Of a DNA stretch of 64,000 bases, positions 1 to 64,000 are shown piece by piece; the first letter of the stretch is position 1, and each line of letters opens with the position of its first letter. The DNA comes from Eubacteriaceae bacterium (lineage in GTDB: Bacteria > Bacillota > Clostridia > Lachnospirales > Lachnospiraceae). The stretch is taken from positions 186,001 to 250,000 of the forward strand of contig CAJTDQ010000003.1 of the NCBI GenBank assembly GCA_910574895.1, given 5' to 3'. The notes beneath the pieces were generated by a model. The model saw only the letters and a program-made list of their open reading frames with translations. It was not told where the DNA came from and ran no database searches. The position numbers were made by a program, and so were the translations under genes.

Positions 1-333
1 CGGTTTTATGGTGATGTTTATAATAATTTAGGTGTGGCATATGCCAGACTGTTTGAATATGAACAGGCAGCGGCAGCCTTTCGGTGTGCGTACCGGTTAA
101 ATAAGGCGAACGAATCGCTGGAGTCAGTTATAATGTGTGATTTGCTGACAGATAATAACAAAAGATTAAGAATCGACCAGGATAAATACGGAGTGACAGA
201 TACGATTATTAATCGCTTGCGGGCAGAAATTATCAAGTTAAAGGTGGAGATTCAGTCTGATTGGGATGAGGAAAAAGAGTCTGATTATATCAGAAAGTGT
301 CAGAAGGAATATATTGTTGAGATTAATAGTTAA
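1..333 (+). CDS. TPR-repeat protein, C-terminal part (5' end outside window)
   Basis: An open frame enters from the left edge and stops at TAA 331-333, leaving 110 residues. The start of the visible part (LGVAYARLFEYEQAAAAF) has the spacing of a tetratricopeptide repeat helix pair (G-Y/A-x-F/Y-A). It is followed by a charged Lys/Glu-rich helical tail with no recognisable catalytic motif. TPR proteins are usually protein-protein scaffolds; no partner can be named here. The first in-frame start-like codon (GTG at 34) lies inside the repeat, so the true start must be upstream of the window. It ends 120 nt before the RHS gene and need not be functionally linked to it. Confidence 0.7.
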   Translation, partial: RFYGDVYNNLGVAYARLFEYEQAAAAFRCAYRLNKANESLESVIMCDLLTDNNKRLRIDQDKYGVTDTIINRLRAEIIKLKVEIQSDWDEEKESDYIRKCQKEYIVEINS

Positions 334-453
334 AAAATAGCATATTTGTGCGTTTGTTAGTAAAATAACAACATTCTTCATAATAATCATAAAAAGAGAT
401 AAAACAGTGATACAATCTTTTGGAATAAAAATACAAAAGAGGAGTATCAAGGA

Positions 454-3400
454 ATGAAGAAATATTTTTATCAGAAAACAAAACAAATTTTTTCAGTATT
501 ATTAGCGCTGGCAATTATTGCCAGCAATTTTAATGTTCAAGTGAATGCAAGGCAGGAACAAACAAATGTAGAAACAAAAAACATAAATACTGATAATGAA
601 GGAAAAGCTGAACCAGTAGCAATTAAAGAATTGAAAAACGAACGGACAGTAGACAGCAATACATATTTGTTGAACAATGGAATGAAAAAGACTGTATATT
701 ATTCAGATAACATCCGTTATGAAGAAGATGGAAAAGTAAAAGCATATAATCCTGAACTTGTAAAAATGGATGAATCAGATAAAGAAGAAGCAGGAAAGTC
801 AAAAGTTATTTCAGACAGTAACACAGAAGCGTATAAGTATGTAAATGAAGCAGGAGATACAAAGCAGTATCTTCCAAAAACAATGAAAGAAGAAACCCCA
901 GTATTATTAACAAATAATAAATACAGGGTATCTTTTGCACCGGTATCAGACGAAAAGATTCAGAAAGATACTATGTTTGAAAATAAAACAAGAGCAGTAG
1001 AGATAGAAAATCAGGAAGTAACCAATATAGTTACGGAGAAAAAAGAAGAGAAAAAAGTAAAAGCGAATTATGAGTATGCAAATAAAGATGTCTCATTATC
1101 ATATCAGTCATTAGAGCATGGACTCAAAGAAGACATAATACTAGAGAGTGTGCCAGATACAAACACTTTTTCTTTTGTGATGTCTGTAGAAAATATGATG
1201 GCAAGACTGGATGATGTTGGTGGTGGAATTACATTTATTGATGAAGACAAAGACAATATTATCGGTGGAATACCGGCACCTGTAATGCATGATGCAGGTG
1301 ATAAGGGATATAGTGAGGATGCATACTATGAGTTGGAACAATTGGAAAGTAAAAAGAAAAATGTAAATAAATATATTTTAAAAATTGTAGTAGATGAAAA
1401 CTATCTTAGAAGTAGTGAAAGAGTATATCCGGTAACAATTGATCCTTCTGTCACATGGAATGGAACTGGTGATTTGCCGGATGTATATGTGTTAAAGTCA
1501 AGTGGTGGAACAAATTATTTTTCCAGTGGAGTAAAGACTTTCTCTGTAGGAAAAGGAAGTCAGGGGCTTTTTAGAAGTTATATCCGTGCAATGGAATTAA
1601 CGAATAGAGTAACCAATAAATATGTTGAGAGTGCAAAATTAACTATTTATGAAAATGGGGCAAATACAAAAGGTGCAAAGATACAGATCAGACCGGCATT
1701 GGCTGATTTTAAGTGTAAGACTGTAACATGGAATAACCAGCCGGGTGGAACGAGTGCTGTGCTTGCTTCCTTTACAGCCAGTGGAACATCCGGAGCAAAG
1801 AAAGTAATTGATTTAACATCATGGGCAAGAAACGTTGCTAAGGGTTCAGGCGATGGAAATAAAAATTATGGTCTGTTATTCCGGCTCGAAAATGAAAGTG
1901 CATCATCTTATGTCAAATTTTATGGAGCCAGAAGTACAGATACAGCCAAAGTTCCGAAATTGGCAGTGACTTATTATGATGGACCAACGACTGCTTCTTC
2001 TGTAAGCGGAGTCAGCAGTGCAGATGCGGGAAGGACATACCTTCGTGCAGGAGAAAGTCTGAAAGTAAACTGGGCAGGAATATCTTCACAGGCTTTAAGT
2101 TATGTGCAGTATCGAATTGAAAATGCATCAGGTACAGATGTTGTATATTATTCGGATAGTACAAAACTTGGTACAACAGCTTCAGGAACAAAGACAATAA
2201 GTGTCGCTTCTCTGGCTGAAGGACAATATAAGATTTATGTGCGAGGAGTGGATAAAGGTGGAATCAAAGGAACAGGAAAGGCTGCGACTTTTTATATTGA
2301 TAAGACTGCACCGGAGATAATGAGTCTGTCTTTAGACCCGGGATATGGAAACGGACAGTATAGTGAAATGGAACCGGAAATCACATGGAATGTTAAGGAG
2401 ACTTATCTGTCATGCGTTCAGGTTAGTATAAATAATGGAGCTTATAGAACTATTGGAACACAGAATAATGATTCTGGAGATATCACAGGACTTGAATCAG
2501 GGAAGGTGAACCTGATTCATGTAAGGGCTGTTGATAAGGCGGGAAATATCAGCTCTTATAGTGGATACCAGTATGCATATGACTGTGATGCACCGGTAAT
2601 TAAAATGTCAGTTAATCCTGATACAGATGAGAATAAGTATGATGGTTCTTCTGAAAAGCCTGTATTAAATTATGAAATCAGCGACAGTACCTTGAAAAGT
2701 TATAGTCTGTTTGTAAATGATGAAGAACAGAAACTTACTGAAAGTAAGGGCAGTGTGAAACTGGAAAGTGTAGAAGAGGGAGAGAACAGTATTGTAATTT
2801 CTGCTGTTGACAGGGCAGAAAATGAATCAGAAGAGGAGATTATATATTATAGGGATGTTACGAAGCCGGAGAGGGGAACTGTAAAAGTTACGCCGAAAAC
2901 GGGATTTTTGAATAGCAGTAATAAAATACCTACAATTAAGTGGAATGGAATAGATGATGATAATTTAGCAGAAGTGCAGGTTAAGATTGATGATGGAGAG
3001 TATAGAACTTTAGGATTAACAGCCGATGGAGAAGCTATGCTTCAGAGTGGTGATTTTACAAAAGAGGGTAAGTATAGAATTACTGTTAGAGGAGTTGATA
3101 AGGCAGGAAATACATCAGATGAAGTTACGTATAATTATTATTATGAAACAGTGGATTATGAACTTGACGATTATACTCCTGTTGATGTGTATGCTACAGA
3201 GCAGATTGGTGGAAACACTATTCTTAGATTTTCAACAAAAAATGGAAAGTTTAGAGATGATGTTAATTATCAGGTATATAGGTCAACTACACCAAATGTT
3301 GTTATAGGTGAAAAAACTTTTATAAAATCTTATGAATCAAAAGGTTCTATTAAAGTATCTGGAAATGAAGGGACGACATATTACTATAAACTTAGAACTG

Positions 3401-6400
3401 TGAAAAAAACAAATAATGGGGTACAGTATAGTGATTATTCAGAGGAAATTAGTTCAACAACAATGAAATCCGATATTGTTGAATATAGAACAGGGCAGAA
3501 TAGTATGTATCAGTATTCATCTGTAAAAACACCAAATGGAGTTGGAACTATAGAATTATCTAGAGGAAATTTTTCATATAGTCAGGGAGATATTTCTCTT
3601 CCGGCACCACAGCTTCCGGTAAATATTACTCGTGTTTATAATTCCAAAAATGAATGTAAATCATCTATGGGATATGGATGGAGACAATCTTATGATATGT
3701 ATGTATCTGAAAAAGATAATGTGGCGTATTTTATAGATGGAACAGAGGCTGTTTATACATTTACAAAGTCAGAGAATAAGTATACTTGTAATGAAACACC
3801 AGATATGTCATTAGAAATAGAAGATGATGTTTTAAATAGATCTATTACAAAAATAACAATAGACCAATCAGGAAAAGAGATTAAGAAATCAAAAGATTTA
3901 GAAATAGATACATATTATAAAGTGACTACAAAGAATGGCGAGACCTATAGATTTGATGAATGTGGACGGCTTTTGTTAATTGAAGATGCAAATGAAACTT
4001 TTGTATTTATATCATATAATACAAAAGATGGAAGCATTAAAACAGTAGAAACAAGTAAGGGACAGGAGGCTGAGTATTTATATAATGAGAAAGGTTTTAT
4101 TAGCAGAATAGTAGCTGCATCAGGGACTAAGTCAGAATATAGTTATAGTTATGAATATGAAAATGAATACTTGGTTAAAGCAATATTTAATGGTAAACAT
4201 GGTAAAAAAATAGAATATAAATATTCGTATAAAGATGGAAAACTTGATATCATTACTGATGCTGAAGGAAACCAATATAAAATAGAGTTTGAAGATTGTT
4301 CTATTAGTAGATTTGTATATCCAAACGGTGAGTTTGAGAAATATAGTTTTACGGAAAATCAAATTATCACAAGACCGAAAACAAAAGTTAATAAGTTCAA
4401 TAATAATGGCATTAAATTAAATGAAGAAGAATTTTATTTTACATTATCCGGACTACTCACTGAAAAAACAGATGCAGCTGGAAATAAATCATCATATTCA
4501 TATGACAAAAATAATAAAACGCTTCTTACGGATATGGTTGATAGTCAGACATATTATGCTTTAGAAGGAAATACTGTGGTACAAAAAGCAGTAACAACTA
4601 AGGAAAGTAACAAATATGATACTTATGGAAATGTAATACAAAGTACTGATGTAGATGGTTCTATTACAGAATATACATATGACTATAATAATAAAGTATC
4701 AGATGTGGTAAAAAATCAGCCAGTTACTATGAAGACAACAGATGCCAATGGTGTAGTGACAGCAAATGAAGCATATGAGTATGATAATTTTGGAAATGTT
4801 GTAAAGGAAATCGATTATATAACAAATGTAATAACTTTGTATTCTTATGGAGATGATGGAGAAGTAACAACTAGTCAGGAACTGTTAGGAAAAGATGTAA
4901 ACTCTCAGAATTTTGAAGAGACAGCATTAATGGTTTCTGATGAAAATACTACATATACATCTGATGGAGATGAATTGACAGAAGAGCTGGAAGAAGGAAC
5001 AGTAGAAGAAAACTCGGCCTATTTCTATGACGAAATAGGAAATGTAACACTAGAGGTTACAAGTTCGACAGATATCGGTGAAGAATTACTGCAAAAGCTT
5101 TCAAAAAAAGATATAAAAGTTGATGAAATCAAGGAACTCATAATAGGTACAGATATAGTGGTTATGTTGTATGAATATGATGATTTTCTCAGAATTGTTA
5201 AAACGATAGAAATATCAAAAAAAGGTATAACAGAAACAGAAAATAAATATAACAATAACGGAAGCATTTTAGAAGAAAAAGATGAAAAAGGCAGAGTTAC
5301 AAAGTATAATTATGATTCTATGAACCGTGCTGTAAAAACAGAACTCATTGTTGAAGGTGAGTCAAAAGTGTCAAATATCACGTATTCTTATGGCAGTTTA
5401 AGCAGAAACAATGGGCTGTCACTTGAAGTCATGAATAATGCTAGTATTGTGACAACCACAAACAAAAAAGGTGAAATAGTAGGAAAAACATATACTGATT
5501 CGTTGGGCAGGACAGTAAGAGAAATGAGTAATGGTCTATATACAGACTACACCTATGATAAAAGTGGAAAAGTTTATACAACTTATGCAGGTGGAACAGA
5601 TGAGTCAAATTCGGATTTAGCAGTAAAGGGTAAACTGTCTGTTTCGACATATGATGAGATGGGGAATTTAACAGCAACGATTGTAAATCCTGAGATTGAT
5701 GGTTCATCATTTAAGGTAGGGGATGATTCTATTGTTACAAAGAATGAATATGACAAATCAGGAAATCTGAAATCAACAACAGATGCAAATGGCAATATTA
5801 CATATTATGAGTATGATGAGCAGGGAAGGATTCTCAAAGTTACAACAGATGGAAGTGTAAAAGGTACTTATAGTTATGATAACCTTAAGAAAGATGCAGA
5901 TGGATCGTATGAGTCAGTTGTAGAAACTGTGACTTATGCAAATGGAGCTGTTGCAAAAACAACGACAAATGGTTCCGGTCAGACAATGTCTGTAAAAGAT
6001 GAAACGAATGATGGAAGTATTGAAACCACATATGAGTATGATAAAAGCGGTCAGCTTACATGTGAAACTTATTCGGATGGTTCTTGTGTAAGGTATGAAT
6101 ATGATATAGATGGAAACCAGATTAAGAAATCGATGTATAATTCATTAAACAACAAAAATGTTAATAGTCAAACAGATTATACTTATGATTCGGAGGGAAA
6201 TATACTAAAATCTATTGACTCAAAATCAGGAACTCCATATAGATACACTTACTATGAGTATGATTCATATGGAAGAAACATATCTATAGCAGAGGTAAAC
6301 GCAAGCAGCGAACCTGATGTAAATACAATCAATGCTTCAAAACTAAAATATGTATATAATGTGGATGATAATATTGAAAAAATATACTATCCAAACAATA

Positions 6401-8337
6401 AGTCAGATAAACTTAAAGGCATTCAGTTTGTCTACAATAAAGATAAATGGATAACAGAGATTGACGGACTCTTTTCAAATGATGAAACAACCGTAATCCG
6501 CCAGTACGTTTATCATAATGACGGTAAGATAAAGACAATTAAAGATTATGAGAATTTCTTAAATAAGGGTTCAGACTATATTGAGAGAGATTATACTTAT
6601 GATGTGTTTGACAGAGTAACAACGATGAAGTATTGTAATAGTACGGATGTCAATACCATTCTTGAGCAGTATGATTATCAGTATGATAAAAATTCAAATA
6701 TTACATATGAGCATGAAGTATTTAATTATGCAAATAATGTAAAAGATGAAGAGATTCGTTATACATATAACAGTCTTAATCAGCTTACAAAGTCTGAAAA
6801 AACAGACAATCTTACATATAAAACAACGACATCATCTTACAAGTATGACAGTGTAGGGAATAGAACCTATGAAGGTGTTTCAGAGTTTTATACAGTGGAT
6901 CAGACAAAATCAGAGGTAACCGGTAATTACACATACAGCAGTTATAATTCACTTAATCAATTGAAATCTGCGACAAGAATCGAATCAGAAGATGGGAAAA
7001 ATGCAAAAACATACAGTTATTCCTATCGATATGATAAAAAGGGAAATCAAGTAGAGGCAATTGATGGTAAGGCGGGAACTACAACATCTTATGAATATGA
7101 TGTTGAGAATCAATTAATCCACGTGAGAATTGATAAAAATGGCACAAAAGTATCAGAAGAGTATAATGAATATAATGGTGCAGGTCAGCGTATCAAGAAG
7201 AATGATATTATAGTAACTGACAGTGGAAAAGAAGAAACGGAGACAATCTGTTATTATTATGAAGGTAGTTTACTTCTTTATACAACAGATGAAAATGGTG
7301 TTAAGACAAGTCAGAACATTATTGGAAATCAGAATAATGCATTTGCAACGATTCGATATGATGGTAATAAGCAGAGGGAACATTTCTATTCCAAGGATGT
7401 ACAGGGGAGTGTTACAAATCTGGTAGATAACACAGGAATTTGTTCAAAATCATATAACTATACAGATTTTGGTGAGACAGAAGAGAGAGTTGCATCTGAG
7501 GTTGATAATGAAATTTGCTATACAGGTGGAGTGTATAATGAGTTAACAGGACTGTATTATTTAAATGCCAGGTATTATGACTCAGGTAATGGAAATTTCT
7601 TAAGTCAGGATACGTATAGAGGTACAGAAGGTAATGTAGATAGTTGGAATCTGTATGCTTATTGTGCAGGGAATCCAGTGAACTATGTAGATCCGAGTGG
7701 ACATGCCTCTAGCCCTATAAACAGTGGACAGTATTATCCAGCCCAGGCATGGGATACATTACGACAATTTGAAACATATAAAATCAAACCAAGTCAGTTG
7801 AAAAAGTTGGGGTGGGCAAAATCTGCTAGAAAAGTTTTAGTAGTTAAGAAATTAAATAAATCATTAAAAAAGTATAACATGAACTATAGATTAATAATTT
7901 GTCATTTTATTAGTCAGTGTATGCAAGAATCGCAGAAGGGAAAATATCCATCAGAGGCAGGATGGACACCAAAAAGTTATCAAAAGAAATATTGTTCGAA
8001 GTATGATTATAGGAATGATTTGGGAAATCATAGGAAAGGAGATGGATATAAGTATAGAGGGGTAGGATATATCCAGGTTACAGGTAAATATAATCAAAGC
8101 AAATTTGCTGATTCAGTGAAGGATCAAAAGATAAAAACAAAAGGAGCTTCATATATATTAAAGAAAAAAGAATATTTGTGGAGTATATCTACTTATTGGT
8201 GGGATATGAAGCGGATGAATGAAAAAATAAATAGTTCTACTAGTGTAGAAGACGTAACATATCTTGTAAATGGAGGGCAATATGGATTGGATAATAGGAA
8301 GAAATACTTTAAAAAGTGTCAAAAGGTTTTTAAGTAA
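454..8337 (+). CDS. Secreted RHS/YD-repeat polymorphic toxin with GH19-like C-terminal domain
   Basis: 2627 residues. Residues 1-33 are a Sec signal peptide ending VNA. Residues 40-330 form a leader region also present in the genes at 29291 and 56386, ending in the motif YPVTIDPSVTW. Residues about 335-510 are a DNRLRE-type (CBM96-like) domain with the motif VTWNNQPGG. Residues 510-1000 contain Ig/fibronectin-like modules. About 1035-1120 is a DUF6531-like entry (SYSQGDISLPAPQLPVNITR), then YD/RHS repeats to about 2340, then an RHS core (LTGLYYLNARYYDSGNGNFL ... NPVNYVDPSGH). After DPSGH the variable C-terminus (about 2430-2627) resembles GH19 chitinase/endolysin: QES with E2492 aligns with the usual HES catalytic Glu, GDGYKYRGVGYIQVTGKYN starts at 2529, and YLVNGGQYGLDNRKKYF starts at 2603. 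Architecture is like Bacillus WapA. Inferred role: contact-dependent delivery of a peptidoglycan- or chitin-cleaving domain. RBS GAGGAG lies upstream of the ATG. Confidence 0.88.
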   Translation: MKKYFYQKTKQIFSVLLALAIIASNFNVQVNARQEQTNVETKNINTDNEGKAEPVAIKELKNERTVDSNTYLLNNGMKKTVYYSDNIRYEEDGKVKAYNPELVKMDESDKEEAGKSKVISDSNTEAYKYVNEAGDTKQYLPKTMKEETPVLLTNNKYRVSFAPVSDEKIQKDTMFENKTRAVEIENQEVTNIVTEKKEEKKVKANYEYANKDVSLSYQSLEHGLKEDIILESVPDTNTFSFVMSVENMMARLDDVGGGITFIDEDKDNIIGGIPAPVMHDAGDKGYSEDAYYELEQLESKKKNVNKYILKIVVDENYLRSSERVYPVTIDPSVTWNGTGDLPDVYVLKSSGGTNYFSSGVKTFSVGKGSQGLFRSYIRAMELTNRVTNKYVESAKLTIYENGANTKGAKIQIRPALADFKCKTVTWNNQPGGTSAVLASFTASGTSGAKKVIDLTSWARNVAKGSGDGNKNYGLLFRLENESASSYVKFYGARSTDTAKVPKLAVTYYDGPTTASSVSGVSSADAGRTYLRAGESLKVNWAGISSQALSYVQYRIENASGTDVVYYSDSTKLGTTASGTKTISVASLAEGQYKIYVRGVDKGGIKGTGKAATFYIDKTAPEIMSLSLDPGYGNGQYSEMEPEITWNVKETYLSCVQVSINNGAYRTIGTQNNDSGDITGLESGKVNLIHVRAVDKAGNISSYSGYQYAYDCDAPVIKMSVNPDTDENKYDGSSEKPVLNYEISDSTLKSYSLFVNDEEQKLTESKGSVKLESVEEGENSIVISAVDRAENESEEEIIYYRDVTKPERGTVKVTPKTGFLNSSNKIPTIKWNGIDDDNLAEVQVKIDDGEYRTLGLTADGEAMLQSGDFTKEGKYRITVRGVDKAGNTSDEVTYNYYYETVDYELDDYTPVDVYATEQIGGNTILRFSTKNGKFRDDVNYQVYRSTTPNVVIGEKTFIKSYESKGSIKVSGNEGTTYYYKLRTVKKTNNGVQYSDYSEEISSTTMKSDIVEYRTGQNSMYQYSSVKTPNGVGTIELSRGNFSYSQGDISLPAPQLPVNITRVYNSKNECKSSMGYGWRQSYDMYVSEKDNVAYFIDGTEAVYTFTKSENKYTCNETPDMSLEIEDDVLNRSITKITIDQSGKEIKKSKDLEIDTYYKVTTKNGETYRFDECGRLLLIEDANETFVFISYNTKDGSIKTVETSKGQEAEYLYNEKGFISRIVAASGTKSEYSYSYEYENEYLVKAIFNGKHGKKIEYKYSYKDGKLDIITDAEGNQYKIEFEDCSISRFVYPNGEFEKYSFTENQIITRPKTKVNKFNNNGIKLNEEEFYFTLSGLLTEKTDAAGNKSSYSYDKNNKTLLTDMVDSQTYYALEGNTVVQKAVTTKESNKYDTYGNVIQSTDVDGSITEYTYDYNNKVSDVVKNQPVTMKTTDANGVVTANEAYEYDNFGNVVKEIDYITNVITLYSYGDDGEVTTSQELLGKDVNSQNFEETALMVSDENTTYTSDGDELTEELEEGTVEENSAYFYDEIGNVTLEVTSSTDIGEELLQKLSKKDIKVDEIKELIIGTDIVVMLYEYDDFLRIVKTIEISKKGITETENKYNNNGSILEEKDEKGRVTKYNYDSMNRAVKTELIVEGESKVSNITYSYGSLSRNNGLSLEVMNNASIVTTTNKKGEIVGKTYTDSLGRTVREMSNGLYTDYTYDKSGKVYTTYAGGTDESNSDLAVKGKLSVSTYDEMGNLTATIVNPEIDGSSFKVGDDSIVTKNEYDKSGNLKSTTDANGNITYYEYDEQGRILKVTTDGSVKGTYSYDNLKKDADGSYESVVETVTYANGAVAKTTTNGSGQTMSVKDETNDGSIETTYEYDKSGQLTCETYSDGSCVRYEYDIDGNQIKKSMYNSLNNKNVNSQTDYTYDSEGNILKSIDSKSGTPYRYTYYEYDSYGRNISIAEVNASSEPDVNTINASKLKYVYNVDDNIEKIYYPNNKSDKLKGIQFVYNKDKWITEIDGLFSNDETTVIRQYVYHNDGKIKTIKDYENFLNKGSDYIERDYTYDVFDRVTTMKYCNSTDVNTILEQYDYQYDKNSNITYEHEVFNYANNVKDEEIRYTYNSLNQLTKSEKTDNLTYKTTTSSYKYDSVGNRTYEGVSEFYTVDQTKSEVTGNYTYSSYNSLNQLKSATRIESEDGKNAKTYSYSYRYDKKGNQVEAIDGKAGTTTSYEYDVENQLIHVRIDKNGTKVSEEYNEYNGAGQRIKKNDIIVTDSGKEETETICYYYEGSLLLYTTDENGVKTSQNIIGNQNNAFATIRYDGNKQREHFYSKDVQGSVTNLVDNTGICSKSYNYTDFGETEERVASEVDNEICYTGGVYNELTGLYYLNARYYDSGNGNFLSQDTYRGTEGNVDSWNLYAYCAGNPVNYVDPSGHASSPINSGQYYPAQAWDTLRQFETYKIKPSQLKKLGWAKSARKVLVVKKLNKSLKKYNMNYRLIICHFISQCMQESQKGKYPSEAGWTPKSYQKKYCSKYDYRNDLGNHRKGDGYKYRGVGYIQVTGKYNQSKFADSVKDQKIKTKGASYILKKKEYLWSISTYWWDMKRMNEKINSSTSVEDVTYLVNGGQYGLDNRKKYFKKCQKVFK

Positions 8338-8386
8338 TTTTAATATGAGTTTGTGTGTTATCTAAAAAATAAAGAAAGGTGTATTT

Positions 8387-9043
8387 ATGAAAAAGAAAAA
8401 ATATATTATATTAATCTTAATTGTATTAATTATTTGTATAAGTGTGGAAATAGTTCATCTGAGTATCAATGGAGAAAGTAGTTTGGAAGTTGAAGATAAT
8501 AACTATCTTGTAGAAAAAGAAACTGTCATGATTGACAAATTTTCTTTGGAAATGCCCCAAATTGTTTACTCAAAGAACAAGAATAAACAGCAAAAGCTTA
8601 ATGGAATATTGGTTAATGCTGTCAAAGGACAATTAGATAGATTATCATCCGGTGGTAAATTTCATACATTTGAGTACTCCATTGAAACGAAAACGGATAC
8701 AAAGTTTAGCATTTTGTTTACATATGACTACTATAATGGAGAAGCAGCACACCCATGTATATCGGCATTTGCAGTAAATCTAGATTTGGAAGCGGAGAAA
8801 ATAATAAGTTTAGATGCGTACAAAGAAAGAATAAAATTGTTTGAACAGAAGGCTTTTTCACATGTCACAAAAAGAAAAACATCTTTAAAAAATGATGGTG
8901 GTGTATTAGAAAATAAGAGTATTGATGAATTATTAGATGATATGGATAATAGTAGTTTTTATTTTATAGGCAATAAAATAGGTATAATTTTTGAGGTTCC
9001 ATATGCATGTGGTGGTTATAGTATCTATGAGGAAAAAGAGTAG
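8387..9043 (+). CDS. Membrane-anchored PdaC/RsiV-like (DUF4163/DUF3298) protein, candidate immunity protein
   Basis: 218 residues. Residues 5-25 are a single hydrophobic anchor after a Lys-rich start, so the rest should face outwards. The ectodomain follows the DUF4163/DUF3298 pattern: a paired-strand start (KFSLEMPQIVY), TYDYYNGEAAHP (compare the usual YxYxGGAHG), AVNLDLEAEKIISLDAY, and GIIFEVPYACGGYSIYE near the end. Proteins of this type include PdaC and RsiV; RsiV of Bacillus subtilis is known to bind lysozyme. The gene lies 49 nt after a toxin whose C-terminus looks like a muramidase fold, behind its own RBS (AAAGAAAGG). I infer that it protects the producer by binding the GH19-like domain. 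It could instead be a house-keeping envelope protein. Confidence 0.65.
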   Translation: MKKKKYIILILIVLIICISVEIVHLSINGESSLEVEDNNYLVEKETVMIDKFSLEMPQIVYSKNKNKQQKLNGILVNAVKGQLDRLSSGGKFHTFEYSIETKTDTKFSILFTYDYYNGEAAHPCISAFAVNLDLEAEKIISLDAYKERIKLFEQKAFSHVTKRKTSLKNDGGVLENKSIDELLDDMDNSSFYFIGNKIGIIFEVPYACGGYSIYEEKE

Positions 9044-9169
9044 ATGGTAAGAAATATTTACAAGAACTCAGCGAAAGAGAAATGAATTTTATGGATATAC
9101 TCACCTTTTTATATAAAATGGATATTATTGGATTTATGAAGGTGATAGTTTTTTTGGGGGAGTAATTTT

Positions 9170-9319
9170 ATGTCTCTTTGCCATAAAGATTTCAAAAAAA
9201 TATTATCTTTCATAATTTGTACATATACTGCAATAATTTTTGGGAGCATAATCAAGTTTATACAAATGAATGGAAAAAGAGGAAAAAATGAAGAAGAAAA
9301 AAATTCTTATATTAATTGA
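9170..9319 (+). CDS. Possible small membrane protein (49 aa)
   Basis: ATG at 9170 is preceded by a strong GGGGGAG ribosome binding site with a 7-nt spacer. The 49-residue product has one hydrophobic span (ILSFIICTYTAIIFGSI) and a charged tail (NGKRGKNEEEKN). Its 3' end overlaps the next gene by 32 nt in another frame. No family is recognised. It may be a genuine small membrane peptide or a remnant of a decayed immunity gene; the RBS is the main support. Confidence 0.35.
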   Translation: MSLCHKDFKKILSFIICTYTAIIFGSIIKFIQMNGKRGKNEEEKNSYIN

Positions 9320-9779
9320 CATAATTTTATATATTATTTTTTCAATATTATATTCATCAAAAGGGTTTGCATTAATGCTTGCGGAAAAAACGGCAAGAGC
9401 ACATGTGGTGTATAATAAATATGGGAAAAGTTATAGTTATTTAAATTTTAAACCGATTAGTATAATTCTATATAGAGTTGGTGCATTAGGATTAATTTTA
9501 ACAGGCATAATCTTTATTGTATTGGTAACTCGTATTACATATGCAGAAATAAAAAAACTAAAAACTGACAGTAATAATGATATATGTAAACATGAATCTA
9601 AAAAAGGTGTTAATGCCATTAGCAAAATTGTGTTTAAAACTAATATAATTAAAAAATATGGAATGATAATATTAATAGCTATAATATATGCATTCATTCT
9701 TTATTCCGTTCCTTTAATTATAGAAGATAGTCTTTTTACAGAAGTTGGAACAGAAGGCGTGAGTTTTGAATTGTTTTAG
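9288..9779 (+). CDS. Hypothetical membrane protein
   Basis: 163 residues from ATG 9288, chosen over ATG 9270 because AGAGG sits just upstream of 9288 with a 5-nt spacer. Predicted membrane spans lie at about residues 5-22, 60-80 and 130-150, with a charged cytoplasmic-type loop between the second and third. No domain is recognised. It closes the cassette that follows the first RHS gene and ends before the valS promoter. Position suggests an accessory or additional immunity gene, but nothing in the sequence proves this. Confidence 0.6.
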   Translation: MKKKKILILIDIILYIIFSILYSSKGFALMLAEKTARAHVVYNKYGKSYSYLNFKPISIILYRVGALGLILTGIIFIVLVTRITYAEIKKLKTDSNNDICKHESKKGVNAISKIVFKTNIIKKYGMIILIAIIYAFILYSVPLIIEDSLFTEVGTEGVSFELF

Positions 9780-9835
9780 TCTAATATTTTTGAAGGCGGT
9801 ATTTAGTCTGACATATGCAAGAATATAATCCACGG

Positions 9836-9864
9836 TTGACAAAAACCTATAAACTCTTTATTAT
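9836..9864 (+). promoter_or_regulatory. valS sigma-A promoter
   Basis: TTGACA at 9836-9841 and TATTAT at 9859-9864 with a 17-nt spacer, immediately upstream of the T-box leader. Confidence 0.75.
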
Positions 9865-9871
9865 ATTTTTA

Positions 9872-10135
9872 TATGCAAAATGCCGTGAAGAAAAGGAGTA
9901 ATAAATAACCTTCTATAGAGAGAAAGGGATGGTGGAAGCCTTTCGGAGAAGTGTTTATGAAGGTAGTTTCTGAGCAGTTATGGTGAGAAAGAACAGTGAT
10001 GTTCATTAGCTATGACCGGTTCGTCCCCGTTAAAAGATATGATGAGAGATAAACAAAGGTGGTACCGCGATGATTCGCCCTTTGATGTGCTACCAATACA
10101 TAAGAAAAGAGCAGCACAGCTGCTCTTTTTCTTAC
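9872..10135 (+). promoter_or_regulatory. T-box leader (tRNA-Val sensing) of valS
   Basis: The leader has an AGAGAG / GGTGGAA-type Stem I region at about 9915-9940. The near-canonical T-box AAAGGTGGTACCGCG is at 10055-10069, and a strong intrinsic terminator follows. TGGT in the T-box would pair with an ACCA tRNA end. A GTA triplet at 9963-9965 in the 3' side of Stem I is a plausible valine specifier, assigned by eye. Uncharged tRNA-Val is expected to stabilise the antiterminator and allow valS transcription. Confidence 0.92.
10105..10132 (+). terminator. T-box-controlled terminator
   Basis: AAAAGAGCAGC, loop ACA, GCTGCTCTTTTTC: an 11-bp stem with a U-run, placed 35 nt after the T-box sequence and before valS. 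Confidence 0.9.
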
Positions 10136-10201
10136 ATACGAGGAAATTAATATGTTTTAAATACAGATTTCCCACAAAAAACAATAGGAGCGAGAGAAAA
10201 G

Positions 10202-12844
10202 ATGAAAGAATTTGAGAAGAATTATAATCCGGCAGAGATTGAAGACAGATTGTATGAAAAATGGCAGGAGAAGAAATACTTCCACGCAGAAGTAGACAGA
10301 AGCAAGAAACCATTTACGATTGTGATGCCGCCACCAAACATTACAGGACAGCTTCACATGGGACATGCATTAGATAATACAATGCAGGATATTTTAATCA
10401 GATTTAAAAGAATGCAGGGATATAATGCATTATGGCAGCCGGGTACAGACCATGCATCGATTGCTACAGAGGTAAAGATTATTGATTCCTTAAAAGAGCA
10501 GGGAATTAACAAGGAAGATCTTGGACGTGAAGGATTTTTAGAGAAAGCATGGGATTGGAAAGCAGAGTACGGCGGACGTATCATTAACCAGTTGAAACGC
10601 CTTGGTTCATCAGCAGACTGGGACAGAGAGCGTTTTACGATGGATGACGGATGTTCAGATGCGGTACAGGATGTATTTGTAAAGTTATTTAATAAAAAAT
10701 TAATTTATAAAGGTTCCAGACTTATTAACTGGTGTCCGGTATGTCAGACATCTATCAGTGATGCAGAAGTAGAGCACGTAGATATGGCAGGTCATTTTTG
10801 GCATATTAATTATCCGGTAGTTGGGGAAGAAGGTCGTTTCCTTGAGATTGCAACAACCCGACCGGAGACAATGCTTGGCGATAGTGCTGTAGCAGTAAAC
10901 GCAGAAGACGACAGATATAAAGACCTGATTGGAAAGATGGTGGAATTACCACTGACTGGTCGTCAAATTCCTGTTATTGCGGATGAACATGCAGATATGG
11001 AAAAGGGAACTGGTGTTGTTAAGATTACACCTGCACATGACCCGAACGATTATGAAGTTGGAAAACGCCATAATCTGCCGGAAATCAATATGTTAAATGA
11101 TGATGGAACAATCAATGAAATCGGTGGAAAATACGCAGGTATGGACCGTTTTGATGCCAGAAAGGCTATTTTGAAAGATTTAGACGAACTGGGTCTGTTA
11201 GTAGAGACAGAAGATTTAGTTCACAGTGTAGGAACACATGACCGTTGTAAATCAACAGTAGAACCGATGATTAAACCACAGTGGTTTGTGGCAATGGAAG
11301 AGTTGGCAAAGCCGGCAATGGAAGCTGTAAAAAATGGCGATTTAAAATTAATTCCGGAGCGTATGAACAAGACATACTTTAACTGGCTGGAGAATATCCG
11401 TGACTGGTGTATTTCACGTCAGTTATGGTGGGGACATAGAATTCCGGCATATTATTGTCAGGATTGTGGAGAAGTTGTTGTTTCAAAAGAAGCACCAACA
11501 GTTTGTCCAAAGTGTGGAAAGAATCACTTTAAGCAGGACGAAGATACATTAGATACATGGTTCTCATCAGCGCTATGGCCATTCAGTACACTTGGCTGGC
11601 CGGAGAATACAGAAGATTATGATTATTTCTATCCGACAGATGTTTTGGTAACAGGATATGATATTATCTTCTTCTGGGTTATCAGAATGGTATTTTCAGG
11701 ATTGGAGCATACAGACAAGCTTCCATTCCATACAGTAGTGTTCCATGGACTTGTTCGTGATGATCAGGGACGTAAGATGTCCAAGTCATTAGGAAACGGT
11801 ATTGATCCATTGGAAGTAATTGATAAATATGGTGCAGATGCTCTTCGATTTACATTGATTACAGGAAATGCACCGGGTAATGATATGAGATTCTACTGGG
11901 AGAGAGTCGAGGCATCACGTAATTTTGCAAATAAGGTTTGGAATGCTTCCAGATTTATTCAGATGAATCTTCCAGAAGAAAATATTAACTTAAATAATAA
12001 GCCGGAAAACTTAACAGATGCAGATAAATGGATTTTGTCAAAATCTAACACATTAGCAAAAGATGTGACAGAAAATCTTGATAAATACGAATTAGGTATT
12101 GCAGCCGACAAAATTTATAACTTTATTTGGGAAGAATTTTGTGATTGGTATATTGAAATGGTTAAGCCAAGATTGTACAATGATAGTGATGACACAAAAG
12201 GGGCAGCACTTTGGACGTTGAAGAAAGTATTAATTGATTCATTAAAACTTCTTCATCCATATATGCCATTTGTCACAGAAGAAATTTTCTGTACATTACA
12301 GGAAGAGGAAGAGTCTATCATGATTTCTAACTGGCCTGAATATACAGAAGAATACAATTTTGCAAAAGAAGAGGCAGCAGTAGAGACAATTAAAGAGGCA
12401 GTCCGTTCTATCAGAAATATCCGTTCAGAGATGAATGTAGCACCGAGCAAGAAAGCAAAGGTCTTTGTTGTATCAGAGGATGCAGATATCCGTGATATAT
12501 TTGAAAACGGAAGAGTATTCTTTGCAACACTTGGTTATGCCAGTGAGGTTGTTATTCAGTCAGATAAGTCAGATATCGAAGACGATGCAGTATCAGTAGT
12601 GATTCCAAAGGCTACCATCTATATGCCTTTTGCTGAGCTTGTAGATATTGCAAAAGAGAAGGAACGTCTGGAAAAAGAAGTACAGAAGTTAGAAAAAGAA
12701 CTTGCCCGTGTAAACGGTATGCTTTCTAATCAGAACTTTGTAAGTAAAGCTCCGGAGAAGAAAATTAATGAGGAGAAAGAGAAGAAAGCGAAGTATGAGC
12801 AGATGATGGAACAGGTAAAAGAGCAGCTGGCAAGATTGAAATAG
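10202..12844 (+). CDS. valS: Valyl-tRNA synthetase
   Basis: 880 residues, a full-length class I valyl-tRNA synthetase that attaches valine to tRNA-Val in the cytoplasm. The HIGH-type motif is HMGH in [14 protein letters not shown] near residue 42, and KMSKS is in [14 protein letters not shown]. The CP1 editing domain carries [16 protein letters not shown] Cys-rich knuckle (CQDCGEVV...CPKCGKNH) precedes [10 protein letters not shown]. The C-terminal 65 residues form the usual Lys/Glu coiled-coil tRNA-binding arm. ATG 10202 follows AGGAGCGAGAG. Transcription is under the upstream T-box. Confidence 0.98.
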
Positions 12845-12895
12845 ACAATCAGTGCCAGTGATATGTAGTGAAACACAGCAAAGTGAGGTACGAAT

Positions 12896-13039
12896 ATGAT
12901 TAATTTTGAAGAAGAAATCAAAAAGTTTCATCCCAGCCTTGAAATTGAGGAAGCAGAGGATGCGATATACAACAACAATATTTCTGACATTACAGATGTA
13001 ATGATTCAGATGATTAACGAACTAAAGGTAGAAGAATAA
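12896..13039 (+). CDS. Small acidic protein (47 aa), unknown function
   Basis: ATG 12896 follows GTGAGG with a 7-nt spacer, and TAA is at 13037. The product is 47 residues, acidic and amphipathic (FEEEIKKFHPSLEIEEAEDA, then DITDVMIQMINELK), with no membrane span. It sits in the same direction between valS and the zinc-ribbon/TPR gene, 22 nt before the latter, so it is probably co-transcribed with it. No family is recognised. The clean RBS and helical composition argue for a real gene. Confidence 0.65.
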   Translation: MINFEEEIKKFHPSLEIEEAEDAIYNNNISDITDVMIQMINELKVEE

Positions 13040-13061
13040 TAGGCGAAGGATGGAAAGATAA

Positions 13062-14489
13062 ATGATTTGCTATAATTGTGGAAGCGTTCTTACGAACAGT
13101 GACTATTGCAGTCAGTGTGGTATGGACGTAAGCGTATACAAGAGAATCGTGAGATTGTCCAATACTTACTATAATGCAGGTCTTACCAAAGCAAGGAACC
13201 GTGACTTGGCAGGGGCGGCAGATACTCTCAGGCGATGTGTAAAGCTAAATAAGAGAAATATTGATGCCAGAAATCTGCTGGGGCTGGTATACTTTGAGAT
13301 GGGAGAGACAGTACAGGCATTTTCAGAGTGGGTAATGAGTACGAATATTCAGCCGGACAATAACCCGGCAGATAAGTATCTGGTGGCAATCCAGCAGGAA
13401 AAAGGTAAGGTTGATGAATTAAACCATACAATTAAGAAGTTTAATGTAGCACTCGACTATGCCAGAAGCGGCACGGATGATATGGCGATAATTCAATTAA
13501 AGAAGGTTTTGAATCAGAATCCGAATTTTATTAAGGCATATCAGTTACTGACTCTTTTATATACAAAGAATGGTCAGTATGAGAGAGCAAAACGTACGAT
13601 AAAGAAATGTATGAAGATAGATAAGTGCAATCCGCTTAGTATCAGATATCTGCGTGAGATAAATAATTATCTGGAGGAAGAAAAGAAAAATAATCCGGAT
13701 AGGAGAATGGAGCGCAGAAGAAGCCTCAGGGGAAGAATGGTAGACAGACCATATTTAAGTGGTAATGATGTCATCATTCCGAAAACAGACTTTAAAGATG
13801 CATTGACAGGAGCACAGAGTATTCTTCACATTATCATCGGTATTCTGCTGGGAGCAGCACTTGTGTACTTTATTGTAACACCTGCGAGGATTTCAAGTGT
13901 TACAGACAGAGTAAATGATACAAAAGTTGAGTATAATCAGAAGATTGCGATTAAGAATTCTACCATATCTGAGCTTCAGAATCAGGTAGATACAATTAAG
14001 GCTGACAGAGACAAGTTAAAAACAAGTTTGTCACAGTATACGGATACAGGAAATACATTAAGCACGAATTACAGTAATCTTTTGGAAGCGGTGCAGCATT
14101 ATTTAGATAAAGATTATGATAAGAGTGCAAAATCTTTAGAAAAAGTTGATGGTAAGATGAAAATGGACTCTGCTCCATTTACAAAAGTATATGAGGCGTT
14201 AAGTAAACAGCTTTCATCACAAGTTGAAAAGGGAGCTTTTGAAGCTGGAATGACTGCTTATGGAAACGGTGATTATAAAGAAGCCATTAAACAGTTTGAG
14301 AAATGTCTGGAAACAAATAAAGACAATGATGAAGCAATGTATTATCTGGGATATGCTTATACAAGAGACGGCAATGAGCAGAAAGGTCAGGAATACTTTA
14401 AGAAGATTGTAGATGATTATCCGGACTCTGATTTTTATACAAGAGCAAAGAACCAGCTGCCGGAAGACAGTCAGGAACCAGAGGAATAA
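13062..14489 (+). CDS. Zinc-ribbon, TPR and coiled-coil membrane protein
   Basis: 475 residues. Residues 3-19 form a zinc ribbon with two CxxC pairs (CYNCGSVLTNSDYCSQCG). TPR-like repeats run from about 30 to 205. A basic linker (RRMERRRSLRGRM) precedes one membrane span at about 262-282 (ILHIIIGILLGAALVYFIV). A coiled coil (about 285-330) and a second TPR pair (about 385-470, GAFEAGMTAYGNGDYKEAIK) would lie outside the membrane. The topology suggests a scaffold joining cytoplasmic and extracytoplasmic partners. Its neighbour downstream is spoIIA, but a terminator separates them. Confidence 0.75.
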   Translation: MICYNCGSVLTNSDYCSQCGMDVSVYKRIVRLSNTYYNAGLTKARNRDLAGAADTLRRCVKLNKRNIDARNLLGLVYFEMGETVQAFSEWVMSTNIQPDNNPADKYLVAIQQEKGKVDELNHTIKKFNVALDYARSGTDDMAIIQLKKVLNQNPNFIKAYQLLTLLYTKNGQYERAKRTIKKCMKIDKCNPLSIRYLREINNYLEEEKKNNPDRRMERRRSLRGRMVDRPYLSGNDVIIPKTDFKDALTGAQSILHIIIGILLGAALVYFIVTPARISSVTDRVNDTKVEYNQKIAIKNSTISELQNQVDTIKADRDKLKTSLSQYTDTGNTLSTNYSNLLEAVQHYLDKDYDKSAKSLEKVDGKMKMDSAPFTKVYEALSKQLSSQVEKGAFEAGMTAYGNGDYKEAIKQFEKCLETNKDNDEAMYYLGYAYTRDGNEQKGQEYFKKIVDDYPDSDFYTRAKNQLPEDSQEPEE

Positions 14490-14510
14490 TATAGTGGTTA
14501 TAAATATACG

Positions 14511-14543
14511 AAAGAGAAGGACAGGTAAGTCCTTCTCTTTACT
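14511..14543 (+). terminator. Terminator after the TPR gene
   Basis: A perfect 12-bp stem AAAGAGAAGGAC / GTCCTTCTCTTT with loop AGGTAA, 22 nt after the stop of the TPR gene and upstream of spoIIAA. Confidence 0.8.
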
Positions 14544-14579
14544 ATTATATGACGAAAAATGGAATTTAAGGGGGATTAT

Positions 14580-14909
14580 ATGGAAGTTTTATATGAAGTA
14601 AGAGGAGAGAATTTGTTTATCTATTTACCGGAAGAACTAGATCATCATAATTCGAAGGTGATTACAGAACAGTCTGACTGGTATATCGTTTCTAATCAGA
14701 TTCGTAATATTGTTTTTAATTTTAAAAATACAAATTTTATGGATAGTTCGGGAATTGGCGTAATTATGGGCAGGTATAAGTTAATAAAGACCAGAGGCGG
14801 GAATATTACAGTTACAAACATAAACAACGCTATTGATAGAATTCTTACCATTTCAGGCTTGTATAAAATTGTTAACAAAACAGAAATGATAAATCTGGCT
14901 GAATTTTAG
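14580..14909 (+). CDS. spoIIAA: Anti-sigma F factor antagonist SpoIIAA
   Basis: 109 residues from ATG 14580, chosen over ATG 14559 because AAGGGGG lies just upstream. STAS-domain anti-anti-sigma factor. The switch serine motif is MDSSGIGVIMGRYK with Ser56/Ser57; its phosphorylation by SpoIIAB is the known control point. Dephosphorylated SpoIIAA binds SpoIIAB and frees sigma F in the forespore. First gene of spoIIAA-spoIIAB-sigF, 9 nt before spoIIAB. Confidence 0.95.
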   Translation: MEVLYEVRGENLFIYLPEELDHHNSKVITEQSDWYIVSNQIRNIVFNFKNTNFMDSSGIGVIMGRYKLIKTRGGNITVTNINNAIDRILTISGLYKIVNKTEMINLAEF

Positions 14910-14918
14910 GAGGAATTT

Positions 14919-15368
14919 ATGGAAAATAATATGAGTATCGTATTTGATGCAAAATCTCAGAATGAGGGATTGGCAAGAATGGTGGTAGCAGCTTTTTTAA
15001 CAGAGCTGGATCCGACTGTTGAAGAAATGAATGATATCAAAACAGCAGTGTCAGAGGCAGTGACGAATTCTATTATACATGGATATGGAGAACAGCAGGG
15101 ACAAGTCTTTATGAAATGTAATCTTAAGAAAGAGAATGACGACAGCTTGTTACAGATTGAAATTAAAGATCAGGGTGTGGGAATTGATGATATTGAAAAG
15201 GCGAAGGAACCTCTGTATACGACAAAACCGGAATTAGAGCGTTCGGGAATGGGATTTATGTTTATGGAAATGTTCATGGACAATATACATATTGAATCTG
15301 AAAAAAATGTAGGGACCACGGTGTTTATGACGAAAAAAATTAGAGATAATAAGAATAGATTGAGGTAG
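14919..15368 (+). CDS. spoIIAB: Anti-sigma F factor and kinase SpoIIAB
   Basis: 149 residues, GHKL-fold serine kinase. The N box is AVSEAVTNSIIHGYG, the G1 box is DQGVGIDD, and a Gly-rich lid is at ERSGMGFMFME. It holds sigma F inactive and phosphorylates SpoIIAA. AGGAGGAATTT precedes the ATG. Its stop is 1 nt before the sigF start, so the genes are translationally coupled. Confidence 0.96.
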   Translation: MENNMSIVFDAKSQNEGLARMVVAAFLTELDPTVEEMNDIKTAVSEAVTNSIIHGYGEQQGQVFMKCNLKKENDDSLLQIEIKDQGVGIDDIEKAKEPLYTTKPELERSGMGFMFMEMFMDNIHIESEKNVGTTVFMTKKIRDNKNRLR

Positions 15369-15369
15369 T

Positions 15370-16089
15370 ATGGATACATTAACCCTAATAAAACAGGCTC
15401 ACCAAGGGGATAAAACTGCCAGGGATAAAGTACTTACAGATAATACTGCACTGATATGGAGTATCGTTCGAAGATTTTTAAATCGTGGATATGAGGGAGA
15501 GGATTTGTTTCAGATTGGGTGTATAGGGATGCTGAAGGCAATAGACCGATTTGATTTGGAATATAATGTGGCGTTTTCCACATATGCAGTACCTTTGATT
15601 ACAGGGGAAATAAGAAGGTTTTTAAGAGATGATGGTATTATTAAGATTAGCAGGTCTATCAAAGAAAATCAAAATAAAATTATTGCTGAGACGGAGAAAT
15701 ACAGGGAAACATATCATTTAGAGCCGACCATTGAACAGTTGGCCGAGATATGCTCTTTATCAAAAGAAGATGTAGTTACAGCAATAGAGTCTTTGAGAAG
15801 TGTTGAATCTATATATAAGGAAGTAGATAGTTCCAGCGATGGAAATGGTGTCAGCATATTAGATAAACTGGTAGATAAAACGAACAATGAGAATCTGGTT
15901 ATTGACAGAGTGTTGATTAAGCAGTTATTAGATACGCTGGAAGAAAAAGAAAGAAATATTATTATTTTGAGATACTATAAAAATAAAACACAGTCTGATA
16001 TAGCTAAAGAGATAGGAATTACACAGGTACAGGTATCCAGATTGGAGAAAAAAATACTAAACAAGTTAAAAAATCAAATTAATTTTTAA
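15370..16089 (+). CDS. sigF: RNA polymerase sigma-F factor (SpoIIAC)
   Basis: 239 residues with regions 2, 3 and 4 of a sigma-70 factor: EDLFQIGCIGMLKAIDRFD in region 2, LEPTIEQLAEICSLSKEDV in region 3, and a region 4 helix-turn-helix at TQSDIAKEIGITQVQVSRL. Directs early forespore transcription. The length and operon position (after spoIIAA and spoIIAB) identify sigma F rather than sigma G. Confidence 0.96.
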   Translation: MDTLTLIKQAHQGDKTARDKVLTDNTALIWSIVRRFLNRGYEGEDLFQIGCIGMLKAIDRFDLEYNVAFSTYAVPLITGEIRRFLRDDGIIKISRSIKENQNKIIAETEKYRETYHLEPTIEQLAEICSLSKEDVVTAIESLRSVESIYKEVDSSSDGNGVSILDKLVDKTNNENLVIDRVLIKQLLDTLEEKERNIIILRYYKNKTQSDIAKEIGITQVQVSRLEKKILNKLKNQINF

Positions 16090-16156
16090 AAATTGGAATA
16101 TTGGAGAAGTTCTTGGAGATACTGACAATGTTATGAATAGAAAAAAGAGGTGCAAT

Positions 16157-16276
16157 ATGAAAATATTAAGGATTATGTTTGTATTACTAATTGTTTTAGC
16201 AGTTACAGGTTTTAGTGTTTTTGCATTTACAGAGGACAAAGAGACGAATAAAAAAGAAATTGCTGTATTAATATAG
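16157..16276 (+). CDS. Small exported or membrane peptide (39 aa)
   Basis: ATG 16157 follows AGAGG with a 6-nt spacer, and TAG ends at 16276. The peptide is a hydrophobic N-terminal segment (ILRIMFVLLIVLAVTGFSVF) plus a short charged tail (EDKETNKKE), like a single-pass membrane peptide or a signal anchor. It lies between sigF and spoVAA, 8 nt before the latter, so it would be the first gene of the spoVAA-AB-AC transcript. No family is recognised. Confidence 0.5.
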   Translation: MKILRIMFVLLIVLAVTGFSVFAFTEDKETNKKEIAVLI

Positions 16277-16284
16277 GTGATTTT

Positions 16285-16911
16285 ATGAGCGATACATTGT
16301 ATATTAAAATGGACCAATGTGTGGAAGTTACCAATGATTATGTAACAATTGGTGACGTGGCAAAATTAGAATGCAAAAATAAAACAGTAGTGAACAGACT
16401 AAAACCTATAAAATTATTAAATGACAATTCCAATGGAAAGAACAGATATATTGTATCTATTATGAAGATATTTGAGATAGTAGATCAGGAGTTTCAGAAT
16501 GTTGATGTTCAGAGTATTGGAGAAACAGACTGCATTATTGAATTTAAGAAAGCGAATAGTGATATTAAATGGCTGGAATTTCTTAAGGTGATTGTAATTT
16601 GCCTGATTTTATTTTTTGGTGCCGGATTTTCAATTATGTCTTTTAACAATGATATTTCCATTGGAAGTATGTTTGAGAAAGTATGTGAACTGCTTACAGG
16701 AGATAAAAATACAGGAAAAACAATTATGGAGGTAGGATATTCTCTTGGCTTAGGATTGGGAATTCTTACATTTTATAATCATTTTGGTCCAAAGAAACTT
16801 TCTAAGGATCCTACTCCAATAGAGGTGGAAATGAGAAAATATGAGACAGAGATTAATCAGGCATTAATAGATGGGCATAACAGACAAGATGGAAAGTTGG
16901 ATGTAAAATGA
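16285..16911 (+). CDS. spoVAA: Stage V sporulation protein AA
   Basis: 208 residues. A soluble N-terminal half (YIKMDQCVEVTNDYVTIGDV) is followed by two membrane spans at about 94-116 and 148-168. This matches SpoVAA, part of the inner forespore membrane apparatus that moves dipicolinic acid. The stop overlaps the spoVAB start by 4 nt (ATGA), indicating translational coupling. Expression in the family is sigma-G dependent; no sigma-G promoter was assigned here. Confidence 0.9.
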   Translation: MSDTLYIKMDQCVEVTNDYVTIGDVAKLECKNKTVVNRLKPIKLLNDNSNGKNRYIVSIMKIFEIVDQEFQNVDVQSIGETDCIIEFKKANSDIKWLEFLKVIVICLILFFGAGFSIMSFNNDISIGSMFEKVCELLTGDKNTGKTIMEVGYSLGLGLGILTFYNHFGPKKLSKDPTPIEVEMRKYETEINQALIDGHNRQDGKLDVK

Positions 16912-17348
16912 TGATATTGAAGTATATTATTATGGCACTGACATCTATCGGTGGTGGTGCTGTGATATCAGGAGCGGTATTTGCGTTGATTTCTTCCACA
17001 GGAGTTGTAACCAGAATGGCAGATAAGACAAAAACCGCAAAGTATGTAAGAATATATGAAAGTGCTATTATTTTAGGGGGAATATGGTGGAATTTATTTT
17101 GGATATTCTCTATAGATATTCCTTTTGGAGCAAATTTCTCACAAGGATTTCAGGTGATTATGGGACTGGCACAGGGAGTATTTGTAGGATGTCTTGCGGT
17201 GTCTTTGGCAGAAGCATTAAATGGAACAGCAATTTTTTCCAGAAGAGTAAAGCTTAAAATGGGGTTAAGTTTTATTGTATTATCAATTGCACTGGGAAAA
17301 GTAGCAGCAGCGTTAATTCAGTTTGGAAATAACTGGGTGAAAAAGTAG
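16908..17348 (+). CDS. spoVAB: Stage V sporulation protein AB
   Basis: 146 residues, four hydrophobic spans (GGGAVISGAVFALIS, AIILGGIWWNLFWIF, VIMGLAQGVFVGCLAVSL, SFIVLSIALGKVAAALI). Size and position directly after spoVAA fit SpoVAB, a membrane component of the dipicolinate transport system. The start overlaps the spoVAA stop. Confidence 0.9.
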   Translation: MMILKYIIMALTSIGGGAVISGAVFALISSTGVVTRMADKTKTAKYVRIYESAIILGGIWWNLFWIFSIDIPFGANFSQGFQVIMGLAQGVFVGCLAVSLAEALNGTAIFSRRVKLKMGLSFIVLSIALGKVAAALIQFGNNWVKK

Positions 17349-17365
17349 GAGAATAGAGGTTGAGT

Positions 17366-17824
17366 ATGGAAAGTGAAGAGAGAAAAAAACAATATAATGA
17401 GTATGTGGAGAGAGTAACACCAAACAATAATCTGATAAAAGATATGTTCAACGCTTTCTGGATTGGCGGGTTGATATGTGTTATGGGTCAGGTATGGTTA
17501 GAAATCTTTATGTATTTTGGCATAGGAAAAGAGGATGCTGCCAGCTGGACTACATTAGTCCTGATATTGGAGAGCGTACTGCTAACAGGTTTTGGAATCT
17601 ATCCTAAGATTGCAAAGGTGGGTGGTGCAGGATGCCTTGTGCCTATTACGGGATTTGCTAATGGTGTGGTATCGCCAGCTATTGAGTTTCAGGCGGAAGG
17701 ACAGATTTTCGGTGTCGGTGCAAAAATATTTACGATAGCAGGTCCGGTAATTTTATATGGTATTTTCTCGAGTTGGGTTGTAGGAATTATCTATATGATT
17801 TTAAAGGCATGTGGAATCGTATAA
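17366..17824 (+). CDS. spoVAC: Stage V sporulation protein AC
   Basis: 152 residues from ATG 17366; a TTG at 17360 is also open, but AGAGG (17355-17359) is correctly spaced only for the ATG. Membrane protein with the family's Gly-rich loop GGAGCLVPITGFANGVVSPA. SpoVAC is a mechanosensitive dipicolinate channel in studied Bacillus. In most genomes spoVAD follows directly; here the next 2.4 kb hold two palindromic elements and an opposing putP. Confidence 0.94.
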   Translation: MESEERKKQYNEYVERVTPNNNLIKDMFNAFWIGGLICVMGQVWLEIFMYFGIGKEDAASWTTLVLILESVLLTGFGIYPKIAKVGGAGCLVPITGFANGVVSPAIEFQAEGQIFGVGAKIFTIAGPVILYGIFSSWVVGIIYMILKACGIV

Positions 17825-17843
17825 GAAATAGGGCTGTTACATC

Positions 17844-18127
17844 AAATTCCGGTTTGTCGAGGTGGTTTGAGTATAAAAGGATACACTTGGAAACTGAATT
17901 TCATAAACATTTGTAGATATAAAAAGAGTCTGAAAATTAAAGTACCGACTTCATCTTCACCGAATTTCTGAAGAAATTCGCTTCAGGTAAGTCTTAAAAA
18001 CTGATTTTGAAAATCAGTTTTTAACTTTAATTCATCAGATTCTTTTTATATACAAATCTATTTATGAAATTCAATGTTTCCAAGTGTATTCCTTTTATAT
18101 CTCTTCCCACCACCACAAATCGAATTT
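17844..18127 (+). repeat. Large palindromic element A with two internal hairpins
   Basis: Inverted ends AAATTCCGGTTTGT (17844-17857) and ACAAATCGAATTT (18115-18127). Long imperfect arms: GAGTATAAAAGGATACACTT at 17869 pairs with AAGTGTATTCCTTTTATATC near 18082. Inside are two smaller hairpins: GAATTTCTGAAGAAATTC (17962-17979) and a pair around TTAAAAACTGATTTT / AAATCAGTTTTTAA (17995-18024). Between them is a junction whose reverse complement (AGACTTACC ... GATGAAGTCGGT) recurs in element B. The arms match element C after typA. No coding sequence is seen here. Confidence 0.8.
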
Positions 18128-18200
18128 TTAAGAAATTAAATTCGTAGACTAGTACAAATTGCGAGAGCAGAGTAACCCTTATTTCGCTTGTTTATTTTGT

Positions 18201-18516
18201 ATCCGGTGGAAAGTTTTGTAGAGGTTGAGACATTTCACTGCTGAAATAATACGGACAGCGAATATAGGAACTTGAGAGTCTTGAATACATTTATAAAATA
18301 AAAATAATATTGAATATTAAGCGGACATTTGATTCACAAAATCAAATGTCCAGACTTACCTTCGAAAAAATCATCAGGATTTTTTCGAAGATGAAGTCGG
18401 TGCTTAAAATATTCAATATTATTTTTATTTTCTATAAATGTTTAAGACTCGAGGTGAAGATATTCTCTGTCTGTATTTCTTCAGCAGGAAAGTCACTCCC
18501 CTACAAACCGGAATTT
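18201..18516 (+). repeat. Large palindromic element B with two internal hairpins
   Basis: Imperfect inverted arms run from ATCCGG (18201) and TTTGTAG (18215) to CTACAAA (18501) and CCGGAATTT (18508-18516). The inner arms are CATTTATAAAATAAAAATAA and its partner near 18420-18440. Internal hairpin 1 is GGACATTTGATT / AATCAAATGTCC (18323-18351). The junction AGACTTACC is at 18352-18360. Hairpin 2 is TTCGAAAAAATC / GATTTTTTCGAA (18361-18389). GATGAAGTCGGT follows at 18390-18401. The element lies between convergent spoVAC and putP. Confidence 0.8.
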
Positions 18517-18530
18517 CTCAGGTATTCGAT

Positions 18531-20057
18531 TTATGCTTTTTTTATAGATTCAAATTCATCAATGATTTCCTGCTCAGGTGCTTTTGTAAGTAAACTTACT
18601 ACAACAATGAAGATGCAGGCAACAATAAATGCCGGAAGTAATTCATAGATGTCCCAGGCACCGCCGAGAGGTCTGATAACGAATTTCCATACGAATACCA
18701 TTACACCACCGGATAATAAACCGGCAATTGCACCATACTTGTTTGAGCGTTTCCAGAACAATGCGAATAACATAATTGGTCCAAAAGTTGCACCAAATCC
18801 TGCCCAGGCAAAAGATACAATTGTAAATACATTGCTGTCAGGGTCTGCTGCAAAGAATATTGCAATAATGGATATTACGATAACAGAACATCTTGCAACA
18901 ATAACTTTTGCTTTATCAGATAATTTCACTCCGAACACACCATCCATTAAGTTTTCTGTAATACTGGATGATGCAGCAAGAAGCTGGGAATCTGAAGTTG
19001 ACATCGTTGAAGCAAGAATACCTGCCAGAATAACACCGGCAATAATTGCAAAGAAAATACCATTCTGGCTGAGAGCATTTGCAATCTGAACGATAACAGT
19101 TTCTGTAGCAGAGCCTTCCAAAGCTGGAATGACATTTGCTTTTGACATACTGTATCCCATAATACCGATAAATAGTGCAATTGCCATGGCAATAACTACC
19201 CATACACTTGCAATACGTCGAGATAATTTTATTTTATTCTCATCTTCAATTGCCATAAATCTTAAAAGAATATGAGGCATACCGAAATATCCAAGACCCC
19301 ATGCAAGAGTGGATATAATTGTGATAATGCCATATGGTGAAGATGTGCCGGTAGCAGCATCAAATGTAGCGTTAAAGTTCAAGAAACCAGGAAGGTCTTT
19401 TACATTTGTAACTACCTGCTCAATGCCGCCTACAGAGTTGATTCCAAAAATAACAACAATAATTAATGCGATAGACATAATAATACTCTGAATAAAATCG
19501 CTTGTACTTGCTGCGAGGAAACCACCTAATGTTGTATAGGCAATAATTACAATGGCACTGATTATCATTGCAGTCATATAGTTGATTCCAAATAATGAAT
19601 TAAATAATTTTCCACATGCAGCAAAACCTGAAGCTGTATATGGTACAAAGAAAATAATGATAATTAAAGCGGCGATTCCGTTTAATACCCTTTTGTCGCG
19701 ATATCTGTTTGCAAAGAAATCAGGAATTGTAATTGCATTGATTTTTGCAGTGTATCGTCTAAGTCTCTTGGCAACAATGAGCCAGTTAATATATGTACCA
19801 AGTGCTAAACCTACGATTGTCCAAAAAACGTCGCAGACACCTGATAAATATGCAAGCCCCGGAAGTCCCATTAGCAGATAACTACTCATATCTGAGGCTT
19901 CAGCACTCATGGCAGTTACAAAAGGTCCTAGTTTTCTTCCGCCTAAATAAAAATCTCCGGCATCATTATTCTTTTTTGCATAATAAATACCGATTCCTAT
20001 AATTGCTATCATATATATAACGATAGAAATTAAAATACCAGTTTCTGATGTTGTCAT
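18531..20057 (-). CDS. putP: Sodium/proline symporter (SSS family)
   Basis: 508 residues, about 13 membrane spans, with the SSS-family start DFYLGGRKLGPFVTAMSAEASDMS. That motif and the overall length match PutP rather than other SSS members. It imports proline with sodium. The gene is on the opposite strand to the spoVA genes that flank it. RBS GAGAGGAG precedes the start. The substrate is inferred from family resemblance. Confidence 0.9.
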   Translation of the reverse strand: MTTSETGILISIVIYMIAIIGIGIYYAKKNNDAGDFYLGGRKLGPFVTAMSAEASDMSSYLLMGLPGLAYLSGVCDVFWTIVGLALGTYINWLIVAKRLRRYTAKINAITIPDFFANRYRDKRVLNGIAALIIIIFFVPYTASGFAACGKLFNSLFGINYMTAMIISAIVIIAYTTLGGFLAASTSDFIQSIIMSIALIIVVIFGINSVGGIEQVVTNVKDLPGFLNFNATFDAATGTSSPYGIITIISTLAWGLGYFGMPHILLRFMAIEDENKIKLSRRIASVWVVIAMAIALFIGIMGYSMSKANVIPALEGSATETVIVQIANALSQNGIFFAIIAGVILAGILASTMSTSDSQLLAASSSITENLMDGVFGVKLSDKAKVIVARCSVIVISIIAIFFAADPDSNVFTIVSFAWAGFGATFGPIMLFALFWKRSNKYGAIAGLLSGGVMVFVWKFVIRPLGGAWDIYELLPAFIVACIFIVVVSLLTKAPEQEIIDEFESIKKA

Positions 20058-20090
20058 AATTTTCTCCTCTCAAAAATAAAATTCTCTATT

Positions 20091-20119
20091 ATTCTATAAA
20101 AAAACGACAATTTAATCAA
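20091..20119 (-). promoter_or_regulatory. putP promoter
   Basis: On the reverse strand: TTGATT (20119-20114), 17-nt spacer, TAGAAT (20096-20091), about 35 nt before the putP start. Confidence 0.6.
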
Positions 20120-20228
20120 GTAAAACGTTAAACTGTAATGATAAAATATTAATTTGATTATTAGAATAATTAGTCAATTTCAGGAGAAAATAAAAGTAAA
20201 TAATTGCAAAAAAGGTAAAGGGGATAAT

Positions 20229-21239
20229 ATGGGTAGAATCGTTGGAAAACAAAGTATAGCCTTTGATGAACCGGCATATATCATTGAGGGAGCATCCATT
20301 GTTGGAGAAAAAGAAGGAGAAGGACCTCTTGGAAAACAGTTTGATGTGGTAGAACAGGATCCAATGCTGGGGCAGGATTCATGGGAAGAGGCTGAAAGTT
20401 TATTACAAAAAGAAGCAATACAAAAAGTATTGTTTAAGTCAAATATGAATAAGGAAGATATCAGATATATTTTCGCAGGAGATTTGCTGGGGCAGTTAAT
20501 TGCTACAACATTTGGGATTCTGGAATTTGAAATTCCGTTTTTTGGCTTGTATGGTGCATGTTCTACGATTGGAGAAGCACTCAGCGTTGCCGCAATTACA
20601 GTAGAAGGGGGAAATGCAAATAATGTTATAGCAATTGCATCGAGTCATTTTGCAAGTGCTGAAAGACAGTTCCGTTTCCCATTGGCTTATGGTAATCAGA
20701 GACCATATGCAGCTACATGGACTGTGACCGGGGCAGGAGCAGTGATTGTCAGTAAGGATAAGGGATTCGCAAAGATAACAGGAATTACAACAGGAAAAAT
20801 TGTTGATTATGGTGTAAAGGATGCACAGAATATGGGGGCATGTATGGCTCCGGCAGCGGCAGATGTTATTTATACACATTTTAAAGACTTTAATACGACA
20901 GCTGAGGATTATGATAAAATTATAACAGGAGATTTAGGAATTGTAGGAAAGACAATTCTATTAGATTTGTTAAGAGATAAAGGATATGATATTTCAAAAG
21001 TCCATATGGATTGTGGAATTGAGATGTTTGATGCAAGCAGTCAGGATACTCATGCAGGTGGAAGTGGATGCGGCTGTGCGGCAACAGTGCTTACATCTTA
21101 TATCTTTAAACAGTTAAAAAAGAAAGCATGGAAGAAAGTCTTATTTATTCCAACAGGTGCATTAATGTCACCGGTTAGCTTTAATGAAGGAAACAGTGTA
21201 CCGGGAATTGCACACCTTGTACAGATAGAAGCATGTTAA
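20229..21239 (+). CDS. spoVAD: Stage V sporulation protein AD
   Basis: 336 residues from ATG 20229, selected over ATG 20154 because AAAGGGG precedes it and the length then equals the family norm. Thiolase-like fold protein (GACSTIGEALSVAAITVEGG; GGSGCGCAATVLTSYIFKQL), known to bind dipicolinic acid in spores. It should be co-transcribed with spoVAE 76 nt downstream. It is cut off from spoVAA-AB-AC by putP and the palindromic elements, so it needs its own promoter. Confidence 0.95.
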   Translation: MGRIVGKQSIAFDEPAYIIEGASIVGEKEGEGPLGKQFDVVEQDPMLGQDSWEEAESLLQKEAIQKVLFKSNMNKEDIRYIFAGDLLGQLIATTFGILEFEIPFFGLYGACSTIGEALSVAAITVEGGNANNVIAIASSHFASAERQFRFPLAYGNQRPYAATWTVTGAGAVIVSKDKGFAKITGITTGKIVDYGVKDAQNMGACMAPAAADVIYTHFKDFNTTAEDYDKIITGDLGIVGKTILLDLLRDKGYDISKVHMDCGIEMFDASSQDTHAGGSGCGCAATVLTSYIFKQLKKKAWKKVLFIPTGALMSPVSFNEGNSVPGIAHLVQIEAC

Positions 21240-21315
21240 ATCATATTACAAATATCTTAAAAAATTGAATGAAGTTAGTTTGAAATAGAATAAATAAAAT
21301 GAGGGGATAAAACAG

Positions 21316-21669
21316 ATGATTTTTTTGAAAAGTTTTTTAGTTGGTGGTGTGATTTGTGCCATTGTACAGATTTTTATTGATAAAACAAAACTTACACCGG
21401 GAAGAATTATGGTTGGATTAGTATGCCTTGGTGTTATACTTGGAGCAATAGGAATATATGAGCCATTTTCAAAATGGGCAGGATGTGGTGCTACAGTACC
21501 GTTGATTGGATTCGGAAATAACCTTTGGAAAGGAATGAAAGAAGCTATCAGTGAATCAGGCGTTCTTGGATTGTTTAAAGGAGGTTTCACTTCCAGTGCA
21601 GTAGGAATATCAGGAGCACTTATTTTAGGATATTTGGCATCGCTTATATTTAAGCCTAAAATGAAATAA
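21316..21669 (+). CDS. spoVAE: Stage V sporulation protein AE
   Basis: 117 residues, hydrophobic with three to four spans, and the SpoVAC/AE-type loop GCGATVPLIGFGNNLWKG. Follows spoVAD as in other Firmicutes, behind GAGGGG. Member of the dipicolinate uptake complex in the forespore membrane. Paralogous to SpoVAC, but the order and short N-terminus identify AE (AEb type). Confidence 0.92.
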   Translation: MIFLKSFLVGGVICAIVQIFIDKTKLTPGRIMVGLVCLGVILGAIGIYEPFSKWAGCGATVPLIGFGNNLWKGMKEAISESGVLGLFKGGFTSSAVGISGALILGYLASLIFKPKMK

Positions 21670-21825
21670 AATAAAAATATTCATGAACTGTAATAGTATA
21701 AAAGATTATTTTAGTATGAACAACAATATAATTTATCCAAATATTGTAATTATTAAGTTTCAAGTTAAGAAAATAAAGCAAATAAAATAATTGCCTTACA
21801 AAATTAAGTTTAGAACCTCTTTTGC

Positions 21826-21854
21826 TTGATATAATTAAGAAATTAATATATAAT
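21826..21854 (+). promoter_or_regulatory. gdhA promoter
   Basis: TTGATA (21826-21831), 17-nt spacer, TATAAT (21849-21854). An untranslated leader of about 75 nt follows, ending in AAGGAGGG. Confidence 0.7.
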
Positions 21855-21909
21855 TCTCTTTAGTGTGTTAAAGTGAGCGCATATATCTGCCGGTTTACAC
21901 ATGGATTAA

Positions 21910-23271
<1,362 letters not shown>

Positions 23272-23300
23272 TTACAAAATTCAAGATAATAAATGCGAGA

Positions 23301-23326
23301 AGGGACTGTAAAAGTCCCTTTTTGTT
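23301..23326 (+). terminator. gdhA terminator
   Basis: AGGGACT, loop GTAAA, AGTCCCT, then a TTTTG tail. Confidence 0.85.
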
Positions 23327-23458
23327 GTTAAATTACCAAATTCACGGAAGGTAAAAACAAATTACATATATTTTCTGCCTAAGCGATAAAATGTATATGT
23401 AAAAGCATTAAAAATTTATAACAAATGCGAAATATTACATATTTATATAAAAGAAGAT

Positions 23459-23503
23459 AGCAGAATCCGTGTCAGCATTAGCTGACACGGATTCTGCTTT
23501 TTA
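23459..23503. terminator. Strong terminator between convergent gdhA and PBP genes
   Basis: An 18-bp stem AGCAGAATCCGTGTCAGC / GCTGACACGGATTCTGCT with an ATTA loop and a T-run on the plus side. It could serve either strand, though the reverse-strand tail is less T-rich. The rest of 23327-23562 is AT-rich with no gene seen. Confidence 0.8.
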
Positions 23504-23562
23504 AAGGATTTCCCCTTTGGGGGACACTCTATTTAATAAAGTTCCTTGCTTGGAAAAATATA

Positions 23563-26157
23563 TTATTGATTTTCTGGTGTACTTTGTTTCTTGTTATTTT
23601 CCGGCACTTTTTTGGTCTGAGCAGGTTTTTGTGTAGGCTCGTCATTGCCGGATTTTATTTTCTGCGTTGTTGATTCAGAAGAAGATTTCTTTGTGACTCC
23701 ATTGGAGTTGGCCTTGGTTGTAGTATTTTCTCGGCTATTTTTTGTATAATCATAATTATTTGAGTAATTACCTGAATGCCAGTTACATTTTCCAGGTTCG
23801 CTGCCTGATTTGTAATATTCCGTATGTGTTTTCGGGCAAACACCCTTGATTGCAACTTTTCCTGAAGAATCGCAGATTTCTACAGAATGAACATTTTTAC
23901 CACGCTTGAAATCTTTCTTTTTATAATTTTTAACTTCATCAATTCTGGACATTATTTTTGACCACAGGCGTTCATGGAAAGCCTGGTCACCGGAAAGAGA
24001 TTTATTTTCATCATATCCGGTCCAGATTGATGCTGTAAGATATGGAGTGTATCCGGCAAACCATAAATCATATTCGCTGGATGTTGTACCTGTTTTGCCG
24101 GCAGCAGGCATACCGTCTGATAGTTTACAGGCAGTACCGGTACCTGATGTTACTACGCTTTCCAGTGCTTCTGTCAAAAGTGCAGCAGTGGATTCCTTTA
24201 AAACAGTACGGGTCTGTGGTCTTGTTCGATCCAAGATAACACGACCGTTGCTGTCAATTACCAGAGAGTAGAATGCCGGTTTGGTATATGTTCCTAAATT
24301 TGCGATGGAAGCATAAGCGGCAGTCATTTCTAAGTTTGTAACACCATCTGTAATACCACCTAAAGCCAAAGCCTGTTGGATATCAGATGTGACAGAACCA
24401 TCTTTCTCTACACGGTTATCTACCAGTGTTGTAAAACCGAAATTGCACAAATAATCATAGCCCAATTGTGGTGTTATTTCTGTTAATGTTTTGACAGCAC
24501 AGATATTCATAGAATCAGCAATTGCTTTTTTCACAGTTACAGTTCCACGATATCCTTTATACCAGTTCTTTACCGGGCGGCCATTCGAGTAACTATATGG
24601 CTCATCTACAATAGTGGTAGAGAGAGTATATCCCATAGTGTCAATGGCAGGCGCATAAGCTGATAACACTTTAAATGTTGAACCCGGCTGGCGCGTAGAG
24701 TCCGTTGCACGATTTAAAGATAAACTAACATTTTTCTTTCCACGTCCTCCAACAACAGCTTTGACATATCCTGTGTTTTGATCCATTACCGTAAATGAAA
24801 CCTGAGGCTGTGGATTATAGTAGAGTGTTTCGTATTGAGTGTATCCTTTTTTCTTACTTAATCCTTTTTTATAATATTTTTTCTTTAAATGCTTTTTGTA
24901 TTCTTCTACAGTAGCTTTAGCTGCTTCTTTTGAAGAGTAAATTAATTGGTAACTGCTGTCTCCTAATACCGTTTTGTGATATGTGCTGATATCACTTTCA
25001 TCGTAATTATCTACTGTTCCGTCTGGATTTTGTACAGACCATGCCCAGTTTATAGAATAATAAATAGAGTAAGGATAATTGGAATCATCGGAAGTTTCTT
25101 CATCACAAATCTGTTGAATCTTTGAATCCTGTGTTGAATAGATTTTGAGACCTCCGCTGTATACTGCATTGTATGCCTGAGTATACGTATATCCTTTGGT
25201 TTTCTGTAAATCTTCCATAACCTGATTGATTACTTCGTCAACGAAGTAGGTATAAATGTTTTTATTATTCTTTTCTAACTTGTTGTTTACTTTCTGAATT
25301 CTTGAATAAACATCATCTTTGAGTGCCTCTTTATATTCTTTTTTTGAAATATGTCCTGCGGCACGCATATTCTTCAGAACCTTCTTACGACGTTTTGCAT
25401 TTTTCTTAGGATGCGTAATTGGGTTTAGTGCAGAAGGATTCTGTGTAATAGAAGCAATGACAGCAGATTCAGAAATCGTCAGTTTGCTGACATCTTTATT
25501 AAAATATCTTAGAGAAGCTGCCTGAACACCTAATGTGTTAGAACCTAAGTTTATTGTGTTTAAATATGTCTCTAAAATAGTTTCTTTTGATGTGACTTTC
25601 TCAAGCTGTACTGCCAGATATTGTTCCTGAATCTTTCTTTTTACAGAAGCCATAAAAGTTTCATTCGTCCAGCTGGTAAATACGTTGTTTTTTAACACCT
25701 GCTGTGTCAACGTACTGGCACCTTCTGATGGATTCATTGTAGTAACTGCAATAAAAGCAGCTCTGCCGATACCCTGAATATCAATTCCGTTATGCTCATA
25801 AAAGCGGGCATCTTCTGTGTCAATAAATGCCCAGCGTAAATGCTCAGGAACCTGATCCAGAGAAACTTTAATTCTGTTAGAACCTGTCGTAATTAATTTT
25901 GCAATCTCTTTGTTTTTAGAGTCGTAAACAGTAGTAGAATACGACGATGGTACAATGGAAACATCATCTATGGACGGCGCACTTTTTATAATTCCGTGGA
26001 TGATGCCAAGTAATAAAAATCCTGCTATTATAATAAAAAGCACAAATATATATAAGAAAAATTTGAATGTTCCTACCAAAGATTTAGAGATTACTTTTCG
26101 CTGTATTGATACTAAATCTTTTTGTTTATCAATGGTCTCTTTGTATCCGAAATTCAT
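23563..26157 (-). CDS. Class A penicillin-binding protein (PBP1A type)
   Basis: 864 residues from ATG at 26157; an upstream ATG at 26196 is open, but AGGAGG sits 7 nt before 26157. A short cytoplasmic tail and one membrane span (about 30-55) come first. The glycosyltransferase domain carries IDTEDARFYEHNGID with catalytic Glu115. The transpeptidase has STFK with Ser493 (RQPGSTFK), SMN in ADSMNICAV, and KTGT in GKTGTTSSEY. The last 65 residues are a low-complexity Ser/Thr/Lys/Asn tail, probably in the wall. It polymerises and cross-links peptidoglycan. Monocistronic on the reverse strand. Confidence 0.95.
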   Translation of the reverse strand: MNFGYKETIDKQKDLVSIQRKVISKSLVGTFKFFLYIFVLFIIIAGFLLLGIIHGIIKSAPSIDDVSIVPSSYSTTVYDSKNKEIAKLITTGSNRIKVSLDQVPEHLRWAFIDTEDARFYEHNGIDIQGIGRAAFIAVTTMNPSEGASTLTQQVLKNNVFTSWTNETFMASVKRKIQEQYLAVQLEKVTSKETILETYLNTINLGSNTLGVQAASLRYFNKDVSKLTISESAVIASITQNPSALNPITHPKKNAKRRKKVLKNMRAAGHISKKEYKEALKDDVYSRIQKVNNKLEKNNKNIYTYFVDEVINQVMEDLQKTKGYTYTQAYNAVYSGGLKIYSTQDSKIQQICDEETSDDSNYPYSIYYSINWAWSVQNPDGTVDNYDESDISTYHKTVLGDSSYQLIYSSKEAAKATVEEYKKHLKKKYYKKGLSKKKGYTQYETLYYNPQPQVSFTVMDQNTGYVKAVVGGRGKKNVSLSLNRATDSTRQPGSTFKVLSAYAPAIDTMGYTLSTTIVDEPYSYSNGRPVKNWYKGYRGTVTVKKAIADSMNICAVKTLTEITPQLGYDYLCNFGFTTLVDNRVEKDGSVTSDIQQALALGGITDGVTNLEMTAAYASIANLGTYTKPAFYSLVIDSNGRVILDRTRPQTRTVLKESTAALLTEALESVVTSGTGTACKLSDGMPAAGKTGTTSSEYDLWFAGYTPYLTASIWTGYDENKSLSGDQAFHERLWSKIMSRIDEVKNYKKKDFKRGKNVHSVEICDSSGKVAIKGVCPKTHTEYYKSGSEPGKCNWHSGNYSNNYDYTKNSRENTTTKANSNGVTKKSSSESTTQKIKSGNDEPTQKPAQTKKVPENNKKQSTPENQ

Positions 26158-26179
26158 ACAAAACCTCCTATTCCGTTCA

Positions 26180-26188
26180 ATTATATCA
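26180..26188 (-). promoter_or_regulatory. Extended -10 promoter of the PBP gene
   Basis: On the reverse strand TGATATAAT forms an extended -10 (TGnTATAAT) about 22 nt upstream of the start codon. A good -35 is not visible. Confidence 0.45.
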
Positions 26189-26322
26189 AAACTCATGGAT
26201 TAAATAAAGGGGAAATAAGGCGAAATCTGGATATACAGGAAAATGTATGGTAAGATAATAAATGCTATGTTTACAGTGATAATAGATAAAATTTTTTGAG
26301 TAATTAGGAAAAAGGAAATTTT

Positions 26323-26955
26323 ATGGAAGAGTATTTTATTGTTGAGAGGGCAGGACAGGGAGAAGTTATAGAAAAAAAGTCCCGGTTTATAGCACATGTA
26401 CTGCCGGTACAAAGCGAAGAAGAAGCTTTGATGTATATAGAAAAAATTAAAAAAGAACATTGGGATGCAAGACATAATTGTTATGCCTTTATAATAGGAA
26501 GAAATAGTGAAATACAAAGGTTCAGTGATGATGGGGAACCACAAGGGACAGCAGGAAAACCAATACTGGAAGTGTTAGTTAATGGAAATATTCGTAATAC
26601 TTTAATTATAGTTACAAGGTATTTTGGAGGTACGTTGTTAGGCACAGGAGGTCTGGTTCGTGCTTATGGGCAGTCAGCAAAAGTTGGTATACAAAATGCA
26701 CTTGTAATGCGCGTATGTGAGGGGGTCAGCTTTGATTTGAGATGCGATTATAACAGTATTGGAAAGATTAAATATATTATGGGACAGATGAATATTTCAG
26801 CAGAGGAAGAGTATGGAGAGGATGTAAATCTTCATATTAATATGAAGAAAAGTGATTTAAAAAACTTTCAAAATCAGGTAGTGGATGCAACCAGTGGGAA
26901 AGCTGTCTGGGGCGAAATAGAAGAGACCCAATATAAGGAAAACATTGAAAAATAA
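26323..26955 (+). CDS. YigZ/IMPACT family protein
   Basis: 210 residues. The UPF0029/IMPACT domain contains SRFIAHVLPVQSEEEAL, the HNCYAFIIG strand, and the conserved DDGEPQGTAGKPILEVL and TRYFGGTLLGTGGLVRAY. A DUF1949-like C-terminal half follows. Cytoplasmic, of uncertain biochemical role; the yeast and mammalian relatives act on translational control through Gcn1. It precedes typA by 55 nt and may be co-transcribed. Confidence 0.9.
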   Translation: MEEYFIVERAGQGEVIEKKSRFIAHVLPVQSEEEALMYIEKIKKEHWDARHNCYAFIIGRNSEIQRFSDDGEPQGTAGKPILEVLVNGNIRNTLIIVTRYFGGTLLGTGGLVRAYGQSAKVGIQNALVMRVCEGVSFDLRCDYNSIGKIKYIMGQMNISAEEEYGEDVNLHINMKKSDLKNFQNQVVDATSGKAVWGEIEETQYKENIEK

Positions 26956-27010
26956 AAAGATTGTGGTAGAATAGGTAAGGCACTTTAGCCAGGTAAGGAA
27001 GGGATAAAAG

Positions 27011-28843
27011 ATGATAAGAGAAGATGTTAGAAATATAGCGATTATTGCACATGTAGATCATGGTAAAACTACTTTAGTTGATGAACTATTGAAGCAGAGT
27101 GGTGTTTTTAGAGAAAACCAGGAAGTAGCTGAAAGAGTCATGGATTCTAATGATTTGGAAAGAGAGAGAGGAATCACAATTCTTTCTAAGAATACAGCCG
27201 TAACATACAAAGATACAAAAATTAATATTATAGATACACCGGGACATGCAGATTTTGGTGGAGAAGTTGAGCGTGTATTGAAAATGGTAAATGGTGTTGT
27301 TCTCGTGGTAGACGCTTTTGAGGGAGCAATGCCACAGACAAGATTTGTGTTGAAAAAAGCATTGGAACTCAGCCTTCCTGTTATTGTATGTATTAATAAA
27401 ATTGACCGTCCGGAAGCAAGACCGGAAGAGGTTATTGATGAAGTATTAGAATTATTTATTGAACTTGATGCAAATGAAGAACAGCTAGACTGTCCTTTTG
27501 TGTTTGCATCAGCAAAACAGGGCTTTGCAAAATTAGATATGAATGATGGTGAAGAGGACATGAAGCCTTTATTTGAGACTATTATTGATTATATTCCGGC
27601 ACCGGAAGGTGATGCAGAGGCTGACACGCAGGTGCTTATCAGTACTATCGACTATAATGAATATGTTGGTCGAATCGGTGTTGGTAAAGTTGATAATGGA
27701 ACAATTAAGGTAAATCAGGACGTAACCTTAGTCAATTATCATGATCCGGAAAATGTAAAACGTGTAAAGATTAGTAAGCTGTATGAATTTGAGGGATTAA
27801 ACAAAGTAGAGGTTCAGGAAGCAACAGTTGGTGCTATTGTGGCAATCTCCGGTATCGCAGACATTAGTATAGGAGATACGATTTGTTCTTTGGAAAATCC
27901 GAAACCAATTCCATTCCAGAAGATTTCTGATCCGACAATCTCAATGCAGTTTATGGTAAATGACAGCCCATTGGCAGGTCAGGAAGGAAAGTATGTAACA
28001 TCACGTCATATCAGAGACAGATTAATGAGAGAGTTAAACACAGATGTTTCTTTGAGAGTAGAGGAGACAGAGGATATGAATTCCTTTAAAGTGTCCGGAC
28101 GAGGAGAACTGCACTTATCTGTTCTAATTGAAAATATGAGACGTGAGGGTTATGAGTTTGCTGTCAGCAAGGCAGAAGTTATTTATAAAGAAGATGAACG
28201 TGGCAAAAAGTTAGAGCCTATGGAGATTTGTTACATTGATGTTCCTGATGAGTTTTCCGGTGCAATTATCGAGAAACTAAGTAACCGTAAAGGTGAATTA
28301 CAGGGAATGGCTCCGACTGGTGACGGTTATACACGTTTAGAATTTAGAATTCCATCCCGTGGATTAATTGGATATCGGGGACAGTTTATGACAGATACGA
28401 AGGGAAATGGAGTTATCAATACAGTATTTGACGAATATGATATTTTCCGTGGCGAAATCCAGTACAGAAAACAGGGCTCTCTGATAGCTTTTGAAGCAGG
28501 AGAAGCAATTACGTATGGATTGTTCAATGCACAGGAGCGTGGAACTTTATTTATTGGACCGGGTGAGAAAGTATATTCAGGAATGATCGTAGGACAGACG
28601 GGAAGAGCAGAGGACATTGAGGTAAATGTTTGTAAGACAAAGCATTTATCAAATACGAGAACATCCAGCTCTGATGAAGCATTGAGATTGGTTCCAAAGA
28701 AAGAACTGAGTCTGGAGCAGGCATTGGAATATATTGATACAGATGAATTGCTGGAGATTACACCGGAGAGTCTTCGTATTAGAAAGAAGATTCTTGATCC
28801 GACACTTCGAAAGAGGGCAAATATCAGAAAGCAGAATCAATAA
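27011..28843 (+). CDS. typA: Ribosome-associated GTPase TypA/BipA
   Basis: 610 residues. GTPase motifs: AHVDHGKTTL (G1), RGITI (G2), DTPGH (G3), NKID (G4) and SAKQ (G5 region). EF-G-like domains and the TypA-specific C-terminal part (GYRGQFMTDTKGNGVINTVF, then TRTSSSDEALRLVPKK) follow. A translational GTPase linked in other bacteria to ribosome assembly and stress or low-temperature growth. RBS AAGGAAGGG precedes the ATG. A long palindrome begins right after the stop. Confidence 0.97.
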   Translation: MIREDVRNIAIIAHVDHGKTTLVDELLKQSGVFRENQEVAERVMDSNDLERERGITILSKNTAVTYKDTKINIIDTPGHADFGGEVERVLKMVNGVVLVVDAFEGAMPQTRFVLKKALELSLPVIVCINKIDRPEARPEEVIDEVLELFIELDANEEQLDCPFVFASAKQGFAKLDMNDGEEDMKPLFETIIDYIPAPEGDAEADTQVLISTIDYNEYVGRIGVGKVDNGTIKVNQDVTLVNYHDPENVKRVKISKLYEFEGLNKVEVQEATVGAIVAISGIADISIGDTICSLENPKPIPFQKISDPTISMQFMVNDSPLAGQEGKYVTSRHIRDRLMRELNTDVSLRVEETEDMNSFKVSGRGELHLSVLIENMRREGYEFAVSKAEVIYKEDERGKKLEPMEICYIDVPDEFSGAIIEKLSNRKGELQGMAPTGDGYTRLEFRIPSRGLIGYRGQFMTDTKGNGVINTVFDEYDIFRGEIQYRKQGSLIAFEAGEAITYGLFNAQERGTLFIGPGEKVYSGMIVGQTGRAEDIEVNVCKTKHLSNTRTSSSDEALRLVPKKELSLEQALEYIDTDELLEITPESLRIRKKILDPTLRKRANIRKQNQ

Positions 28844-28850
28844 AAATTTT

Positions 28851-28970
28851 AGATTGTGGAGTAGTTCGAGTATAAAAGGATAAACTTGGAAACTGAATTT
28901 TATAAACTAATTTGTATATAAAATTCAGTTTCCAAGTTTATCCTTTTATACTCGAACCGCTGCAAATCGT
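28851..28970 (+). repeat. Palindromic element C: perfect 41-bp inverted repeat
   Basis: Arms 28864-28904 and 28917-28957 are perfect reverse complements across 41 bases, with a 12-nt loop. The arm begins GTTCGAGTATAAAAGGATAA and continues ACTTGGAAACTGAATTTTATA, nearly identical to the outer arm of element A. Weaker inverted ends extend outwards (GATTGTGGAG / CTGCAAATCG). It lacks the two inner hairpins and junction motif of A and B. It lies immediately after typA and has no T-run. Confidence 0.85.
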
Positions 28971-28976
28971 AAATTG

Positions 28977-29201
28977 TTAGATTATAATAGTTATGGTGGC
29001 ACAAGGTATATCAAAGTATAAGTAATGAAAAACTAGACTTTTTTTATATTTATAAACTATGGATAATGTAAATCTTATCGCTGATATTTATAACTGGAAA
29101 AGTATGTGAAAAAGATGTTGAAAAAACCGGAAAAAATAATAAACTGAAAATAGATATTGGGTGGATGAAAATATGATGAAAAACACATAATTAGAAAGCA
29201 T
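28977..29201 (+). other. AT-rich intergenic region, no gene recognised
   Basis: Between element C and the hairpin before the second RHS gene I see only very short open frames without convincing ribosome binding sites. The region presumably holds the promoter of the RHS gene and perhaps a leader RNA. Confidence 0.4.
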
Positions 29202-29250
29202 AACGCATCAAACTTCTGAAGCAGAAATAGAAGTTTGGTGCGTTTGTTTT
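29202..29250 (+). terminator. Terminator-like hairpin in the leader of the second RHS gene
   Basis: A 16-bp stem AACGCATCAAACTTCT / AGAAGTTTGGTGCGTT (one T-G pair) with an 11-nt loop and a TGTTTT tail, ending 41 nt before the RHS start codon. It either ends a short upstream transcript or attenuates the RHS gene. Confidence 0.6.
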
Positions 29251-29290
29251 ATAGAACGAAAATAAATAATGAAATGGGAGGAGAAGGTCT

Positions 29291-32200
29291 ATGAAACACA
29301 AAGTAAACAAAAAAGTATTAAGAAGAATATTGTCATTAATTCTTGTGATGACAATGTTGGTAACAGGACTTGGTTTGGATATGATGGAAGAGTTTGTTTT
29401 TGCAACACAGAAAGCAAAAAAAGTAGAAGACAACCAAAGAGATGAAGTTAAAGTCGTAAAGGAATTGGTTAATGAGCGAACAGAAAGCTCTAATACCTAT
29501 TTAATGAGTGATGGCTCAAAGAAATTGGAAATACTAGGGGAAAACATAAGATATGAAGAAAACGGAAAATTAAAGGATTATGATACAAGTTTATCAAAGA
29601 TAAGCAAAGAAGATAAAAATGAGTTGGAAAATACGGTGGCTGAAAATAATTTGGATGAATTCGATTATGTAAATGAAAGTGGAGATGCAAAGCAGTATTT
29701 TCCTGCTGAATATAAAGATGGAAGTGAAATTGTAATGAGTAAAGATAAATATTCATTATCGTTTTCACTATGTACAGATAACGAAGATATTTTCAAAGCA
29801 AAATTAAATAATGATGAGATAAGGTATGCAGCAACAGATGAAAATGTGGAGTACCAGTATATTTCATTGAGGAATGGTGTAAAGGAAAATATTGTCTTAA
29901 GTAACAGACCAGAAACAAATGTATTTAAATATTTACTTAAAGGAAAAAATATAGACTATAAATTACTTCGAAGCGGAGAAATAAGCATTCAGGATAAAAA
30001 AACAAAAATTCAGATAGGAAGAATTGAACCTCCTAATATTATAGATGGCGAGGGAAATGTTGATTATACAAAAGTTAAATATGAGTTTCATAATAATGGA
30101 GAGAATACATTTCTTAAGATAGTAGTGGATAATGAATATTTGGATGATGAGAATACAAAATATCCGATAACCGTTGACCCTACGGCAGTATGGTTTAATA
30201 CAAAACTTCCGACGACAATTGTAAACAGCGTAACGGGAAGAAGTGACGATGTTGTTCTGGCAAATACTCTGCTTGTGGAAAATAATTATGTATATAACGA
30301 AAAACAGGATACAAGAAGTAGTCGCGTGTATATAGATACGTCAAACTTAATAGGTGGAACAGACTGGCTAGTGGGAACTCCTGAAATCAGTGGAAAATAT
30401 ATTGAAAATTCATATCTGTATCTGGGTGAAAAAGTAGCAAGTAAAGAAAATGTGCAGGTAGATGTAAAAAGTGTAGAGAGTGCATGGGATGTTAATACAA
30501 TCACATGGAATACTCAGCCAGAAATAAGTAACAAAATAATTGCAACGACATGGAATAAAGGAGTAGATGGAAGAAACCACGGCGTAAACATCACAAAGTG
30601 GGTTCAGGCAATTGCTGATGGAAAAAAAGAAAATTATGGACTAGTACTGGAAGCAGCAGAAGAAGGCACGCAGTGTTCTTATTATGGTACGATTCAGCCG
30701 GGAAGCAACTTTATGTGTATTGATGTTATTTACAGGGATTTTGAGAAGTATGATGCATCAATAGAGGTGACAATAGAGTATGATAGTGAGATTGGGAAAT
30801 TTCAAGCATCCATTGAAGATACAAATGCACTGGATGAGGGAGTAACAGTAAAAGGATATAAAGTTTTTGCAAGAAAGAATGATGGAAATAAATTTGTAAG
30901 TGTATATCAGGGAACGGATATTACAGAAGATGCAGAAATAGGCATTGAGTCCGACTGTAGTAAAATCGATTACAGAGTATGCATATTGTATTCGGATGGA
31001 ACAGTAAAACCGTCAAACATAGTATCATTTAAACAAAATACTGATATAACACAGGATGAGGTGGGAAATGATATTACAACGGTATTATATGAGCAGACAA
31101 CGTTTGATACTGACGGAGATGGTCTTGAAGATGGATATGAAATTTGGGATTTCAAAACCTTATGGAATACAGAGACGTCAGAGAGTACAGAAGAAAACCC
31201 TGTATACAATTTAGATACAGATAAGGATGGTTTTCCAGATTCTTATGAAGTGTTTACCCTTGGGACAGACCCAGCGGTGGCAAACGAAACAGGAACTGAT
31301 AGTGATGGAGATGGTTGGACAGATTTAAAAGAATATCAGGAAGGAACAGACCCATGGCTTAAAGATTCTGATTTTGACGGGATAAATGACAGAGGGGATG
31401 CTATTCCAAGAAAAACAAATGATTATACGAGGCAGACGAGAGCAGCAGAAGCAATGGTTCATAAAGGGCTTTATGATAAACAGTTTTCTGAAACAATTGA
31501 AGAAGTTATAAATATCTATATTATTAATATATATCGGGGAGATATTAAACAGATAACAGCAAATTATGGTGATTCCAGTTTAAACAAGACGTTAAAATAC
31601 TTCTATGATGAAAAAGGAAATAATACAGCAATCATTGAGGTATATGATGAGAATTATGATCCAAATCACACGCAGACAATCTGCATTACTTACACATATG
31701 ATGAGAATGATAAGGTTACTTTTATTTGTGACCAAAGAACCAAATATACAATGGGTTATACTTCAAACGGTGATATAGCAAACCTTAAAGTCGGAAATCA
31801 AACTTTAATTGATTATGATGATACAAAGATTGTTAATAATTCAGGAGAAGACGGAAGTATAGAGAATATATCTGTAGGTGAAATTATTACTCAAAATGAA
31901 CATACAGATACGTATGGAAATAATCAAGTTGTAAGAACAGTTACAACAAATTATAAGGTTGCAGAAAATGATACTACGTCAAAGGCAACTAAAATCGAAG
32001 TATTTTATAATACAAATCAGATAGCAACATATGTGACAGAATTGAATTCTGAAGGAAATATTTTGAAATTGGAAGATTATAGCGCTAAAGAAGATGTCCC
32101 AGTCGTATGGAACTATTCTTATACAGATAGAGGTCAGACATTTACCAGGAGTGACAATTTCATAAAAGCAATACAAACTTCTGAAAATGAACAGGGTGTT

Positions 32201-34072
32201 AACACGAAACAAACTTCATTTGGATTTAAAGATATAAAAAATCAAAATAAAACTTATACAGATATTGTCAGTACATTGACAGAAACGGAAATTACTGAAG
32301 ATGGTAGTGAATATGAGAGAAATATTCGAACCAAAATATTGCATAATGCTGATGTATCAAGCATTACAAATTTAGATGAACAGACCGAAGAGAAAATTCG
32401 CTCTAATAAATATAACGCAGATGTAGTAAAGAGTACACTGAATGAAGTAAGTAATACAAATACAACATTTGATGTTAATGTATATGGGACTGTAGCAGAC
32501 AAAAATTTTAATTATATTTATGATTTAGCTGGAAATATTACTGAGATAAAAGATGGTAATGATATTAAATACCAATATTCATATGATGCACATGGAAGGC
32601 TTACAGATGAAAAAGACTATATAACATTAAAAGAAGTGGCTTATGATTATAATACTGATGGGAATATTTATGGTAAAACTGTATATTCGATAAATAGTAG
32701 TGGAAACAGAACGGATAATAATGGGAGTACGATTCATTATAATTACAATAATAGTAATTGGTCAGATCAGCTTACTTCTTATAATGGTTATGCAATTACA
32801 TATGATAATGTTGGCAATCCACTAACATATATAGGAGGATTAAGTTTTGCTTGGTCTAGGGGACGTCAACTCTCTGAAGTGACATTAACAAACAATAGTA
32901 CTGCTAGTTATGAATATAATCAATATGGACTTCGTACAAAGAAAGTAACTAAAGAGGCAACAACTAAATATGAATGGGATAAAGATAAGCTCTTAAGAGA
33001 GACAATTACTTATAATCAGACAAATGGCATAGTAGATATATGGTATTTGTACAATGTGGATGAAAAGATAATTGGTTTTGAATATAGTTATCTTAATCTT
33101 ACAAATGATATTGTAAAGGCAAGGGTTTACTATGAAAAAAATCTACAAGGTGATGTAATAGGCTTGCTTGATGCAAGAGGAGCAGAGATAGCAAGTTATA
33201 CTTATGATGCATGGGGAAATATAACAAGTCATACATATGTAGAAGGAAATGAAATACCTTATAATTTAAATCATATTTTATATCGTGGATATTACAGAGA
33301 TGAAGAAACAGGATTCTATTATTTACAGAGTAGGTATTATGATGCTGAAATAGGTCGATTTATTAATGCAGATGGTGCAATGATGATAGGAACAGAGGGA
33401 AATGATATATATAAAGATAATTTATATATTTATTGTAATAGCAATCCAATTAATCGTGTAGATTACACAGGGGAAAAGTCGAATAGGAAGAAAATAAAAT
33501 TTAAATATAACCGTAGTGATGCTCGTAAATATATGGAGAGGTATTGGAAAGTTAAAGCGAAGGAAAATGGATGGTGGATTTTTTCATCAACTAGTTATTC
33601 AGGGTACAATAAAAGGTTCCCTTATTTAGAAAGAGGTGACTGCACTAATTTTGCATCTCAATGTTTATGGCAAGGCGGAATCCCAATGACTTGGTGCTGG
33701 TATTGTTATAATACTGAATGGGGATATGAATTTACACATTCCTGGAGTGTAGTTTTGGAACAACGAGACTATATAAAAAAGACAATTGTAGCGAAAACAA
33801 CGAGAATAAATTGTAATGTATCAGTCGAGTCTATTAAAAAATATATTAAAAACAATAAACCTCAAGTAGGCGATATAATATATTTTCATGCGAAAGGGAA
33901 AAAAAAGTTTACACATACAGCAATAATAAGTAAAGTAAAAAGTAATAAGATTGAATATGCAGCACATAGTGATAGTCATATAAAAAAATCCATCAGAACC
34001 CCATTGAATGGAGGATATTATGATTATGTAGAAATTTGTCACATTAAAGGGGAGGGAAAATTTTATGTCTAG
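29291..34072 (+). CDS. Secreted RHS-repeat polymorphic toxin with amidase-like C-terminal domain
   Basis: 1593 residues. Signal peptide 1-38, ending VFA. The leader region to about 300 resembles that of the first RHS protein (KELVNERT..SNTYLM..GSKK; IRYEENGK; KYPITVDPTAVW). A DNRLRE-type domain spans about 301-485 (ITWNTQPE). A fibronectin-like stretch and thrombospondin type-3-like calcium repeats from 605 (DTDGDGLEDGYEIW; DTDKDGFPDSYEV; DSDGDGWTDLKEY; DSDFDGINDRGD) follow. RHS/YD repeats run from about 775, and the core is ETGFYYLQSRYYDAEIGRF ... NPINRVDYTGE. The C-terminus (about 1400-1593) resembles Amidase_6: YNRSDARKYMERYW, GDCTNFASQCLWQGG with Cys1451, VGDIIYFHA, and THTAII with His1542. 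Inferred to cut peptidoglycan peptides in target cells. RBS GGGAGGAGAAGG. Confidence 0.88.
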   Translation: MKHKVNKKVLRRILSLILVMTMLVTGLGLDMMEEFVFATQKAKKVEDNQRDEVKVVKELVNERTESSNTYLMSDGSKKLEILGENIRYEENGKLKDYDTSLSKISKEDKNELENTVAENNLDEFDYVNESGDAKQYFPAEYKDGSEIVMSKDKYSLSFSLCTDNEDIFKAKLNNDEIRYAATDENVEYQYISLRNGVKENIVLSNRPETNVFKYLLKGKNIDYKLLRSGEISIQDKKTKIQIGRIEPPNIIDGEGNVDYTKVKYEFHNNGENTFLKIVVDNEYLDDENTKYPITVDPTAVWFNTKLPTTIVNSVTGRSDDVVLANTLLVENNYVYNEKQDTRSSRVYIDTSNLIGGTDWLVGTPEISGKYIENSYLYLGEKVASKENVQVDVKSVESAWDVNTITWNTQPEISNKIIATTWNKGVDGRNHGVNITKWVQAIADGKKENYGLVLEAAEEGTQCSYYGTIQPGSNFMCIDVIYRDFEKYDASIEVTIEYDSEIGKFQASIEDTNALDEGVTVKGYKVFARKNDGNKFVSVYQGTDITEDAEIGIESDCSKIDYRVCILYSDGTVKPSNIVSFKQNTDITQDEVGNDITTVLYEQTTFDTDGDGLEDGYEIWDFKTLWNTETSESTEENPVYNLDTDKDGFPDSYEVFTLGTDPAVANETGTDSDGDGWTDLKEYQEGTDPWLKDSDFDGINDRGDAIPRKTNDYTRQTRAAEAMVHKGLYDKQFSETIEEVINIYIINIYRGDIKQITANYGDSSLNKTLKYFYDEKGNNTAIIEVYDENYDPNHTQTICITYTYDENDKVTFICDQRTKYTMGYTSNGDIANLKVGNQTLIDYDDTKIVNNSGEDGSIENISVGEIITQNEHTDTYGNNQVVRTVTTNYKVAENDTTSKATKIEVFYNTNQIATYVTELNSEGNILKLEDYSAKEDVPVVWNYSYTDRGQTFTRSDNFIKAIQTSENEQGVNTKQTSFGFKDIKNQNKTYTDIVSTLTETEITEDGSEYERNIRTKILHNADVSSITNLDEQTEEKIRSNKYNADVVKSTLNEVSNTNTTFDVNVYGTVADKNFNYIYDLAGNITEIKDGNDIKYQYSYDAHGRLTDEKDYITLKEVAYDYNTDGNIYGKTVYSINSSGNRTDNNGSTIHYNYNNSNWSDQLTSYNGYAITYDNVGNPLTYIGGLSFAWSRGRQLSEVTLTNNSTASYEYNQYGLRTKKVTKEATTKYEWDKDKLLRETITYNQTNGIVDIWYLYNVDEKIIGFEYSYLNLTNDIVKARVYYEKNLQGDVIGLLDARGAEIASYTYDAWGNITSHTYVEGNEIPYNLNHILYRGYYRDEETGFYYLQSRYYDAEIGRFINADGAMMIGTEGNDIYKDNLYIYCNSNPINRVDYTGEKSNRKKIKFKYNRSDARKYMERYWKVKAKENGWWIFSSTSYSGYNKRFPYLERGDCTNFASQCLWQGGIPMTWCWYCYNTEWGYEFTHSWSVVLEQRDYIKKTIVAKTTRINCNVSVESIKKYIKNNKPQVGDIIYFHAKGKKKFTHTAIISKVKSNKIEYAAHSDSHIKKSIRTPLNGGYYDYVEICHIKGEGKFYV

Positions 34073-34514
34073 AAAAAAAGTCTGGATAATTATTTTAATA
34101 GTTATATTTTTAATTATATTAATATGCATATCATTAAATATAAAAAACTATAATTCTCGAACAAGAGATGTAATACAAATTGAAAATATAGTCAAAAGTT
34201 GTGTGATTGGAGATATTAAAAAATCAAATATCGATGAAAAATATGGAAAGAAAGTTTATGATTGTATTCATGCTAATTGGATGGAAGAGGGAGGAATAAA
34301 AATAACACAAATAGAATGTAATACATATGAAGAAAACTGGGAAAAAAATTATATTTGGATGGATGTTAGTTATAAAGGAAAATTGGAAAATGGCAAGAGA
34401 GTTTCTGAATGTGAATATTTTAAAATATTTTTTGAAAAGAATGGGGACGAGGTCTATGTAACAAAGATAGGTGTTTCAGTTGGAGAAGATGGAATATCGG
34501 ATTTGGATGTATAG
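34065..34514 (+). CDS. Membrane-anchored candidate immunity protein for the amidase-type RHS toxin
   Basis: 149 residues. A membrane anchor at about 6-27 (VWIIILIVIFLIILICISL) leaves an ectodomain of about 120 residues with four cysteines. The fold is not recognised; the strand pattern YIWMDVSYKGKL ... FKIFFEKNGDEVYVTKIGVS could be a cystatin/NTF2-like sheet, but this is only an impression. The ATG lies 8 nt inside the toxin gene, and its RBS (GGGGAGGG) is inside the toxin coding sequence, so toxin and partner would be made together. Position, size and membrane topology fit immunity against an extracytoplasmic toxin. Confidence 0.65.
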   Translation: MSRKKVWIIILIVIFLIILICISLNIKNYNSRTRDVIQIENIVKSCVIGDIKKSNIDEKYGKKVYDCIHANWMEEGGIKITQIECNTYEENWEKNYIWMDVSYKGKLENGKRVSECEYFKIFFEKNGDEVYVTKIGVSVGEDGISDLDV

Positions 34515-34548
34515 ACCTATATTGATAACAATTTCATAAAATCTTAAG

Positions 34549-34592
34549 AAATATCCTTTGTTTCTGTTAAGAAATGAAGGATATTCTATTTT
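34549..34592 (+). terminator. Terminator after the second RHS cassette
   Basis: Two-step stem ATATCCTT / AAGGATAT with an inner TTTCT / AGAAA, followed by TCTATTTTA. Confidence 0.55.
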
Positions 34593-34629
34593 ATATAGTA
34601 GGAAATTAAATAATAATTGTAATAAAAAC

Positions 34630-34658
34630 TTGACAATAATTGTCCTAGTATATATAAT
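34630..34658 (+). promoter_or_regulatory. Consensus promoter with overlapping dyad, ABC transporter gene
   Basis: TTGACA (34630-34635), 17-nt spacer, TATAAT (34653-34658), both perfect consensus. A perfect dyad GACAATAATTGTC (34632-34644) overlaps the -35, and related ACAA..TTGT words recur at 34659-34667. This looks like a repressor site on a strong promoter. Confidence 0.75.
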
Positions 34659-34710
34659 ACAAATTGTGTTGATTAAAATAGTACAATTAAAGAAAGGGAG
34701 GAAATAAAGA

Positions 34711-37386
34711 ATGCTTGAAGCAAAAGAGTTGAAAAAAGTCTATAAGACAAAAAAGGGTGTGTCTGTAGAGGCATTAAAAGGAGTATCTATTAAGTTTCCG
34801 GAAAAAGGAATGGTATTTCTTCTTGGTAAATCAGGAAGTGGTAAATCAACACTTTTGAATTTGTTGGGAGGATTAGATAAATATGACGATGGAGAAATTA
34901 TAATTAAAGGAGTTTCTTCAAAGGAATTTAAACAGAGCCATTTTGATTCTTATAGAAATACATATGTAGGATTCATTTTTCAGGAATACAATGTATTGGA
35001 AGATTTCACAGTTGGAGCAAATATTGCGTTGGCAATAGAACTGCAGGGAAGAAAAGCTACAGATGATGAAATCAATATAATTTTAAAAGAAGTAGATCTG
35101 GAAGAGTTTGGAGACAGAAAACCGAACGAATTATCAGGTGGTCAGAAACAGAGAGTAGCAATTGCAAGAGCTTTAGTAAAAAATCCACAAATTATTATGG
35201 CAGATGAGCCGACAGGAGCTTTGGATTCAAATACCGGAAAACAGGTATTTGATACATTAAAAAGACTGTCCAAAGAAAAGCTTGTAGTAATCGTTTCTCA
35301 TGACAGAGAATTTGCAGAGTACTATGGTGACAGAATTATCGAACTTGCAGATGGAAACATTCTGTCTGATGTAGAAAGAAAAGATATCAGTGATGCTGAA
35401 GAAAATGATGAAGGTATCGTATTTGGAAAAGATGAATTTATTATCAGAAGAAACTATCATCTGACAGAAAAAGACAGAGAAATGATAAATGCTTATCTGG
35501 AAGGCAGAGAGCAGGATGTAAAGGCAGTTATCAGAGATAATCGTAAGGTTGGGTTTGGGAAAACAGATGAAAGTAAAATTGAAGCAAAGCAGGGAGATTT
35601 CAAACTGATAAAATCAAAACTTCCGCTTAAGAATGCTTTTAAAATCGGAGCGAGCAGTCTGAAATATAAAAAAATAAGACTTGCAATTACAATCATATTA
35701 TCTTTTGCCGCATTTTCAATGTTTGCATTGGCAGATACTTTTGGTAATTACGATCATATTAAGACTTGTACAAATTCGATAACAGATACAAAGATATCTT
35801 ATGCTTCTGTAACAAAGTCAAAATATATAGATGGTGATTATGGATACTGGGATGACTGGAGTTATAAATTGTCGGGGAAGGATGTTGAAAAAATCAGTAA
35901 AGAGACAGGTGTTGAATACAAGGGAGTTTATGTACCATCTAGTGGCACTCCGGTTTTGGAGAATTATGATACAAATGTAAAACTTACAGAGAGAGAAGAT
36001 ATTGAATTATATCCAACAGGCTTTTCAGGCTATATTGGAATTAATGAGTCGGAATTGAAAGAAATGGGATATAAAGTTGCAGAAGGCAGATTGCCTAAAG
36101 GTAATAAAGCTGAGATTGCAATAAGTGAGTATATGTATAAAACATTTGAAAAAGCAGGCTATGTTGATGATAAGGGGAATAAGGAAAAAATCAGTTCTTA
36201 TAAGGAATTAGTAGGAAAAAATCTTAAAGTGGGAGATGAACAGTATCAGATTGTAGGAATTATAGATACAAAAGTTGACTTTAACCGATATAAATCTATT
36301 ATAGAGAATCCAACAGGCAAATCTTCAGCTGAGCTTCTGACAACAGTTGCATTGTCTGGAGAATTAGAGAGAATAAAGCAGTTTAGTATTTCATGTGTAG
36401 CTATCGTGGGAGAAGAAAAACTGGAACAGATGAAGTCTCAGAAGAGCACAGCCATTGAAATGAATCAGTTTTATATGAATGTACAAAGTGGTAACTATAT
36501 GGCAGGCGGCATGTATATAGATAAGTTATCCGGTTATGATTTATCTAAGATTACATGGATTAATGGTGAGAAAAAAGTTCTTGGTGAGAAAGAGTTAATC
36601 ATATCAAAAGGCTCAATGTATCATAATGAAAATCGCCTGACTCAAAAAGAAATTGTTACTTATTTGAAAGAGAACCCAAGTTTTACATTAAGTTACAGCA
36701 AATATAATAATGAAGATGAAGATGCAACAGAGAGTGGATGGAAGATTGTCGGAATTGCAGATATTGAGGATGAAGTATATATTTTACCGGACAAAATGTA
36801 TCATAAGAATTGGACAGATAAAGATGGGGAATATAATTTCGCAGTGGCATCTATGCCAAAATTGAAATCAGATATCCGTGATTTAGTGGAATATTGTTAT
36901 ACAGCAAAGGGAGATACGAAATACAAAATGCAGAATTCCGTAACTTATGAGCTAGACACTGTTGATGAGGTTTTAAAAGTTTTATCAAAAGTTTTCTTGT
37001 ATGTAGGACTCGGTTTTGCAATATTTGCAGTAATTATGTTGTCGAACTTTATTGCGACAAGTATTTCTTATAAAAAGCAGGAGATTGGAATACTAAGAGC
37101 AATCGGAGCTAGAAGTAATGACGTATTTAAAATATTCTTTTCTGAAAGTTTTATTATTGCGATGATAAACTTTTCTTTGGCGGTATTATCAACAGGAGTA
37201 CTTACATCTGTTATTAACAGCGTTATGAGAAAAGAAGTTGGAATACTGATTACCATTTTAAATTTTGGTTTCAGACAAGTAGGATTATTGCTGGTTATTA
37301 GTATTGCAGTTGCAGCAGTGGCAAGTTTTATACCGGTTTATAGAATTGCATCTAAAAAACCAATTGAAGCAATTAGAAACAAATAA
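34711..37386 (+). CDS. ABC transporter, ATPase fused to FtsX-type permease
   Basis: 891 residues in one chain. Residues 1-225 are an ABC ATPase of the LolD/MacB/BceA class: GKSGSGKST (Walker A), LSGGQKQR (signature), IIMADEPTGALD (Walker B), VIVSHD (H-loop). After a linker, span 1 is at about 325-345, a large extracytoplasmic domain runs to about 760, and three spans form the FtsX permease (GFAIFAVIMLSNFIATS, FSLAVLSTGVLTSV, VGLLLVISIAVAAVASFIPV). Such proteins act in envelope functions such as antimicrobial peptide resistance or lipoprotein and peptide handling. The substrate is not predictable. It stands alone behind a strong, probably repressed promoter, with no two-component genes beside it. 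Confidence 0.9.
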   Translation: MLEAKELKKVYKTKKGVSVEALKGVSIKFPEKGMVFLLGKSGSGKSTLLNLLGGLDKYDDGEIIIKGVSSKEFKQSHFDSYRNTYVGFIFQEYNVLEDFTVGANIALAIELQGRKATDDEINIILKEVDLEEFGDRKPNELSGGQKQRVAIARALVKNPQIIMADEPTGALDSNTGKQVFDTLKRLSKEKLVVIVSHDREFAEYYGDRIIELADGNILSDVERKDISDAEENDEGIVFGKDEFIIRRNYHLTEKDREMINAYLEGREQDVKAVIRDNRKVGFGKTDESKIEAKQGDFKLIKSKLPLKNAFKIGASSLKYKKIRLAITIILSFAAFSMFALADTFGNYDHIKTCTNSITDTKISYASVTKSKYIDGDYGYWDDWSYKLSGKDVEKISKETGVEYKGVYVPSSGTPVLENYDTNVKLTEREDIELYPTGFSGYIGINESELKEMGYKVAEGRLPKGNKAEIAISEYMYKTFEKAGYVDDKGNKEKISSYKELVGKNLKVGDEQYQIVGIIDTKVDFNRYKSIIENPTGKSSAELLTTVALSGELERIKQFSISCVAIVGEEKLEQMKSQKSTAIEMNQFYMNVQSGNYMAGGMYIDKLSGYDLSKITWINGEKKVLGEKELIISKGSMYHNENRLTQKEIVTYLKENPSFTLSYSKYNNEDEDATESGWKIVGIADIEDEVYILPDKMYHKNWTDKDGEYNFAVASMPKLKSDIRDLVEYCYTAKGDTKYKMQNSVTYELDTVDEVLKVLSKVFLYVGLGFAIFAVIMLSNFIATSISYKKQEIGILRAIGARSNDVFKIFFSESFIIAMINFSLAVLSTGVLTSVINSVMRKEVGILITILNFGFRQVGLLLVISIAVAAVASFIPVYRIASKKPIEAIRNK

Positions 37387-37489
37387 ATACAATATGATAC
37401 TTGAAAAATGTTTTGCAAAGTAATATAATGAATACACATTAATCATATACTTTAGGTAACGTATCGTAATTCGTATGGAGGATAAAAGT

Positions 37490-38509
37490 ATGAATTATGA
37501 GGGGTTTGTTCAGGAGGTACAAAGGGGTGTAAAAGAGATTGTAGAAAAAGAACTGGATGATGGCATTGTGGTTGTTCGAAATGTATTAAAGAATAACAAT
37601 GTAAGAATGAAGGCGATTAGTATTGTGCGAAATGAAGAGAAGGCTACGCCGACAGTTTATCTGCAGAATTATTATGAAGATTTTCAGCAGGGACGAACCG
37701 TTAAAAGTATTTGCAAAGAAATTTTTGATATATATCTTCGTGGTATAGATAATTTTAAGACGGATGTAAATGTTCAGGATATATCTGATTTGGAAAAAAT
37801 GAAAGAAGTGATTTATTATAAGGTTGTCAATTATGAAATGAATAAAACACTTCTTTCAAAGATTCCGCATTTCAAATTTTTAGATTTAGCTATTGTATTT
37901 TATATTCTTATGTCAAAGGATGATGAAGAACAGGCAACAGCGCTGATTTACAATCAGCATATTGCAGGTTGGGAAATAACACCGGAAGAATTAAGAGATA
38001 TTGCATTTCAAAATATGTGGAACAACTATCCGGTTGTAGTCAGAAGGATGGAAGATATTGTTTCAGAAATGATTTTAAATGACATTTTGGGAGATGAAGA
38101 ATGGGTGGATACATATGATGATGAGTATGACGATGATGATTTTATCAGTGAGGACACTGAATACGGAGAATACACCTATGGAGAATTAAAAGGGATTGTA
38201 AGGGAAGAGGTAGAAAGCCTCAAAATAGATGATTTAAACATGTATGTTATGTCCAATACAATGAAATTGAATGGAGCAGTCTGCATTACATATCCCGGAG
38301 CAATTAAAGATTTTGCTGTAGAACATAATTGCGATGTGTATATTATACCAAGTTCTATTCATGAACTCATATTAATTCCTGATATCAAATGTTCTATAGA
38401 GACCATAAATGATTTGATTAAAGATGTGAACCGAAGACAGTTGGATCCGGTTGAGGTTTTATCTGATCATGCTTATATTTACCGGCTGGAGACAGGAGTA
38501 ACTGAATAA
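37490..38509 (+). CDS. DUF5688-like protein
   Basis: 339 residues from ATG 37490; GGAGG (37476-37480) serves this start, not the ATG at 37475 with which it overlaps. The N-terminal pattern (YEGFVQEVQRGVKEIVEKEL; PTVYLQNYYEDFQQGRT) resembles DUF5688, a family of uncharacterised proteins common in Lachnospiraceae. An acidic insert (DTYDDEYDDDDFISED) lies near residue 215. No membrane span. Function unknown. Confidence 0.75.
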   Translation: MNYEGFVQEVQRGVKEIVEKELDDGIVVVRNVLKNNNVRMKAISIVRNEEKATPTVYLQNYYEDFQQGRTVKSICKEIFDIYLRGIDNFKTDVNVQDISDLEKMKEVIYYKVVNYEMNKTLLSKIPHFKFLDLAIVFYILMSKDDEEQATALIYNQHIAGWEITPEELRDIAFQNMWNNYPVVVRRMEDIVSEMILNDILGDEEWVDTYDDEYDDDDFISEDTEYGEYTYGELKGIVREEVESLKIDDLNMYVMSNTMKLNGAVCITYPGAIKDFAVEHNCDVYIIPSSIHELILIPDIKCSIETINDLIKDVNRRQLDPVEVLSDHAYIYRLETGVTE

Positions 38510-38510
38510 T

Positions 38511-38549
38511 AAAAAGACTTCAGAAGAAAAAAATTCTGGAGTCTTTTTC
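38511..38549. terminator. Terminator, possibly bidirectional
   Basis: A 15-bp stem AAAAAGACTTCAGAA / TTCTGGAGTCTTTTT after the DUF5688-like gene. On the reverse strand it lies just after tRNA-Arg, so it could end both transcripts. Confidence 0.8.
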
Positions 38550-38556
38550 AATATAA

Positions 38557-38628
38557 TGCACCTGACCGGATTCGAACCGGTATTGTCGCCTCCGGAGGGC
38601 GATGTTCTATCCATTAGACTACAGGTGC
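38557..38628 (-). tRNA. tRNA-Arg (anticodon CCG)
   Basis: The reverse strand folds as a cloverleaf: acceptor GCACCTG / CAGGTGC with discriminator A, D-arm GTCTAATGGATAGAAC, anticodon stem TCGCC / GGCGA with loop CTCCGGA (anticodon CCG, codon CGG), and T-arm CCGGTTCGAATCCGG. 72 nt without an encoded CCA end. Confidence 0.95.
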
Positions 38629-38764
38629 AAATGAATTCTTATCTATTCTACCCCAGATGACGGAATCAGGCAATATGAAATTCATATATATTTTTAACAA
38701 AGTTGAATTTTAATAGTGTTTTTGATATTATTAGAGAAACAAAAAGATGAAGGAGATGTGTAAC

Positions 38765-39565
38765 GTGGCAAATGATGAAAACAAGTTAAGTAAATCAGAG
38801 TTGGAAGATTTGCTAAAGGAAGTTGAACGGGATAGACAGACTGTAAAAAAGGTAAGTAATCAGAAGAAGAAATCAAGTATCAGGATAGATATGATTATTG
38901 CAGCAATTGTGGCTGTTGTTTTAGTAGTTGGTGTTGGAGCGGCGATAATTTATTTTGTAAAGAGTACACCAACAAAAGAAGAAAAGGCAATGGCTGAGAA
39001 TCCGTTACAGGATGAAAAATACCCGGAAATATCTGATGTTGTAAAGAATTATTTGAATGCATTTCTAATTGAGGATAATGAGAAACGTGCAGAGACAATT
39101 GCACAATATGTAGGAAATTTGTATGATATCAATAGTGTAAAGCAAAGGGCTTATGTATCAGGATATAGTGGAATTGAATGTTACACAAAGGAAGGGCCTT
39201 ATGAAAATACATATGTAGTTTACGCATATTATCAGATGGGAATTAAGAACATCGAGACAACAGTTCCTTGCATTGACAGATTGTACGTTGTAAGAGATAC
39301 GAAAACGGGAAATGTCTATATTCAGAATGACAGTGGAGAAGAAATACAGGAATATATGCAGAAAGTTACAAAAGATGCAGATGTACAACAGTTGTTAAAG
39401 GATGTAGAAAAAGAGTTTGAGGATGCAAAAGCTTCTGACCCAAGATTAAAGGAATATTTTGATAAGTTAAAAGTGACAGAGAAAAAAGAAGAGACTGCCA
39501 CGCAGCAGACGCAGTCAGTGACTACAGTGGCTCAGACTACAGCGGTGAATAGAGATAAAAAATAG
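38765..39565 (+). CDS. Single-pass membrane protein of unknown function
   Basis: 266 residues from GTG 38765, preferred because AAGGAG (38750-38755) is 9 nt upstream; ATG 38747 and 38756 are in frame but overlap or crowd the RBS. A charged cytoplasmic helix (LSKSELEDLLKEVERDRQ) precedes one span at about 35-57 (IIAAIVAVVLVVGVGAAIIY). The extracytoplasmic domain has DUF-like features (PEISDVVKNYLNAFLIEDNE) and a Thr/Gln-rich end (TQQTQSVTTVAQTT). Possibly an envelope or sporulation-associated protein; no family named. Confidence 0.7.
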   Translation: MANDENKLSKSELEDLLKEVERDRQTVKKVSNQKKKSSIRIDMIIAAIVAVVLVVGVGAAIIYFVKSTPTKEEKAMAENPLQDEKYPEISDVVKNYLNAFLIEDNEKRAETIAQYVGNLYDINSVKQRAYVSGYSGIECYTKEGPYENTYVVYAYYQMGIKNIETTVPCIDRLYVVRDTKTGNVYIQNDSGEEIQEYMQKVTKDADVQQLLKDVEKEFEDAKASDPRLKEYFDKLKVTEKKEETATQQTQSVTTVAQTTAVNRDKK

Positions 39566-39602
39566 AAACAATTATGAATAAAGGAATGTGACAGGAATAT
39601 AG

Positions 39603-40211
39603 ATGGAGAAAATATGTTATATCGTTGGTGCCGGGGACAATTCCGGCACTAATTTTTTAAAAAGAGAAAATGATTATGTAATCGCAGCAGATGGAGGCTT
39701 ACTATGGCTTCAAAAACGAAATATTGAACCGGATATGATTATGGGAGATTTTGATTCTCTGGGATTTGTTCCAGAGGGAAATAATGTGATTCAGCATGAA
39801 ATTATGAAAAATGATACTGACATGATGCTGGCAGTAAAAAAAGCATTGGAAATGGGGTATGATAAAATAAAATTGTATGGCGGGACCGGTGGAAGAATCG
39901 ACCATACATTGTCTAATATTCAGACCATGCTGTATGCTTCCAGAAAAGGTGCAACTATTGAGATGATAGATAGTACAAACACATTTCATGTTATTACAGA
40001 CGGAGATATACAACTAACAGGAGAGTGTCAAAATGGATTTTCTATTTTTGCATTGGGTGGAACTGCGCACAAGGTGAATATAAAAGATGCAATGTATTTG
40101 TTGCATGATTTTGAGCTGGCACCGGATAATCCTACGGGAACAAGTAATTCATTTATAGGAAAAGAAGTAACAATATCCGTGGGAAAGGGAAGTCTGTTGA
40201 TTGTCACATAA
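39603..40211 (+). CDS. thiN: Thiamine pyrophosphokinase
   Basis: 202 residues. Family motifs: IAADGGLLWL, DMIMGDFDSLG, HEIMKNDTDMMLAVKKAL, and GGTGGRIDHTLSN, followed by the thiamine-binding C-terminal part (NPTGTSNSFIGKEVTISV). It converts thiamine and ATP to thiamine diphosphate. The neighbour downstream is a TPP riboswitch with a thiamine transporter, so import and activation are side by side. ThiN itself is upstream of the riboswitch and not obviously controlled by it. Confidence 0.95.
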   Translation: MEKICYIVGAGDNSGTNFLKRENDYVIAADGGLLWLQKRNIEPDMIMGDFDSLGFVPEGNNVIQHEIMKNDTDMMLAVKKALEMGYDKIKLYGGTGGRIDHTLSNIQTMLYASRKGATIEMIDSTNTFHVITDGDIQLTGECQNGFSIFALGGTAHKVNIKDAMYLLHDFELAPDNPTGTSNSFIGKEVTISVGKGSLLIVT

Positions 40212-40252
40212 AAATCACACACAAAGGATTAAATAAAAGTATATTGTTTTTC

Positions 40253-40281
40253 TTGACAAATGCTGGAAAAGCAGATAGACT
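40253..40281 (+). promoter_or_regulatory. Promoter of the TPP riboswitch transcript
   Basis: TTGACA (40253-40258), 17-nt spacer and a weaker TAGACT (40276-40281), ending 25 nt before the riboswitch. Confidence 0.6.
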
Positions 40282-40305
40282 ATCACACATAAAACAAAAT
40301 ACATT

Positions 40306-40385
40306 CGCTAGGGGTGCCTTGATTGGCTGAGAGATGTATATCGACCCTCATTACTTGATACGGTTAGTACCGTCGTAAGGAAGCT
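40306..40385 (+). promoter_or_regulatory. TPP riboswitch (THI element)
   Basis: Contains AGGGGTGCC, GGCTGAGAGATG and GACCCTCATTACTTGATACGG, then GTACCGTCGTAAGGAAGC, the order and spacing of the TPP aptamer. No U-tailed terminator follows before the ATG at 40442, and the RBS AAAGGAGG is about 40 nt on, which favours translational control. Confidence 0.93.
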
Positions 40386-40441
40386 ATATTTTATAAAGGA
40401 AATTCTCTGGCGATTATTGTAATCAAAGGAGGAATTTTTTT

Positions 40442-41248
40442 ATGGAAAAAACAAAGACATCAGTAAAACTTGTAGAATGTGCTATCTTAATTGCAATGGC
40501 TTTTGTGTTAAGCTTTATTAAAATTATTGATATGCCTTTTGGCGGTTCGGTAACTGCAGCCAGCATGGCACCAATTATCGTGGCAGGATACAGACATGGT
40601 TTAAAATGGGGTATTGTAACCGGTTTTGCATATAGTCTGTTACAGTTACTTATGGGGCTTTCCAATCTATCCTATGCAACTTCAGCGATGGCAGGGATTG
40701 CAATCGTAATGTTAGATTATATTGGAGCATTTACAGTTTTAGGGCTGCTTGGTATCTTTAAGAGGAACAGACATCAGACAGGAGTATTGGTAATCGGTAC
40801 GGTTGTAGTATGTGTGATTAGGCTGATTTGTCATGTGATTGTTGGTTGTACTGTGTGGGCAGGAGTATCTATTCCGACTGTAGGTGGAGCGATTTATTCT
40901 TTGGTCTATAATGCAGCATATATGATACCGGAAACGGTTGTGACGGTATATGTGATAGCATTGATATCTAATGCAGTCGATTTAAAATTAGACAGACCGG
41001 TAACAAGAAAGAAATCAGATAACATTATGGCAGTGTTAAATGGTGTTTTGATTTTTGGTATTGCCATTGTTACAGACTTTTTGTATTTATTCCAGAGAAT
41101 TCAGTCATCAGATGGATTTGATATAACTAGAATCAGTGGAGCAAACTGGGGAATTGTCAGTATAATAACTTTTGCAGGTGCGGCTGTAGGTATCATTGTT
41201 TATATAATTACAAAAATATTTGTCAAAAAGAAACAAAATCAAAAATAA
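40442..41248 (+). CDS. thiT: ThiT-like thiamine transporter (ECF S component)
   Basis: 268 residues, at least six membrane spans. The start matches ThiT/YuaJ: LVECAILIAMAFVLSFIKI, then GGSVTAASMAPIIVAGYRHG and GIVTGFAYSLLQLLMGL. ThiT binds thiamine with high affinity and works with a shared ECF energising module, not encoded here. It is longer than typical ThiT (about 190), with an extra C-terminal hydrophobic part (ILIFGIAIVTDFLYLF; IITFAGAAVGIIVYII). The TPP riboswitch upstream supports the substrate. Confidence 0.93.
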   Translation: MEKTKTSVKLVECAILIAMAFVLSFIKIIDMPFGGSVTAASMAPIIVAGYRHGLKWGIVTGFAYSLLQLLMGLSNLSYATSAMAGIAIVMLDYIGAFTVLGLLGIFKRNRHQTGVLVIGTVVVCVIRLICHVIVGCTVWAGVSIPTVGGAIYSLVYNAAYMIPETVVTVYVIALISNAVDLKLDRPVTRKKSDNIMAVLNGVLIFGIAIVTDFLYLFQRIQSSDGFDITRISGANWGIVSIITFAGAAVGIIVYIITKIFVKKKQNQK

Positions 41249-41260
41249 AAATATATTTAA

Positions 41261-41293
41261 AAGGAATCTGTTGTTGCAACAGATTCTTTTTCT
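41261..41293 (+). terminator. thiT terminator
   Basis: AAGGAATCTGTTG, loop TTG, CAACAGATTCTTTTTC. Confidence 0.9.
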
Positions 41294-41354
41294 GTGTAAA
41301 ATATTTTGGTAAAGATAAATATAAATATAAATTATCTTGTCGGGAGACAATAAT

Positions 41355-42083
41355 ATGACAGAAAAAAGATTCAAACAACAAAAAAATAATACAGAAGAAA
41401 TCCGGTTGAACAAATTTTTAAGTGATTCAGGATTTTGTTCCAGAAGAGAGGCGGACCGTCTGATTGAAGGCAGAAAGGTTACTGTCAATCATGAGACAGC
41501 CGTGATGGGGCAGAAAGTAACATTGAAAGATATTGTAAAAGTAAATGGACAGCTCGTTACAAGAGAAGAAGAACAGATTGTTATTGCTTTCAATAAACCG
41601 GTGGGGATTGAATGTACGACAGATGCAGGAAATCCGGATAATATCGTAGATTATATCGGTTATTCAAAACGTATATATCCAATTGGCCGTCTGGATAAAA
41701 ATTCTCAGGGGCTGATACTTTTGACAAATGACGGCACTTTGGTAAATCATATTTTAAAGGCGGCAAATTACCACGAAAAAGAGTATGTAGTAACAGTAGA
41801 TAAACCAATAGACAATGAATTTGTTCTTAAAATGTCCTCTGGTGTTGAGATATTAAATCAAGTGACCAGACCATGTAAGGTTACAAAAGTAAATAAACAT
41901 ACATTTCAAATTATTCTGACACAGGGACTGAACAGACAGATCAGGCGTATGTGTGAGTCTTTGGGATATAAAGTGCAGAAACTGAAACGGATTAGAATTA
42001 TGAATGTACATTTGGGCAGTCTGCCTAGGGGGCAGTATCGAAACGTTACGGATGAAGAACTTTCACAAATGATGAAATATTAA
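41355..42083 (+). CDS. RluF-like 23S rRNA pseudouridine synthase
   Basis: 242 residues from ATG 41355 behind GGGAGA; a TTG at 41337 is in frame but overlaps that RBS. Residues 15-65 are an S4 RNA-binding domain (IRLNKFLSDSGFCSRREADR). The RsuA/RluB/E/F catalytic motif is GRLDKNSQGLILLTND with the catalytic Asp, and the C-terminal motif is GLNRQIRRMCESLGYKVQKL. Makes pseudouridine in 23S rRNA; RluF in Escherichia coli acts at 2604. The exact target here is inferred. Confidence 0.9.
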   Translation: MTEKRFKQQKNNTEEIRLNKFLSDSGFCSRREADRLIEGRKVTVNHETAVMGQKVTLKDIVKVNGQLVTREEEQIVIAFNKPVGIECTTDAGNPDNIVDYIGYSKRIYPIGRLDKNSQGLILLTNDGTLVNHILKAANYHEKEYVVTVDKPIDNEFVLKMSSGVEILNQVTRPCKVTKVNKHTFQIILTQGLNRQIRRMCESLGYKVQKLKRIRIMNVHLGSLPRGQYRNVTDEELSQMMKY

Positions 42084-42119
42084 TCTGATAAAAAAAGATA
42101 ATGATTGTGAGGAAAGAAA

Positions 42120-44072
42120 TTGGATAAAACAGTCAGGATTAAAGAATTAGTAGAAATTTTAAATAAAGCATCCAAAGCATATTATCAGGATGCAAATGAG
42201 ATTATGTCAAATCTGGAGTATGACAGGCTGTATGATGAATTGACAGAATTGGAAAAAGAGACCGGAATGGTGATGGCAAACAGTCCTACGATTCATGTAG
42301 GATATGAGGTTGTCAGTGAACTTCCTAAGGAGCATCATGACAGTCCGATGCTGTCTTTAGATAAGACAAAAGAGGTGACAGCATTAGCGGAGTTTGCGGG
42401 AGAAAGAGAATGTCTTTTATCGTGGAAACTGGATGGACTGACGGTTGTCTTATCATATGAAAAAGGAGAACTGGTCAAGGCAGTTACGAGAGGTAATGGA
42501 CAGGTTGGAGAAGTTATTACCAATAATGCAAAGGTTTTTAAAAACGTGCCGCTTAATATCCCGCATCAGGGCAGCCTGACGTTACGCGGAGAAGCAATTA
42601 TAAAGTATTCAGACTTCAAAAAAATTAATGAAGAAATAGAAGAGACGGATGCAAAATATAAAAATCCACGAAATCTCTGCTCCGGTTCCGTCAGACAGTT
42701 AAACAGTGAGGTGACAGCCGGCAGAAATGTTAACTTTGTTGCTTTTGCATTGATTCAGGCAGAGGACGTAGATTTTCACAATTCCATAGAACAGCAGTTT
42801 CAGTGGCTGGAGAATCAGGGGTTTGAAGTTGTAGAGAGAAAGATAGTTACAGGAGCTGATATGGAGAAGGCTGTGGCATATTTTTCAGATAAGGTAAAGA
42901 AATATGACTATCCATCAGACGGATTAGTTTTATTGTATGATGATATCGCATACGGAGAATCTCTTGGAGCGACGTCCAAATTTCCGAGAAATGGTATTGC
43001 TTTTAAATGGGAAGATGAGCAGGCAGAGACAGTTCTTGATTATATTGAGTGGAGTCCGAGCCGTACCGGGTTAATTAATCCGGTTGCAGTTTTTGAACCG
43101 GTGGAATTAGAGGGAACAACAGTTACCAGGGCAAGTGTTCATAATATTAGTATTATGGAAGAATTAGAATTAGGTGCCGGTGATAAAATTAAAGTATACA
43201 AAGCAAATATGATTATTCCACAAATATCAGAAAATCTTACAAAGTCAGGAGTCAAAGATATTCCGGATATTTGTCCGGCATGTGGAAAAGGCACTGAAAT
43301 AAAGAATGATAATGGAGTAAAGACATTATATTGTCCAAATAAAAAATGTCCGGCGAAACATATTAAACTATACACATTATTTGTTTCGAGAAATGCAATG
43401 AATATTGACGGATTGTCGGAAGAGACACTGGAAAAGTTTATTGATGCAGGATATATTCACGAATTTGCAGATATCTTTCAACTTGACAGATATGAAGAAG
43501 AAATCGTCAATACTCCGGGCTTTGGAAAAAAATCTTATGACAATTTAATGGAATCTTTGGAGAATGCAAGAAAAGTAGAATTACATGCTTTTTTGTATAG
43601 CTTAGGAATTCCAAATATAGGTGTAGCAAATGCAAAACTTATCTGTAAGTATTTTTCTAATGATTTTGACAAAATAAGAAATGCAACAGAAGAGGAATTA
43701 GTAGAAATCAATCATATAGGCGATAAGATGGCTGAAAAGTTTGTGGCATATTTTTCAGATGAGGAAAATAATTTGAGAGTAGACCGGCTTTTAAAACAGG
43801 TAAATATAATAAAGCCGGAAGAGAATGACAATATTCAGACGATGGAAGGACTAACATTTGTTGTGACAGGTAGTGTGGAAAAATTTCCAAATAGAAATGC
43901 GGTAAAAGATTATATTGAAAAGCGTGGTGGAAAAGTTACCGGTTCGGTTACTTCAAAAACAAATTATCTTATTAATAATGATGTTATGTCGAATTCTTCT
44001 AAAAATAAAAAAGCTAAGGAATTAGGAATTGAGATATTAAGTGAGGAAGAATTTTTAGAAAAATGGAAGTAA
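42120..44072 (+). CDS. ligA: NAD-dependent DNA ligase
   Basis: 650 residues. Starts at TTG 42120 with GAGGAAAG correctly placed upstream; no suitable ATG is near. The Ia domain opens the protein, the AMP-accepting lysine is Lys103 in SWKLDG, the OB fold follows, a four-Cys zinc finger is CPACGKGT...CPNKKCPAKH, helix-hairpin-helix repeats lie near 470-560, and a BRCT domain ends the protein (GLTFVVTGSVEKFPNRNAVK). Joins nicks in replication and repair. Slightly shorter than the common 660-670. Confidence 0.97.
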   Translation: MDKTVRIKELVEILNKASKAYYQDANEIMSNLEYDRLYDELTELEKETGMVMANSPTIHVGYEVVSELPKEHHDSPMLSLDKTKEVTALAEFAGERECLLSWKLDGLTVVLSYEKGELVKAVTRGNGQVGEVITNNAKVFKNVPLNIPHQGSLTLRGEAIIKYSDFKKINEEIEETDAKYKNPRNLCSGSVRQLNSEVTAGRNVNFVAFALIQAEDVDFHNSIEQQFQWLENQGFEVVERKIVTGADMEKAVAYFSDKVKKYDYPSDGLVLLYDDIAYGESLGATSKFPRNGIAFKWEDEQAETVLDYIEWSPSRTGLINPVAVFEPVELEGTTVTRASVHNISIMEELELGAGDKIKVYKANMIIPQISENLTKSGVKDIPDICPACGKGTEIKNDNGVKTLYCPNKKCPAKHIKLYTLFVSRNAMNIDGLSEETLEKFIDAGYIHEFADIFQLDRYEEEIVNTPGFGKKSYDNLMESLENARKVELHAFLYSLGIPNIGVANAKLICKYFSNDFDKIRNATEEELVEINHIGDKMAEKFVAYFSDEENNLRVDRLLKQVNIIKPEENDNIQTMEGLTFVVTGSVEKFPNRNAVKDYIEKRGGKVTGSVTSKTNYLINNDVMSNSSKNKKAKELGIEILSEEEFLEKWK

Positions 44073-44153
44073 TATATTGAACAGTAGGACATAATATGAT
44101 AAATATAGATGAGTGTTTAATTTCTTATAAATATTTAGTAGGAGGAAGAGGCT

Positions 44154-44375
44154 ATGCGTGATGATATTATAGAAATTATATGCGAGATAAATCCATTGTG
44201 GGATCCGGATGATGAGGATATGAGTATTGCAGAGTTCCTTGAGTCAAAACAACTTATGGAACTGATTGTAACACTGGAAGATAAATATGATATTGATATC
44301 CCATATGACGAACGCAATGAAGATAATTTTGATACGGTAGATACAATTATCGCATTATTAGATAGTTTAGAGTAG
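44154..44375 (+). CDS. Acyl-carrier-protein-like small protein
   Basis: 73 acidic residues forming three to four helices like an acyl carrier protein. The segment FLESKQLMELIVTLEDKYDI aligns with the ACP DSLxxxELxxxLEExF region, with Ser in an E-S-K context instead of D-S-L. The C-terminal NFDTVDTIIALLDSL fits helix 4. It may be a D-alanyl- or amino-acyl-carrier-like protein, but no partner synthetase lies nearby. RBS GGAGGAAGAGG. Confident as a gene, moderate as a carrier protein. Confidence 0.7.
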   Translation: MRDDIIEIICEINPLWDPDDEDMSIAEFLESKQLMELIVTLEDKYDIDIPYDERNEDNFDTVDTIIALLDSLE

Positions 44376-44388
44376 AGAAAAAGAATAG

Positions 44389-44422
44389 AAAAAAGCAGTT
44401 GACATATCAGCTGCTTTTTTTA
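44389..44422 (+). terminator. Terminator after the ACP-like gene
   Basis: AAAAAAGCAGTTGA / ATCAGCTGCTTTTTT with a short loop and a T-run. Confidence 0.85.
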
Positions 44423-44488
44423 TATAATTTTCATGTACTATTTAGATTAATACAATAAATACAAAAATATAGAGAAAGGGGGAACAAT

Positions 44489-44866
44489 ATGTTAACAGTA
44501 AATTTCAGTTCCAGAACACCTGTGTATCAGCAGTTATATGATGATGTAGTAAGGCTGACATCATTAGGTGTATTAAAAAGTCATACGAAGTTACCTCCGG
44601 TCAGAACATTGGCGACTGAACTGGGAATTAACCCCAATACTGTGCAGAAAGCGTACAAAATGTTAGAATTGGATGGGTACGTTTATTCCACAGTTGGAAG
44701 AGGAAGTTTTATTTCAGATAAATTAGATCAGAATGAAGCCGAGAAGATTAAGGCCAGAAAGGATTTAAAGCAGACCATAGACTACGCATATAAAAGAGGT
44801 ATTACGAAAGAGGAAATGCTTTCTATGGTAAAAGAAGTAACTGACGGAGGGAATGGAAATGATTGA
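44489..44866 (+). CDS. GntR-family (YtrA-type) transcriptional regulator
   Basis: 125 residues. A GntR winged helix (PVYQQLYDDVVRLTSLGVLK; LPPVRTLATELGINPNTVQK; LDGYVYSTVGRGSFIS) is followed by only about 45 residues, the short C-terminus of the YtrA subfamily. Such regulators usually repress the ABC transporter genes beside them, often with cell-envelope stress as the signal. It is the first gene of the operon and overlaps the ATPase gene by 8 nt. RBS AAAGGGGG. Confidence 0.93.
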   Translation: MLTVNFSSRTPVYQQLYDDVVRLTSLGVLKSHTKLPPVRTLATELGINPNTVQKAYKMLELDGYVYSTVGRGSFISDKLDQNEAEKIKARKDLKQTIDYAYKRGITKEEMLSMVKEVTDGGNGND

Positions 44867-45743
44867 AATAAGAAATCTGACGAAAAGATTTGATAAAACA
44901 GTAGCGATAAATAATTTAGAGTGTGAAATATCAGAAGGTACAATCTTTGGACTGGCAGGAAGCAATGGAAGTGGTAAAAGTACATTGCTTAGGACGCTTT
45001 CAGGTGTATATGAACCGGATGAGGGCAGTGTATTTATTGATGGTGAAAATGCCTTTGATAATCATAAAATTAAAGAAAGATGTGCTTATATTGCAGATTA
45101 TCCTTATTTCTTTAATGACAGTACCGTAGAAAAGATGGCAGCATTATATAGAAAGTTATATATGAACTGGGATGAGGACAGATATATGAAATTGTGTTCT
45201 ATGTTTCCTATTGCAACAAATAAGAAAATTATTAATATGAGTAAAGGTATGCAGAGACAGGCATCTCTGATTCTTGCATTTGCTACTTGTCCAAAGTATC
45301 TGTTTTTAGATGAAATTTTTGATGGTTTAGATCCGGTGATTCGAAAAACATTAAAAACTATTATTATTGAGAATGTTACAGACAGAAATATGACCTGTAT
45401 TATTGCTTCTCATAATTTACGTGAAATTGATGATATTTGTGACAAGATTGTATTATTACATAAAGGTTCTTTAGTAACAAATGAAGAGACGGATGAATTA
45501 AAAAATAAAATGCACAAGATTCAGCTAGCCTTCACAGAAGCTCCTGATAAAGAGGTATTTAATAGAATTCATGGAGAAATTATCAGTCAGGTTGGAAATT
45601 ATTTTGTAATTATGGCAAAGGGTGATTTAGACTTAATTATGAAAGAGTTAAATGAACTGGAACCGGCATTTATTGAAGTGATGCCGTCAACACTTGAAGA
45701 AGTATTTATAAACGAAATGGAGGGCGTTGGATATGGAAAATAA
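44859..45743 (+). CDS. ABC transporter ATP-binding protein
   Basis: 294 residues from ATG 44859; GGAGGG is 7 nt upstream, whereas ATG 44853 is too close. Walker A is GSNGSGKST, the signature is the degenerate MSKGMQRQASL (S-K-G instead of S-G-G), Walker B is YLFLDEIFDGLD, and the H-loop is IIASHN. Pairs with the downstream membrane protein. YtrB-like export ATPase under GntR control. Confidence 0.93.
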   Translation: MIEIRNLTKRFDKTVAINNLECEISEGTIFGLAGSNGSGKSTLLRTLSGVYEPDEGSVFIDGENAFDNHKIKERCAYIADYPYFFNDSTVEKMAALYRKLYMNWDEDRYMKLCSMFPIATNKKIINMSKGMQRQASLILAFATCPKYLFLDEIFDGLDPVIRKTLKTIIIENVTDRNMTCIIASHNLREIDDICDKIVLLHKGSLVTNEETDELKNKMHKIQLAFTEAPDKEVFNRIHGEIISQVGNYFVIMAKGDLDLIMKELNELEPAFIEVMPSTLEEVFINEMEGVGYGK

Positions 45744-47922
45744 TATATGTTTGACTTGGAAACAAAAGGCCTTAAGTATGTTTGGATGGACAATGAAGAG
45801 ATATAAAGGAATATCCATAGCCTATGCGGCAATGCTTTTTATTACATTTCCGTTGATAGAAATATTAGTTATTTTTCAAAATAAAAAAAGGTTCACTTCA
45901 GACGGAGTAATTGATATGTCGGCTCTTAATGTTGTTGGAACATTATTTGTTCTGGTGGCGGTTATATTTGCAACGGTATTTGCCATTGTGTCATTTTCTT
46001 ATATGCATAATAAAAGATGTGTAGATTTATTTGGCAGTCTGCCAATGAGCAGAAGAACTTTGTTTTTTACCCGGTACATATCAGTGCTGGTACAAACGAT
46101 AGTGCCATTGCTAATAATGGGAACGATGGGAGCATTGCTTACAATGAAAAGCGAATATTTTATAAGTTCTATGAAAATGGTAGCAATGCTTGTGTTAGGT
46201 GTAACAGGAATTGTTTCTTTTATTGCTGTGTTGTCTTTGTGTTGTGGTACGGTAGTAGATGTAATTGTCAGTTTTTTAGTAATTAACGGAGTATATCCAA
46301 TCTGCATTTTGATATGTAATATGTTTCCGGCAACTATATTGCCGGGATTTGGGATAGAGGAGAATGTGAATTTTTCTCTTTATACGTTGTTAAGTCCGGT
46401 ATTCGCACCATTTGCAGGTATTTGGGAAAGAGAGAAAACATTATATATTGCCTGGTGGATTGTTTTTTCTATTATACTAACAGGTGTGTGCTATATTTTG
46501 AGTAAAAAACGAAAGGCAGAGACTGCTCAGAATGTATTTGTATTTGCAATGGTAGAACAGGTCATAAAATTCTTTTCAGGATTTACGGTTGGATTTGGAA
46601 TGGGCTGGATTTTTGCACAAATTGGTGGAAGCAGCAATGAATCCTATAAAAGTCAGTATGTATGGTTTTTTGTGGGACTCTGTATTGGGGCATTTTTGAC
46701 AGCAGGTATTCTGCATTTGATTTATCATAGAGGAGTTTCGAATTTCTTATCCAGTTTATTTATTGGAGCGGCTGATGTGGTAGTGGCAGTGGTATTTGTT
46801 GTGGTAATTATTACAGGAGCATTTGGATATGATGAAAGAGTGCCGGATGCTCAGGATGTTCAGGCGGTCAGTGTTGCTCTGGATGGCCAAGGCGGTTACC
46901 ATGTCGATGGAAAGGATATAAGAAAAAATTATATTAGTGAAAGAACGTTTATAGATAATGTAGTTGATGCACATAAAGTAATTATAAAGCAGGAAATGGC
47001 AAAGAAACAAGGGACATATCCAATTGATATGAGTACACATCATGTCACATACGAGGGTGATAGAGATTATGTAGAAGAAGTAGAGATTTCTTATCAGTTA
47101 AAAAATGGAGAGATAATTCATCGGGATTATATAGGAATCTATTCAGAAGAAGAGGTTGTAAAATTGTCTCAAAGTTTAGGAGTGTATACAAATGAGATAG
47201 AGACTTTAAAAGAAATACCTTTAGATGAGATAGATAGAATTGAGTTGGAAGAGGAACAGGATATGCGTATTCATATGACTGATTCAGCGGACAAAATCAG
47301 AAAGATAAAAGAGGCTGTGATGAAAGATTATGATGCCTTAAGAATAGAAAAGGTTGATTTCGGAGAAGTCATTTATACACTTTGTTTTCCGTGTTACAAT
47401 TCTAGAGATGAGTATATTGAAATTAAAATTCCGATAACACAAAAATGTAAAAACACGATGAAGATACTGGATACGGAATATAAGAATAAAGAGTTGCTAT
47501 ATTATGAACAGATTCTTACATTCAATGGAGATATGTATAGTAAAGCGGCAAAAAAAACAGTTTATTTTAAAATGCCTGATAAATGGGATAAAGAGGCAAA
47601 GGTATCAGCGGTATTATATGATTCAGACGCAGATGGATTTTCATCGAATGGATTAATGGATGTAAAAAATCAGTGCAAAAAAGTAAAGGATAATCTTTGG
47701 GAATATACTTACCGGGATATGGAAAATGAAGATGAGGATGGGTATCAGTATACAAGAATTATGTTTTATCAGGTATTAGATGATAGCGTGAATATATCGG
47801 GCTGTATTAGATTACCGGATAGTCTGGAGAAAAAATGCCTCATTTTGGGAAAGAAAAAGAAGAGATCAATAGATGATTATGATGTGTCAATGTATAAGTA
47901 TCAGTGGCAGAGCGTGAAATAA
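45733..47922 (+). CDS. ABC transporter permease with large C-terminal soluble domain
   Basis: 729 residues from ATG 45733 (GGAGGG 8 nt upstream); overlaps the ATPase gene by 11 nt. Hydrophobic spans occupy roughly residues 20-375 in an ABC-2-like pattern (about eight spans, e.g. SYMHNKRCVDLFGSLPMSRR between spans). The remaining 350 residues are soluble and probably extracytoplasmic, with no recognised domain. YtrC/YtrD-type permeases are much shorter, so the tail is unusual. Substrate unknown. Confidence 0.8.
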   Translation: MENNICLTWKQKALSMFGWTMKRYKGISIAYAAMLFITFPLIEILVIFQNKKRFTSDGVIDMSALNVVGTLFVLVAVIFATVFAIVSFSYMHNKRCVDLFGSLPMSRRTLFFTRYISVLVQTIVPLLIMGTMGALLTMKSEYFISSMKMVAMLVLGVTGIVSFIAVLSLCCGTVVDVIVSFLVINGVYPICILICNMFPATILPGFGIEENVNFSLYTLLSPVFAPFAGIWEREKTLYIAWWIVFSIILTGVCYILSKKRKAETAQNVFVFAMVEQVIKFFSGFTVGFGMGWIFAQIGGSSNESYKSQYVWFFVGLCIGAFLTAGILHLIYHRGVSNFLSSLFIGAADVVVAVVFVVVIITGAFGYDERVPDAQDVQAVSVALDGQGGYHVDGKDIRKNYISERTFIDNVVDAHKVIIKQEMAKKQGTYPIDMSTHHVTYEGDRDYVEEVEISYQLKNGEIIHRDYIGIYSEEEVVKLSQSLGVYTNEIETLKEIPLDEIDRIELEEEQDMRIHMTDSADKIRKIKEAVMKDYDALRIEKVDFGEVIYTLCFPCYNSRDEYIEIKIPITQKCKNTMKILDTEYKNKELLYYEQILTFNGDMYSKAAKKTVYFKMPDKWDKEAKVSAVLYDSDADGFSSNGLMDVKNQCKKVKDNLWEYTYRDMENEDEDGYQYTRIMFYQVLDDSVNISGCIRLPDSLEKKCLILGKKKKRSIDDYDVSMYKYQWQSVK

Positions 47923-47957
47923 CTTTGCTGTCAAGACTGGAAATTGAAATACTTTTA

Positions 47958-47985
47958 TTGACCGAAGAAAAAATAGTGATATAAT
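47958..47985 (+). promoter_or_regulatory. ilvE promoter
   Basis: TTGACC (47958-47963), 16-nt spacer, TATAAT (47980-47985). Confidence 0.65.
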
Positions 47986-48004
47986 AAAATAAGGCTTAAG
48001 CTAA

Positions 48005-48034
48005 GAAAAGGACAGTTTTGGCTGTCCTTTTCTA
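48005..48034. terminator. Terminator-like hairpin between promoter and ilvE
   Basis: AAAAGGACAG, loop TTTTGG, CTGTCCTTTTC. It lies downstream of the ilvE promoter and 28 nt before the start codon, so it may attenuate ilvE as well as stop upstream transcription. Confidence 0.6.
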
Positions 48035-48062
48035 ATAATGAAAATACAGGAGGAATAAAAAG

Positions 48063-49088
48063 ATGGACAAGAAAAACATTGACTGGGCAAATCTTGGCTT
48101 TGGTTATGTAGATACTGACAAGAGATTTGTGGCAAACTTCAAAGATGGCAAATGGGATGATGGACAGTTAACAGAGGATTCAAACGTAGTCATTAACGAA
48201 TGTGCCGGAGTATTACAGTATGCTCAGACGATTTTCGAAGGAATGAAGGCGTACACAACCGAGGATGGACGTATCGTCACATTCCGTCCTGATTTAAATG
48301 CGGCACGTATGGCTGATTCAGCCAGAAGACTTGAGATGCCGGTATTCCCAGAGGATAGATTTGTAGATGCAGTCGTACAGACCATTAAAGAGAATGCAGC
48401 ATATGTACCACCATATGGTTCCGGCGCGACATTATATGTCAGACCTTATATGTTTGGCAGCTCATCTGTTATTGGTGTAAAGCCGGCAGAAGAGTATCAG
48501 TTCAGAGTATTTACTACACCAGTAGGACCTTATTTTAAAGGCGGAGTAAAACCACTGACAATTAAGGTAAGCGATTTTGACAGAGCTGCCCCACATGGCA
48601 CAGGACATATTAAGGCAGGACTCAATTATGCAATGAGTCTGCATGCAATCATGACAGCTCATGCAGAAGGCTATGATGAAAACATGTATTTAGATGCTGC
48701 AACGAGAACAAAGGTTGAGGAGACAGGTGGAGCAAACTTCTTATTTATTACAAAAGATAATAAAGTAGTTACACCGAAATCAGATAGCATTCTTCCTTCA
48801 ATTACCCGTCGTTCTCTGATGACAGTTGCGAAGGATTACTTGGGACTTGAAGTTGAGGAAAGAGAAGTTTATTTAGATGAATTAAAAGATTTTGCAGAAT
48901 GTGGTCTTTGTGGTACAGCAGCAGTTATCTCTCCGGTAGGAAAGATTGTTGACCATGGAAAAGAGATTTGTTTCCCTAGTGGGATGGATGATATGGGACC
49001 GGTTACAAAGAAATTATACGATACATTGACAGGAATCCAGATGGGAAGAATCGAAGCACCGGAAGGCTGGTTAGTTGAGATTAAATAA
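48063..49088 (+). CDS. ilvE: Branched-chain amino acid aminotransferase
   Basis: 341 residues, fold-type IV PLP enzyme of the longer BCAT group. The PLP lysine is Lys184 in GTGHIKAGLNYAMS. Other motifs are QTIFEGMKAY, LYVRPYMFGSS and the C-terminal ECGLCGTAAVISPV. Transfers amino groups between glutamate and the keto acids of leucine, isoleucine and valine. Starts at ATG 48063 behind AGGAGG. Single-gene transcript. Confidence 0.96.
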   Translation: MDKKNIDWANLGFGYVDTDKRFVANFKDGKWDDGQLTEDSNVVINECAGVLQYAQTIFEGMKAYTTEDGRIVTFRPDLNAARMADSARRLEMPVFPEDRFVDAVVQTIKENAAYVPPYGSGATLYVRPYMFGSSSVIGVKPAEEYQFRVFTTPVGPYFKGGVKPLTIKVSDFDRAAPHGTGHIKAGLNYAMSLHAIMTAHAEGYDENMYLDAATRTKVEETGGANFLFITKDNKVVTPKSDSILPSITRRSLMTVAKDYLGLEVEEREVYLDELKDFAECGLCGTAAVISPVGKIVDHGKEICFPSGMDDMGPVTKKLYDTLTGIQMGRIEAPEGWLVEIK

Positions 49089-49100
49089 AATCATAAATTT

Positions 49101-49138
49101 AAAAGTCCGCTTATATATTAGTAGGCGGACTTATTTTA
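49101..49138 (+). terminator. ilvE terminator
   Basis: AAGTCCGC (49103-49110) pairs with GCGGACTT (49125-49132), followed by ATTTT. Confidence 0.75.
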
Positions 49139-49165
49139 AAAAGAGACAAAAGGAGAAATGAAGCA

Positions 49166-50029
49166 ATGTGGAGCAGGGTAGAATTGAAAACAAGTGCAAA
49201 GCAGATATTACAGAAGAATTACTGGGGAGCAGTGCTGGTAGGACTGATACTGTCTATCTGCCTGGGAGGTACAGGAGTAGACAGTGTCTTTAATGTGAGT
49301 GATTTTATGGATAAAAGAATGACTAATATTCATAATAATGTTATTTCTGATGGATTGGGAAATGATTTCGGTTATAGCATCTACGGCTCTTATGAAATTA
49401 TTGTCAGAAAAATAATAGCGTTTATAAATAGTCTTTCATACACTACAATATTAATGATTTTGATACTAGCTTTTATCATTCTTATAGCCGCAGTCGCAAT
49501 ATCAGCTTTTGTTTTGGCACCGATAGAGGTAGGATGCCGTAGATGGATGCTGAAGAATAGAAAAGATAACCCTCAGTTTGGTGAGATTGCTTTTGGATTT
49601 ACGGATGGATATCTGAATATTGTAAAAATCATGTTCTGCAGAAATTTGTTTATTTCACTATGGTCGCTGTTATTTGTCATACCGGGAATCGTAAAAGCGT
49701 ATGAATATCGAATGATACCATATCTTCTGGCTGAGAATCCCAATATGGATATGAGTGAAGCATTTGGCAGAACAAAAAATATGATGTACAATAATAAAAC
49801 AGATGCTTTTGTATTGGATCTTTCATTCTTAGGATGGTATTTATTGACTGCCTTTACTTGCGGTGTTTTGGCAATTTTTTATGTAACACCATATGTATAT
49901 CTGACAGATATAGAATTGTATGTTGCATTATGTCAGGCACCTAAAGACAGTGATACAACACAGGGCGATAGAGCAACAGGTCAGTATGACAGTTCCAGAG
50001 AACAATATGATGAATACAGGGAAGTTTAG
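49166..50029 (+). CDS. DUF975 family membrane protein
   Basis: 287 residues. The start RVELKTSAKQILQKNYWGAV is the typical DUF975 opening; spans follow at about 22-40, 92-115, 165-185 and 225-260, with the conserved VGCRRWMLKNRK between. The C-terminus is a hydrophilic Asp/Gln/Tyr-rich tail (DTTQGDRATGQYDSSREQYD). Integral membrane protein of unknown function, common in Clostridia. RBS AAAGGAG. Confidence 0.88.
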   Translation: MWSRVELKTSAKQILQKNYWGAVLVGLILSICLGGTGVDSVFNVSDFMDKRMTNIHNNVISDGLGNDFGYSIYGSYEIIVRKIIAFINSLSYTTILMILILAFIILIAAVAISAFVLAPIEVGCRRWMLKNRKDNPQFGEIAFGFTDGYLNIVKIMFCRNLFISLWSLLFVIPGIVKAYEYRMIPYLLAENPNMDMSEAFGRTKNMMYNNKTDAFVLDLSFLGWYLLTAFTCGVLAIFYVTPYVYLTDIELYVALCQAPKDSDTTQGDRATGQYDSSREQYDEYREV

Positions 50030-50151
50030 GAGAAACAAATATTCTGACAAAATTTTTGTTTATTGTACTAGACAAAGAAAATATAATTTGTTAAAATTAT
50101 AACAAAGTTGAAATCTTTTAAAAAATTATTTATATATGGAGGATTGATATT

Positions 50152-51336
50152 ATGTCAAAGAAAGTAGTTATTGCAGGCGCATGTCGTACAGCAATCGGTA
50201 GAATGGGTGGAGCGTTAAGCACAACTCCGGCACCGGTTTTAGGATCTATTGTTATTGAAGAAGCTCTTAAGAGAGCAGGCGTACCAAAAGACGCAGTTGA
50301 TCATGTATATATGGGCTGTGTTATTCAGGCAGGTCTTGGACAGAATGTAGCACGTCAGGCATCAATTAAAGCTGGACTTCCTATTGAAACACCGGCAGTT
50401 ACAGTAAACGTTGTTTGTGGTTCAGGTCTTAACTGTGTAAACATGGCTGCACAGATGATTCAGGCAGGAGATGCTGATATTGTTGTAGCAGGTGGTATGG
50501 AGAATATGTCAATGGCTCCATATGCATTACAGCAGGCAAGATTCGGATATAGAATGAACAATAATAAGATTGTAGATACAATGGTAAATGATGCTTTAAC
50601 AGATGCATTCAATGATTACCATATGATGATTACAGCTGAAAATGTAGCTGAACAGTGGAATATTTCAAGAGAAGAATTAGATGAATTCTCAGCAAATTCA
50701 CAGCAGAAATGTGAAAAAGCTATGGCAGAAGGAAAATTCAAAGACGAAATCGTACCAGTTGTTGTTAAGAACAGAAAAGGCGATATTGTAGTAGATACAG
50801 ATGAAGGACCAAGAGCTGGTACAACAGCTGAATCACTTGGTAAATTAAGATGCTGTTCAGGTAAGGCTGATGGTGTTATTACAGCTGGTAATGCATCAGG
50901 TATCAATGATGGTGCTGCTGCAGTTGTAGTTATGAGTGAAGAAAAGGCTAAAGAATTGGGTGTTACACCTATGGCTACATTTGTTGGCGGAGCACTTGGT
51001 GGTGTTGCACCTGAAATCATGGGTGTTGGACCAGTTGCTTCAACAAGAAAAGTTATGGAAAAGACAGGCTTAACAGTTGCAGATATGGACTTAATCGAAG
51101 CAAACGAAGCTTTTGCAGCACAGTCAGTAGCAGTTGCAAGAGATTTAGAGTTTGATATGAGCAAAGTAAATGTAAACGGTGGAGCTATCGCACTTGGACA
51201 TCCGGTAGGAGCTTCAGGTTGTCGTATCCTTGTTACATTACTTCACGAAATGCAGAAGAGAGACGCTAAGAAGGGTCTTGCTACACTGTGTATCGGTGGT
51301 GGAATGGGCTGTTCAACAATCGTTGAAAGAGACTAA
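50152..51336 (+). CDS. thl: Acetyl-CoA C-acetyltransferase (thiolase)
   Basis: 394 residues. Acyl-accepting Cys89 (VVCGSGLNC), the [10 protein letters not shown] histidine motif, and Cys380 ([10 protein letters not shown]) are all present. Condenses two acetyl-CoA to acetoacetyl-CoA, the first step of butyrate formation. First gene of thl-crt-hbd-bcd-etfB-etfA. TATGGAGGATTG carries the RBS. Several overlapping promoter-like sequences (e.g. TAGACA-17-TAAAAT ending at 50097) lie upstream, but the start site cannot be fixed by eye. Confidence 0.96.
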
Positions 51337-51347
51337 GTGAAAATATA

Positions 51348-51384
51348 CTGGTTTGAGGGTATTTCTGCCTTCAAGCCAGTTTAT
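51348..51384 (+). terminator. Terminator-like hairpin between thl and crt
   Basis: CTGGTTTGAGGG (51348-51359) pairs with CCTTCAAGCCAG (51368-51379) with two G-T pairs, followed by TTTATTG. Could partly end the thl transcript and set thl output above that of the later genes. Confidence 0.5.
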
Positions 51385-51436
51385 TGTGTGTTTACTAGAG
51401 TTTTCTTTATAATTATAATTAAAAAGGAGAAGTAAT

Positions 51437-52228
51437 ATGGAATTTATTACATATGAACAGGATGGATATGTTGGTGTTATCACTATCAATCGTCCAAAGG
51501 CGTTAAATGCTTTAAACAGTCAGGTTCTTGAAGAATTAGATGCTGCACTTGATGCAGTAAATCTTGACGAGACAAGAGCATTGATTTTAACTGGTGCCGG
51601 CGAGAAGTCATTTGTAGCCGGTGCTGATATTGGAGAAATGTCTACACTTACAAAGGCAGAAGGTGAGGCATTTGGTAAAAAAGGAAATGATGTGTTCAGA
51701 AAGTTAGAGACATTTCCTATTCCTGTAATTGCAGCAGTGAATGGATTTGCTCTTGGCGGTGGATGTGAGATTTCAATGAGCTGTGATATCAGAATCTGCT
51801 CAGATAATGCAATCTTTGGTCAGCCGGAAGTTGGTCTTGGAATTACACCGGGATTTGGTGGAACACAGAGACTTGCAAGACTTGTTGGACCAGGTATGGC
51901 AAAACAGATGATTTATACAGCTAGAAATATTAAAGCTGATGAAGCATTCAGAATTGGTCTTGTAAATGCAGTTTACCCACAGGAAGAATTGATGGCAGCT
52001 GCAAAGAAGATGGCAGCAGGTATCGCTATGCAGGCACCAATCGCTGTCAGAGCATGCAAGAAGGCTATTAATGATGGTCTCGATGCTACAATGGATGATG
52101 CAATCGTAATCGAGGAAAAATTATTTGGAAGCTGTTTTGAAACAGAAGATCAAAAAGCCGGAATGGGTAACTTCCTTGAGAAAGATAAAGAAAAGAAATT
52201 AAAGGTTGTACCTTTTAAGAATTGTTAA
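51437..52228 (+). CDS. crt: 3-hydroxybutyryl-CoA dehydratase (crotonase)
   Basis: 263 residues of the enoyl-CoA hydratase family. The oxyanion and CoA motif is KSFVAGADIGEM. The catalytic region NGFALGGGCEISMSCDIRIC leads to GQPEVGLGITPGFGGTQRL with the two catalytic Glu positions. Removes water from 3-hydroxybutyryl-CoA to give crotonyl-CoA. RBS AAAAAGGAG. Part of the butyryl-CoA operon. Confidence 0.96.
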   Translation: MEFITYEQDGYVGVITINRPKALNALNSQVLEELDAALDAVNLDETRALILTGAGEKSFVAGADIGEMSTLTKAEGEAFGKKGNDVFRKLETFPIPVIAAVNGFALGGGCEISMSCDIRICSDNAIFGQPEVGLGITPGFGGTQRLARLVGPGMAKQMIYTARNIKADEAFRIGLVNAVYPQEELMAAAKKMAAGIAMQAPIAVRACKKAINDGLDATMDDAIVIEEKLFGSCFETEDQKAGMGNFLEKDKEKKLKVVPFKNC

Positions 52229-52300
52229 TTGTAATGAGCCACGGAACGTAATCGAGCGTATCGTGGATAAAAAATAAAATTTAATCTTGGAGGAAAAAAG

Positions 52301-53173
52301 ATGAAAGTTGGAGTAATTGGTGCCGGTACAATGGGCCAGGGAATCGCAAAGGCTTTTGCTCAGATTGATGGATACACAGTAGCATTATGTGACATCAAGC
52401 AGGAATGGGCTGAAGGTGGAAAAGACAAGATTGCAAAAGGTTATGCAAGACTTGTAGAAAAAGGAAAAATGACACAGGAGAAGGTTGATGATATTTTAAA
52501 CAGTATCACACCGGGACTTAAGGAAGATCTTTGTGCAGATTGTGATTTAATTGTTGAAGCTGCATTTGAGAACATGGAAGTAAAGAAAACAACATTTTCT
52601 GAATTAGATAAAATTTGCAAACCGGAATGTATCTTTGCTTCAAATACATCATCTCTTTCTATTACAGAGATTGGAAATGGTCTTACACGTCCAATGATTG
52701 GTATGCATTTCTTTAATCCTGCAGATAGAATGAAACTTGTAGAAGTTATTGCAGGTGTAAATACACCGGAAGAAACTGTTGCAGAGATTAAAAAGATTTC
52801 AGAAGAAATTGGAAAGACACCTGTACAGGTAAATGAAGCAGCAGGTTTCGTAGTAAACCGTATTTTAATTCCAATGATTAATGAAGCAGCATTTATCAAA
52901 ATGGAAGGTGTTTCAGATATAGCAGGTATTGATGCAGCAATGAAACTTGGAGCAAACCATCCAATGGGACCATTAGAGTTAGGAGATTTTATCGGTTTAG
53001 ATATCTGTCTTGCAATTATGGATGTTCTTTATAATGAAACAGGCGACAGCAAATATCGTGCCTGCCCATTAATCCGTAAGATGGTACGTGGTGGAAATCT
53101 TGGTGCTAAGAGTGGTAAGGGATTCTATGTTTACAATGCAGACAGAACCAAAACACCAGTAGATGCACAGTAA
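52301..53173 (+). CDS. hbd: 3-hydroxybutyryl-CoA dehydrogenase
   Basis: 290 residues. NAD-binding Rossmann start VGVIGAGTMGQGIAKAFAQ, catalytic His in IGMHFFNPADRMKLVEV, and the C-terminal domain with PMGPLELGDFIGLDICL and KSGKGFYVY. Reduces acetoacetyl-CoA to 3-hydroxybutyryl-CoA. RBS GGAGG. A small CCACG / CGTGG stem-loop lies in the 72-nt gap after crt. Confidence 0.96.
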   Translation: MKVGVIGAGTMGQGIAKAFAQIDGYTVALCDIKQEWAEGGKDKIAKGYARLVEKGKMTQEKVDDILNSITPGLKEDLCADCDLIVEAAFENMEVKKTTFSELDKICKPECIFASNTSSLSITEIGNGLTRPMIGMHFFNPADRMKLVEVIAGVNTPEETVAEIKKISEEIGKTPVQVNEAAGFVVNRILIPMINEAAFIKMEGVSDIAGIDAAMKLGANHPMGPLELGDFIGLDICLAIMDVLYNETGDSKYRACPLIRKMVRGGNLGAKSGKGFYVYNADRTKTPVDAQ

Positions 53174-53202
53174 ATAAAAATATATACATGGAGGAATAAG
53201 AA

Positions 53203-54360
53203 ATGGATTTTACATTAAGTAAGAAACATGAAATGGCTAGAACTCTTTTCAAAGAATTCGCTGAGACAGAAGTGAAGCCTTTAGCTCAGGAAACAGATGA
53301 GAACGAACAGTTCCCTGTAGAAACAGTTGAAAAGATGGCAAAATATGGTTTCCTTGGTATTCCGGTTCCAAAGGAATACGGTGGACAGGGATGTGATCCT
53401 TTGACATATGCAATGTGTGTTGAGGAATTATCAAAAGTTTGTGGTACAACAGGTGTTATCGTATCAGCACATACATCACTTTGTATTGATCCGATTATGA
53501 CATATGGTACAGAAGAGCAGAAGAAGAAATATGTAACTCCACTTGCAAAGGGTGAGAAGTTAGGTGCTTTTGGTCTTACAGAGCCGGGTGCAGGAACAGA
53601 CGCTCAGGGACAGCAGACAAAGGCTGTTTTCGATGAAGCTACAAATGAATGGGTATTAAACGGTTCTAAGTGCTTTATCACAAATGGTAAATATGCAGAT
53701 GTTTACATCGTAATCGCTGTAACAGGTAAAGTTGAAAAACGTGGTAGAATGATGAAAGAAATTTCAGCATTTATCGTTGAAAAAGGAACACCTGGATTTT
53801 CCTTTGGTACAAAGGAAAAGAAAATGGGTATCCGCGGTTCAGCTACATACGAATTAATCTTTGAAGATTGCCGTATTCCAGCTGAAAACTTACTTGGCGC
53901 TAAGGGTAAAGGTTTTGGTATTGCAATGCATACGCTTGATGGTGGACGTATTGGTATCGCAGCTCAGGCTCTTGGTATTGCAGAAGGTGCTTTAGAGACT
54001 ACAATTGAGTACGTTAAGGAAAGAAAGCAGTTCGGAAGAAGTATCGGACAGTTCCAGAATACACAGTTCCAGTTAGCAGATATGGCTACAAAGGTAGAAG
54101 CTGCTAAGATGTTAGTATACAAAGCAGCTATGGCTAAGGCTACTCAGAAGGTATATTCTGTAGAAGCAGCACAGGCTAAATTATATGCAGCAGAAGTTGC
54201 TATGGAAGTAACAACGAAGGCTGTTCAGTTACACGGTGGTTATGGTTATATCAGAGAATATGACGTTGAAAGAATGATGAGAGATGCTAAGATTACAGAA
54301 ATCTACGAAGGTACATCAGAAGTTCAGCGTATGGTAATCTCTGCAAACTTATTAAAGTAA
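53203..54360 (+). CDS. bcd: Butyryl-CoA dehydrogenase
   Basis: 385 residues of the acyl-CoA dehydrogenase family. FAD motifs LTEPGAGTDAQGQQT and GIRGSATYELIFEDCRIPAE are present, as is catalytic Glu369 in IYEGTSEVQRMVI. With the EtfAB pair directly downstream it should bifurcate electrons: crotonyl-CoA is reduced while ferredoxin is also reduced by NADH. RBS GGAGG, 29 nt after hbd. Confidence 0.96.
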   Translation: MDFTLSKKHEMARTLFKEFAETEVKPLAQETDENEQFPVETVEKMAKYGFLGIPVPKEYGGQGCDPLTYAMCVEELSKVCGTTGVIVSAHTSLCIDPIMTYGTEEQKKKYVTPLAKGEKLGAFGLTEPGAGTDAQGQQTKAVFDEATNEWVLNGSKCFITNGKYADVYIVIAVTGKVEKRGRMMKEISAFIVEKGTPGFSFGTKEKKMGIRGSATYELIFEDCRIPAENLLGAKGKGFGIAMHTLDGGRIGIAAQALGIAEGALETTIEYVKERKQFGRSIGQFQNTQFQLADMATKVEAAKMLVYKAAMAKATQKVYSVEAAQAKLYAAEVAMEVTTKAVQLHGGYGYIREYDVERMMRDAKITEIYEGTSEVQRMVISANLLK

Positions 54361-54375
54361 TAGGAGGTACTAATC

Positions 54376-55164
54376 GTGAAAGTTATCGTATGTATAAAGC
54401 AGGTACCTGATACAAAGGGTGGCGTACAGTTTAACCCGGACGGTACATTAAATAGAGCTGCAATGCTTACAATCATGAATCCAGATGATAAGGCAGGTCT
54501 TGAAGCAGCACTTAGATTAAAAGATAAGTACGGCGCAGAAGTTACAGTTCTTACAATGGGACTTCCAAAGGCAGAAGATGTACTTCGTGAAGCTATGGCT
54601 ATGGGCGCTGACAATGGAATTTTAGTAACAGACAGAGTTTTAGGTGGTGCTGATACTTGGGCAACATCTACAACAATTGCCGGTGCTATTAGAAATATTG
54701 AAGATTACGACATTATTATTACAGGCCGTCAGGCTATCGACGGTGATACAGCTCAGGTTGGACCACAGATTGCTGAACATCTTGGACTTCCGGTTATTTC
54801 ATATGCAGAAGGTATTGAAATCGAGGGAGACAGCGTAATCGTTAAGAGACAGTACGAAGACAGACATCATATGTTAAAAGCAAAGATGCCGGTTCTTATT
54901 ACAGCTCTTTCAGAATTAAATGATCCTAGATACATGACTCCGGGTGGAATTTTTGATGCATGTGATGCAGAAATAACAACTTGGGGAAGAAAAGATTTAG
55001 TTGATGTTAATGATGGAGATTTAGGCCTTATGGGTTCACCTACAAAGATTGCTAAGGCTTCTGATAAGGTAAGAAAGGGTGCAGGCGAAAAGGTTGCTCC
55101 AGATTCACCGGAAGAGGCAGTAGATTACATCATGGACAAATTATTAACAAAACACGTTATTTAG
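54376..55164 (+). CDS. etfB: Electron transfer flavoprotein, beta subunit
   Basis: 262 residues starting at GTG 54376, with AGGAGG 8 nt upstream. KVIVCIKQVPDTKGGVQFNP and DGDTAQVGPQIAEHLGLP are signature segments. Together with EtfA it binds FAD and passes electrons to Bcd; the clostridial type carries a bifurcating beta-FAD. Follows bcd by 15 nt. Confidence 0.95.
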   Translation: MKVIVCIKQVPDTKGGVQFNPDGTLNRAAMLTIMNPDDKAGLEAALRLKDKYGAEVTVLTMGLPKAEDVLREAMAMGADNGILVTDRVLGGADTWATSTTIAGAIRNIEDYDIIITGRQAIDGDTAQVGPQIAEHLGLPVISYAEGIEIEGDSVIVKRQYEDRHHMLKAKMPVLITALSELNDPRYMTPGGIFDACDAEITTWGRKDLVDVNDGDLGLMGSPTKIAKASDKVRKGAGEKVAPDSPEEAVDYIMDKLLTKHVI

Positions 55165-55183
55165 TAGAGAGGAGATTATAATT

Positions 55184-56236
55184 ATGCAGAACATTAATTT
55201 AGAAGATTATAAAGGCGTATATGTCTTCGCTCAGCAGGTAGATAACGAATTAAGCGGTATCGCATTCGAGTTACTTGGAGAAGCAGGAAGACTTGCAAAG
55301 CCATTAGAAACAGAAGTTACAGCAGTACTTCTTGGAAAAGATGTTAGCGGTCTTGTAGATCAGTTAGCAGAATATGGTGCTGATAAGGTTATCGTTGTTG
55401 ATGATCCGGCACTTGAAACATATAGAACAGAGCCATATGCACAGGCTTTAACAGCAGTAATCAATGAATTCAAGCCAGAAATCATGTTAGTTGGTGCTAC
55501 AGCAATCGGTAGAGATTTAGGTCCTACAGTTTCTGCAAGAGTAGCAACAGGTTTAACAGCTGACTGTACATTATTAGAGATTGGTGATTTCCCAATTAAC
55601 CCAATTCCAGGAAAAGAGCAGAAGCACAATCAGTTACTTATGACTCGTCCAGCTTTTGGTGGAAACACAATCGCTACAATCGCTTGTCCTGACCACAGAC
55701 CACAGATGGCAACAGTTCGTGCAGGTGTTATGCAGAAGGCTGAGCCTAAGGCAGGTGCTAAGGCAGAAGTAATTAACTTTGATGCAAAATTAGAAGAAAA
55801 CAGCAAATATGTTGAGATTCAGGAAGTAATCAAGGCAGTTACAGAGACAGTTGATATTATGGACGCTAAGATTTTAGTATCCGGTGGACGTGGTGTTGGT
55901 TCCGCAGAAAACTTCAAAATGCTTGAAGACCTTGCAAAGGTTCTCGGTGGTGAAGTTTCCTGTTCAAGAGCTGTAACAGATAACGGCTGGTTACCGGTTG
56001 ATAGACAGGTAGGACAGACAGGAAAGACTGTACGTCCACAGGTTTACTTTGCAATTGGTATTTCAGGAGCTATCCAGCACGTAGCTGGTATGGAAGAATC
56101 TGACTTAATTATCGCAATCAATAAAGACGAAGATGCTCCAATCTTTGACGTAGCTGATTACGGTATTGTTGGTGACTTAAACAAAATAGTTCCACAGCTT
56201 ACAGAGGCAATCAAGGCAGCAGAAGCTAATAAATAA
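55184..56236 (+). CDS. etfA: Electron transfer flavoprotein, alpha subunit
   Basis: 350 residues. The C-terminal FAD domain holds SGGRGVGSAENFKMLEDLA, DRQVGQTGKTVRPQVYFAIG and GISGAIQHVAGM, then AINKDEDAPIFDVADYGIVG. Partner of EtfB in electron bifurcation with Bcd. Last gene of the butyryl-CoA operon; no ferredoxin, Rnf or butyrate-forming CoA-transferase gene is in this window. Confidence 0.96.
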   Translation: MQNINLEDYKGVYVFAQQVDNELSGIAFELLGEAGRLAKPLETEVTAVLLGKDVSGLVDQLAEYGADKVIVVDDPALETYRTEPYAQALTAVINEFKPEIMLVGATAIGRDLGPTVSARVATGLTADCTLLEIGDFPINPIPGKEQKHNQLLMTRPAFGGNTIATIACPDHRPQMATVRAGVMQKAEPKAGAKAEVINFDAKLEENSKYVEIQEVIKAVTETVDIMDAKILVSGGRGVGSAENFKMLEDLAKVLGGEVSCSRAVTDNGWLPVDRQVGQTGKTVRPQVYFAIGISGAIQHVAGMEESDLIIAINKDEDAPIFDVADYGIVGDLNKIVPQLTEAIKAAEANK

Positions 56237-56247
56237 TTAGATTTACC

Positions 56248-56280
56248 AAGGGATGTTCCAAACTTTGGGACGTCCCTTGA
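56248..56280 (+). terminator. Hairpin after etfA
   Basis: AAGGGATGTTCCA (56248-56260) pairs with TGGGACGTCCCTT (56266-56278). The stem is strong but lacks a long T-run. Confidence 0.6.
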
Positions 56281-56385
56281 GTACTATTATTGAAAAACAG
56301 GATATAATTGAAAATTGTTGGGGGGATTTATGGTTGTTATATTTTACTATCTAGTATAGAAATATAATGAATGATTGGAGAAAAA

Positions 56386-59300
56386 ATGAAAAGCACAAGT
56401 ATTAAAAAAATTATTTCTTGTACTCTAGCCGTAATGGTTCTTATAACGAGTACATTTTCCCTAGGAACAACCCTAAAAGTAAATGCTATAGATTCTTATG
56501 AGATAAATAGTATCAAAAATAAAAAAAGTAAGGTAAAAAAGAAATTAAAGCAGATAAAAGCGAATTTAAAATTATCTGATATTCCAGTAGAACTCAAAGA
56601 AAATGCAGAGATAGATACAGCGACATTAAAAGGTATTGATTCTGTAGATGGATTAGATTTGTATTCTATAACAACTATTGAAAAGGATAATAAAAGAACA
56701 TTACATATTTTTGATAATCCAATAAAATATTATGATAAGAAGAACCATGAAGTGAAATTTATTAATAATTCTTTTAAGAAATCTATAAAAAAGACAGAAC
56801 ATGGTGACACATACGCATATGAAAATGCTGAAAATGATATAAAAGTTTATATTCCTCAGAAGAATGATGAGGATATAGCTGTAGAAAATGCAGATGGAGT
56901 ATCATTGAAATTTCAACCGTATGTTAAGAAGGAAGTTGAAGTAGTTACAAAGTCTTTTGAGTTTCAAAATGAAAAAGAAGAAGTGGCTGAATATACAGAT
57001 ATTTTTGGAAAAGGATATAGCTTACAGTATATTCCACAAAATGATGGTGTGAAAGAGAATATTTATATAGAGAAAAATAGAGGGATTTATCAATTTGATT
57101 TTGAGGTAACAGCAAAAGGAATTTCTCCAAGTTCGATGAAGGGAAAAACAATAGATTTTGTTAATAATGAAACGAAAGAAATTGTTTTTACATTGGGAGA
57201 AATATTTATTAAAGATTCATATCCTGGAAATGGTGAAGGTAATAGACACATTTCTTTTGATAATTATTATCAAATTCAAAAAGTGAGTAAAGATAGTTAT
57301 CAACTTACATATGTTTTGGATTCTGGATTTTTAAATAGTTCGAATACGATTTATCCGGTGGTAGTTGATCCATCAGTATCTCCTATTAAGGATATTAAAG
57401 ATGCACCAGTCTATAGTGCTAAAGCAAATGAAAATTTTAAAACAAATGCATGGATTGAGATAGGAAAAGTAGGTGGAAGTTATGGAACAGGGCATGGGTA
57501 TTTTCAGACAGATGTTATAGACAAATATAAATATATTAATTCCAATAATATTACACAAGCAAGTCTAAGAGTTTATGAGGGGTCAGGAACGACATATGCA
57601 TCAAAGGTTGTGGCATATGATACAAAGGAAGCATGGACCAGTAAAGGGATTACATGGAATAACAGACCAGGAAAGAGTGGAACTGCTTTAGATACTGTGA
57701 AAATAAATAGTTCAGGGTTTTATGATTTCAATATTACATCTCTAGTAAAGAAGTGGTTGAAGAATGAATTAGGCGAAGGTGGACAAACATGTAAAAAGGG
57801 TGTAGTGTTAATACCAAATAGTAGTGATACAAAACGAAAAGATTTTTGTTCAGCAAATTATGGGACAGCATCGAAACGGCCTTCTATAAAAATAGAATAT
57901 ACAGAAGATACATCTATTGGAAACAATACATATTTTTTAGAAAATTATAATAGTAAACAGTATTTGGCTGCAAATTATAATACAGATAATGTTTTTCAAT
58001 ATGATAAGACATACACCGATAAACAGCAGTGGATTGTAAAACATATCGGTGGTGGATATTATACCATTGCAAATAAATATTATGGAACAAATGGTTTTCT
58101 GGATGCGGAGGATGCGTCTGCCAGCCCTATCAATGCCGATATTTGGCAAGGAGGTTCAGGAAATGCCGTTAAATATAAGGTTGTAAAGAACAATGATGGC
58201 AGTGGAACATATCGAATTATGTCAAAACAGTTAGATGATCTGAAAGCTTTGACAATTAGGAGTGGAAGTACTGCTTCTGGAGCAAATGCGGTATTTGGAA
58301 ATTATGTAGGAACTAATCAAAGTAAATGGAAGTTTTCCGTTGCATCGACCAGATATACACTACCGGATGTGTATGTGAAAGGAATTACATCAGTATCAAA
58401 GGTTATAACACCATTATCTCAGTATCAATTTAATATACAACTAGTAAATAGATATTCTAAAATAAGTGATACAAAAACTTTTGTAGAAATAATAGATGAA
58501 AATAATAATGTAGTGAATACAAATAGTGTGAATACATTTACTATGGATGGGGAAGAGAATAGTACAGTTTCTTTTCAATGGCATCCGGAAAAAGAGGGAC
58601 AGTATACCATTAAGGTTACAGCCAATTATAATAATTCTATGAATGAGTATGATACATCTAATAATTCTAGAATGGTAAAGGTAGAGGTTACTAAAGGATA
58701 TTATTTGAGGATGGACAACTTCTTAGACCATGGATTTGTTGTAAAATATGGAAACGGAAGTGAGGCAAAGGCAAAAGAATTAGTAAAAAGAGTTACAGGC
58801 TGGGTGGCACAGTATTATAAAGATTATTTCGGAGTAATTCTAGATAATCATATTGATATATTTACTTCTGCACCAGATAAATGTAAATATGAAATGATGA
58901 GTAGAGAAGGGGAGGCAAGAACTTTTGAACAATTGATAAATGAGCCATGCCCATATGATTTAAAAGAGCATAAGCCATGTTGTACATATAAATATAGACT
59001 ATTAATAGAATTTATCGGGAGACAGTATCAAAAAACTGGTTTTCCTATAGTGTGGACGGGACATAGATTGTTTGATGATAATGAAGGAAAAGAAAAATGG
59101 GAGCGAAGTTTTCGCATAAGTAATCCGGCAGGAATTTGTATGATAGGATATATGGAAGAAAAATCATTTATTAATAGTTCAATATATACTTTACTACATG
59201 AGACAGCACATGTTTTAGGAGGAATAGATCATTATCATGAGGAAAATTCTAAGGGAGAGTGTGTGCGCCCTGACATATGTAGTAAATGTGCAATTAATCC

Positions 59301-59436
59301 ACGTGATTCAATGTGTGTAATGGGAGGAGAATTGGCAGAAACGAATATACTAACATATAGTAAGGATAAATTTTTTTGTAAAGATTGTGCAAATGAAATA
59401 AAAATGAAAATAGAGGAAATGTTAAATGAAAAATAA
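56386..59436 (+). CDS. Secreted DNRLRE / ricin-like / metzincin-like metallopeptidase
   Basis: 1016 residues from ATG 56386, with GGAG 5 nt upstream (the in-frame ATG 56371 precedes that RBS). Signal peptide 1-34, ending VNA. A leader region to about 330 resembles the RHS proteins (NDGVKENIYIEKNRGIYQF; NTIYPVVVDPSVSP). A DNRLRE-type domain spans about 335-510 (ITWNNRPGKSG). A ricin-type beta-trefoil-like part lies at about 512-655 (QQWIVKHIGGGYYTIANKYY). A CARDB-like beta domain lies at about 658-770. The catalytic domain has HETAHVLGGID starting at His938, i.e. HExxHxxGxxD as in snapalysin-type metzincins. Eight or more Cys cluster around it, including CxxC pairs near the end. No RHS repeats. 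Probably cleaves extracellular or surface protein. Confidence 0.8.
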   Translation: MKSTSIKKIISCTLAVMVLITSTFSLGTTLKVNAIDSYEINSIKNKKSKVKKKLKQIKANLKLSDIPVELKENAEIDTATLKGIDSVDGLDLYSITTIEKDNKRTLHIFDNPIKYYDKKNHEVKFINNSFKKSIKKTEHGDTYAYENAENDIKVYIPQKNDEDIAVENADGVSLKFQPYVKKEVEVVTKSFEFQNEKEEVAEYTDIFGKGYSLQYIPQNDGVKENIYIEKNRGIYQFDFEVTAKGISPSSMKGKTIDFVNNETKEIVFTLGEIFIKDSYPGNGEGNRHISFDNYYQIQKVSKDSYQLTYVLDSGFLNSSNTIYPVVVDPSVSPIKDIKDAPVYSAKANENFKTNAWIEIGKVGGSYGTGHGYFQTDVIDKYKYINSNNITQASLRVYEGSGTTYASKVVAYDTKEAWTSKGITWNNRPGKSGTALDTVKINSSGFYDFNITSLVKKWLKNELGEGGQTCKKGVVLIPNSSDTKRKDFCSANYGTASKRPSIKIEYTEDTSIGNNTYFLENYNSKQYLAANYNTDNVFQYDKTYTDKQQWIVKHIGGGYYTIANKYYGTNGFLDAEDASASPINADIWQGGSGNAVKYKVVKNNDGSGTYRIMSKQLDDLKALTIRSGSTASGANAVFGNYVGTNQSKWKFSVASTRYTLPDVYVKGITSVSKVITPLSQYQFNIQLVNRYSKISDTKTFVEIIDENNNVVNTNSVNTFTMDGEENSTVSFQWHPEKEGQYTIKVTANYNNSMNEYDTSNNSRMVKVEVTKGYYLRMDNFLDHGFVVKYGNGSEAKAKELVKRVTGWVAQYYKDYFGVILDNHIDIFTSAPDKCKYEMMSREGEARTFEQLINEPCPYDLKEHKPCCTYKYRLLIEFIGRQYQKTGFPIVWTGHRLFDDNEGKEKWERSFRISNPAGICMIGYMEEKSFINSSIYTLLHETAHVLGGIDHYHEENSKGECVRPDICSKCAINPRDSMCVMGGELAETNILTYSKDKFFCKDCANEIKMKIEEMLNEK

Positions 59437-60499
59437 TAATTTAAAAAAAATAGGTATTGTAATAGTATGTATATTGTTATTAAGTATAAATTTTCAAAAG
59501 AATATATTAGCGTTGGAACCGCCAGCTATGTCGGTTATTGGAAAAAGGAATGATGTTATTACGCCTAATAATGCTATTCTTTTTACTAAGTGTAAAAATT
59601 ATTCTTATGACATAAATAAGATAGAAATGACAATATATGAAGATTATAAAGAAAAGCAAGTTGGGAAAGTTGAAAAGATAGTAGATAGCAACTTGCCGTG
59701 GGTGCATGTGTCTTATAATGTGCAAAAAGATATGGGAATAGAGTTACAGCCAGGGAAGGAATACTATGTGCATTATCATGCAATATGTAAAAATGGTGGC
59801 GAGTTAAAAGACTATGATAATGGCTATTGGTTTGTAACACCAAATATAGAATTAACAACGATGAAGCAGAATATTGTGGAAGATAATGCACAAATAAAAG
59901 TGAATATTGCAAGTCATGGAAGTGATAAAATTGTGAAAGCAGGAGTGCGAGTGACTTGTTTTGGCTGTATTGTAGGAACTGTTGAGAAGGAAGTTAACAA
60001 GCAGACAGATGAGTTAAGCATAAATTTTGATCTAAAAAATCAAGGGAAATTGAATTTATTACCCAACTGTAATTATCAGTATAATGCATATGTTGTGACA
60101 AAAAGTTTGGGAAAACGGAAAAATGAAGGAAGAGTAGACACTTATGGTTCTTTTAAAACATTAGAAGATGCATCATTTACCAAGGGAATAAATAAGATTA
60201 CAAAAAAGAATGTGATTATTTGTGAAAATTTACTTAATCCAAGAGGAAAGTTTATTGAAAAATATGGCTTAGTAATCAAAAAAGGAAACAAAGTCATTGG
60301 ACAATGTGAAAAGTTGTGTTCTATTTCAGAGACGAATATCACTAAAAAACAGTTAAAATTTAATATTAGGAAAGATATGAAAAAAATAAAACTGGTAAAG
60401 GGGAAGAAATATAAGTATGAAATGTACAGTTTTGTTGGTGGAAAGAAGTATGTAATAAATGGTGCATTTAAAGTCAAAAAAACAATTATAAAGAGGTAA
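59426..60499 (+). CDS. Secreted protein with three related repeats, partner of the metallopeptidase
   Basis: 357 residues. The ATG overlaps the end of the metallopeptidase gene by 11 nt, and its RBS AGAGG lies within that gene. Signal peptide of about 29 residues (IGIVIVCILLLSINFQKNILA). The mature part looks like three fibronectin-type modules of about 105 residues, each ending in a version of L-x-x-G/N-x-x-Y-x-Y: LQPGKEYYVHYHAICKNG, LLPNCNYQYNAYVVTKS, LVKGKKYKYEMYSFVGG. Modules two and three also share the pattern G-V/L-x(n)-I-G/V-G-x(n)-C. It could be an inhibitor (immunity-like) or a targeting partner of the peptidase. Confidence 0.6.
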   Translation: MKNNNLKKIGIVIVCILLLSINFQKNILALEPPAMSVIGKRNDVITPNNAILFTKCKNYSYDINKIEMTIYEDYKEKQVGKVEKIVDSNLPWVHVSYNVQKDMGIELQPGKEYYVHYHAICKNGGELKDYDNGYWFVTPNIELTTMKQNIVEDNAQIKVNIASHGSDKIVKAGVRVTCFGCIVGTVEKEVNKQTDELSINFDLKNQGKLNLLPNCNYQYNAYVVTKSLGKRKNEGRVDTYGSFKTLEDASFTKGINKITKKNVIICENLLNPRGKFIEKYGLVIKKGNKVIGQCEKLCSISETNITKKQLKFNIRKDMKKIKLVKGKKYKYEMYSFVGGKKYVINGAFKVKKTIIKR

Positions 60500-60575
60500 T
60501 TCTAAGAAGTTATGGTATTAATGACTAAATATTGTTAATATCATAACTTTATATTTTTAGAGGAAATCTTTTTTC

Positions 60576-60604
60576 TTGAAACGACCATACTACTGTGGTA
60601 GTAT
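60576..60604 (+). promoter_or_regulatory. Promoter with operator over the -10, toxin-antitoxin pair
   Basis: TTGAAA (60576-60581), 17-nt spacer, TAGTAT (60599-60604). The perfect dyad ATACTAC-TGTG-GTAGTAT (60587-60604) covers the spacer and the -10, ideal for repression by the XRE protein of the operon. Confidence 0.75.
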
Positions 60605-60622
60605 AAAAAAAGGAGGAATAAC

Positions 60623-61273
60623 ATGATTATATATCACGGAAGTAATAAAATAATTGCAAATCCTAAATATGGATTAGGAAAAATCCATAATGATTATGGA
60701 CAGGGATTTTATTGTACAGAATCCATAGAATTAGCGAAAGAATGGGCATGTGATTTAATGAGAGATGGATATGCCAATGCGTATGACTTAGATATAAAAG
60801 ATTTGAAAGTATTAGATCTTAATCATGAGAACTTTTCCGTACTTCACTGGCTTGCTGTTTTAGTCCAAAATCGCACATTTAATGGAAATAGTGATATGGA
60901 AATTATAGCAAAAGAGTTTTTGATTAAGAATTACAATGTAGATATTAACAGCTATGATGTAATTAAAGGATATAGAGCAGATGATTCTTATTTTCGATTT
61001 GCAGAGGATTTTTTAAATAATACAATAAGCATACAGAGACTAGAGCAGGCAATGCATTTAGGAAAACTAGGGGAGCAGATTGTTTTAAAGAGTCAGAAAG
61101 CATTTGACAGAATTCGATTTTTAAAAGAAAAGTCAGAATATGCAGATAATAATATATATTACAGAAAAAAGTGCCGCAGGGATGAACAGGCACGTTCTCG
61201 ATATAAAGAAATAAAAACGGATGTATTATCAGGTATTTTCATTAGAGATATTATGAAAGATAGTATGGAATGA
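60623..61273 (+). CDS. DUF3990 family protein, ADP-ribosyltransferase-like candidate toxin
   Basis: 216 residues. The start IIYHGSNKIIANPKYGLGK and the segment NDYGQGFYCTESIELAKEWA match DUF3990, a family thought to adopt an ADP-ribosyltransferase fold (H, then Y/F-C-T, then E). The C-terminal half is helical and basic (KKCRRDEQARSRYKE). It comes first in a two-gene unit and overlaps the next gene by 4 nt. Role inferred: modification of a cellular target, silenced by its partner. Enzymatic activity is not shown by sequence. Confidence 0.78.
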   Translation: MIIYHGSNKIIANPKYGLGKIHNDYGQGFYCTESIELAKEWACDLMRDGYANAYDLDIKDLKVLDLNHENFSVLHWLAVLVQNRTFNGNSDMEIIAKEFLIKNYNVDINSYDVIKGYRADDSYFRFAEDFLNNTISIQRLEQAMHLGKLGEQIVLKSQKAFDRIRFLKEKSEYADNNIYYRKKCRRDEQARSRYKEIKTDVLSGIFIRDIMKDSME

Positions 61274-61914
61274 GAGCAAAGGAGTGGTATGAGAGGATGA
61301 ATGATGAGTATATTGGAGGGATGAAAGGAACATTTGGAGTAATGTTCGATTATGCCGTAAATCATTGTAGTCTGGATGGTGACGAGTTTTTAGATATGAT
61401 GATATGTTCCGGAGTTGCAAAGCAGATAGAGTGTACAAATCCCAAATATGCAGCAGGAAAGTCAGGAATAGAGTTAGTCAGAGATATTGCAGATGAGATA
61501 GGTTATGACTTAAGAGAGAATAGAAATAGAATATCTACAGATTCAAGAAGTGCAGACTATTGGTGTGGCTGGGTTCTTATTCAATATCAAAATTATAGCA
61601 GACTTAGTTTTAAGCAAATACACAGATTGATAGAATATAAAGATTTATATCAGATGTATTCAAAATATCATGAGATGGATATTACAAAATTATATGATTA
61701 TCTGGATGGGCTACAAGACACGGGAAAGAATGTATTGAAAAAACAGAGAGAGCTGGCAGGAATGTCACAATCAGAATTAGCAGGAAAAAGTGGTACCAGT
61801 CTTAGAACTTTGCAGGCATATGAGCAGGGAGTGAAAGATATTCGAAAAGCTCAAGTAGAAACAGTAATAAAGTTGGCAAAAGGTGTGGGGTGTGAGATTG
61901 ATGATATCATATAG
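61270..61914 (+). CDS. XRE-family protein, candidate antitoxin of the DUF3990 pair
   Basis: 214 residues. The N-terminal part (GTFGVMFDYAVNHCSLDGDE; ADYWCGWVLIQYQNYSRLSF) is of a kind found next to DUF3990 genes. The last 60 residues are a helix-turn-helix (LAGMSQSELAGKSGTSLRTL, then YEQGVKDIRKAQ). The start overlaps the toxin stop (ATGA). Probably neutralises the DUF3990 protein and binds the dyad at 60587-60604. Confidence 0.78.
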   Translation: MRAKEWYERMNDEYIGGMKGTFGVMFDYAVNHCSLDGDEFLDMMICSGVAKQIECTNPKYAAGKSGIELVRDIADEIGYDLRENRNRISTDSRSADYWCGWVLIQYQNYSRLSFKQIHRLIEYKDLYQMYSKYHEMDITKLYDYLDGLQDTGKNVLKKQRELAGMSQSELAGKSGTSLRTLQAYEQGVKDIRKAQVETVIKLAKGVGCEIDDII

Positions 61915-62140
61915 AATAACAGTTTAGTTATGCGATATAAAAATACGTAAACATAACGAGAAAAATGAATTATTTTCAATCTAAATAAAAATATTTTTAT
62001 TCGCAGAAAAGTCGGTTTTTGAAAAAGGTAATATTTAAAGACTTTTTTGTATAGTTTCCCTTTAAAAAAAACAAAAAATATAAAAACATATCAAAATAAA
62101 AAAACAAAAATCTTGCATAGATAAAAATACTTTTTTTGTG

Positions 62141-62195
62141 TATAATCCACAGAATTTAGAAACGTTTCTGAGCTCTGTGGATTTTTGATTTTTGC
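62141..62195 (+). promoter_or_regulatory. Nested palindromes before the GH81 gene: terminator-like stem enclosing a 12-bp operator-like dyad
   Basis: AATCCACAGA (62144-62153) pairs with TCTGTGGATT (62174-62183), followed by a T-rich tail. In its 20-nt loop lies the perfect palindrome AGAAACGTTTCT (62158-62169), which resembles a LacI-family operator. A TATAAT at 62141-62146 overlaps the left arm, without a clear -35. The rest of 61915-62260 is very AT-rich with no gene seen. Confidence 0.55.
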
Positions 62196-62260
62196 TATGA
62201 TATTCTAAGGATATATTAGATAGAAAAGTGTCGAATTATTATGAAAAGGAGAAATGTTAT

Positions 62261-64000
62261 ATGAAAAAGATTTTGAAAAAAGTAATTTCAATCATGCTTT
62301 GTTTATCGCTGAGTATTTGTGGAATCAGTGTAAGCAGCAATACTACCAAAGCAGTAGATCGTAGCAAGCCGTGGTTATTGTCAGAGGGCAGACCGGCATA
62401 TGCTTCCTCTACGAATGGTGGAGATGTAGCAACTTTTGCTACTGATGGCAGGCTTGGTACACAGTGGGGAGCAGCAGCAAATTTTGCAGACCAGTGGTTA
62501 GATGTAGATTTGGGGGGGAAAGGCTGATATAAGCAAGGTCGTTATTAACTGGCAGAATAATGCAAGTTACGGTGTGGCATATCAGATTTTTGTATCTGAT
62601 GATGAAATTAACTGGATAAAAGTTTACGAGACAACCAGCGGAAATGGTGGTACAGAAAAGCAGGTGCTTCGTGATGATGGAACAGTAGACTATACATATT
62701 ATCAGGATACGATTAGTACAGATGATGTCGCAGGATATAAATTGACACAGAAAGATGGACGTTACGTGAGAGTGCTGATTAACTATAGCAAATCTCAGGC
62801 TGGTTCTTCAGATAAAAAATCCGGTTGGGGAGCATCTATCAGGGAAATAGAAATCTATGGTATTGGCAATGAAAATTGTAATGAGCCTGTATCTGATGCA
62901 AAAAATATTGCTTTAGGAAAAAAGACAGTGGCAACATCTTATGCAACACCTTGGTGGGCATCTACACCTATGGACGGCTCTAATGCAGTAGATGGAAATT
63001 ATGATACATACTGGTTATCAGAAGGTGATGATAATGTACAGAGTAAATGTAATCAAAGTCTAACAGTAGATCTTGGTGCAAAATATACTTTAGGCCGTGT
63101 ACTTTTACAGTGGCAGGTAGAGCATGGAAATATCTGGGATTTGCAGGTATCAGAAGATGGAAAGAATTTTAAGACAGTATACAGACAGCTCCAAGGAAAA
63201 GGAGAAGATGAGGATATCAGATTCTATGCTGAAAATGTCAGATATGTAAGAATGCAGGGCATTCTTATGGGACGTGGTTCCGGGTATTCTGTTAGAGAAT
63301 TACAGGTATACGAATATCAGACAGGGGATGAAAAAGTAACAAATACAATCGATAAACTTCCGGAGAAGAAAGTGGTAACTTTAGGAAAAGGAAGTTATGT
63401 GATAGATGATGCAAATCTTTTGCAGCCAAGAGAGCCAAAGTATGTATCATCAAAAATAAGTACACCAATTCCTTCCAATGACTGGTGGACTTCTATTATA
63501 TATACGCAGTACAGTGACGTTATGCCGGCACTTCCTATGGCATATAAATATTCTGCAACAGGATTATCAATGTATTATACAGACGGATTATACAATCGTG
63601 CAGACAATGGTGGTATGGGTGTTGACAGCAGACATTTTGATCTTACTGTAAATTCAGCTGATATTACAGGAAAGGCCAGTGCAAAATTAGATGGATATGG
63701 AGATTGGTCTGTAGATGTAAAATATAGTGATAATGATACAGCAAAGATGTTAAGTACCTTAATTAAGGGATCACCTTACGCATACACCACATTTGCAAAT
63801 CCAAATTCTGTTGAATTAAATGTAAATAATCTGATTAAGTTTATGGATAAGGATGGAAATAAAATTATCACAGAAGATGGAAAGTCAGTAACAGTGGATC
63901 ATTTTGCTGTGGAAACACAAAATGAAAGTGAAGCACCAGGAGATGGAAATAAAAAGCAATATCATTACTATGGTGTATATATGCCGGCAAATTCTACCGT
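62261..64000 (+). pseudogene. Secreted GH81 endo-beta-1,3-glucanase, frame-broken and cut by the window end
   Basis: ATG 62261 with AAGGAG upstream opens a signal peptide (KKVISIMLCLSLSICGISVS) and the start of an F5/8 type C (discoidin) domain. The frame runs into TGA 62525-62527 after a run of seven G (62512-62518). Removing one G restores a frame open to the window end: ADISKVVINWQNNASYG completes the first discoidin domain, a second one follows (NIALGKKTVATSY ... VRYVRMQGIL), then the GH81 start IPSNDWWTSIIYTQYSDVMP with ALPMAYKYSATGLSMYY. As written the product is an 88-residue secreted stub. Intended role: degrading beta-1,3-glucan outside the cell. The slip may be a real mutation, a phase-variable tract or a sequencing error. 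Confidence 0.8.

What the first reader, a model, noticed from the sequence alone, without database searches (positions are those of the whole stretch)
7690..9043. GH19-like RHS toxin tip paired with an RsiV/PdaC-like candidate immunity protein
Seen: after the RHS core (DPSGH) the C-terminus carries QES (E2492), GDGYKYRGVGYIQVTGKYN and NGGQYGLDNR, the order of GH19 chitinase/endolysin motifs. The next gene encodes a membrane-anchored protein with the DUF4163/DUF3298 pattern. Known: Bacillus RsiV has this fold and binds lysozyme. Inference: a lysozyme-sensor fold has been reused as an extracytoplasmic immunity protein against a muramidase-like toxin. I do not know of this pairing as a described immunity type.
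Basis: partly seen in the sequence, partly recalled or inferred. Interest (0 to 1): 0.8.

Follow-up and report, generated by a model that had tools for sequence, protein, structure and literature searches.

The report
Wall-cutting toxin with lysozyme-inhibitor-like antidote
A bacterium carries a large secreted toxin whose tip looks like a wall-cutting enzyme, and the next gene makes a membrane-held protein with the fold of a known bacterial lysozyme inhibitor; the same two parts sit side by side in several unrelated bacteria, so the second is probably the antidote to the first.

Summary
The last ~210 residues of the 2627-residue RHS protein (window 454-8337) are a GH19 glycan-hydrolase domain: E 9e-17 to an endolysin of known structure, predicted fold pLDDT 93 matching GH19 endolysins and chitinases, two glutamates (E2492, E2501) invariant in 18 aligned tips. 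The next gene (8387-9043) encodes a membrane-anchored protein whose predicted fold matches RsiV (5JEN, RsiV bound to lysozyme) and DUF3298 structures. The pairing recurs. A pattern-based scan of 84,980 genomes gave 22 GH19 relatives; all 8 that I class as toxin-type have a DUF4163-family gene directly downstream, against 0 of 13 assessable others (one of these has it upstream). Another search gave one more RHS pair. Controls: 0 of 27 assessable RHS loci with other tips and 0 of 9 other RHS cores in this genome. Most likely it is an extracytoplasmic immunity protein that blocks the GH19 tip, probably as RsiV blocks lysozyme. Binding, toxicity and inhibition are not shown. Ten searches of an open-access library listed no paper that describes the pairing. 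GH19 effectors with other antidotes are known, and a lysozyme-inhibitor family has been proposed as immunity protein elsewhere, so this is a new variant of a known kind.

The parts
454..8337 (+). RHS polymorphic-toxin gene, 2627 aa: N-terminal signal-like segment, Ig-like domains, RHS/YD repeats, RHS core, GH19 tip
   Evidence: Pfam RHS_repeat 1.9e-34, DUF6531 5e-13, Big_13; TIGR03696 Rhs_assc_core 2.2e-19 at residues 2336-2417; signal segment read by eye
7690..8337 (+). C-terminal tip: GH19 glycan-hydrolase (endolysin-type) domain; putative catalytic E2492 (7927-7929) and E2501 (7954-7956)
   Evidence: the catalytic role of the pair is recalled from SPN1S endolysin (E49/E58) and comes from no call
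8387..9043 (+). candidate immunity gene, 218 aa: one N-terminal membrane helix (residues 2-25) with almost nothing before it, extracytoplasmic DUF4163/DUF3298 (RsiV-like) domain (about residues 37-218); lacks about 20 C-terminal residues of its relatives
   Evidence: ribosome-binding-like AGAAAGGTG before the ATG read by eye; no terminator-like site found in 7600-9400
9270..9779 (+). small membrane protein of unknown function, single copy in the genome; not shown to belong to the pair
   Evidence: (Arv1-like E 0.012, below cut-off)

Best explanation
The two genes are a toxin-immunity pair. The RHS protein is exported across the producer's own membrane and carries a GH19 domain as its exchangeable tip, which cuts the glycan strands of peptidoglycan in competitors (inferred). 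Because the tip is active outside the cytoplasm, the producer keeps a membrane-anchored protein on its outer face. That protein has the DUF4163/DUF3298 fold of RsiV and, by analogy with RsiV on lysozyme, most likely binds the tip and plugs its active-site cleft with loops. Shown here by prediction and comparison: the GH19 fold and glutamate pair, the RsiV-like fold, and the recurrent adjacency in several toxin architectures. Inferred: export, toxicity, binding, the binding face, inhibition.
For: GH19 fold and E2492/E2501 equivalents in 18 of 18 aligned tips, the window's included. RsiV-like fold: only chains of 3cyg and 5jen pass Foldseek E 0.001; Z 9.3-10.5 for 3cyg, 4e72, 5jen, 3s5t against 6.4 and below for the rest. 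Family membership by held-out profiles: 11 of 11 sequences in 7 groups recovered, 32-228 bits. Recurrence: of 22 loci in the scan, 8 of 8 toxin-type tips have the gene directly downstream, 0 of 13 assessable other GH19 proteins do (a 14th, L113, ends at the contig end), Fisher p 4.9e-6; with only RHS-core or WXG100-neighbour loci counted as toxins, 3 of 3 against 0 of 13, p 0.0018. An RHS pair in Paenibacillaceae (L157; RHS core by eye). Controls: 30 RHS loci with other tips fetched, 27 with at least 250 bases past the core's reading frame, no DUF4163 match in any; 0 of 9 other RHS cores of this genome, one of them also in the 30; 0 of 85 viral GH19 loci. Tip and partner identities correlate over 7 pairs, Mantel r 0.70, p 0.017. 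RsiV binds the lysozyme active site and inhibits it (PMC5014341, passages). Partners in L117, L108, L114, L116, L118 and L157 have lipobox-like leaders by eye.
Against: No binding, toxicity or protection was tested, and no complex was modelled. The window's own partner is divergent (17-25% identity to the other six) and lacks about 20 C-terminal residues, so it may be eroded. The sorting into toxin-type and other loci was made by me, partly after the neighbours were seen; L108 and the three Paenibacillus proteins have no recognised delivery domain and L122 is a broken orphan tip. The three Paenibacillus loci are one case. L108 and L109 tips are 79% identical but their partners only 37%. L112 has the gene upstream of a GH19 protein that looks like a wall hydrolase. 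A close relative in P. tyrfis (L137, 250 bits) has no GH19 tip within the 1.5 kb seen. None of the 22 other genomes of the genus has the tip.
Confidence: 0.78

Rival explanations
1. Immunity by shielding rather than by plugging: the DUF4163/DUF3298 protein binds peptidoglycan or another part of the tip and protects the wall without occupying the active site.
For: The fold is also part of wall deacetylases of the PdaC/PgdA kind (recalled); SpPgdA 2c1i aligns at Z 5.1, so a wall-binding role is conceivable.
Against: RsiV, the functionally studied relative at Z 9.5, binds and inhibits the enzyme itself (PMC5014341, passages). The partner is absent downstream of 13 of 13 assessable GH19 proteins of the other class, where a wall-binding helper might be expected too; L112 has it upstream.
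Confidence: 0.12
2. The partner is an RsiV-type sensor that reports the toxin or host lysozyme to an ECF sigma factor.
For: RsiV shares the fold and the single membrane pass (PMC5014341, passages).
Against: The predicted membrane helix of the window protein starts at residue 2, so there is no cytoplasmic sigma-binding domain; the next genes downstream are a small membrane protein and a valine-tRNA synthetase-like gene (named by eye), not a sigma gene; several relatives look like lipoproteins by eye.
Confidence: 0.04
3. Accidental neighbour: the DUF4163-family gene is an ordinary stand-alone envelope lipoprotein that happens to follow the tip.
For: Such genes are common: 67 places in 59 of 299 genomes; in 9 of 28 of these loci viewed, a gene that looks like uracil phosphoribosyltransferase lies beside it (by eye).
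Against: About 0.2 such genes per genome at that threshold, yet directly downstream of 8 of 8 toxin-type tips and in none of 27 assessable RHS controls.
Confidence: 0.05

Closest known systems
RsiV of Bacillus subtilis (anti-sigma factor and lysozyme receptor/inhibitor, PDB 5JEN; PMC5014341, abstract and passages seen)
   Same: Fold (DUF4163 + DUF3298), extracytoplasmic membrane-held domain, proposed target a lysozyme-like glycan hydrolase.
   Different: RsiV has a cytoplasmic sigma-V-binding part and lies in the sigV-rsiV-oatA operon; it senses C-type lysozyme. Here there is neither, and the neighbour is a GH19 tip.
Xanthomonas citri X-Tfe XAC2609 / X-Tfi XAC2610 (type IV-secreted GH19 effector and its immunity protein; PMC10933484, passages seen)
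   Same: GH19 peptidoglycan hydrolase as antibacterial effector; envelope immunity protein, predicted to put a loop into the active site.
   Different: The immunity protein has a beta-propeller fold topology like PliI-Ah and Tsi1, not DUF4163/DUF3298; delivery is a Gram-negative type IV system.
LprI/DUF1311 proteins beside T6SS lysozyme-like effectors (PMC12135965, PMC8867033, passages seen)
   Same: A family known as lysozyme inhibitor, proposed there as immunity protein.
   Different: Another inhibitor family, Gram-negative type VI systems.
TseP-TsiP of Aeromonas dhakensis (PMC11893102, passages seen; PDB 8xcl)
   Same: Effector with a lysozyme domain; 8xcl is the third Foldseek hit of this tip; its immunity protein binds and inhibits it.
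   Different: Dual amidase-lysozyme type VI effector; the fold of TsiP was not looked up.
RHS/YD-repeat polymorphic toxins
   Same: Long repeat trunk, RHS core, exchangeable C-terminal tip, small gene downstream.
   Different: Nothing in principle; the tip-partner combination is what seems new.

Membership tests
Glycoside hydrolase family 19 | GH19 catalytic-domain fold | tested here: met
   Model pLDDT 93.2; Foldseek 9ms7 E 1.5e-8, TMq 0.83, 9eoi (GH19 endolysin) E 2.3e-6, many GH19 chitinases
Glycoside hydrolase family 19 | the two catalytic glutamates in place | tested here: met
   E50 and E59 of the tip stretch (E2492, E2501) invariant in 18 of 18; their catalytic role recalled from SPN1S endolysin
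Glycoside hydrolase family 19 | score above Pfam PF00182 (a detection model named for class I chitinases, not a defining property) | tested here: not met
   No PF00182 row for the window tip at E up to 1; relatives L121 22.6, L108 15.3 and L109 13.6 bits against 25.5
Glycoside hydrolase family 19 | glycan hydrolysis | not testable with these tools
   needs an enzyme assay
DUF4163/DUF3298 (RsiV-like) superfamily | two-domain RsiV-like fold | tested here: met
   3cyg Z 10.5, 4e72 9.6, 5jen 9.5, 3s5t 9.3, rmsd 4.0-4.6 over 160-166 residues
DUF4163/DUF3298 (RsiV-like) superfamily | sequence homology | tested here: met
   held-out profile 57.1 bits, E 9.7e-16; profile of the 11-member set hits 3cyg E 3.6e-9. 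PF13739 itself only 15.0 of 29.1 bits for the window protein
RsiV anti-sigma factors | cytoplasmic sigma-binding N-terminus and adjacent ECF sigma gene | tested here: not met
   helix starts at residue 2; neighbours are the RHS gene, a small membrane protein and a valS-like gene by eye
PdaC peptidoglycan deacetylases | polysaccharide deacetylase catalytic domain | tested here: not met
   218 aa protein with no such domain among the hits
RHS polymorphic toxins | RHS core followed by a variable C-terminal tip | tested here: met
   TIGR03696 at 2336-2417; 10 core matches in this genome, other tips incl. Amidase_6, Zn_dep_PLPC, DUF4329
RHS polymorphic toxins | toxicity neutralised by the downstream protein | not testable with these tools
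   needs co-expression
XAC2610/PliI/Tsi1 inhibitors | beta-propeller-like fold | tested here: inconclusive
   not among the rows listed for the model, which excludes nothing

The most novel reading that the evidence does not exclude
The DUF4163/DUF3298 fold is a general Gram-positive inhibitor scaffold for lysozyme-like enzymes: the toxin antidotes described here and the lysozyme receptor RsiV are branches of one family, and the RsiV sensor arose from an antidote to bacterial wall-cutting toxins (or the reverse). Many stand-alone DUF4163 lipoproteins would then be orphan antidotes or defences against phage and competitor endolysins.
Probability: 0.3. Interest if true: 0.75.

Novelty: new variant of a known kind. 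Interest (0 to 1): 0.58.

Why it matters
If true it gives a testable function to part of a large family of lipoproteins of unknown role and links lysozyme sensing (RsiV) with interbacterial warfare. It would add another fold to the inhibitors that guard bacteria against their own GH19 or lysozyme-like toxins (beside the XAC2610/PliI/Tsi1 and LprI types), and it would let annotators predict GH19-toxin immunity genes in Bacillota.

Tried and rejected
Single-sequence scan of viral contigs with the tip: 3 candidate stretches, none a relative. Whole-class searches: 2 of 391 genomes with the two-row profile, one of them the own genome and the other a weak hit with five stops; only the own genome of 391 with the 18-row profile. 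In the family search G087/L010 (E 1.2e-4, eight stops in the match) was dropped as spurious. The tip finds 72 plasmid records, all under 60% identity; only the best was opened (a Staphylococcus LysM/GH19-like/M23 region) and has no DUF4163 match. The immunity protein finds nothing in plasmids, no PDB chain by itself and 6 of 299 family genomes, of which the hits L003-L006 lie beside unrelated genes. PADLOC: no family for the three proteins.

A link of DUF4163 genes with GH24 (phage-lysozyme-like) tips was considered because L122 3011-3841 lies just before such a piece. It was set aside: in L122 the two GH24-like pieces (3845-4207, 7270-7962; PF00959 E 7e-4 and 1e-3, below cut-off) are each followed by another gene kind (4207-4842, 8000-8659; a further copy at 9298-9813; likeness by eye). 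A GH25 gene beside a DUF4163-like lipoprotein gene in a Turicibacter MAG (L135) was not followed up.

Co-folding of tip and partner was planned through read-through chains but not run: the mixed alignment laid the front parts of most partners on the tip. The second fold job went to the tip instead. A residue-level check of the RsiV contact loops (S169, P259, Y261) failed because no sequence alignment to 5JEN was obtained. XAC2610-type folds are not among the structure rows listed, which excludes nothing. Promoter-like sites between 7600 and 9400 are at about chance level (16 against 11.1, sd 3.6).
Full report
What is there. [quoted passage not shown] After the core come about 210 residues that match GH19 glycan hydrolases: PDB 9ms7 (PWe2 endolysin) E 9.2e-17, 4ok7 (SPN1S endolysin) E 3e-9, PHROG_181 endolysin E 2.5e-29. 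The Pfam GH19 model does not list it. A model from 18 aligned tips has pLDDT 93.2 and pTM 0.89. The 50 Foldseek chains listed (of 60 at E up to 10) are endolysins and chitinases of the GH19 kind, the type VI effector TseP (third) and a phage protein. E2492 and E2501 are invariant in all 18 tips; from memory they match the catalytic pair E49/E58 of SPN1S endolysin, with the same spacing of nine.

The next gene. Forty-nine bases further, 8387-9043 encodes 218 residues: a predicted helix at residues 2-25, taken as a membrane anchor, and a domain that would lie outside the cytoplasm. Pfam sees only a weak PdaC/DUF4163 match (15.0 bits, cut-off 29.1). A profile built from the partners of other loci, with this one held out, finds it at 57.1 bits and no other ORF in the window. 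The model (pLDDT 75.9, pTM 0.69) matches only chains of 3cyg and 5jen below Foldseek E 0.001; VIA-align gives Z 10.5 (3cyg), 9.6 (4e72), 9.5 (5jen, RsiV bound to lysozyme) and 9.3 (3s5t), then 6.4 (2hhi) and 5.1 and below. The RsiV paper names 3cyg, 3s5t, 4e72 and 2hhi as structural relatives of RsiV. The protein ends about 20 residues before most relatives (15 to 33 in the alignment); a profile match that runs on past the stop to window 9088, with two stops inside, hints that the end may be eroded.

Does the pair recur? One pattern-based scan of 84,980 genomes with a three-row tip alignment gave 22 loci (292 stretches matched a pattern), so it samples and does not exhaust. In the other 14 the GH19 domain sits with LysM, wall-binding or similar segments (by eye); 13 have enough sequence downstream and none has the gene there; L113 ends 255 bases after the tip and was dropped from the count. 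One of the 13, L112, has the gene directly upstream. Eight of 8 against 0 of 13 gives Fisher p 4.9e-6; counting as toxins only loci with an RHS core or WXG100 neighbours it is 3 of 3 against 0 of 13, p 0.0018. The eight are not all independent: the three Paenibacillus loci are one case, and the sorting was mine, partly after the neighbours were seen.

Further searches. Among 104 genomes of the Paenibacillus family group the tip profile matched 9 places in 7 genomes. Three are the Paenibacillus loci above; L157 is a new case with an RHS core (by eye) just upstream in another frame and a DUF4163 gene just downstream; L155, L156 and L159 look like endolysin genes and have none; L158 and L160 are pieces of one broken gene and have none. 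In the window's own family 3 of 299 genomes matched the tip: the own genome, L009/L121, and a spurious one. Of 23 genomes of the genus only the own one matched.

Controls. Thirty RHS loci, the best of one per genome in 30 of the 38 genomes with a match (120 searched), contain neither a GH19 nor a DUF4163 match; 27 of them have at least 250 bases past the reading frame of the core, L163, L176 and L179 do not. The nine other RHS cores of the own genome have no such neighbour; one of the nine is also among the thirty. Their tips include Amidase_6, zinc phospholipase and DUF4329 domains. Eighty-five loci of GH19 genes on viral contigs, some of them the same contig twice, have none. DUF4163-family genes are not rare: 67 places in 59 of 299 genomes at E 1e-10, of which two, the window's and G164's, are known to lie beside a GH19 tip. 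That is about 0.2 per genome, so repeated adjacency to one kind of tip by chance is unlikely, but most of the family does something else or stands alone; a close relative in P. tyrfis (L137) has no GH19 gene within 1.5 kb. Tip and partner identities correlate over seven pairs (Mantel r 0.70, p 0.017), with the exception that L108 and L109 tips are 79% identical and their partners 37%.

How it probably works. RsiV binds lysozyme with about 70 nM affinity, inserts two loops into its active site and inhibits it almost fully at 1:1 (PMC5014341, passages). GH19 enzymes and lysozyme share a structural core (recalled). The simplest reading is that a member of the same family, held on the outer face of the membrane, blocks the GH19 tip of the producer's own or a sister cell's toxin. 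The folds (predicted), the toxin context and the adjacency are shown; export, binding, the loop mechanism and toxicity are inferred. The protein is not RsiV itself (no cytoplasmic sigma-binding part, no sigma gene downstream) nor PdaC (no deacetylase domain).

What is known. GH19 antibacterial effectors with envelope immunity proteins are known in Xanthomonas (XAC2609/XAC2610, beta-propeller topology; PMC10933484, passages); an effector with a lysozyme domain and its immunity protein TsiP in Aeromonas (PMC11893102, passages); and the LprI lysozyme-inhibitor family is proposed as immunity in type VI systems (PMC12135965 and PMC8867033, passages). Ten library searches, among them DUF3298 with 'immunity protein', DUF4163 with 'immunity', RsiV with 'polymorphic toxin' and DUF3298 with 'toxin', listed no paper whose title or abstract start describes this pairing. 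The library lacks most subscription journals and holds no preprints, and only five of the listed papers were opened, for passages. I therefore call it a new variant of a known kind.

Limits. All functional statements are inference. The window's own partner is one of the two most divergent of the set and may be truncated; the case rests on the better-preserved pairs (L117, L108, L109, L114, L157). No complex was modelled.

Noticed in passing
window about 29280-34514: A second RHS gene in the window (core at 33203-33472, frame ends at 34072) ends in an Amidase_6 tip (E 2.2e-21) and is followed at 34065-34514 by a 149-aa protein with an N-terminal membrane segment by eye and no Pfam family: another wall-directed tip with a candidate antidote.
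   Followed up: partly
window 9876-10085: T-box leader (Rfam RF00230, 115 bits) just before the valine-tRNA synthetase-like gene (by eye) at 10202.
   Followed up: no
L122 1940-10285: Array in Clostridium sp. HBUAS56010 of broken GH19 and GH24-like tips and four DUF4163 genes or fragments; the GH24-like pieces are each followed by another small protein (alike by eye) that may be their antidote.
   Followed up: partly
L135 763-2325: In a Turicibacter MAG a GH25 lysozyme gene (E 7e-38) converges on a DUF4163-like lipoprotein gene (held-out profile E 3e-6), perhaps another enzyme-inhibitor pair.
   Followed up: no
L132 1354-3038 (same locus as L112): Peptococcaceae MAG: DUF4163-like gene directly upstream of a GH19 protein with a peptidoglycan-binding-like tail (by eye), so the order can be reversed.
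   Followed up: partly
L200-L227: Relatives of the window in the same family carry a stand-alone DUF4163 lipoprotein gene; in 9 of the 28 loci viewed it lies beside a gene that looks like uracil phosphoribosyltransferase (by eye), a conserved neighbourhood without a toxin.
   Followed up: no
window 9270-9779: Small membrane protein with weak Arv1-like similarity (E 0.012), single copy in the genome, of unknown relation to the pair.
   Followed up: no
L101-L106: LysM-GH19 proteins of six Bacilli have near them a different conserved lipoprotein (motif like LGPNQEIDELNVRHI, by eye), possibly a partner of another kind.
   Followed up: no

Follow-up and report, generated by a model that had tools for sequence, protein, structure and literature searches.

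A giant inverted hairpin pair between spoVAC and a putP-like gene, probably a copy of a mobile, non-autonomous DNA repeat in Lachnospiraceae

The window analyzed here, a stretch of 64,000 nucleotides from the Eubacteriaceae bacterium assembly GCA_910574895.1 (contig CAJTDQ010000003.1, positions 186,001 to 250,000 of the forward strand), contains a single 673-bp non-coding element at 17844–18516, which carries terminal inverted repeats and consists of two inverted halves, A and B. These halves probably make up a single copy of a mobile DNA repeat of the Lachnospiraceae that is non-autonomous, similar to a giant REPIN or MITE and recognized by its fold; its hosts are gut bacteria of this family. 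The repeat is dispersed, multi-copy and devoid of ORFs, it prefers the ends of genes, and in the window it was inserted at a site where relatives have a terminator. The two arms of its stems change sequence together. The features of the element, and of a related remnant in the same window, are as follows (coordinates, strand, description).

17844–18516, no strand: whole element, one full copy of the family; it fills the spoVAC/putP intergenic region, an empty site in relatives
17844–17862, plus: left terminal inverted repeat, AAATTCCGGTTTGTCGAGG; pairs with 18498–18516 and is common to most copies of the source genome
17844–18127, minus (tip, in model orientation): giant hairpin A; fold of −122 kcal/mol
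17944–17955, minus: junction strand GATGAAGTCGGT of A, second strand of P3; conserved in the tip alignment
17986–17994, minus: junction strand AGACTTACC of A, first strand of P3; conserved in the tip alignment
18128–18212, no strand: 85-bp spacer separating the halves; several other copies of the source genome have one of about 540 bp
18213–18516, plus (tip, in model orientation): giant hairpin B; fold of −134 kcal/mol
18323–18351, plus: tip hairpin 1 of B, GGACATTTGATT..AATCAAATGTCC
18352–18360, plus: junction strand AGACTTACC of B; conserved in the tip alignment
18360–18390, plus: tip hairpin 2 of B, fully paired through a change of TGAG to TTCG, unlike nearly all sister copies
18390–18401, plus: junction strand GATGAAGTCGGT of B; conserved in the tip alignment
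18498–18516, minus: right terminal inverted repeat, AAATTCCGGTTTGTAGGGG on the minus strand; pairs with 17844–17862
28858–28960, no strand: tip-less remnant of an A-type hairpin with 44-bp arms, 15 nt 3′ of the ORF at 27011–28843

The element is flanked by spoVAC (stop codon at 17824) and by a convergent gene for a putP-like sodium:solute symporter, which ends at 18531. Its terminal inverted repeats (AAATTCCGGTTTGT.../...ACAAACCGGAATTT) are 19 nt long and identical at 17 of 19 positions. The initial annotation had placed two palindromic elements here, and both were found to fold far beyond chance: the folding energy was −97.5 kcal/mol for A (shuffled mean, −36.6; z, −16.3) and −79.6 kcal/mol for B (shuffled mean, −27.6; z, −14.3), and none of 200 shuffles equaled either value. 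A covariance model matched half A at 17907–18054 on the minus strand (142 bits) and half B at 18292–18441 on the plus strand (146 bits). On the minus strand, the tip of A consists of hairpin 1 (TTAAAAACTGATTTT.C.AAAATCAGTTTTTAA), AGACTTACC, hairpin 2 and GATGAAGTCGGT, in that order. A and B share both junction strands and differ in hairpin 1, in agreement with the fixed junctions and different stems described originally, and the proposed pairing of GACTT with AAGTC was present in the predicted fold of both halves, where it forms P3. The further claim that both copies are fully paired holds for hairpin 2 of B; hairpin 2 of A keeps a conserved internal loop (TGAAG/GGTGAAG), which has been lost in B. 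The spoVA operon around the element (AA, AB, AC / AD, AE; 16285–21669) is split between spoVAC and spoVAD by the symporter gene on the opposite strand, an order common to genomes G013 and G022 and not seen directly 3′ of spoVAC in the short stretches of the other genus loci.

BLAST comparison with the element detected about 20 loci in the source genome, many of them 95–99% identical, which included full copies, single halves of about 300 bp and some copies whose spacer is about 540 bp long. No ORF was common to these copies, and no transposase ORF or remnant was found in them; the copies are thus not ordinary decayed insertion sequences, which the initial annotation had considered as a possible refutation. 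A covariance model (R1) built from 14 copies matched 8 of 23 genomes of the genus and 10 of 250 genomes of the family, and a second model (R2) matched 32 of 397 family genomes, corresponding to 26 of 334 Lachnospiraceae genera. The covariance search that had been suggested therefore did retrieve relatives with the conserved junction. Samples at the order level (295 genomes) and the phylum level (398 genomes) gave no match except in the source genome, and plasmids and phages gave no match to the window copy. Outside this repeat family, the junction pattern also matched AC2028, RGIG8171, Kurthia, Butyrivibrio X503 and a viral contig; these matches did not adopt the structure and were considered fortuitous. 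Full counts in nine genomes were 114, 84, 40, 40, 26, 14, 12, 5 and 2 copies, indicating a distribution that is patchy and often abundant.

In most copies, a half is a hairpin of 230–440 nt with a conserved three-way-junction tip. The consensus starts with a long outer stem, followed by hairpin 1 (RRAAtYTGatt..CA..aatCARATTYY-like), A, the 5-bp P3 and CTGAG, and proceeds through P4 with its CATCAG loop, GYGAAT, P3′ and CGGT to the other strand of the outer stem. By resemblance, CTGAG and the opposite GYGAAT could form tandem G–A pairs as in kink-turns. The unpaired tip motifs are conserved across genera, and the terminal repeats differ between them. Copies in G274 are bounded by GGGGGGAC...GTCCCCCC, and there the closing C of the stem is followed by GTCCCC, giving a CGTC-like sequence; other genera vary. 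Where two halves lay within 1 kb of each other, they were in minus-then-plus order in 29 of 29 cases, with 160–590 nt between the model matches.

The empty site was found in G013, the SpoVAC of which is 98% identical, and in G022; in both, spoVAC and putP are convergent, the element is missing and the short gap holds a simple terminator hairpin followed by T's. The absence of the element from this terminator site indicates that it was inserted there in the lineage of the window, the comparison covering one insertion site. Near-identical copies occupied different sites in G000, G106 and G215, and those of G106 and G215 support mobility. Two species carry copies at one and the same site next to HIT/murG, which fits long residence as well as mobility. 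The flanks were TA-like in about half of the source-genome copies, and no target-site duplication was evident in G106 and G215.

Stems differed completely between copies, even inside one genome, yet about 95% of their positions were paired. Among 49 aligned tips, standard pairs accounted for 94.7% of pair cells, compared with 59.5% in shuffled and 40–49% in slid controls, and 938 cells were doubly changed compared with 242 (0 of 500 shuffles as high); all 57 base pairs had changed on both sides. The covariation statistics proposed at the outset were thus clear. Selection on a folded form, as argued in the initial annotation, is consistent with the conserved junction and the massive compensatory change in further copies. 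The inference of such selection from kept pairing was too strong, because G–U intermediates are few, double changes are already present at 6–14% divergence and one copy in the window has a rewritten arm. Ordinary RNA evolution passes through G–U pairs. Here, 4656 pair cells from two genomes contained 88 G–T (1.9%) and 68 A–C (1.5%) combinations. In 13 close pairs of copies from the same genome, 6–14% diverged, pair changes were double in 59 cases and single in 40. Adjacent double changes numbered 9 (4.1 expected), and 9 of 500 shuffles reached this number. In the youngest copies of the source genome, one-sided changes outnumbered double changes.

Arm conversion, in which one arm was rewritten from the other, is clearest in the remnant at 28858–28960. 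There, 43 of 44 positions are identical between the two arms. Each arm is of the left-arm type, as neither has the three small insertions that mark the right-arm type, and each carries the private changes ATAAAC (for ATACAC) and TTTTAT (for TTTCAT). In hairpin 2 of the window's half B, the change to TTCG makes perfect a stem in which nearly all sister copies retain TGAG. The rarity of G–U, the early double changes and the remnant together indicate arm-to-arm templating at the DNA level and not only selection on RNA, and covariation here is therefore partly a mutational product. DNA template switching alone would give such paired changes without selection; the conserved tip, unpaired bases, loops, junctions and inverted arrangement still call for selection. 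For RNA genes, both the creation and the repair of hairpins by template switching have been described (PMC8794818). Two other candidate processes were set aside. For a mid-stem replacement between the two G048 copies, gene conversion of the inner part can account. As for stems captured from host sequence, a search with the outer arms of 22 hairpins against eight of their own genomes revealed no unrelated gene that clearly matched; it returned other family copies and, for part of the arm at locus L133, a dispersed repeat. This 72-nt part is present in about 25 copies in G274 (e.g., C117:34541, C121:75130 and C78:181255), some of them in tandem.

Isolated arm mismatches at well-paired positions on the tip strand of 112 hairpins comprised 113 G–T and 55 A–C (p = 9e-6), and a smaller count over all positions gave 87 and 60. 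This mild excess suggests that the tip strand folds on its own or that mutation is strand-biased, and is compatible with single-stranded DNA and RNA alike; its restriction to one strand weakens a purely symmetric DNA cruciform. It also speaks for a structured RNA, as do the strong covariation and the unpaired tip motifs conserved across genera. According to that explanation, the tip strand is transcribed, the three-way junction with its CTGAG/GYGAAT loop acts as a regulatory or processed RNA, and pairing is maintained by selection on this RNA. We consider it unlikely, because G–U makes up about 2% of pairs with A–C nearly as common, copy number is patchy (0 to 114) and paired halves lie on opposite strands. 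No Rfam family fitted either, the weak matches to plant miRNA models with long hairpins being below gathering scores; the same search also gave a 6S RNA beside the element at locus L117. Rare G–U, patchy copy number and mobility suggest DNA rather than RNA.

The position of the copies relative to genes raises a further explanation. At 42 loci with mechanically called ORFs, the neighboring genes were convergent in 19, tandem in 17 and divergent in 6, and the median distance from the palindrome edge to the neighboring stop codon was 34 nt. Considering also that the window copy sits at the terminator site of its relatives, the elements might be bidirectional terminators or protectors of mRNA 3′ ends that spread by harmless replacement of terminators. 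This seems improbable as the main explanation, since a terminator needs no conserved three-way junction, inverted doubling or 250-nt stem and some copies are in divergent settings. It is equally improbable that the element is an ordinary MITE derived from a DDE insertion sequence, with terminal inverted repeats recognized in double-stranded DNA and hairpins as passengers: the terminal repeats and TA-like flanks of the source genome and the bounded copies of G274 would suit it, but the tip is conserved while the terminal repeats differ between genera, and the transposase with the same ends that the initial annotation had envisaged did not appear, no insertion sequence being recognized among 70 end-like sites of the source genome, of which those outside the copies were inspected in part.

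For the mobile DNA repeat that we favor, the following course would account for the data. The hairpin would form where DNA is single-stranded, such as at the replication fork, and the folded tip with its junction, to the exclusion of the stem sequence, would serve as the recognition signal. An enzyme acting in trans may mobilize halves or inverted pairs, as RAYT is thought to do with REP and REPIN hairpins. Template switching between the arms during replication would restore perfect stems, which could then drift freely and stay paired, and selection for mobility would keep the tip, loops and junctions. Being non-coding, the element would be tolerated when inserted near stop codons, and its hairpin may assume the role of terminator or 3′-end protector. 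More tentatively, and with somewhat less than even confidence, we suggest a class of mobile elements defined by fold and hardly by sequence, in which an enzyme recognizes the single strand in its folded state and each copy acquires private stems as one arm is rewritten from the other by template switching in replication or transposition.

No mobilizing enzyme was found for the repeat among the Y1 genes tested, the wider-spaced pairs and the end sites of the source genome. Y1 HuH transposases (PF01797) were present in 12 of 14 positive genomes, the two exceptions being G292 and G208; none of the Y1 genes tested had a full-size element beside it, the matches there being two weak ones to simple hairpins. 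A HuH partner is thus not supported. An autonomous version was sought in minus/plus pairs with wider spacing; those of G058 (1.9 kb) and G055 (5 kb) enclose ordinary genes and no recognized transposase. At loci L195 and L196 (G145 and G057), RAYT-sized Y1 genes lie beside simple hairpins (GGGGTCAGACCCC in one case; GGGGACGTGGTATTTTTGAAAATACCACGTCCC, with GGGGAC...GTCCC, in the other), and these are probably ordinary REP systems.

Among known systems, the attC sites of integrons are recognized as folded single strands, and their arms are variable while unpaired bases and the junction are conserved. The repeat shares this division into variable and conserved parts and probably also the recognition as a folded strand; it differs in size and in its branched tip, lacks an integron context and occurs as inverted pairs at gene ends. 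Correia and YPAL elements belong to the bacterial miniature inverted-repeat elements, as do the enterobacterial MITEs RU-1 and RU-2 of 127 and 168 bp (PMC2759123). Like these, the repeat is non-coding, intergenic, palindromic and multi-copy with terminal inverted repeats; unlike them, it has two giant hairpins per element, a branched conserved tip and concerted stem variation, and at 0.3–1.2 kb it is much longer. The ends of IS200/IS605 elements carry a subterminal hairpin as a single-strand recognition signal (PMC6006769), whereas the ends here are inverted, not direct, and enclose no transposase gene. REP, BIME and REPIN sequences are palindromes of 20–40 bp with 5–13-bp stems and GTAG or CGTC tags (PMC3116915, PMC2817692, PMC3733652, PMC6006769). 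The repeat works most like REPINs or BIMEs with their RAYT (TnpAREP), in being a non-autonomous, multi-copy intergenic palindrome found singly and in inverted pairs and in forming an imperfect hairpin with conserved unpaired motifs; as in REPINs, the pairs are inverted around a spacer, invariably minus–plus. Its halves of 230–440 nt have a branched tip and no conserved stem sequence, exceed REP size and showed no association with RAYT among the Y1 genes tested, and we regard it not as a REP member but as a variant of mobile palindromic repeats. A limited search of the open literature returned no description of this repeat in Lachnospiraceae, which is weak evidence of novelty.

A repeat family that reaches more than 100 copies per genome is thus absent from Rfam. 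Its dozens of natural replicates allow compensatory stem change to be dated and open to test, in RNA as well as DNA hairpins, the question of what preserves perfect long stems, selection or template switching. The family also points to an enzyme that would recognize a branched DNA (or RNA) tip, and it warns that covariation alone is no proof of a functional RNA.

Several copies showed additional features. At L031 and L035 of the source genome (C2:285.7 kb and C4:166 kb), about 150 nt, themselves palindromic, are nested inside hairpin 2 of half A. The spacers of about 540 bp at L034, L035, L036 and L039 contain several short repeats around TTTTTACATATATAT, with no recognizable kinship to the hairpins. 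At L135 (G019 C1:1333200-1336700), two copies in direct orientation, with similar outer stems, flank asnS; the second directly follows the asnS stop codon on the 3′ side and has lost the three-way-junction tip.
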